Part shown: one piece after another, positions 1 to 21,641 of the stretch | How positions within the stretch are numbered: the stretch's first letter is position 1 | Layout: each line of letters starts with the position of its first letter | Origin: a virus | Direction: 5' to 3' (one strand) | IMG/VR virus record: IMGVR_UViG_3300022937_000171 | Location: 1-21,641 of that record | Length of the DNA: 21,641 nucleotides | Notes under the pieces: generated by a model | What the model was told of the DNA's origin: nothing | Database searches by the model: none | What the model saw: the letters and a program-made list of their open reading frames with translations, nothing else | Made by a program: the position numbers and the translations under genes

Positions 1-92
1 CCATGAGTGTTGATACTGACTCATACGTTCGTGGTTTCTGTAAGAAGAATTTAGATACATGTAAAAACATTATCAGTGATCTGGGGGGTTGA
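1..92 (+). CDS. C-terminal end of an unidentified protein (5' truncated)
   Basis: The frame is open from the window edge to a TGA at 90-92. There is a Met codon at 3-5, but nothing shows whether it is a real start or an internal Met of a longer gene. The visible tail has 29 residues, ends in Asp-Leu-Gly-Gly and contains two Cys. I do not recognise it; ribonucleotide reductase would be a plausible neighbour of glutaredoxin, but the tail does not look like NrdA or NrdB. Its stop codon lies inside the loop of the terminator that follows, so transcription of this gene probably ends right at its stop. Confidence 0.5.
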   Translation, partial: MSVDTDSYVRGFCKKNLDTCKNIISDLGG

Positions 93-106
93 CACCCCCT
101 TTTTTT
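84..106 (+). terminator. Rho-independent terminator
   Basis: A perfect 6-bp stem, GGGGGT (84-89) with ACCCCC (94-99), closes a TGAC tetraloop and is followed by seven T (100-106). It ends the upstream gene, whose TGA stop is in the loop. The descending arm and T-tract are also part of the spacer of the promoter at 89-117. Confidence 0.85.
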
Positions 107-117
107 ATTGGTATAAT
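89..117 (+). promoter_or_regulatory. Perfect consensus sigma70 promoter for the glutaredoxin operon
   Basis: TTGACA at 89-94 and TATAAT at 112-117 are separated by exactly 17 bases, the full bacterial housekeeping consensus. The expected transcription start, about 123-125, lies downstream of the alternative ATG at 76 and about 18 bases before the ATG at 142, which supports 142 as the glutaredoxin start. The -35 box is inside the loop and arm of the terminator at 84-106, so termination and initiation share the same bases. It is host-like and fits early expression. Confidence 0.88.
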
Positions 118-141
118 TCGTACAGTTATCCTCTGGGGGTC

Positions 142-378
142 ATGGAAGTAATTCTCTACTCAAAACAAAATTGTCAATGGTGTGATAGAGCAAAGATGCT
201 ATTCGACAATTTAGATGTTAAATATACTGAGTACAAGTACGAAAAGGACTTTACTAAAAAAGAATTCTACGCAGAGTTTGGTGAGGGTGCTACGTTCCCT
301 CAAATTTCTATTAACACCAGACATATCGGTGGATTCAAAGACACACTGCACTACCTCCAAGAAAACAAACTTATCTAA
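142..378 (+). CDS. nrdC: Glutaredoxin (NrdC-type)
   Basis: A 78-residue thioredoxin-fold protein, typical of phage glutaredoxins. It starts with beta-strand MEVILYSK, then the active site C11-Q-W-C14, and has the cis-proline segment TFPQI and the C-terminal GGF motif that binds glutathione. Its known role is to supply electrons to ribonucleotide reductase for dNTP synthesis. The frame is open back to an ATG at 76, but that start lies within the promoter. The ATG at 142 follows a GGGGG ribosome-binding-like run at 134-138 and begins at the first strand of the fold. Its stop overlaps the next gene by one base (TAATG). Confidence 0.9.
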   Translation: MEVILYSKQNCQWCDRAKMLFDNLDVKYTEYKYEKDFTKKEFYAEFGEGATFPQISINTRHIGGFKDTLHYLQENKLI

Positions 379-752
379 TGGAACCTACTGAAGAACTTTA
401 CGTCCTAGTCGAGAAGTCAATCGATGCTGCTTTCGACGGAAAGTTTCTATTTTCTCTTTACCCCTATGTAAAGACATCTAAGTTCACTCGTAAAGAGATG
501 ACTGCTTTTATTGAAAGTCCTACTGCTGCGAGTGTTTCTACCATTGTCACAGAACTTGAGTTATACATCAAGGGTAAAGATAAAATTGCTAAAGAAGCAT
601 ATGGTCATCTTTCAAAACCACAAGCAAGAAAGATCAAGGACTATCTCTACAAAATTCTAACCGACGCATGGAAGTATGAAACCGAACGAAGACCAGGAAG
701 AAAACCTGGAACCAAAAACAGAAAACGAAAGTCAGCAATCGCCAATAAATAA
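378..752 (+). CDS. Unknown protein with basic AT-hook-like tail
   Basis: This 124-residue protein is not one I recognise. It starts in a TAATG overlap with nrdC, so the two are translationally coupled. The first ~95 residues are mixed and mostly helical, with no signal peptide or membrane segment. The last ~25 residues are strongly basic, with R-R-P-G-R-K-P-G followed by KNRKRK, which resembles an AT-hook (core R-G-R-P or P-G-R-K-P) and suggests contact with DNA or RNA. Position in the early/middle operon fits a small phage DNA-associated or host-takeover protein, but the function is unknown. Confidence 0.75.
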   Translation: MEPTEELYVLVEKSIDAAFDGKFLFSLYPYVKTSKFTRKEMTAFIESPTAASVSTIVTELELYIKGKDKIAKEAYGHLSKPQARKIKDYLYKILTDAWKYETERRPGRKPGTKNRKRKSAIANK

Positions 753-765
753 AGGTGATGAGTTT

Positions 766-1128
766 ATGCTTGCTAGGAGGAGGCGTCGGAGGTCCAAACC
801 AGAGGAACCTAAACAAGAGGTTCAACCTAAAGAGGAGGTAAGTAAAATGAACTTAGCGGTAGTTCTTGTGTTCTCAACGTTAATTACGATTGGAGGAACA
901 CTATTAGGATTTATGTTTGGGTGGTTTGCTCATGCATATTATGTTGGATTTGTTGAACAAGTGCAGGAAGCACTGGCAACAGATGAAGAAGAAGTATCAT
1001 TTACCCCACATCCAGAAATGATGGATGAAGAGGGAAACCCTATTCCGTTTCAAGTAGCAAAACTGATTAGTGTTGAATTTGATCAGAGAGATGCTTTTGA
1101 TTCTGATCCTTTTGCTGACGACGACTAA
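766..1128 (+). CDS. Small single-pass membrane protein with Arg-rich N-terminus
   Basis: From ATG 766 it has 120 residues: M-L-A, six arginines in a row, a Lys/Glu/Pro-rich stretch, one hydrophobic segment (about residues 30-55, rich in V, L, I, G, F) and an acidic C-terminus ending in DDD. By the positive-inside rule the N-terminus should face the cytoplasm. The start is uncertain. ATG 847 has the better ribosome-binding site, AGGAGG at 832-837, and would give 93 residues starting at the membrane segment. ATG 766 has a weaker AAAGG site, and ATG 676 overlaps the previous gene. Function unknown. Confidence 0.65.
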   Translation: MLARRRRRRSKPEEPKQEVQPKEEVSKMNLAVVLVFSTLITIGGTLLGFMFGWFAHAYYVGFVEQVQEALATDEEEVSFTPHPEMMDEEGNPIPFQVAKLISVEFDQRDAFDSDPFADDD

Positions 1129-1131
1129 ATA
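1125..1131 (+). promoter_or_regulatory. Candidate T4-type late promoter element (CTAAATA)
   Basis: CTAAATA overlaps the stop codon of the membrane protein gene and lies 27 bases upstream of the ATG at 1158. The same heptamer sits at similar distances before gp4, gp54 and gp26 in this window, and resembles the T4 late -10 element TATAAATA read by gp55/gp33-modified RNA polymerase. The spacing supports it; expression is not shown. Confidence 0.5.
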
Positions 1132-1157
1132 AAAACACACAATTCTTTGTATTACTC

Positions 1158-1583
1158 ATGAAACTCTTGATTTCTGAAGTCATTAAAAAGGCATCTAATG
1201 CCAAAACGAAAACTGAAAAGATTCAAATTCTCAAAGAGAATAATTCACAAGCACTTCGCTCAATTCTTAAATGGAATTATGATCCCAATATTAATTCGGA
1301 TCTTCCAGAAGGTGAGGTGCCCTTCACTCGCAATGATGCACCAATTGGAACAGAGCATACAGTTCTTGAAAGAGAGTATCGTAACCTCTGGAGATTTATT
1401 AAAGGTGCAAACACTCTTTCTCGTATGAAGCGAGAGCAACTGTTCATTCAACTGCTTGAAGGTCTCCATGAAACCGAAGCAGATATTATTTGCTTGGTCA
1501 AGGACGGTCTACTGCAATCTAAATTTAGAATTACCCATGCTGTAGTTAAAGAAGCTTTTCCTGAGATTCAATGGAGTGAATAA
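1158..1583 (+). CDS. Conserved T4-like phage protein (DUF6433-like)
   Basis: This 141-residue protein matches, from memory, a conserved family in T4-like phages sometimes labelled DUF6433. It shows the N-terminal M-[KR]-L-L-I-S-E-V segment, the central W-N-Y-D-P-N and L-P-E-G block, and the C-terminal K-R-E-x-L-F-I-Q-x-L-E and V-K-E-A-F-P motifs. No catalytic residues, membrane segments or signal peptide are visible and its role is unknown. Unlike most of its neighbours it is preceded by a 29-base gap with a late-promoter-like element, so it may be expressed separately from the early operon. The family assignment needs a profile search. Confidence 0.8.
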   Translation: MKLLISEVIKKASNAKTKTEKIQILKENNSQALRSILKWNYDPNINSDLPEGEVPFTRNDAPIGTEHTVLEREYRNLWRFIKGANTLSRMKREQLFIQLLEGLHETEADIICLVKDGLLQSKFRITHAVVKEAFPEIQWSE

Positions 1584-1585
1584 TA

Positions 1586-1750
1586 GTGAACATTGTCAAC
1601 GAAGACAGAGTGATCTACATGATTAAAAAATGCATTGAGGAAAAGCACCATGCCCGAGAAACTTTCCACAGAGTCCGACTATCAAACCCAGGATTCTGTG
1701 AAAACAGAATTAGAGAACTCATCGATGTCTTTCAACCTAACGGAATCTGA
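1586..1750 (+). CDS. Small unknown protein, GTG start
   Basis: An open frame of 54 codons begins at GTG 1586, two bases after the previous stop, with GGAG at 1573-1576 at good distance. The product is basic and looks like ordinary protein, with a helical N-terminus (K-K-C-I-E-E-K) and the segment R-L-S-N-P-G-F-C-E-N-R-I. An in-frame ATG at 1619 would give 43 residues. It overlaps the next gene in another frame: 26 bases if that gene starts at 1725, about 100 if it starts at 1650. It has no recognised relatives. Confidence 0.55.
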   Translation: MNIVNEDRVIYMIKKCIEEKHHARETFHRVRLSNPGFCENRIRELIDVFQPNGI

Positions 1751-2033
1751 TAAGAATTTACTACGTTCTAAGTATGACGTAGTAGTTTTTGCTCATGACT
1801 GTATTCCTGAAAGCATTGATAAAAAGGAATGGCCAAACAACGCAGTCCTAGTAACATATGAAATTGATGGTGTAATTAAGCACGATCATGTTGCTGGACC
1901 TAAGCATGTAAAAGTATTTGATGCTTACTATGATCTCCTCAAACCCCTAGGAGGTAAGATCTTGACAATGGAGAAATGGTATGGTATGGTTAATCCGAAA
2001 CTCTGGGGGAACAAACCTAAGAAGAAAAAATGA
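1725..2033 (+). CDS. Unknown conserved-looking phage protein
   Basis: From ATG 1725 this gives 102 residues. It has an alternating strand/helix pattern with V-V-V-F-A-H-D-C-I-P-E near the N-terminus, a W-P-N-N-A-V-L-V-T-Y-E strand pair, and a Lys-rich end (NKPKKKK). An upstream in-frame ATG at 1650 has a GAGG site at 1637-1640, but the added residues are low-complexity and Ser/Thr-rich. That suggests they are the shadow of the overlapping 54-codon gene, so 1725 is preferred. The stop overlaps the next start by 4 bases (ATGA). Function unknown. Confidence 0.7.
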   Translation: MSFNLTESDKNLLRSKYDVVVFAHDCIPESIDKKEWPNNAVLVTYEIDGVIKHDHVAGPKHVKVFDAYYDLLKPLGGKILTMEKWYGMVNPKLWGNKPKKKK

Positions 2034-2245
2034 CCGAAGATTGGCGCTACAACGACGAGCGTATGGAATTACGCCAAGAAGTTTACAACATTCTCCTCAA
2101 TCGATTTGGAGGTTTGACCGACGAAAATGGCGAACCTCTTTACAGTATGCAGTCAATTACTGAGTGCTGTAATGATTGGGTCTCACAAGGACATGCTCTC
2201 CCTCATGGTATCGTAAAGTATTATCAAGCGTATTATGCAAGTTAA
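2030..2245 (+). CDS. Unknown small protein upstream of ThyX
   Basis: This 71-residue protein begins in an ATGA overlap with the previous gene and runs 11 bases into thyX, so all three should be translated as one unit. It contains the block N-R-F-G-G-L-T-D-E-N-G-E-P-L-Y-S-M and a pair of adjacent Cys in T-E-C-C-N-D-W. It seems similar, from memory, to short hypothetical proteins of marine T4-like phages, but I cannot name a family. There are no membrane segments. The two cysteines are too few for an obvious zinc site. Confidence 0.75.
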   Translation: MTEDWRYNDERMELRQEVYNILLNRFGGLTDENGEPLYSMQSITECCNDWVSQGHALPHGIVKYYQAYYAS

Positions 2246-2885
2246 ATTGATTACTGTTACCCCTGACGCTGAAAAGACGATGGGGTATGTGGCACGTGTT
2301 AGCAACCCCAACAACCAAGAAAATCCAAAGGTTGCGGGTCTTTTATCCTATTGTATTAAACACCAGCACTGGAGCGTCTTTGAGCAGGCACACATGACGC
2401 TTGAGATCGAGACCACCAGGGGACTAGCGGCTCAGATTTTGCGTCACCGTTCGTTCACATTTCAAGAGTTTTCCCAGCGGTATGCTGACAGTTCTTTGCT
2501 GGCAGATGAGATCCCTCTGTTTGATCTTCGCCGCCAGGATACAAAGAATCGTCAGAATTCTATTGATGATGTTGACGATTTTACAAAGCAAGAACTTGAG
2601 ATTACTATCAAGCGACACTTTGATTCTGCTATGGACATCTACAAGCACATGCTAGAGATGGGAATCGCAAAGGAGTGTGCTCGGTTTGTGCTTCCCCTAG
2701 CAACTCCCACCAGGTTGTACATGACGGGATCAGTTCGTTCTTGGATCCATTACATTGAGTTACGCTCTGCTCATGGTACACAGAAAGAGCATATGGACAT
2801 TGCAAATGAATGTAAGTGTATCTTTGCAGGTCAGTTCCCAATTGTTGCAGAAGCATTGGGTTGGACAAGTCATGAGGAAAGTTAA
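2235..2885 (+). CDS. thyX: Flavin-dependent thymidylate synthase ThyX
   Basis: This 216-residue protein carries the ThyX signature R70-H-R-S-F-T-F-Q-E-F-S-Q-R82, matching RHRxxSxxxxSxR with Thr in place of the first Ser. The C-terminal R-S-W-I-H-Y-I-E-L-R-S segment fits the dUMP/FAD-binding helix. It makes dTMP from dUMP using methylene-tetrahydrofolate, FAD and NADPH, without producing dihydrofolate, and acts in the cytoplasm as a homotetramer. Length is normal for the family (about 200-250). It overlaps the preceding gene by 11 bases and the next by one (TAATG). With glutaredoxin it marks this as a dNTP-supply operon. ThyX, rather than T4's Td, is usual in marine cyanophages. Confidence 0.95.
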   Translation: MQVKLITVTPDAEKTMGYVARVSNPNNQENPKVAGLLSYCIKHQHWSVFEQAHMTLEIETTRGLAAQILRHRSFTFQEFSQRYADSSLLADEIPLFDLRRQDTKNRQNSIDDVDDFTKQELEITIKRHFDSAMDIYKHMLEMGIAKECARFVLPLATPTRLYMTGSVRSWIHYIELRSAHGTQKEHMDIANECKCIFAGQFPIVAEALGWTSHEES

Positions 2886-3118
2886 TGCCAACTTATCAAT
2901 TCAGGAATAAAGAAACTGGTGAGATTAGTGAAGTTCGTATGAGTTTTACTGTTCTCGATAAATATAAACAAGATAATCCTCATCTTGAGCAGTACCATGA
3001 TTCATTTCCTGGTGTTGTTGGAGACGCTGGAGTCAGGAACAAAGTCCCTGACGGTTTTAGAGACGTTCTAAAATCTATCAAGAAAGCAAACTACGGTTCT
3101 AACATCGACACCCATTAA
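2885..3118 (+). CDS. Small phage protein, FmdB-like fold without the cysteines
   Basis: This 77-residue protein starts in a TAATG overlap with thyX. Its opening M-P-T-Y-Q-F-R-N-K-E-T-G-E resembles the beginning of FmdB-type zinc-ribbon proteins (MPTYEYRC...C), but no Cys is present, so it cannot bind zinc that way. A middle segment K-Q-D-N-P-H-L-E-Q and a C-terminal D-G-F-R-D-V-L-K-S-I-K-K helix match, from memory, small conserved proteins of T4-like phages. Function unknown; the FmdB link is an inference from the N-terminus only. Confidence 0.75.
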   Translation: MPTYQFRNKETGEISEVRMSFTVLDKYKQDNPHLEQYHDSFPGVVGDAGVRNKVPDGFRDVLKSIKKANYGSNIDTH

Positions 3119-3123
3119 CCCTT

Positions 3124-3879
3124 ATGCCAAGAAGAAGGAAAGACAATCAATTTGATTTTGTGAACAGCACTCCGAAACAAATGAGACGCAAGAAACCAAT
3201 TAATATTGATCATCTAGTTGAGATCAATCCTTTAACAGACAATCAAACAACTGCATTCGACGCATACGAAAATGGAAAGAATCTTTTCCTGTATGGTTGT
3301 GCAGGCACAGGTAAAACATTCATTGCAATGTACCTGGCACTGAAGGAGATCCTCTCGGGCACATCTCCTTATGAGAAACTTTACATGGTGCGTTCTCTGG
3401 TTCCTACAAGAGAGATTGGATTTCTTCCTGGAGACCACGAAGATAAGTCAAACTTGTATCAGATTCCTTATAAGAACATGGTCAAGTACATGTTTAAGAT
3501 GCCTGATGATCCAGCATTTGACATGCTGTATGACAACCTGAAGGCACAGGAAACAATCTCCTTCTGGTCTACATCTTTCCTTCGTGGAACTACTCTTGAT
3601 CACGCTATCGTGATTGTTGACGAGTGTCAGAACCTGAACTTCCACGAACTGGATTCAATTATCACCCGTGTTGGTGAAAATTGTAAGATCATCTTTGCGG
3701 GTGACGTTATGCAGACCGACCTTATTAAAACTAATGAGCGTAATGGTATCCTTGATTTTATGAAGATTCTTGAGATTATGGATGAGTTTGCGAGTATTGA
3801 GTTTGGTACTGATGACATCGTTAGAAGTGGTCTTATCAAGAGTTACATTCTTAGCAAAATGCATTTGGGGTACGGTTGA
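3124..3879 (+). CDS. phoH: PhoH-like ATPase
   Basis: This 251-residue P-loop ATPase has Walker A G58-C-A-G-T-G-K-T65, a following V-R-S-L-V-P-T-R-E-x-G-F-L-P-G block typical of PhoH, Walker B I-V-I-V-D-E-C-Q-N (about 162-170), and a final I-I-F-A-G-D-x-M-Q-T-D sensor-like motif. Length fits phage PhoH. The family is an RNA/DNA-helicase-like NTPase; in cyanophages its exact role is unsettled, and a link with phosphate starvation is not shown by this sequence. The basic N-terminus (MPRRRK) may bind nucleic acid. It overlaps the nuclease gene by one base (TGATG), suggesting coupled expression. Confidence 0.93.
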   Translation: MPRRRKDNQFDFVNSTPKQMRRKKPINIDHLVEINPLTDNQTTAFDAYENGKNLFLYGCAGTGKTFIAMYLALKEILSGTSPYEKLYMVRSLVPTREIGFLPGDHEDKSNLYQIPYKNMVKYMFKMPDDPAFDMLYDNLKAQETISFWSTSFLRGTTLDHAIVIVDECQNLNFHELDSIITRVGENCKIIFAGDVMQTDLIKTNERNGILDFMKILEIMDEFASIEFGTDDIVRSGLIKSYILSKMHLGYG

Positions 3880-4538
3880 TGTTTAATCATGTTGATATGG
3901 GCGTGATTCTTGAGGACCTGAAAGCACAAACTGTTGAGGGCAAAAGAGTTTACGCCGTTGGTGAGAATTTTTATCCATCGATCTCTACCATCTGTTCCTT
4001 TCGCAAACGCAAATCAATTGCAGAGTGGAGGAACAGAGTTGGTGCTGAGGAAGCAAATAAAATCTCTACTCGTGCAGCGACTGTAGGAACCTCACTACAT
4101 AGTATAGTGGAAGATTATCTAAACAATAATCTTGACTTAGAAAGGTACAAAGATAAGTATCTTGCGTTGTTACTGTTCAAGCAGGCAAAGTCCATGCTTG
4201 GTCGTATTAACAACATACACTTCCAAGAGGCACCTTTATTCAGTCATGAGTTTGGAATTGCTGGACGAGTAGATTGCATTGCTGAGTTTGATGGTAAACT
4301 CTCCGTTATAGATTTCAAAACTTCTTCAAAGGAAAAGAAAGAATCCTGGATTGAGAACTATTTTGTTCAAGAGACAGGATACGCAAAGATGTATGAAGAG
4401 CGTTCTGGTATTAAAGTAGATCAGATCGTTACTTTAGTTACCTGTCAAACAGGTGACACACAAGTGTTCATCAAAAACCCTGACGACTATGTGCCTCTGC
4501 TAATCGATTACATTGCAGAGTACAAAGATGCCCACTAA
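3879..4538 (+). CDS. RecB/MGME1-like PD-(D/E)XK exonuclease
   Basis: From ATG 3879 (TGATG overlap with phoH) it has 219 residues. Expected nuclease motifs appear in order: H74 in T-S-L-H-S-I-V-E-D-Y, E124 in S-H-E-F-G-I-A, G129-R-V-D132, D145-F-K-T-S with K147, and a helix with Q165-E-T-G-Y-A-K-M-Y. This is the PD-(D/E)XK core of RecB, Cas4 and mitochondrial MGME1, which degrade single-stranded DNA ends using Mg2+. It may act in host DNA breakdown or in trimming replication and recombination intermediates. No Cas4-type Fe-S cysteine cluster is seen. The in-frame TTG at 3876 is unlikely as a start. Confidence 0.82.
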   Translation: MFNHVDMGVILEDLKAQTVEGKRVYAVGENFYPSISTICSFRKRKSIAEWRNRVGAEEANKISTRAATVGTSLHSIVEDYLNNNLDLERYKDKYLALLLFKQAKSMLGRINNIHFQEAPLFSHEFGIAGRVDCIAEFDGKLSVIDFKTSSKEKKESWIENYFVQETGYAKMYEERSGIKVDQIVTLVTCQTGDTQVFIKNPDDYVPLLIDYIAEYKDAH

Positions 4539-4797
4539 AAACAAGAACATTAATGAATTAATTGATGAAAACTTTATGGATAAGAACAAGTTTTCAATGA
4601 CTATTGAAAACATGGTCAAGGATAGCAATAGAACCATCAATTACATTGATGCTATCGTTGATTTTTGTGAGTCAAAAGACATTGAGATTGAATCAGTTGT
4701 AAAACTAATCGCTCCTTCATTAAAGGAGAAGATTAAAGCAGAGGCAACCCGCCTCAACTATATCAAAAAAACAACTAGAGGTGTTTTGCCACTTTAA
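4528..4797 (+). CDS. 33: Late transcription co-activator gp33
   Basis: From ATG 4528 (11-base overlap with the nuclease gene) it has 89 residues. The central helix pair Y-I-D-A-I-V-D-F-C-E-S-K-D-I-E-I-E-S followed by S-L-K-E-K-I-K and the end L-N-Y-I-K-K-T-T-R-G-V-L-P-L match, from memory, phage gp33-type late-promoter accessory proteins. T4 gp33 binds the RNA polymerase flap and, with gp55 and the sliding clamp, activates late promoters. Its place just before gp59 matches the T4 order 33-59-32. The late elements in this window would be its targets. A start at TTG 4513 is less likely. Confidence 0.75.
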   Translation: MPTKNKNINELIDENFMDKNKFSMTIENMVKDSNRTINYIDAIVDFCESKDIEIESVVKLIAPSLKEKIKAEATRLNYIKKTTRGVLPL

Positions 4798-4799
4798 TT

Positions 4800-5372
4800 A
4801 TGTACCCTTTTGAGGTTTATCAAATTTATGTTGCACTGAAGACACACTTCAGTCGCAAAACATACGATTACTTTAAATACCAAGGTAGCATTAAAGTATC
4901 GAGAGAAAAATTCATGGAGAGGAATGATGTTTACTTCTTTGAGAAACTCTCCAAAAAATACACAGCGGAAGAAGTAGAACAATACTTTGTATCTAATTTT
5001 CTAGTCAACTCCAACTTTCATATCATTCAAATGAATGAGAAGAACTACATGGACTGGAAAAGAAAGATGCAAAGTATTTCTTATTTGTTTGGTCAGGATA
5101 TTGAGAATCTTTCTATCCTCACAAGCGACTTTAATGATGTGTTTAAATGCAATAGTGGTCATTCCCAGTTGCTGAAAGCATATCTTGGTGGTAGAGTGAT
5201 GTTGGAAACTCTTATTATGTTAAATAAGATTACTAATTTCGTTAGTAGGTATGACACGTTGCTAAAAGAGGATGTAATCTGGAAGCAATTGTCTTTCCTT
5301 CTACATAAGTATGATCCATTCATCGAAGAAGATCCCACCAAAATCAAGCAACTAGTACTGCAAAGGTTATGA
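4800..5372 (+). CDS. 59: Replicative helicase loader gp59
   Basis: This 190-residue protein, somewhat shorter than T4 gp59 (217), follows the T4 layout. Near the N-terminus is V-Y-Q-I-Y-V-A-L-K-T-H, then Y-D-Y-F-K-Y-Q-G-S-I-K-V-S, R-N-D-V-Y-F-F-E-K-L-S-K-K-Y, and S-N-F-L-V-N-S-N in the all-helical, basic structure of this family. T4 gp59 binds forked DNA and gp32 and loads the gp41 helicase at forks and D-loops. It lies two bases after gp33 and overlaps the next gene by 4 bases, inside a 33-59-x-32 cluster. Recognition is by pattern; confidence is good. Confidence 0.85.
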   Translation: MYPFEVYQIYVALKTHFSRKTYDYFKYQGSIKVSREKFMERNDVYFFEKLSKKYTAEEVEQYFVSNFLVNSNFHIIQMNEKNYMDWKRKMQSISYLFGQDIENLSILTSDFNDVFKCNSGHSQLLKAYLGGRVMLETLIMLNKITNFVSRYDTLLKEDVIWKQLSFLLHKYDPFIEEDPTKIKQLVLQRL

Positions 5373-5716
5373 ACGACAAAGGAATGTTTGCATCTGAGAT
5401 TGTCCGTAAGGAAGTAGAGGAGATGCACGAACTGTATAAAGAGATATACATGTCAGCACCTCTAATGGAAATGAAATCCAAAGAGGAGCAAGCAGAACTT
5501 CTTGACAAGATGGAACGGTTGATCGAGATGCAAGAGGTTCTATATACTAGAGTGAATCTTTCTGATGATGAAGATAGTGAGTTAGTCAAACAGAATTTCA
5601 GAGTAGCGGCAAAGCAACTGGGTCTCCCAGCAACGCAGATCGGTCCTGAGATTTTTAAGATTGCTCGCACGTCTGTCAACGCCATGCGTCAGCACATGCT
5701 TGACACTGAGCAGTGA
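5369..5716 (+). CDS. DUF1825-like protein, a family known from cyanobacteria
   Basis: This 115-residue protein begins F-A-S-E-I-V-R-K-E-V-E-E-M-x-x-L-Y-K-E-I-Y, then K-M-E-R-L-I-E-M-Q-E-V-L-Y-T-R-V-x-L-S-D-D and a final L-G-L-P-A-T-Q-I segment. This fits DUF1825, a small helical family I know mainly from cyanobacteria, where members start with F-x-S-E-x-V-R-E-E and have a similar M-E-x-L-M/I helix. The function of the family is unknown to me. It sits between gp59 and gp32, where T4 has no such gene, so it may be host-derived and act on replication, but that is inference. The gp32 promoter is inside its last codons. Confidence 0.65.
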   Translation: MNDKGMFASEIVRKEVEEMHELYKEIYMSAPLMEMKSKEEQAELLDKMERLIEMQEVLYTRVNLSDDEDSELVKQNFRVAAKQLGLPATQIGPEIFKIARTSVNAMRQHMLDTEQ

Positions 5717-5728
5717 TCCTGCTATGAT
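5700..5728 (+). promoter_or_regulatory. Strong sigma70-type promoter for gp32
   Basis: TTGACA at 5700-5705 and TATGAT at 5723-5728 are separated by 17 bases, with one mismatch to the -10 consensus. It overlaps the stop codon of the DUF1825-like gene. The expected start, about 5735, leaves an untranslated leader of about 47 bases before the gp32 ATG. It would allow gp32 to be made in excess over the upstream replication genes. Confidence 0.75.
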
Positions 5729-5781
5729 AATCCAGTCAATACGACACAATCCAACAAATCCATTCAATACGGAGAATACAA

Positions 5782-6702
5782 ATGTCTTTTAAATCCCTCA
5801 AAGCCCAAGGTTCCCTTCTGGAGAAACTGAACAAGGAAATCAATAAGGTAGAAGGTGTTTCTGGTTATGTCGATGAGCGACTCTGGAAACCTACCATGGG
5901 TAAAGAAGGTGTCGGCAGTGCCGTCATTCGATTCCTGCCTCCCACTGAAGGTTGCGACATGCCTTGGGCAAAGGTCTGGAGTCATGCCTTCCAGGGTCCT
6001 GGTGGATGGTATATTGAGAACTCTCTGACCACTCTTGGTCAGCAAGATCCTGTCAGCGAGGCAAACCGTCTGCTGTGGAACAGTGGTCTGGATAGCGACA
6101 AGGAAGTTGCTCGTAAGCAGAAGCGTAAACTGTCTTACTACAGCAACATCTATGTGATCAAAGATCCTGCTAACCCTCAGAACGAAGGTCGTGTCTTCCT
6201 TTACAAGTATGGTAAGAAGATTCATGACAAGATCATTGAACTGATGCAACCTGAGTTTGAAGGTCAGGAACCCATCAATCCTTTTGACTTCTGGACAGGT
6301 GCTGATTTCAACCTTCGCATTAAGAAGGTTGCAGGTTTCTGGAACTATGACTCTTCTGGTTTCGGTCGTCCTGGAACCCTGCGTAATGCGGATCGTGATA
6401 TGGACGACTTTGAACTGGAAGCAATCTATAACAAGATGTATGATCTGAATGAGTTCACTGATGCCAAGAACTTCAAGTCCTATGACGAACTGAAGACCCG
6501 TCTTGACACTGTGCTTAAGGGTCGTGCTCCTGCACCTGAGGTTCGTGATGAAGAGATGGACTTCGGTGCTCCTACTCCTGCACCAATGCCTGCTGCAATG
6601 AAGGAAGAACTGAACAACCTGACTGCATCTGCAGCACCTGTTGCTTCTGCATCTGAGGATACCTACTCCTACTTTGACTCCCTCGCCAACGAGGACTTCT
6701 GA
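5782..6702 (+). CDS. 32: Single-stranded DNA-binding protein gp32
   Basis: This 306-residue protein is close to T4 gp32 in length (301). It has an N-terminal basic segment (M-S-F-K-S-L-K), an OB-fold core with S-Y-Y-S-N-I-Y-V-I-K-D-P and N-E-G-R-V-F-L-Y-K-Y-G-K-K-I, a following G-A-D-F-N-L-R-I-K-K-V-A-G-F-W-N-Y block, a Pro/Ala-rich linker and an acidic tail (E-D-T-Y-S-Y-F-D-S-L-A-N-E-D-F). It coats single-stranded DNA and binds gp59 and others through the tail. The T4 zinc-ligand cysteines are absent: only C58 remains, with H68. It has GGAG at 5771-5774 and its own promoter. Codons are host-optimised (CGT, CTG, AAC), unlike the tail genes. Confidence 0.95.
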   Translation: MSFKSLKAQGSLLEKLNKEINKVEGVSGYVDERLWKPTMGKEGVGSAVIRFLPPTEGCDMPWAKVWSHAFQGPGGWYIENSLTTLGQQDPVSEANRLLWNSGLDSDKEVARKQKRKLSYYSNIYVIKDPANPQNEGRVFLYKYGKKIHDKIIELMQPEFEGQEPINPFDFWTGADFNLRIKKVAGFWNYDSSGFGRPGTLRNADRDMDDFELEAIYNKMYDLNEFTDAKNFKSYDELKTRLDTVLKGRAPAPEVRDEEMDFGAPTPAPMPAAMKEELNNLTASAAPVASASEDTYSYFDSLANEDF

Positions 6703-6818
6703 TGGGAGAAGCGGTTCACGCTTGGAACTCCATGTCCTACGGGGAGGGGTTCCTCTTCTCCCTGTGGGTCATCGGGATGTACTACATCAAGCTTCGCATG
6801 GATAAATTTATTAAATAA
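6702..6818 (+). CDS. 38-residue membrane protein coupled to gp32
   Basis: The stop of gp32 and the ATG of this frame overlap by one base (TGATG), and GGGGAGG-type bases lie within the gene rather than before it. The product has one hydrophobic segment, about residues 15-31 (G-E-G-F-L-F-S-L-W-V-I-G-M-Y-Y-I), flanked by a short polar N-terminus and a basic end (K-L-R-M-D-K-F-I-K). Base composition and codon use follow gp32, which suggests it is translated. It may be a small inner-membrane protein made along with gp32. No homologue recognised. Confidence 0.6.
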   Translation: MGEAVHAWNSMSYGEGFLFSLWVIGMYYIKLRMDKFIK

Positions 6819-6930
6819 ATTTTCCCAAAACGAAATTCACTTTTTAGTTACAAAAAAGTCGGAAAAAAAACTCCGCCAAAAATTTGCCCAAAAGGGTCGA
6901 TGTAAATTTTACTTATGAAACTTACTTATT

Positions 6931-7128
6931 ATGCACTACAAACCATATTCTCAAGAGTGGCATAGATACAGGTATCTCAAGGAAGCAATCGATAAATACC
7001 TAGATGATGGTATTGATCCGACGTTTATTATGGATGATATCCGTGATGTCCTCCATACACGCTCAGAAGCGGCATATGCCGAATTTCAACGGATTAATCA
7101 ATTAGAGCACTATCTATCGGAAGAGTAA
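6931..7128 (+). CDS. Unknown 65-residue protein
   Basis: The product is small and helical, with Y-S-Q-E-W-H-R-Y-R-Y-L-K-E-A-I-D-K-Y at the start and an acidic C-terminus. It appears similar to short hypothetical genes downstream of gp32 in marine T4-like phages, but I cannot name a family. The 112 bases before it (6819-6930) are very A/T-rich, with no clear ribosome-binding site or promoter; an ATG at 6915 in another frame gives only a 16-codon product. It is the first of three short genes read towards the inverted gp53 block. Function unknown. Confidence 0.75.
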   Translation: MHYKPYSQEWHRYRYLKEAIDKYLDDGIDPTFIMDDIRDVLHTRSEAAYAEFQRINQLEHYLSEE

Positions 7129-7129
7129 C

Positions 7130-7444
7130 ATGCTTTCTACACAGTATCGCCTCAGGTTAGAGTTTATTTGTAGTAAAATTGCAAATAAGGAGGAAGTGAA
7201 ACTAGAAGACATGATTTGGGCAGAGAAACTTGCCAAACGTTATACTACTGCTCGTGAGTGGTTGAACAAAGCACGTCGTCAGGCGTCACAGGACATCCAG
7301 GAGGGCAGTATGGACGATTTTATGAATAAGATGGGACTAGGTGATCCCGACCCATCTAATTATAAAAAGGGATTCGGTTCAGCAGACGAAATTGTTGATT
7401 GGTTCAAACAAGACAAACCTGATGATTGGAGACAACGTGACTGA
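7130..7444 (+). CDS. Unknown 104-residue protein
   Basis: It starts two bases after the preceding stop. The N-terminal half is basic and helical (L-E-D-M-I-W-A-E-K-L-A-K-R-Y, then L-N-K-A-R-R-Q-A), while the C-terminal half is acidic with D-D-F-M-N-K-M-G-L-G-D-P-D-P-S-N and a Trp-rich end (D-W-F-K-Q-D-K-P-D-D-W-R). This split charge pattern is like a small adaptor, but no family is recognised. It overlaps the next gene by 8 bases if that gene starts at GTG 7437. Confidence 0.75.
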   Translation: MLSTQYRLRLEFICSKIANKEEVKLEDMIWAEKLAKRYTTAREWLNKARRQASQDIQEGSMDDFMNKMGLGDPDPSNYKKGFGSADEIVDWFKQDKPDDWRQRD

Positions 7445-7622
7445 GAATGAACCTCGTATTAGAGGTGATTGGCGTGAAGCAACTAACAAGGTGATTGCCG
7501 CTAATTTGGTTGAAAACCTTGAAAAGTTGCTAAATGGCAAAGCATCTCATTACTACTGTTCTGACAGAACTACAAAACACGAAAAAATCGTGATTGAGTT
7601 TAATCACGAAAACAAAAGTTAA
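7437..7622 (+). CDS. Unknown small protein, probable GTG start
   Basis: GTG 7437 is preceded by GGAG at 7428-7431 and gives 61 residues, beginning V-T-E-N-E-P-R-I-R-G-D-W-R-E-A. Upstream in-frame ATGs at 7422 and 7341 lie deeper in the previous gene and lack a binding site. The C-terminal K-I-V-I-E-F-N-H strand and the Y-Y-C-S-D-R-T-T-K hairpin suggest a small mixed fold of unknown function. Its final codons contain a hairpin that works as a terminator on the other strand. Its stop shares the TTAA at 7619-7622 with the stop of the convergent gp53 gene. Confidence 0.7.
   Translation: MTENEPRIRGDWREATNKVIAANLVENLEKLLNGKASHYYCSDRTTKHEKIVIEFNHENKS
7582..7609 (-). terminator. Intrinsic terminator of the gp4-gp48-gp53 block, inside the opposing gene
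   Basis: On the minus strand, an 8-bp perfect stem (TCGTGATT with AATCACGA, 7588-7609) closes a 6-base loop and is followed by six T (complement of AAAAAA at 7582-7587). It is just beyond the gp53 stop. The plus strand lacks a T-tract after the stem, so it should act only on leftward transcripts. Confidence 0.7.
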
Positions 7623-8242
7623 TTATTAGAGATTTTTAGAGTTTCGTTGAGATACTCTGTACTAGGAGTAAACTTCATCTCATTAGTAAAGATTTCGACA
7701 AATTGATCAACTAACGCGGGTCTTAGTACAAAGATCTCGCGTTTTTTGTCATTTTTGCGTAATTCGTAAATGTAGTTACTTACTGGACCTCTAGATTGCT
7801 CCTTACTTACTAAGTTTCCGTCTGGATCGACAAATCTGTATGCTTCTCCAACTTGGAGTCCTGCGGGTAAAATGATATTATCATCATATTTCTGTTCAAT
7901 CGTCTCATAGTGATGAATACCTCGTACATCATCATACGTTGCATTCAAATATGTCTCAAAAACTGGTTGTGTCATTGGCCAGTCATTATACAGATTTTTG
8001 ATATTATTGATCATCATTATAATCCAGTCATAACCTGGATCTCCGTAATAATCCATAGAAATGGTATCTGGTCTTTCCCCATCACGGACAAAATAGTCCT
8101 CAAAAATGGTTGATCCTGGTACAATGTTGTCTATCAGTTTGATGCGAGCAAAAATATTCTTGATGGCAATGTATGTACCATCATTGGGGTTTTTATCGTA
8201 TTTAAGATAGAGAATTTCTGGAACTTTGTCGAAATATGCCAT
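7619..8242 (-). CDS. 53: Baseplate wedge protein gp53
   Basis: This 207-residue protein is close to T4 gp53 (196). It has the expected order: an N-terminal Y-F-D-K-V-P-E-I-L-Y segment, I-K-N-I-F-A-R-I-K-L, then F-E-D-Y-F-V-R-D-G-E-R-P-D-T-I-S, Y-Y-G-D-P-G-Y-D-W-I-I-M-M-I-N and a final helical region. The P-D-x-I-S...Y-G-x-x-x-Y-x-W block is the LysM-like part of the family. gp53 joins the wedges around the hub of the baseplate. It is the last gene of the leftward block, two bases after gp48, and its transcript probably ends at the terminator at 7582-7609. Confidence 0.85.
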   Translation of the reverse strand: MAYFDKVPEILYLKYDKNPNDGTYIAIKNIFARIKLIDNIVPGSTIFEDYFVRDGERPDTISMDYYGDPGYDWIIMMINNIKNLYNDWPMTQPVFETYLNATYDDVRGIHHYETIEQKYDDNIILPAGLQVGEAYRFVDPDGNLVSKEQSRGPVSNYIYELRKNDKKREIFVLRPALVDQFVEIFTNEMKFTPSTEYLNETLKISNN

Positions 8243-8244
8243 TT

Positions 8245-9270
8245 TTATGCTTCGGTAATTTGCGTTAAATCTTCAAAAGTTTCAATATCTTGTCTTACCA
8301 GAGTTGTGAGTTCTGCAAACTGTAAACTCAATCTAACTGCTTGAACAAACCCATTTTTAGTTAGTGCAATAACATTATCTGGGGTATAATCAACATTCAT
8401 GGCGGTTAATGCACAGTATTTGGTGTTTGGTAAAAAGTCACTAACATGTGGAGTTGCAGAACTTACATCAGTGACAACACCATTTGATTTAACCTTAAAT
8501 TTGCTTTTAAGTCCACTTGGGATAATTCTCCAAATGTATGGATATCCTAAAAATAGGGAATTGCTTCTTCCTTTTTGTTTTGAACTTGGGTGCATACCCA
8601 ATTTAAACTGTTTAACAATCTTTCGGATTTCATTTTCCTCAGTAACATCTCTTGCTACAAACAGATAATCAAAGTTGAAAGATCTTGTTTGCATTTTATT
8701 GAAGGTTTGTAGGGAATTATCATTAAATGTTTGACCAAATGCAGCACCTACTAAAGTATCTAAACTAATATTTTCAACTTTTGGAATTGCTTGAAATCCG
8801 TTTAATTTAGTAACTTGATCGACAATAGAATTGGCAGCGGTTGATGCAATTCCTTTTGCTGCAGCACCAAAGAAACCACCTGCACCCTCAGTTCCAAACA
8901 TACTTCCCAAAGCACCAAATGATATCTTCTGCCACTCTGCACCATATTGATATTCCATTTTAGGGGGAAGATATAGTGAAATATTTGCTACTCCAGTATT
9001 TTGTGATGAGTTAGCATTACCTGATGCTGTGGGATTGATTCCTGAACCACCTTCTTCTGTGGGAGCACCACCAAAAACACTAGTTAAATTTGAATTAATG
9101 TTATCTGCGGTAAGATTTACATCTTTATTACTACCAGAAATAATATTTTGAATATCTGCTAATGCACCAGGTGGTGTAGGTGCTGCAGAATAGTCATACG
9201 CTCTAAACGTAAGAAACAATCCAGTATTTGTTACACTGGTTCTTGGATATATTAACCTAGTAGCTGTCAT
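8245..9270 (-). CDS. 48: Baseplate tail-tube cap protein gp48
   Basis: This 341-residue protein (T4 gp48 is 364) has a Gly/Asn/Ala-rich N-terminal third (about residues 35-95), the Y-L-P-P-K-M-E-Y-Q-Y-G-A-E-W segment (about 100-113), an Ala/Gly-rich linker, then the tube-like domain with T-R-S-F-N-F-D-Y-L-F-V-A-R and K-Y-C-A-L-T-A-M-N-V-D-Y-T-P. These are the conserved points of gp48-type tube initiators, which sit on the hub and, with gp54, start tail-tube polymerisation. Its start overlaps the stop of the upstream gene by one base. Together with gp54 (read the other way) it completes the tube-start pair. Confidence 0.85.
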   Translation of the reverse strand: MTATRLIYPRTSVTNTGLFLTFRAYDYSAAPTPPGALADIQNIISGSNKDVNLTADNINSNLTSVFGGAPTEEGGSGINPTASGNANSSQNTGVANISLYLPPKMEYQYGAEWQKISFGALGSMFGTEGAGGFFGAAAKGIASTAANSIVDQVTKLNGFQAIPKVENISLDTLVGAAFGQTFNDNSLQTFNKMQTRSFNFDYLFVARDVTEENEIRKIVKQFKLGMHPSSKQKGRSNSLFLGYPYIWRIIPSGLKSKFKVKSNGVVTDVSSATPHVSDFLPNTKYCALTAMNVDYTPDNVIALTKNGFVQAVRLSLQFAELTTLVRQDIETFEDLTQITEA

Positions 9271-9737
9271 TACTTACGTTGACCTAATTGAACTTTCTTT
9301 GCACTAACAAATCTATTTTTACTATCACGAAATTCCTCTATAGATAAAGCAGCAAATTCAACAAGTTCTTCTTCTGGAACTTCAAAAAATAAATTATCTG
9401 CTCGACTTACAATATATCTATGTAGCAATTTAAGGGGTATGGTTACCTTGCTATTTAGAAACTTTTTAGCAAGGATCATTCTTTGTTTTTGTGTGGTATA
9501 GTGGAAGTTTGCCCCCATAAACCCATCTTCATAGATATTAGTTACTAAAACTAAAGGGTATTTGTCCCAACGTGCCAATTGTACTTTTGTTTTGGGATCA
9601 TATTCAAAAAGGTAGAATTTTCCCACCATGACATCAGATTTTGCATAATCTTTGTCAAAAAGATATTCAAACGCTATAGATCGTTGTCTTGCAATAGTTT
9701 TTGCGCCGTCTTTTTTGATTTCTTCGATGACACTCAT
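9270..9737 (-). CDS. Unknown protein of the late structural block
   Basis: This 155-residue protein lies between gp4 and gp48 and overlaps both (4 bases with gp4, 1 base with gp48). It has a basic N-terminal helix, then K-F-Y-L-F-E-Y-D-P-K-T-K, a W-D-K-Y-P-L-V-L-V-T strand and a G-F-M-G-A-N-F-H-Y-T motif that I remember in hypothetical or 'virion structural' proteins of marine T4-like phages. The C-terminal part is helical with a mixed-charge end. No catalytic or membrane features are seen. The context suggests a role in the virion or in assembly, but I cannot assign one. Confidence 0.75.
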   Translation of the reverse strand: MSVIEEIKKDGAKTIARQRSIAFEYLFDKDYAKSDVMVGKFYLFEYDPKTKVQLARWDKYPLVLVTNIYEDGFMGANFHYTTQKQRMILAKKFLNSKVTIPLKLLHRYIVSRADNLFFEVPEEELVEFAALSIEEFRDSKNRFVSAKKVQLGQRK

Positions 9738-10168
9738 ATCTTTAGTTCCTTTTCTGTTAGGATCTTAAATTGCCAACGTCTGTCTTTACAATACTCAATT
9801 GCTGCTTTCCACTTTGCGTCATTAACTGCGTAAGTGGTAACTTCAGTTATATACCTCTTTGTACGACGGCGTTGTTTTTCGGGAGGCGTTGTCTGCTTAA
9901 GTGGTTTGATCTCAATAATAAACTTCTGCGTCCCGCCAGTTTTAGTTCTTGCTCGGACATAGAAATCTGGGAAGTAACGATGGACCCGATTATCAAGAGG
10001 AGAAATGTAAGGAATAACGATTTCTTCACTTCCCCATTCAAGGACATTTTCATTGTTATCGCACCATACCATGAATTTTCTTTCCCATAAAGATCTGTAG
10101 ATAACATTTGTCGGATCTCCCTTGTATTTTTTGGGATGGGAAGGTCGATATTTCCCACTATATGCCAT
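9734..10168 (-). CDS. 4: Head completion protein gp4, PD-(D/E)XK nuclease fold
   Basis: This 144-residue protein (T4 gp4 is 150) begins M-A-Y-S-G-K-Y-R-P and continues G-D-P-T-N-V-I-Y-R-S-L-W-E-R, near-identical in pattern to T4 gp4. It carries the nuclease-type core R-Y-F-P67-D68-F-Y and F-I-I-E86-I-K88-P, as in TnsA/PD-(D/E)XK enzymes. In T4, gp4 (called gp50/65) is needed to complete packaged heads before tail joining. It is the first gene of the leftward block and has a minus-strand late element (10197-10203) 29 bases before its ATG. Confidence 0.9.
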   Translation of the reverse strand: MAYSGKYRPSHPKKYKGDPTNVIYRSLWERKFMVWCDNNENVLEWGSEEIVIPYISPLDNRVHRYFPDFYVRARTKTGGTQKFIIEIKPLKQTTPPEKQRRRTKRYITEVTTYAVNDAKWKAAIEYCKDRRWQFKILTEKELKI

Positions 10169-10169
10169 A

Positions 10170-10182
10170 CTAAATATAAATA
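10170..10182 (+). promoter_or_regulatory. Late promoter for gp54 (overlapping CTAAATA and TATAAATA)
   Basis: CTAAATA at 10170-10176 runs into TATAAATA at 10175-10182, the latter the exact T4 late -10 element. The expected start, about 10188, is about 16 bases before the gp54 ATG at 10204. No -35 box is needed for T4 late promoters. It lies in the only gap between the divergent late blocks. Confidence 0.75.
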
Positions 10183-10196
10183 TACGTTCCTAGTCC

Positions 10197-10203
10197 TATT
10201 TAG
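10197..10203 (-). promoter_or_regulatory. Candidate late promoter element for the gp4-gp53 block (CTAAATA, minus strand)
   Basis: The plus strand reads TATTTAG at 10197-10203, directly before the gp54 ATG; read leftward this is CTAAATA, 29 bases before the gp4 ATG. Transcription would start near 10191 and run left across the gp54 promoter. It faces that promoter. Confidence 0.55.
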
Positions 10204-10959
10204 ATGAACATCGACAGAATTAGAAAAAATATTGTGGGTGACTATGGATTAGCTACATCAAATCAGTATCATATCTCTTTTGAACTCCCTCCGTTACTTA
10301 ATATCAATACGGATGGAACTTTAACTGACTTTATGAACAATAGAGGTTTTCCTTTTGCTGGTTCCAATATTCCAGAAAGTTATGGGAGAAATGACAATGT
10401 GGTAAATAATGGAACAAAGTTGAGTTTTTTGGCAGATGAAGTTAATATTCCAGGATATAGTATTGCAACTGGAGATTTAAAAGGTATTGTTCCTGGTATC
10501 AATGTTAGATACGCACACACCAGAAACTTTACTGAAATGAATGTTTCATTTTTGATGGATATGGACCATACTCCATTGAAGTTTTTAAGATTGTGGTCTG
10601 ATTATATTTTTGGATTTGAAACTTCATACGGAACTGGATCTGTATCACCAACCATATTGTCTCAACTTCAATATTACAATAACTATGCTCATGATATTAT
10701 TATTGATAAGTTAGAACCTAATACTAGTTCTAAAACAAAATCGACAGCAAAGAGCAGTTATGATACTCATAATGTAGTTACTAGAACTCGTCTTCACAAA
10801 GCATTTCCATATATGATTAATGATTTAACCGTGAGTAATGCTCCAAATCAACCAATGCGATTACAAACCACGTTCTATTACGAATATTTTACGACAGAAA
10901 CTTTACAGAATAAGAGATCTATTGGAGCAAAAACATTACAAAATTCCCTTAGAATTTGA
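10204..10959 (+). CDS. 54: Baseplate tube-initiator protein gp54
   Basis: This 251-residue protein (shorter than T4 gp54, 320) has the tail-tube fold signature seen in gp19, gp48 and gp54. It reads F-L-A-D-E-V-N-I-P-G-Y-S-I-A-T-G-D, then P-G-I-N-V-R-Y-A-H-T-R-N-F-T-E-M, M-D-M-D-H-T-P-L-K-F-L-R-L-W-S-D-Y-I, and a Y-Y-N-N-Y-A-H-D-I strand. gp54 caps gp48 and starts polymerisation of gp19 tube rings. No signal peptide is seen, as expected for a virion protein assembled in the cytoplasm. gp19 itself is excluded by length and place in the hub cluster, though the three families are related. Confidence 0.8.
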   Translation: MNIDRIRKNIVGDYGLATSNQYHISFELPPLLNINTDGTLTDFMNNRGFPFAGSNIPESYGRNDNVVNNGTKLSFLADEVNIPGYSIATGDLKGIVPGINVRYAHTRNFTEMNVSFLMDMDHTPLKFLRLWSDYIFGFETSYGTGSVSPTILSQLQYYNNYAHDIIIDKLEPNTSSKTKSTAKSSYDTHNVVTRTRLHKAFPYMINDLTVSNAPNQPMRLQTTFYYEYFTTETLQNKRSIGAKTLQNSLRI

Positions 10960-10961
10960 TA

Positions 10962-10968
10962 CTAAATA
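10962..10968 (+). promoter_or_regulatory. Candidate late promoter element for gp26 (CTAAATA)
   Basis: CTAAATA lies two bases after the gp54 stop and 24 bases before the gp26 ATG, in a 33-base gap. The next ribosome-binding site is GGAG at 10981-10984. It would start the hub operon that contains gp26, gp51 and the two giant genes. Confidence 0.55.
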
Positions 10969-10992
10969 ACTCTATGATATGGAGTTTAATTA

Positions 10993-11694
10993 ATGTCCTT
11001 ACCTACTCTGAATACACCAACTTATAATCTTACCGTTCCATCTACAAAACAAAGAATCAAATATAGACCCTTTGTTGTAAAAGAAGAAAAGATTCTTCTG
11101 ATGGCACTTGAATCTGAAGATGATAATCAAATTGCAGATGCGTTGAAATCAATTATCAATGCTTGTGTAACTACTAAAGATTTTGATTTTGATAAGTTGG
11201 CGACATTTGATATTGAATATATCTTTTTGAATATTAGAGGTAAATCCGTAGGAGAAGTAATTGAACTCATTGTGATTGCTCCAGATGATGGAGAAACTGA
11301 AGTAAGAATTAACATCAACATTGATGATGTTAAGGTAAAATTTGATAAAGATCACTCTAATAAAATTCAATTATCTGATGATCTTTGGGTAGAGATGAAG
11401 TATCCTGGTTTGGATAGTTTTACTAAACCTCAAGAGGATATTAATGATACATTTGAGTTTGTTGCAAATTCTATTGAAAAGATTTACAATGAAGAGGATG
11501 TTTGGGATAGTTCAACAACAACTTCTGAAGAATTTGTATCTTTCCTTGAGAGCATGAGTAGCAAACAATTTAATGATGTTCAAAAGTTCTTTGAAACCAT
11601 GCCTTCTTTAAAGCATGAGGTTAAATTTACTAATCCCAATACTCAGGTTGAATCAACCTATGTTGTTGAAGGACTTGCTAATTTTTTCGGATAA
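10993..11694 (+). CDS. 26: Baseplate hub assembly protein gp26 (T4_baseplate family)
   Basis: This 233-residue protein shows the T4_baseplate family (PF12322-type) pattern. It has an N-terminal Y-N-L-T-V-P-S-T-K segment, R-P-F-V-V-K-E-E-K-I-L-L-M-A-L-E-S, then I-I-N-A-C-V, F-D-I-E-Y-I-F-L-N-I-R and a D-D-L-W-V-E-M-K-Y-P block. T4 gp26 is needed for hub assembly. It has GGAG before its ATG. Its last codons contain the slippery heptamer T-TTT-TTC (11682-11688), one codon before its stop, and the gp51 frame is exactly -1 from it. So a second product, a gp26-gp51 fusion of about 295 residues, is possible. Confidence 0.85.
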   Translation: MSLPTLNTPTYNLTVPSTKQRIKYRPFVVKEEKILLMALESEDDNQIADALKSIINACVTTKDFDFDKLATFDIEYIFLNIRGKSVGEVIELIVIAPDDGETEVRININIDDVKVKFDKDHSNKIQLSDDLWVEMKYPGLDSFTKPQEDINDTFEFVANSIEKIYNEEDVWDSSTTTSEEFVSFLESMSSKQFNDVQKFFETMPSLKHEVKFTNPNTQVESTYVVEGLANFFG

Positions 11695-11723
11695 GCCTCT
11701 TCCATAATTCCTTAGAGAATTAT
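11682..11723 (+). promoter_or_regulatory. Candidate -1 ribosomal frameshift signal (slippery site plus hairpin)
   Basis: T-TTT-TTC (11682-11688) fits the X-XXY-YYZ slippery form in the gp26 frame. One codon later is the gp26 stop (TAA, 11692-11694). A 7-bp hairpin, ATAATTC (704-710) with GAATTAT (717-723), counting within 11 kb, follows 15 bases after the heptamer. The hairpin is A/T-rich and its spacer is longer than usual, so it would be a weak stimulator. Confidence 0.5.
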
Positions 11724-11879
11724 TACAGAACTAATTTTTCATTAATGCAACATCATAAGTACAGTTTAACTGAACTTGATGGTCTGATTCCTTGGGAGAA
11801 AGACATTTACATTGCATTATTGAAACAGTATCTGGAAGAGGAAAGACAAAGAATCGAACAGCAAAAACACCAAAGTTAA
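11688..11879 (+). CDS. 51: Baseplate hub assembly catalyst gp51 (no standard start; -1 frame of gp26)
   Basis: The frame is open from 11682 to a TAA at 11877-11879 and encodes a conserved-looking run: S-L-F-H-N-S-L-E-N-Y-Y-R-T-N-F-S-L, then Y-S-L-T-E-L-D-G-L-I-P-W-E-K-D-I-Y, and a charged helix ending in E-E-E-R-Q-R-I-E. This agrees, from memory, with short gp51 proteins of cyanophages. There is no ATG before 11745, which would remove half of the conserved part; only an ATA (11691) overlaps the gp26 stop. Entry by frameshift from gp26 is the best explanation; re-initiation at ATA, or an ATG 11745 start giving 44 residues, are the alternatives. It overlaps the next gene in TAATG. Confidence 0.65.
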   Translation, partial: RISLFHNSLENYYRTNFSLMQHHKYSLTELDGLIPWEKDIYIALLKQYLEEERQRIEQQKHQS

Positions 11880-14704
11880 TGAAATCAAAGCAAATAGGAT
11901 TAACTGAATATAATGATGCCATACTTTCGGTGTATGGTGCGAATCCTGTTGCCGCTTTGAGAGGGACGAAGACAACTGCTCCAGATTTAAAAAAGGATCC
12001 TAAAAAAGAATCGAAACCTAAAGCAGGGACTCTTGTAAAGGAAACACTTCGTCTTAGAAATACTGCAGTTTTAAACTTAAAACTTGCAAAGAAAATACAG
12101 AAGTATGAAAAGGAGAGGTTATCTCAACTTAAATCATTATTAGATAAGGATGAAACTTCTGAGCAAAAGGGTAATAACTCTCAGGAAAAGAGAGAAGAAG
12201 AGGAATTATCTAAAAAGAATTCTCCTTGGTTTAAAAATCTTTTAAATAAATTAAGGAATCTTGTAAAGAAGACACTAAAGAAACTTTATAAGAAATTAGT
12301 TCCTAAATCAGTACGTTCTCGGTTAAGATTGCTGAGAAGAAGAGTTAATGCTTTTAAGAGAAGAGTAAATGTTAATATAAAAAGGCAGTGGAGAAACTTC
12401 ACTAAACCCCTTAGACAAGCTAGAAGATTTATTGCTCCAATCAAGAGAAACATTGGGGTAAGATTTCGACGTGCTCAAAGAAATTTAACAAGACCTTTTA
12501 GACAAACTAAAAGATTTGCTGAAACTGTAGTTAAGAATCCAAAGAAGGCATTACTGCAAACTCAACAGGCACTTACAAAAGCAAAAGATGCAGTTACTTT
12601 TGGTGCCACTAAAGTAAGGCAGTTTGCTGAGCCTGGAGTTAGGGCAGGTAGGGAGTTTGTTGGTCAGAAGGTTAATCAGGGTAAGAAAATTGTAAGTGAG
12701 GGATGGGATACTGCTAGATCAGTATATAATTTCTCACGAGAAATGATCTCCCAAGCAAGTGGTAAACCACCTGTCCCAGGGGGAGGAAATAGATTTGGAT
12801 TTCTCAATAGATTTTCAGGTATTGGTCAAAAATTAAATAAAGCAAGAATGGGTGTCATGGGGGGCATTCAATCTGCCGTTAAGGGTGGTCAACAGATTGG
12901 AGAAGCAATTGCTTCTAGGTGGTCAAAGTGGAAAGCAGTTCTTACTGATCCACAAACTTATGCAAAAATCAAAGAGGGTGCAAATGCAGCATTTAATAAA
13001 TTAAAAGGTGCTGCACAAAAATTATATGATGATTTTATTACTTGGTTAGCAGGAACAAAGTGGTTTAGAGAAGCAATAGAAAGTAGAATTGGTAGAAAAG
13101 TAACAGAGATTTTAATTAAAAAGGGTGGGAAATTAGCACTTAAGAAAATTCTTACTAGATTAGTTGTTGGTCTTGGTACTGTTCTTGCTCTTTGGGAAAT
13201 GGTAGAACGTTGGAGTAAGGGTGATTATGAAGGTGCTGCATTGTCTGCATTAGGTGCTATTCCATTTATAGGATTAGTTGCTGTTGTTGTTGATATTTTA
13301 AGAGAACTGTTTCCAAAGTCCTGGGAAAGTATTGTCTCTCAAATGACAGGTAAGACAGAAGAAGAGAGAAATGAGGGTATTAAAAAAACATACGATGCTA
13401 CAGTTAAGGGATACGAAGATTATGGCACTGGCATAAATGATGCTGGATTTGGTGCTGGGTTTGCTGCAGCGGCGGAAGGTATGGAAACTGGCAATACCCC
13501 ACAGATGGTTATTGTCGGAGATGGGGGTGAGGAGGAATTCATCGTTCCAAAAAGTAAACTTGCATACTTCTTAGGATCTGAAACTGCACTTGAGTTCTTG
13601 AATTTTGGAAGTGGGCAATTAATTTCCTCTGTTCAAGAATATCTGGATAAAACTGGAATTGGTAGCAAGGCGAAAGCATCTATCAGAGAATTATCTGAAG
13701 TTAAAGATTTACCAGTACAGAAAGGGAATAATATTAGAGGCATACAACCAGTTGGAAGTAAAATTGGTGATATTGTTAATAAAGTTATAAAATTCCTTAC
13801 CGAAGGATTTGAAAGTATTTTGGAACCAATTAAAAAGATCTTTGATTGGATTAAGAAAAATGTTTTAGAGAATCCATTAGTGCGTGGTGCTATGGGACTT
13901 GCTGAAGGTGTTACTAATTTCTTTTTGGGTGGACCAGCACAAGCAGCAAGTGGACCACCAGCGGCAGTTGATCCTTATACTGGATCAATTAGTGGTGATA
14001 CTTTTATGCCACTTGCTAGTGCTGACGCTGCTGGTGGTAGAACTTCTGCCCAATCATTTGGTGATACTGCTGCACGTGGGGGTAGAAAACATTTAGGTAT
14101 TGATATTACAGAACACTCAAGAGCAGATTCTAGAGCACCAGTAGTTGCATATAAAACAGGAACAGTAACTGTTGCTCAAGCGAGTAATGTTTACCCATAT
14201 GGAGAAGTGATGGTTGATCATGGAAATGGATTATCAACGAGATATCTGCACATCACCCCATCTTCAAATGTTAGAGTTGGAAAAAAAGTGTATGGTGGTC
14301 AAGAAGTTGGAAAATTATACAAGTACTATAGTAGTAGCGGTGGAGAACAAACTCACTTACACTTTGAGGTATATCAAGATGGAAAAATTGTTGATCCAAC
14401 TTCATATGTAAGAAACGCAAAGAATAAACTTTCTGCACCTCTTACTGCAGCAAGGGCACAAGCGCAACACACAGCAGCATCAACTCCAGCGACTCCAATA
14501 AATAAAGATACTACAGTAGGTGAAGATCCTAACGTTGCTGCGGAAGAAGGTATGTTTATGGATTTCCTGTCAAGAAAAGCATCCCAACCATCACAATCAG
14601 CGCCACAACTCATTCCAATGCCCATTCCATTTGGCGGTCTTTCTTTAGCATCTGGTAGAACCCATAGTCCAGCATGGGGTCATGCAAGCGTAATAGGTAA
14701 CTAA
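11879..14704 (+). CDS. Giant tape-measure-like hub protein with M23 endopeptidase domain
   Basis: From ATG 11879 (TAATG overlap with gp51) it has 941 residues. An N-terminal coiled-coil region is followed by a very basic stretch (about 120-240, many K and R). Two hydrophobic segments lie near 424-445 and 452-474, and the motif V-I-V-G-D-G-G-E-E-E-F-I-V-P-K-S-K, which I know from tape-measure proteins, follows. An M23 (LytM-type) peptidase domain spans about 725-850, with zinc ligands H738 and D742 in H-L-G-I-D, and H828 in H826-L-H828-F-E-V. It should cut peptide cross-links in the cell wall during entry. By position and architecture it replaces T4 gp29 as a candidate tail-length ruler. An in-frame ATG at 11792 lies inside gp51 and is not preferred. 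Confidence 0.8.
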   Translation: MKSKQIGLTEYNDAILSVYGANPVAALRGTKTTAPDLKKDPKKESKPKAGTLVKETLRLRNTAVLNLKLAKKIQKYEKERLSQLKSLLDKDETSEQKGNNSQEKREEEELSKKNSPWFKNLLNKLRNLVKKTLKKLYKKLVPKSVRSRLRLLRRRVNAFKRRVNVNIKRQWRNFTKPLRQARRFIAPIKRNIGVRFRRAQRNLTRPFRQTKRFAETVVKNPKKALLQTQQALTKAKDAVTFGATKVRQFAEPGVRAGREFVGQKVNQGKKIVSEGWDTARSVYNFSREMISQASGKPPVPGGGNRFGFLNRFSGIGQKLNKARMGVMGGIQSAVKGGQQIGEAIASRWSKWKAVLTDPQTYAKIKEGANAAFNKLKGAAQKLYDDFITWLAGTKWFREAIESRIGRKVTEILIKKGGKLALKKILTRLVVGLGTVLALWEMVERWSKGDYEGAALSALGAIPFIGLVAVVVDILRELFPKSWESIVSQMTGKTEEERNEGIKKTYDATVKGYEDYGTGINDAGFGAGFAAAAEGMETGNTPQMVIVGDGGEEEFIVPKSKLAYFLGSETALEFLNFGSGQLISSVQEYLDKTGIGSKAKASIRELSEVKDLPVQKGNNIRGIQPVGSKIGDIVNKVIKFLTEGFESILEPIKKIFDWIKKNVLENPLVRGAMGLAEGVTNFFLGGPAQAASGPPAAVDPYTGSISGDTFMPLASADAAGGRTSAQSFGDTAARGGRKHLGIDITEHSRADSRAPVVAYKTGTVTVAQASNVYPYGEVMVDHGNGLSTRYLHITPSSNVRVGKKVYGGQEVGKLYKYYSSSGGEQTHLHFEVYQDGKIVDPTSYVRNAKNKLSAPLTAARAQAQHTAASTPATPINKDTTVGEDPNVAAEEGMFMDFLSRKASQPSQSAPQLIPMPIPFGGLSLASGRTHSPAWGHASVIGN

Positions 14705-14710
14705 TAAGTC

Positions 14711-17347
14711 ATGTATAATTCATTACCACCAGCAGGGACTCTAGATCCACAACAACCTTGGTATAAAGCAAAGATTAGTGCTGCTCATTGGGATAGATTT
14801 AAAGCAAAACTTATTGGTGGAAAAGATGCATCGGGCACCTCATACTTTTCCATGGTTAATGTCTCTGGCGCTGAGGCAGATAAGATTATTGCTAATATGA
14901 AGAAGGATCCCAGAGGGTATCCTCAAATGAATCAAGGTGATCCAGAAGCTCTGTATAATTACCAAACTTGGGTTGTATCTGAGTATCTTGGATCCAAACC
15001 AAAGGGATCTAAATTAATTGATGATAAGGATGTAGGTAAGACATCAGAAGGTAAAACCACTGTCTACAAAGCAGCAGATAAGTTTGTAGATGATAAGAAA
15101 GAATTCTCAAAAGCACAAGAACAAAAACTTGAAGATGCTTTAGAAGAAACATCTGATAAGATTATGGATGCTGTCGATGAATTAATCGCACAGCAGAAGC
15201 AGGCATTTGAAGAATTTAAGAGGCAGGAAGCAGAAAAGGTAAAACAGAGAATTGCTGGATACGATCAATATCCAGAAGCAATTGGTCCAAAAGAACCCCC
15301 AAAACAGCAGTATAAAAAACCAATTGGACCAAATCCAATGCAGGGTCCAAAACCTATGCAGGGTCCAAAGGAACCACCTAAGAAATCAAGTTCTTCGGAT
15401 GATGATTCCTGGGAATCTGAAGTCAATGATCAACTTGGAACAAAGTTAGATGAGTTGATCCAACAAGTTAAAAGTGATCCTCTTCCACAACCTGCCAAAA
15501 CTAAGAGAAGAAAAACCAAAGGCAAAAAAGCACTTCAAAGAAAGAGTGCTAGAATGGATGCCAAAGAGATGGGTGTTGGTGCATCTCTTACTGAAATTAT
15601 GACAAACGTAGTTGAAACTAGAGAGGCGTTATTTGATCTTTACAAAGTTACTAAAGAAAGATTTGCCTTTAAGAAAAAGATTGACAAGCGTCTGACTGCA
15701 TCTCTTGAGGCAAAGTTAAGAGAAAAGCAAATTGAAAAAAGTTCAGATAAAGATGATTCTTCTAAACTAAATCCTTTAGAAGATAAAAAGAAAAAGAAAC
15801 CAGGAATGCTCAAAAAGAGTTTGATTGATGGTTTAATTGGTGGTGCCATCATGATGACTCTTCCGTTGGTTATTGAGGGATTGAGACCTTTCTTACAAAG
15901 AGATAGGGAGAATGAAGGTGATAATCAATGGTGGGATTTCTTAGATTTATTTCCTAATGAAATTAAAAAGGATTTAGATGAAGAACCACCGTTAGAAGCA
16001 GAACCAGTTCCTGAGGAACCAACAAGTATTGCAGACCAATCTGGGGGACTTGGAACACCTGATCCAGTTCCTGCGCCTTCATCACCTACTCCTGCTGCAC
16101 CTGCTCCTGCTGCACCTACTCCCCAGGCACCTACACCTACCCCTGTCCCATTAAGAGATACTAGTATTCCTGGTGATGCTGACTATCGAGGACCACAACC
16201 AATGCCTTTAAGGGCAGCAGCAGTAGGTGGTAAATTTGTGAAGGGTAAGCACAAACCACTCAGACCTATTTCCGCACCACCTATTAAGAATCCAGTAGTA
16301 AAAAAATTAACTAAACCACTTTCTTCTGCAATCACTTTACCTCAAAAGGTTGCTGCTGCTGGAGTCCTTTCTTTTGCTAACAGTATCCTTTCCCCATTCT
16401 CTGCATTTTTGCCAGATTCTGGAAAGCAATTCATCAAGAACATTTATAATGAAGTTGCTAAATCCTCTGGACTCAGTGGTATGAATCTGCAACTTGGTAA
16501 AACCACTGATGTTTTTGAAAAGGTTAAAAAGTTTATTGAGGGCATTCTTAATAGTTTACTTGGTGGAGCAGCAAATGCAGCAGAGGTTCCTAGGGTTCCA
16601 TCTACCCCTGGAGGAGATGGTGGAGACGTAAGTGTAACCGATGATGAAGAAGAATACTTACTTCGTTTAATGATTGCAGAGGCGGGTGGTGAAGGTAAGT
16701 TAGGAATGGCAGCAGTTGCAAAATCTGTAATGAACAGGGCAGGACTTATTCAAAGTGGCAAAGTCGGTGCTGGTACATTTTTGGCAGATAGTGGTAGTGT
16801 AAAAGATGTTATTGATGCTGAAAATCAATATCAACCAGTAAGAGAAGGAAAACTGAATAGAAATTTATCTGATGCAGAAAGAAAGAGGGCAAAGGAAGCA
16901 CTATCTCTTGCAAGAGATGGTGGTGGAATGCGTGCGGCGTTAAAGGCAGAAGGTATGAGTGAAGATCAAATTAATAAAGTTATGGCATCCACTGGATTTA
17001 GAACTGGTGATGCATTTAATGATGCTTCACAGAATGTAAATAATGTACAACTTGGAAATCACGTATTCAATACCGCAGGAAATAAAGATCTGCTTTCTCT
17101 GGGTGCTACTATGCAAACACCAAAGAAAGTTTCTGGATTAACTCCAAATCAAGCAGATCTAGATTGGTATGCTAGTCAAACAAAAACTGGAAGAGATCAA
17201 ACACCACCAGGTGCTGCTCCTAAAAGGAATATCTTCCAACAACTTCTCCCTCAGATGTTCCCAGCACCAGCACCACAAGTTAAACCAGAAATGCCTGTAA
17301 CTCCTACTCCATCAGGCAGAAGAGCACCACAACAACCAGGAAGTTAA
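14711..17347 (+). CDS. Giant hub/tail protein with SleB-type cell-wall hydrolase domain
   Basis: This 878-residue protein has an N-terminal globular part (about 1-110) and a coiled-coil Glu/Lys-rich part (about 125-185) with P-I-G-P and M-Q-G-P repeats (about 190-225). A basic Lys-rich stretch (about 260-300) is followed by one hydrophobic segment (about 370-395: G-L-I-G-G-A-I-M-M-T-L-P-L-V-I-E), then a Pro/Ala linker (about 450-485). Near the C-terminus (about 645-800) is a SleB/cell-wall-hydrolase-2-type domain, with E657 in M-I-A-E-A-G-G-E as the likely catalytic acid and L-G-N-H-V-F-N-T as the later motif. It should cleave glycan strands. It lies six bases after the M23 gene. Tape-measure-like features suggest a second ruler or plug in the tail tube; this is inference. 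Confidence 0.75.
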   Translation: MYNSLPPAGTLDPQQPWYKAKISAAHWDRFKAKLIGGKDASGTSYFSMVNVSGAEADKIIANMKKDPRGYPQMNQGDPEALYNYQTWVVSEYLGSKPKGSKLIDDKDVGKTSEGKTTVYKAADKFVDDKKEFSKAQEQKLEDALEETSDKIMDAVDELIAQQKQAFEEFKRQEAEKVKQRIAGYDQYPEAIGPKEPPKQQYKKPIGPNPMQGPKPMQGPKEPPKKSSSSDDDSWESEVNDQLGTKLDELIQQVKSDPLPQPAKTKRRKTKGKKALQRKSARMDAKEMGVGASLTEIMTNVVETREALFDLYKVTKERFAFKKKIDKRLTASLEAKLREKQIEKSSDKDDSSKLNPLEDKKKKKPGMLKKSLIDGLIGGAIMMTLPLVIEGLRPFLQRDRENEGDNQWWDFLDLFPNEIKKDLDEEPPLEAEPVPEEPTSIADQSGGLGTPDPVPAPSSPTPAAPAPAAPTPQAPTPTPVPLRDTSIPGDADYRGPQPMPLRAAAVGGKFVKGKHKPLRPISAPPIKNPVVKKLTKPLSSAITLPQKVAAAGVLSFANSILSPFSAFLPDSGKQFIKNIYNEVAKSSGLSGMNLQLGKTTDVFEKVKKFIEGILNSLLGGAANAAEVPRVPSTPGGDGGDVSVTDDEEEYLLRLMIAEAGGEGKLGMAAVAKSVMNRAGLIQSGKVGAGTFLADSGSVKDVIDAENQYQPVREGKLNRNLSDAERKRAKEALSLARDGGGMRAALKAEGMSEDQINKVMASTGFRTGDAFNDASQNVNNVQLGNHVFNTAGNKDLLSLGATMQTPKKVSGLTPNQADLDWYASQTKTGRDQTPPGAAPKRNIFQQLLPQMFPAPAPQVKPEMPVTPTPSGRRAPQQPGS
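15281..15382 (+). repeat. Short Pro/Gly repeat in the SleB protein
   Basis: The protein repeats G-P-K-E-P-P-K and M-Q-G-P-K/N-P (with P-I-G-P units), encoded by imperfect tandem copies such as ATGCAGGGTCCAAA, seen twice about 20 bases apart. It looks like a flexible linker. Confidence 0.6.
16061..16150 (+). repeat. Pro/Ala-rich linker repeat in the SleB protein
   Basis: About 30 codons of P-x-P-A/T units (A-P-A-A-P-T-P, etc.), with CCTGCTGCACCT repeated, join the hydrophobic N-terminal part to the region before the hydrolase. This is a typical disordered linker, prone to length change by slippage. Confidence 0.7.
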
Positions 17348-17349
17348 TT

Positions 17350-18672
17350 ATGACAACCCCATATCAAATTAGAAATTTTCAAATCGATTCTGTGGGAGTG
17401 ATGTTCCATGATGGATCTTCAGTTTACATTGACAAAGGATCTATTCTTCAATTAGAGTATAGAGAAGGATTGTTTGACAAATTTCTGACAGTAACTCTCA
17501 AGATTATGGATACCACAAGTAGAATATCCAATGCACTTGTTGGTATGGAAATGTTTGAGGTTGTCTTTACTGATACTCAAAATGGAGTAAAGTTTGAGTT
17601 TACTGCGAACTCAACTAATGGTCCACTGTACGCATATAATGTTCATAGTAAAGATATTTTAGATACTGGTAAATCCTTTGTTGTTGAGTTGTGTAGACAA
17701 GATGCAATTCTTTCTATGCAAAAAAGAGTATGTAAGAAATACTCAAGTGTAGATGCTCCTGCTCTTATTAAGGATATCATTGGGGGTGAACTTGGCAATA
17801 CTAAGAAACCTGTAACAGCAACAAAAAGCGTCAATAAGATTACCTTTGTTCCACCAAGTTCAAGACCTCTTGATGTACTAATTTGGGCAAGAAATAAGTT
17901 TATTGGTGATGATCAGAAGTCCACAAAATCAGGTGGCAAGTATACTAGTGCTGGATTCTTATTTTATGAAACTTATAGGGCATATAATTATGTTTCGGTG
18001 GATACTATTTCTGGTCAAACTGGACATAAAGTAACTCTAACTACGGGCACTGGAACTGGAGTTACTCAAGATGCATTTAGGGTAGAAAATCCTAAATTTG
18101 TCAATACCATTGATATGGTTGAAAATTTTGATAGAGGGTTTTATTCGGGGCAAATTGAATTCTTTGATATTGTCAATTGTAATATGACCACAGAAAAGTA
18201 TACATTGAAGGAATTGTATCCAACCTGGAATAAAATAGGCAGCAGTAATTACCTACCTTCAATGAATAGTGCTGCTATGAATGAAGATTTAAAACCAGTT
18301 GCTCCAGAATCTCCAGCAGTTCATAGTAAATATGCAACTAGAAATATGTTGGTTGCATATAATAAGGACTTGTTTGCTGGATCAGGAGAAAGTGCAGATC
18401 AAGATGCTGAGATTTTTAGACAAACTGTGTTGCAATCGGTATCTAGATTAGGCATCTTTATGAGTCAGGTCTTGACAGTTACCTGTAATGTTGGTAATAT
18501 GGATCTATATGCAGGCGATCCCGTGTTCATCGAATTTTTCGATTCTCAAGGAGAGATTGATACACAACACTCAGGACGCTACATAATTGCTGATTTGACT
18601 CACCTATATACAAGAGGCGAAGACAAGTTAAAAACTTACCTTACACTTATACGAGATTCATTCGGACTCTAA
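17350..18672 (+). CDS. 27: Baseplate hub protein gp27
   Basis: This 440-residue protein is a little longer than T4 gp27 (391). It shows the hub pattern: an N-terminal strand set (F-Q-I-D-S-V-G-V-M-F-H-D-G-S), L-Q-L-E-Y-R-E-G-L-F-D-K-F-L-T-V-T-L-K-I, then F-V-V-E-L-C-R-Q-D-A-I, a D-V-L-I-W-A-R-N-K-F-I segment and a C-terminal G-D-P-V-F-I-E-F-F-D tube-like domain. gp27 is a trimeric ring linking the tail tube to gp5 and forming the channel for DNA. It begins 2 bases after the SleB gene and is followed closely by the CP12-like gene and gp5, so the order 27-x-5 keeps the partners together. Confidence 0.85.
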   Translation: MTTPYQIRNFQIDSVGVMFHDGSSVYIDKGSILQLEYREGLFDKFLTVTLKIMDTTSRISNALVGMEMFEVVFTDTQNGVKFEFTANSTNGPLYAYNVHSKDILDTGKSFVVELCRQDAILSMQKRVCKKYSSVDAPALIKDIIGGELGNTKKPVTATKSVNKITFVPPSSRPLDVLIWARNKFIGDDQKSTKSGGKYTSAGFLFYETYRAYNYVSVDTISGQTGHKVTLTTGTGTGVTQDAFRVENPKFVNTIDMVENFDRGFYSGQIEFFDIVNCNMTTEKYTLKELYPTWNKIGSSNYLPSMNSAAMNEDLKPVAPESPAVHSKYATRNMLVAYNKDLFAGSGESADQDAEIFRQTVLQSVSRLGIFMSQVLTVTCNVGNMDLYAGDPVFIEFFDSQGEIDTQHSGRYIIADLTHLYTRGEDKLKTYLTLIRDSFGL

Positions 18673-18673
18673 A

Positions 18674-18901
18674 ATGGAAAACATCGAAACCCATATTGAG
18701 AAGGACAAAGAGATTCTTCAGAATCCTATGACCTCTCCACAACAACGTCGTCATATTGAAGAAGAACTGCACGACTTAGAGGAATACGTAGAGCATCACA
18801 AAGCAGACATTGCCGCAGGTGATCATCATGATCCAACGCCACTTGAACTCTATTGTGATCAGAATCCAAGCGCATTAGAATGTAAAATCCACGATAATTA
18901 A
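18674..18901 (+). CDS. Small protein with CP12-like C-terminal motif
   Basis: This 75-residue protein is mostly helical and charged (E-K-D-K-E-I-L; R-R-H-I-E-E-E-L-H-D-L-E-E), with a His/Asp-rich hinge (H-H-K-A-D-I-A-A-G-D-H-H-D). It ends T-P-L-E-L-Y-C61-D-Q-N-P-S-A-L-E-C70-K-I-H-D-N. This end matches the GAPDH-binding tail of CP12 (D-P-L-E-x-x-C-x-x-N-P-x-x-x-E-C-R-x-Y-D-N) with the exact eight-residue gap between the cysteines. The CP12 core A-W-D-x-V-E-E-L and the N-terminal Cys pair, which bind PRK, are missing. It may therefore bind GAPDH only. It lies between gp27 and gp5, suggesting late expression. Function is inferred. Confidence 0.7.
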   Translation: MENIETHIEKDKEILQNPMTSPQQRRHIEEELHDLEEYVEHHKADIAAGDHHDPTPLELYCDQNPSALECKIHDN

Positions 18902-18906
18902 TAACT

Positions 18907-21129
18907 ATGTTAGGGGGAGCACCAACACTAGAATCTAACTATTGGTTTGGCGCACAGGGTAATCGTCTTTGGGTAGGTCAGGTTGAAGGTGATGGAGATA
19001 CCCTCATCGATGGAACTAAAGTCGAAGACAAAGACGAGTCATATCGTGTGAAAGTGCGAATCATGGGATATCACACTAGGAGTAGAAAGGATCTACCTCC
19101 TAAGGATCTTCCATGGGCATCTGTTATGATGCCAACTACTGAAACGATTACTAGAGACAGTGCTGGATCTACTCATGGTCTGGAAAATGGCATGTGGGTT
19201 CTTGGTCTTTTTATGGATGGTGAAAGTGCTCAACAACCAGTGGTCATGGGATCATTGGGTATTGTTGATAAGAACCAACCATACGAAGATAGATTAGATG
19301 ATATTGGCGGCACAAATAATTTTCCATCAGTAGAGAAAGTATTAAAGACAAGAGAGCAGAATAAATCTCCTGGTGGACATGGTGCTTCAGGGCGTGGTTC
19401 TAATAGGGGAACTGCTAGTAATGCTGATCAACGTCAATCAGAAAATGAAAAGGTAGTAATTGCTGTTGCGAATGGAAAGTGTGGACCAAGACCTGAAAAT
19501 GAGATCTCTAGAATTCTAGGAGATCTGTTTAAGTTTCTAAGTCAAAATGAATCTGTTGGTGGTGTACTAGTTGATAAACTAACAGGTAATATTACAACAA
19601 CTGCTTCTCTCATTCAAGGTTACTTTGGTAGATTGGCAAATGCAGTCAATTCTCTTCTTGGTGATATCAAAACTCTTGTAGTTGCTGAACTCAAGAAATT
19701 ATTTGAGACAACATTACTTCCAATTATTACAGGACTTACTGCTACACCAACTGGGAGAGGTGTAGCAATTACTGCTGGAATGACCTTTGCCGATGTTTTG
19801 TTTGAGATTATTAAATGTATTTTTCAAACTGTACTTGAAAAAGTATATGGTTTGATTCTCGATATCTTAACTGCATTGGTTGAGGATGTTCTTAACACAG
19901 CATTCTGCCAAGTTAGCAACATCTTGAAGAGTATTGTAAAAGAAATTGAAGGTGCAATTGGATCTGCTTTAAGTTCTCTTGGTGAGATTACTTCTTTGAT
20001 TGGAGGTCTTGGTGGATTTGATGCTAATTTCGTTCAACAGATTGGAAATCTAATTTCAATGTTCTGTGATGGAAAACTTGCTTGTATTATTGGTATTGGT
20101 GATTACACCACTGGAGTTGGTGATAGACCAGACAATTCTGTTAATGCTTTCTTCAATCGATTGGAGACATTTGGTGGATTGCCAAATGAAGTTAACACTG
20201 GTCTTTATGGATCTGATTCGTTCCTTGCATCAATTGAAGGAACTGAGATTAGAGACAGTGACGGTAATATTGTGTCGGGAACTTTAGATTGTAATAAAGC
20301 AACATCATTTAACTTCCCAATGATTCCAAATATGTTCTTTACTGGACTTCAAAATGAACTCGATAAGTTTACTTTGAAGGGGAGTGAAATTTTATATGAA
20401 GAGAGTAATTACAGTCCATATCCACAACCAAGTTATAATCCAAGTAACCCAACCCCTTATGCGGTGCCAGTAATTAATGGTTATGGTGAGGTTGTTGGTG
20501 GTGTTGTAACTAATCCTGGATTTGGTTTAGATAATCCACCAAACGTTACTGTTTATCCTGCTCCTGGATGGGGTGGTGGTGCTGAGGTTACTGCAACATT
20601 GGATTCTAATGGCGGAGTTCAAGATATTGTTGTATTGAATGGTGGCGGTGGATATCCTTGGTTTGATGGATCTGTATCAACTGCAGATATTACTTCTACA
20701 GATGAAAATGGAGATCCAAATTATGATAATATTCACGGAATATACACTGGTAATCAATACTGGTTAGGTATTATCACTGAGAATAACCCACCAATTGTAA
20801 TTAAGACAGGTGGTGGATATGACCAAACTTGCGGTATCATTGTAGAACCAGGAGATAATGAAGTTAATGAAGTTGTTCTTCCAGAATTGAGACCCATTAT
20901 TGAAGATGGATTCTTAGTTGGCGTTGAAGTTTTGAAGGAAGGATTTGGATTTACTGCATTGCCTAAGATCTATATGTCTTGTGGTAGTACCGTATCTTTA
21001 GGATCTCAAAGAAAAGCAGTTATCAAACCTGTTTTGAAATTTATTCCTAGAAAAGATTCCCAGGAATACCTTAATAACTATGATGAGTATAGAACTATCA
21101 TTGACTGTGTTGGTCATCCAGGAGTATAA
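18907..21129 (+). CDS. 5: Baseplate hub protein gp5, without a visible lysozyme domain
   Basis: This 740-residue protein begins with the OB-fold of gp5/VgrG-type hub proteins: W-F-G-A-Q-G-N-R-L-W-V-G-Q-V-E-G, D-E-S-Y-R-V-K-V-R-I-M-G-Y-H, L-P-W-A-S-V-M-M-P-T, and G-L-E-N-G-M-W-V-L-G-L-F-M-D-G. A long, mostly helical and hydrophobic central region (about 190-410) follows. The last ~200 residues contain repeated G-x-G-[FY]-type turns with P-x-[VIK] strands. No T4-lysozyme catalytic Glu/Asp/Thr arrangement is seen, so it probably does not cut peptidoglycan. It forms the membrane-attack hub with gp27. The next gene encodes the beta-helix that is the C-terminal half of gp5 in T4. Confidence 0.8.
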   Translation: MLGGAPTLESNYWFGAQGNRLWVGQVEGDGDTLIDGTKVEDKDESYRVKVRIMGYHTRSRKDLPPKDLPWASVMMPTTETITRDSAGSTHGLENGMWVLGLFMDGESAQQPVVMGSLGIVDKNQPYEDRLDDIGGTNNFPSVEKVLKTREQNKSPGGHGASGRGSNRGTASNADQRQSENEKVVIAVANGKCGPRPENEISRILGDLFKFLSQNESVGGVLVDKLTGNITTTASLIQGYFGRLANAVNSLLGDIKTLVVAELKKLFETTLLPIITGLTATPTGRGVAITAGMTFADVLFEIIKCIFQTVLEKVYGLILDILTALVEDVLNTAFCQVSNILKSIVKEIEGAIGSALSSLGEITSLIGGLGGFDANFVQQIGNLISMFCDGKLACIIGIGDYTTGVGDRPDNSVNAFFNRLETFGGLPNEVNTGLYGSDSFLASIEGTEIRDSDGNIVSGTLDCNKATSFNFPMIPNMFFTGLQNELDKFTLKGSEILYEESNYSPYPQPSYNPSNPTPYAVPVINGYGEVVGGVVTNPGFGLDNPPNVTVYPAPGWGGGAEVTATLDSNGGVQDIVVLNGGGGYPWFDGSVSTADITSTDENGDPNYDNIHGIYTGNQYWLGIITENNPPIVIKTGGGYDQTCGIIVEPGDNEVNEVVLPELRPIIEDGFLVGVEVLKEGFGFTALPKIYMSCGSTVSLGSQRKAVIKPVLKFIPRKDSQEYLNNYDEYRTIIDCVGHPGV
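20488..20985 (+). repeat. Degenerate G-x-G-[FY] beta-repeats in gp5
   Basis: Four units are seen: V-V-T-N-P-G-F-G-L-D-N-P-P-N-V, V-V-L-N-G-G-G-G-Y-P-W, V-I-K-T-G-G-G-Y-D-Q-T and V-E-V-L-K-E-G-F-G-F-T-A-L-P-K-I. Each has a strand, a Gly-rich turn with an aromatic, and a second strand. They look like a surface-exposed beta-repeat module added to the hub. Confidence 0.5.
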
Positions 21130-21131
21130 TT

Positions 21132-21641
21132 ATGGCACATAAAATAAGAGACACATCTAAACTGGATCCAAAAACAAAAGATGCAGTTGATACACTAGAT
21201 GAAAGTGATAAAAACGGTCAAAGCATTTATCCCCACAATAAACAGAAGGTAACTTCTATTGGTCACAAGTGGGAGATGAATGAAACTGAGGGTAATGAGT
21301 ATATTAACCTCAGGCATGGATTAACTGGTGCATACATTAAGATGTTTGCTAACGGTGATGTCCAAGTTCATTCACCAGTAAGAGATGTTAATGTTATTGC
21401 TGCAAGACATGTTAACGTCAAGGCAGGATCAAAAGTTGATGTTAATCAAAAAGATTTGAGTGATCGACTTTGCATTAATGTAGTTGGTAATGCTCACCTT
21501 TTAGTAGAAGGTGATATGCATCAACATGTTAAGGGTGATAAGTTTGAGACAGTTGATGGAACTTACACTCTTAACGTTAAGAACAAATACATTATCAACG
21601 CCAATGATGCTGGCATGAAGTGCTTAGGCACTTATCAAGTT
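21132..21641 (+). CDS. gp5-type beta-helix (needle) protein, 3' truncated
   Basis: It starts two bases after the gp5 stop (TAATTATG). 170 codons are visible with no stop before the edge. The first ~45 residues are charged and flexible, followed by W-E-M-N-E-T-E-G-N-E-Y-I-N-L-R-H and strands with an alternating V/I pattern. Octapeptide repeats of the form V-x-G-x-x-x-x-x then appear (21480-21599). This is the T4 gp5 C-terminal needle signature, which punctures the outer membrane. In T4 the needle is part of gp5; here it is a separate gene. The true end is outside the window, so full length is unknown. Confidence 0.75.
   Translation, partial: MAHKIRDTSKLDPKTKDAVDTLDESDKNGQSIYPHNKQKVTSIGHKWEMNETEGNEYINLRHGLTGAYIKMFANGDVQVHSPVRDVNVIAARHVNVKAGSKVDVNQKDLSDRLCINVVGNAHLLVEGDMHQHVKGDKFETVDGTYTLNVKNKYIINANDAGMKCLGTYQV
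21480..21599 (+). repeat. Beta-helix octapeptide repeats (VxGxxxxx)
   Basis: Five consecutive 24-base units encode V-V-G-N-A-H-L-L, V-E-G-D-M-H-Q-H, V-K-G-D-K-F-E-T, V-D-G-T-Y-T-L-N and V-K-N-K-Y-I-I-N. The fifth lacks the Gly. The period is exact at 8 residues, as in the T4 gp5 needle. Confidence 0.85.

Follow-up and report, generated by a model that had tools for sequence, protein, structure and literature searches.

How is the reading frame that overlaps the end of gp26, and that is annotated as gp51 in relatives, translated: as a gene of its own or as a continuation of gp26? We addressed this question in the window, that is, the whole 21,641-nt stretch of DNA analysed here (positions 1 to 21,641 of the IMG/VR virus record IMGVR_UViG_3300022937_000171). 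Our reading, which is drawn from comparative sequence analysis, is that gp26 and "gp51" of this T4-like marine phage are very probably one gene that encodes two proteins through -1 slippage at the heptamer T_TTT_TTC. The features on which the argument turns are the following.

10993 to 11694, plus strand: gp26 (TAC-N) of the T4_baseplate family, 0-frame product of 233 aa, identified as an open reading frame with profile matches.
11682 to 11688, plus strand: slippery heptamer T_TTT_TTC, candidate -1 frameshift site, read in the window and conserved across relatives.
11682 to 11879, plus strand: -1 frame extension (TAC-C; "gp51" in relatives), 65 residues with the re-read FF included, supported by phrog_634 and Ka/Ks.
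11692 to 11694, plus strand: TAA stop of the gp26 0 frame, one codon beyond the heptamer.
11745 to 11747, plus strand: first ATG of the -1 frame, not preceded by a Shine-Dalgarno (SD) motif and located within the conserved domain, probably an internal Met.

Under the proposed mechanism, most ribosomes would stop at the TAA at 11692 and release gp26, the short chaperone TAC-N, whereas a minority would slip by -1 at the heptamer, where the tRNA-Phe in the P site and that in the A site would pair anew with TTT TTT, and would continue to 11879 to yield a gp26-gp51 fusion, the long form TAC-NC. The frameshift frequency and the putative role of both forms as chaperones of the tape measure in tail assembly, in the manner of lambda G/GT, are what we infer; what the sequences show is that the slippery site is present and conserved, that the -1 frame is translated ahead of any start codon, and that the fusion is homologous to T4 gp51. 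The analogy with G/GT drawn in the preliminary description holds: a short and a long form (233 and 295 aa) with a common N-terminal domain are predicted, and their T4 equivalents are gp26 and gp51.

The 0-frame product is a clear member of the T4_baseplate family (PF12322, E 1.1e-66, 225.1 bits, above the curated cut-off of 24.5) and matches phrog_150 with an E value of 1.4e-70. Read directly from the window, its 3' end consists of the codons ...GCT AAT TTT TTC GGA TAA, so that, as the preliminary description had it, T-TTT-TTC stands in the correct register at the end of gp26, conforming to the pattern X_XXY_YYZ in the 0 frame ahead of the stop, and the stop follows one codon past the heptamer. 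The gap between heptamer and stop is exactly one codon in 71 of 78 representatives, which were chosen such that their gp26 proteins are less than 80% identical to one another. Apart from this heptamer, TTTTTTC does not occur on the plus strand of the window. Over both strands of the window it is rarer than expected, with seven occurrences (the one on the plus strand included) compared to 12.9 in shuffled sequences.

A homopolymer run next to a stop codon could also be a chance or sequencing artefact, that is, an indel error in T6 or a neutral overlap of open reading frames, considering that indel errors are common at homopolymers and that the window is A+T-rich. Two scans of viral contigs, one with gp26 and one with a gp26 alignment, resulted in 160 loci, to which annotated phages were then added; the gp26 profile detected a homologue in 178 sequences. 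An in-register TTTTTTN is present within the last 25 codons of gp26 in 173 of these 178 loci, with N being C in 146, T in 25, and A and G in one each. The five exceptions are T4, Vibrio phage D493, VAP7, and two phages of the Ackermannviridae type, IME250 and TASP06. In three loci (L044, L074 and L075) the gp26 stop is placed differently, yet T_TTT_TTT is present and the -1 frame is conserved from there. The same architecture occurs in isolate genomes, including S-SRM01, S-RSM4, P-HM1, S-SM2 and phiM7, and the heptamer extends beyond cyanophages to Stenotrophomonas phage Ps15, Vibrio phage EniLVp02, Aeromonas phage phiWae14, and Sinorhizobium phages phiM7 and phiM9. Given that the stop and the -1 frame are conserved in all 173 loci, this conservation rules out a chance heptamer or a homopolymer error, and we assign an artefact practically no probability. 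In four distant loci (L092, L093, L094 and L096, from Vibrio and Ackermannviridae) the -1 extension is open and GTTTTTC, GATTTTC or ACTTTTC replaces the T6 run, the site of VAP7 being GTTTTTC; some of these four show a TAATG overlap, perhaps indicating another route to the long form.

The preservation of the site is also visible at the level of codons. The codons NNT TTT are invariant in all 78 representatives, and although the residue before the first Phe varies (S, N, D, A, F or G), its codon always ends in T. Under gp26 codon usage, the chance of this outcome is about 1e-26 if the representatives are treated as independent, an approximation that is not far off because synonymous differences amount to about 0.56 even in the closer pairs. 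By comparison, only 1 of 73 internal Phe-Phe pairs of the same genes is encoded as NNT TTT. The invariance is left unexplained by the alternative of a short, separate gp51 protein whose translation begins at ATG 11745 or through termination-reinitiation close to the stop of gp26.

A gp51 with a start of its own is contradicted most strongly by the beginning of the -1 frame. Read from the heptamer, this frame gives FFRISLFHNSLENYYRTNFSLM... and stays open to the TAA at 11877-11879; it matches phrog_634 (E 4.8e-28), and the extension, with its start set at the heptamer, is 58-69 aa long in all 78 representatives. The direct reading bears out that a -1 shift at the heptamer leads into the gp51 frame and that this frame contains no ATG before 11745, and the fusion of about 295 residues that had been predicted comes to exactly 295. 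Its junction in the window reads ...EGLANFFRISLFH..., or, as tryptic peptides, ...VVEGLANFFR and then ISLFHNSLENYYR. The ATG at 11745 is the only start-like codon of the -1 frame before the conserved core ends; no SD motif is found in the preceding TTACAGAACTAATTTTTCATTA, and this codon is probably an internal Met rather than a start. Nevertheless, the ratio Ka/Ks of -1 frame codons 3-20 is 0.12 over 1003 locus pairs and 0.03 over the 13 pairs that include the window, compared to values above 1.5 for the same bases in the two other frames. Judging from these substitution patterns, the -1 frame is under strong purifying selection upstream of ATG 11745 and is translated without a start codon of its own. 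Purifying selection that precedes any start codon is what most strongly opposes a separately started gp51.

The window and 18 other representatives (19 of 78) contain no ATG, GTG or TTG up to -1 frame codon 18, a stretch that is nonetheless under strong purifying selection, but 34 of the 78 (e.g., L082, L131 and L140) have an ATG at codon 5, a few nucleotides past the gp26 stop. These ATGs speak for a separate gp51, as do the stop-start overlaps TGATG or TAATG in the distant relatives EniLVp02, Ps15, phiM9 and VAP7 and the public records, which annotate gp51 as its own gene. Reinitiation may contribute a separate gp51 beside the fusion in the 34 representatives with the codon-5 ATG; as a replacement for the fusion, however, a separately started protein appears very improbable because of the startless but selected stretch, the position of ATG 11745 within the conserved domain without an SD motif, and the fact that the homologous domain is covalently fused in T4.

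The relationship to T4 supports the single-gene reading from another side. Both T4 gp26 and T4 gp51 match PF12322, in agreement with the statement of the preliminary description that they belong to the T4_baseplate family with gp51 as the longer protein. The additional C-terminal part of T4 gp51 shares homology with the product of the -1 frame, matching its family, phrog_634, with an E value of 1.2e-23. Furthermore, the profile of the fused protein aligns through the T4 gp51 junction. Because of the shared PF12322 family, the phrog_634 match and this junction-spanning alignment, the predicted fusion corresponds to T4 gp51, and gp26 to the short form. In T4, by contrast, 26 and 51 are separate, divergently transcribed genes, and gene 26 contains neither the T6 run nor the heptamer. 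The predicted frameshift also accounts for the finding that gp51 of cyanophages and marine vibriophages is without the first ~200 residues (Sullivan et al. 2010, PMC3037559), which is the pattern that annotation of the -1 part alone would leave.

Frameshifting in bacteria can be assisted by elements on both sides of the slippery site. The frameshift signal of Escherichia coli dnaX consists of an SD-like element, an A6G heptamer and a stable downstream hairpin, and elements in the same order are found here at the level of the gp26 family. The corresponding features of the window are two.

11668 to 11673, plus strand: SD-like GAAGGA, candidate upstream stimulator, 8 nt before the heptamer.
11704 to 11723, plus strand: weak A+U-rich hairpin ATAATTC-CTTAGA-GAATTAT, 15 nt after the heptamer.

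The hairpin noted in the preliminary description does exist, with a perfect 7-bp stem and a 6-nt loop, but the 65 nt downstream of the heptamer are no more structured than chance (folding z -0.34), and we reject it as a strong stimulator; unlike the stable hairpin of dnaX, it is weak, and the family signal lies mostly elsewhere. In the family as a whole, RNA structure is strongest directly downstream of the heptamer: mean folding z in 50-nt segments is about -0.2 along the genes but reaches -1.71 for segments that start 10 nt ahead of the heptamer end and -1.84 for those that start 5 nt beyond it (se ~0.2, and 0.21 for the latter). In one clade, a stem pairs offsets 12-22 with 32-42, and one of its pairs occurs as U-A, G-C, A-U and G-U; this clade was picked after its fold had been seen, such that only the z-profile is unbiased. 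No independent covariation was detected with RNAalifold and pair counts in the window's own wider clade, and no one hairpin was found that the entire family shares, covariation being confined to the one clade.

Upstream of the heptamer, the Glu five codons before the first Phe is encoded by GAG in 42 of 57 cases, compared to 31% in the genes (p 4e-11), forming a GAG-GG element that is complementary to the 16S rRNA tail and lies 8 nt upstream of the heptamer. The mean pairing energy of this element with the anti-SD sequence is -6.8 kcal/mol against -5.4 for synonymous shuffles, with -2.0 against -2.2 in the control. In the window, GAAGGA pairs no more strongly than synonymous shuffles, or than its residues require, so the evidence for stimulators is clear at the family level and weak in the window. 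The SD-like element lies ~23 nt before the codon-5 ATG, probably too far for initiation, which again argues against a separate gp51. It is conceivable, with a chance that we put a little short of even, that a dnaX-like three-part signal (GAG-GG, T_TTT_TTY and a clade-specific hairpin) tunes the ratio of TAC-N to TAC-NC and that T4 26 and 51 represent a duplication of a frameshifting ancestor.

Granting that frameshifting is real, the pair might serve baseplate-hub assembly other than as a tape-measure chaperone. T4 gp26 and gp51 are given as hub assembly chaperones, gp51 being required for assembly and absent from the particle (PMC3004832). The hub of T4, however, contains the tape measure gp29, such that the two readings overlap, and the gene order, gp26-gp51 followed by a long open reading frame, also speaks against a separate hub role.

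11879 to 14704, plus strand: open reading frame of 941 aa with an M23 peptidase domain (PF01551, E 3.8e-16), candidate tape measure or tail-channel protein.

The start of this frame overlaps the gp51 stop as TAATG. Its product produced no match to a tape-measure profile, a point in favour of a hub role, and the long genes after gp51 in S-SM2 and phiM7 have weak matches to tape-measure PHROGs; that the frame after gp51 encodes the tape measure is plausible. The predicted fold of gp26 may point in the same direction. Although the gp26 profile found no match among PDB sequences and Foldseek alone, with the AF2 model of gp26 (pLDDT 88), gave no significant one, alignment of the Foldseek candidates, with the first 95 residues matching, placed 3FGX (Z 7.9), the HK97 tail assembly chaperone 2OB9 (Z 7.7) and YqbN 3KLU (Z 7.2) at the top, followed by values of at most 5.1, Z scores below 8 not being conclusive alone. 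These model-based matches support, but do not prove, a role of gp26 in tail assembly as a chaperone, and a hub function apart from the tape measure seems unlikely.

In the two successive long open reading frames of the tail region (11879-14704 and 14711-17347), the cell-wall hydrolase domains differ, being M23 peptidase in the first and Hydrolase_2 in the second, and the domain encoded by the gene after gp51 varies among relatives (VanY, peptidase or transglycosylase). A gene with a CP12 domain (18674-18901; PF02672, E 5.7e-11; phrog_627), encoding a Calvin-cycle inhibitor of cyanophages, is flanked by a tail gene and by a gene for a gp5-like tail lysozyme.

If gp26 and gp51 are one gene, frameshifting would explain the apparently truncated, start-less form in which gp51 is annotated in cyanophages and vibriophages, with hundreds of genomes concerned (one search gave 555 records), and the two should be annotated as a single gene with ribosomal slippage. 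T4 gp26 and gp51, hub proteins that are classical yet little understood, would thereby be tied to the general scheme of tail assembly chaperones, and the conserved heptamer offers a site for measuring frameshifting in cyanobacteria.

Among known systems, the lambda pair G/GT is reportedly produced by -1 frameshifting at the slippery sequence GGGAAAG, as Xu, Hendrix and Duda are said to have described in 2004. The locus studied here resembles it in architecture, with a C-terminal extension and a position before a long tail gene, and differs in the heptamer, TTTTTTC. For T4-like phages, the abstract of the 2022 study by Vladimirov and colleagues reportedly names frameshifting plus further mechanisms. 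As far as later accounts of that work go (PMC10885494, PMC12846349), it identified the TAC genes of T4-like phages, with a poly-T -1 slippery sequence in TAC-N as found here or, in some of these phages, with a short gene accompanied by a longer fusion gene (Vladimirov, Gautam & Davidson 2022, Virology 566:9). In other phage families, Vandenendeviridae and Andersonviridae, the reading frame of the chaperone gene likewise shifts by -1 towards the end of TAC-N, at the poly-T motif GTTTTT (PMC12846349). The mechanism is thus already in the literature in kind, and gp26-gp51 is a well-supported case of it; what may be added in detail is the three-part signal and its distribution among uncultivated phages.

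Follow-up and report, generated by a model that had tools for sequence, protein, structure and literature searches.

Phage-encoded CP12 is, according to the accepted proposal, an inhibitor of the Calvin cycle (PMC3906501, PMC9406205). The phage gene and its site near gp5 are already known and have been in print since 2010, as the text of Sullivan et al. 2010 (PMC3037559) places cp12 either "near gp5" or in the region of psbA. On the host side, the marine picoplanktonic cyanobacteria are described in a review as the group without classical CP12 (PMC3906501), and the structure 6gfo presents CP12 bound to GAPDH. Here, a window of 21,641 nucleotides (positions 1 to 21,641 of IMG/VR virus record IMGVR_UViG_3300022937_000171) was analysed, in which a small gene is located directly upstream of a gp5 homologue (Table 1). 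A sequence-only reading had taken this gene for a short, hub-linked form of CP12; the results presented below show that it is a standard phage cp12.

Identification of the gene as cyanophage cp12

The open reading frame of the small gene encodes MENIETHIEKDKEILQNPMTSPQQRRHIEEELHDLEEYVEHHKADIAAGDHHDPTPLELYCDQNPSALECKIHDN, with the C-terminal end PLELYCDQNPSALECKIHDN. Its final 23 residues, DPTPLELYCDQNPSALECKIHDN, fit the pattern and the C-x8-C spacing written out in the sequence-only reading exactly, and the proposed GAPDH-binding type of tail is thereby borne out letter for letter. The Pfam CP12 family (PF02672) matches the protein with an E value of 5.7e-11 and 43.5 bits, compared to a curated cut-off of 22.7 bits, and the match aligns residues 2-74 with positions 3-70 of the 70 in the profile; C61, P65 and C70 supply the C-terminal CxxxPxxxxC motif of the family. 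This agreement is far beyond chance. In addition, PHROG_627 covers residues 1-75 (E 2.3e-40), and this family takes in the P-HM2 CP12, the S-RSM4 gene and host CP12 as well as the window protein. Orthology to cyanophage cp12 follows from the shared PHROG_627 membership of the P-HM2 protein and from a tblastn search that reaches T4-GC337 of Syn19. All aligned members, phage and host (44/44), match Pfam CP12, and the family profile retrieves only CP12 chains from the PDB (6gfo, 3qv1, 6kez and 3b1j), the best being 6gfo over residues 2-75.

Across 372 phage records, tblastn placed a cp12 homologue at one position per record, and many of these are annotated as CP12 or carbon metabolic regulator. 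No second copy in one phage was detected in these 372 records or, by profile, in ten records. Some CP12 genes are recorded only as hypothetical, at 7441-7653 of contig L327 (SRSM4_226) and at 7809-8075 of contig L086 (PSSM2_066).

Table 1. Positions of cp12, its parts, its neighbours and candidate promoters in the window
Feature	Position	Strand	Basis or remark
Possible T4-type late promoter TATAAATA	10175..10182	+	Ahead of the tail/hub gene run
Upstream tail protein, T4-GC15 / PHROG_350	17350..18672	+	PHROG_350 E 4.8e-62; synteny with Syn19_016 and others
Possible cp12 promoter, TTGACA-17-TAATAT, the second hexamer preceded by TG (extended -10)	18472..18500	+	Inside the upstream gene; 10 of 12
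cp12	18674..18901	+	75 aa; cyanophage CP12, PHROG_627 / T4-GC337 family
N-terminal and core region, residues 1-54, without cysteine	18674..18835	+	Inside the Pfam match; 41-56% host identity
Putative GAPDH-binding tail, residues 55-75	18836..18898	+	Aligns to CP12 chains 3zdf, 6gfo, 6kez, 3qv1 and 3b1j
C61 and C70	18854..18856; 18881..18883	+	Tail cysteines of the cp12 product
Downstream gp5 baseplate hub / tail lysozyme homologue	18907..21129	+	Pfam Gp5_OB E 3.7e-6; PHROG_1922 E 2.5e-78

The N-terminal half and its relation to host CP12

Host CP12 proteins were gathered by phylum-wide family and protein searches. In cyanobacteria with small genomes (about 1.6 to 3.7 Mb, as in picocyanobacteria), CP12 is mostly 72-77 aa long, is 41-56% identical to the phage protein over residues 1-74 and also has no N-terminal cysteines; a scan of genome contigs with the phage protein yielded two weak loci only. 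In a tree, phage and picocyanobacterial CP12 group together, apart from four-Cys CP12, with support of 100/100, although the few alignment columns limit its detail. The window protein has no cysteine in residues 1-60, and at the place aligned with the AWD_VEE core of classical four-Cys CP12 it reads ELHDLEE. The absence of N-terminal cysteines in phage CP12 is a trait common to the host lineage. The earlier claim that the PRK-binding half is missing therefore does not hold: the CP12 match spans the whole protein, which lacks no more than the N-terminal cysteine pair, and the host CP12 of picocyanobacteria, likewise without these cysteines, is laid out in the same way over its full length.

A tentative alternative to binding of GAPDH alone, plausible but rather doubtful, is that phage CP12 acts as a full scaffold on which GAPDH and PRK assemble into a ternary complex. 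The full-length match, a predicted N-terminal helical hairpin and strong selection on the N-terminal region among 152 coding sequences are consistent with this, whereas the lack of N-terminal cysteines and the loose retention of the AWD_VEE core as LHDLEE speak against it. Published work points in both directions: CP12 of S. elongatus, Galdieria and Cyanophora has no N-terminal Cys pair, and the ternary complex still forms with the proteins of the first two, but PRK binding is weak in a CP12 mutant lacking the N-terminal disulfide (PMC9406205). Because the S. elongatus and Galdieria complex survives the absence of the N-terminal pair, PRK binding is not to be counted as lost.

Constraint on the tail and predicted fold

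The sequence-only reading had named the lack of a CP12 profile match, or the loss of either tail cysteine in related phages, as counting against its proposal. Every one of 246 viral loci, which encode 190 distinct proteins, retains C-x8-C; these loci were collected with peptide patterns that in part touch the tail, and the set may lack a few divergent forms. Together with the profile match, these invariant cysteines therefore leave the CP12 identity intact. The overall pN/pS in a set of 152 distinct coding sequences was 0.24, synonymous sites being close to saturation, and phage CP12 is under purifying selection. C61, P65, E69 and C70 are invariant in these sequences, as is the linker GDHHDP.

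An AF2 model built with an alignment of the window and IMG/VR loci reached a pLDDT of 91, with predicted helices at residues 4-16, 22-41, 43-47, 56-63 and 68-73; the first two are the main helices of the N-terminal and core region, and the last two surround the Cys pair. Lower confidence (mean 59) is confined to the last five residues. This model was used in place of a single-sequence prediction, which was poor (pLDDT 72). A Foldseek search of the model against the PDB returned nothing significant, and in VIA-align the chain 6gfo_E (full-length CP12 with GAPDH) scored a Z of 4.2, tied with unrelated helical hairpins; for these reasons, the fold search is not counted as proof.

Seven histidines of phage CP12 are near-invariant (H7, H27, H33, H41, H42, H51 and H52); several are common to picocyanobacterial CP12, and four-Cys CP12 lacks most of them. 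These residues may bind metal. At the very end of the tail (18890-18898 in the window), about a third of phage sequences read HDN, and most others, like the hosts, read YDD; the exchange of Y73 for H goes together with that of D75 for N.

The sequence-only reading had also raised the idea that the tail is a redox-sensitive loop for another purpose. That such a loop serves another partner, GAPDH not being its target, is improbable. The invariant GDHHDP linker and the histidines, which have no counterpart in four-Cys CP12, would fit such a loop, and the replacement of Y by H73 and of D by N75 in part of the phage sequences, including that of the window, is a possible counterpoint to GAPDH binding; however, the features of GAPDH-bound CP12 tails are kept, and host CP12 has the same layout.

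Genomic context of cp12

In the window, cp12 starts 1 base past the T4-GC15 gene, and gp5 begins 5 bases past the cp12 stop. The gene had been placed between gp27 and gp5; the downstream neighbour is indeed gp5, but the upstream gene is the T4-GC15 tail protein, for which the name gp27 is not confirmed (no Pfam match). Among the 80 loci nearest to the window, T4-GC15 is upstream in 71/78 and gp5 downstream in 73/73 of those with enough sequence, and in a more diverse locus set the counts are 44/71 and 54/57. The linkage of cp12 to the hub genes is real, but not obligatory.

The slot between T4-GC15 and gp5 agrees with the known cyanophage cp12 sites (near gp5 or in the psbA/talC region). Syn19 has T4-GC15, CP12 (T4-GC337), cpeT, small genes and gp5 in this order, and the slot is already annotated "CP12"; in P-RSM4, ACG-2014d and S-MbCM7, cp12 is similarly placed and follows the T4-GC15 gene, the P-RSM4 copy also being annotated CP12. 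In P-HM2, GC15 lies directly before gp5 with no cp12 between them, and CP12 is found beside talC. In S-PM2, GC15 is followed by gp5 without cp12, and the text of the 2010 paper likewise gives this phage as one without the gene (PMC3037559). In P-TIM68, cp12 stands before baseplate wedge genes. If cp12 encoded a hub protein, every relative would need it in its hub locus, which P-HM2 and S-PM2 contradict; since the hub works without cp12 in relatives, a structural role is argued against, and a hub role of the product is unlikely. The place beside gp5 is one usual site and says nothing on a baseplate role. Nor is a hub-linked form a special one: the window gene belongs to the same T4-GC337 / PHROG_627 family as ordinary phage cp12, including the copy beside talC. 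It is a further instance of an auxiliary metabolic gene that is already known, and to read a structural role from its neighbours was to read too much.

That the product belongs to the baseplate hub or the virion is very improbable, and so is the variant in which it would travel in or on the particle and enter with the DNA to inhibit GAPDH as infection starts, before phage genes are expressed. The conserved place in the nearest loci and the tight spacing to both neighbours would fit, but GC15 adjoins gp5 without cp12 in P-HM2 and S-PM2, and P-HM2 and P-TIM68 carry cp12 elsewhere. The protein matches host CP12 over its whole length and has no additional virion domain, and the main text of Sullivan et al. 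2010 lists CP12 separately from the structural proteins of the virion (PMC3037559).

Candidate promoters and timing of expression

A late-type motif precedes the tail/hub run (Table 1), and the late motif NATAAATA has been reported for cyanophages (PMC2984593). Between 10969 and cp12, there is no match to TATAAATA or CTAAATA, and a weaker ATAAATA is found at 14498. Accordingly, cp12 could be read late, and its tight spacing to the tail gene and gp5 makes late co-transcription with the structural genes possible.

The late expression proposed by the sequence-only reading is nevertheless not established, as host-type promoter matches are enriched upstream of hub-sited copies. The candidate inside the upstream gene of the window (10/12) is not above chance for the window alone and is, on its own, no more than suggestive. 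In the 250 bases upstream of cp12 at 94 non-redundant hub-sited loci (from L002-L244), sigma-70-type sites that match at 10/12 positions or better occur in 24/94 loci, compared to 32/376 neighbouring control segments (Fisher p 2.4e-5), an expectation of 7.2 from shuffles and 2/81 gp5 starts. Sites of 11/12 occur in 9/94 loci, compared to 5/376 segments and 0/81 gp5 starts. The enriched matches stand at differing positions, and P-RSM4 has a perfect TTGACA-17-TATAAT that starts 66 bases upstream of cp12. These matches suggest that hub-sited cp12 may have a private, earlier, host-type promoter inside the tail gene, which is a modest new lead rather than a finding. If so, a metabolic gene among late tail genes would keep its own schedule within a structural operon. 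In the P-HM2 transcriptome, auxiliary genes including cp12 fall in the middle cluster, and cp12 is strongly expressed in light infection (PMC5082946); this timing is not carried over to hub-sited cp12, because the P-HM2 gene lies elsewhere.

Proposed function

Based on the results presented above, the gene is very probably the ordinary, host-type auxiliary gene cp12 of a T4-like cyanophage, the tail of which would close on host Gap2 and slow carbon fixation. By analogy with CP12 biology, GAPDH binding, redox control and an effect on flux are the most likely activities. Once the product is made during infection, a C61-C70 disulfide would give the terminal stretch of ~20 residues a helix-loop-helix fold, and the redox-closed tail would enter the coenzyme pocket of the host Calvin-cycle GAPDH (Gap2), while the helical N-terminal region might also recruit PRK. 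Consequently, Calvin-cycle flux and carbon fixation would be slowed, leaving NADPH and carbon available to the pentose phosphate pathway and to nucleotide synthesis for the phage.

It is worth noting that host carbon fixation ceases about 2 h earlier with S-RSM4, which is described as having cp12 in addition to talC, gnd and zwf, than with S-PM2, which is without them (PMC10665884). As the S-RSM4 CP12 (70 aa, annotated as a conserved hypothetical protein) sits in the hub slot, this gives physiological support for the hub-sited form, although it is indirect, and talC, gnd and zwf confound the comparison.

Comparison with known CP12 systems

Marine picocyanobacterial CP12 resembles the phage protein in its end-to-end alignment, the lack of N-terminal cysteines and the C-x8-C tail, which ends in YDD where the window phage has HDN. 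The linker HHKxEIxAGDHHDP is a feature of phage CP12 and, among host genomes, occurs in one only (L135). In this 1.8 Mb cyanobacterial genome, the CP12 gene at 1501-1734 has the phage-like linker HHKEEIEAGDHHDP and adjoins an Obg-like GTPase gene; the shared linker hints at phage-host exchange. Four-Cys CP12 of other cyanobacteria and plants (6gfo, 3qv1 and 6kez) shares the C-terminal tail and the overall CP12 profile, but it has the N-terminal Cys pair and the AWD_VEE core and is about 27-29% identical.

Among phages, a CP12 of the P-SSM2 type (T4-GC63 / PHROG_2603) has the C-terminal tail in common with the window protein and often occupies the same slot, but it is 87-89 aa long with a different N-terminal region. 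The PHROG_2603 gene follows T4-GC15 in 40/80 contigs (L245-L324), and thus two divergent CP12 families use one slot. The closest likeness is to Syn19_017, PRSM4_025, PHM2_227 and SRSM4_226, which share the family, the Cys pair and the tail with the window cp12 and are 70-82 aa as annotated. Syn19, P-RSM4 and S-RSM4 also share its slot after T4-GC15 and ahead of gp5, whereas PHM2_227 lies beside talC; apart from a five-residue linker insert absent from PHM2_227 and SRSM4_226, only sequence divergence separates these proteins from that of the window.
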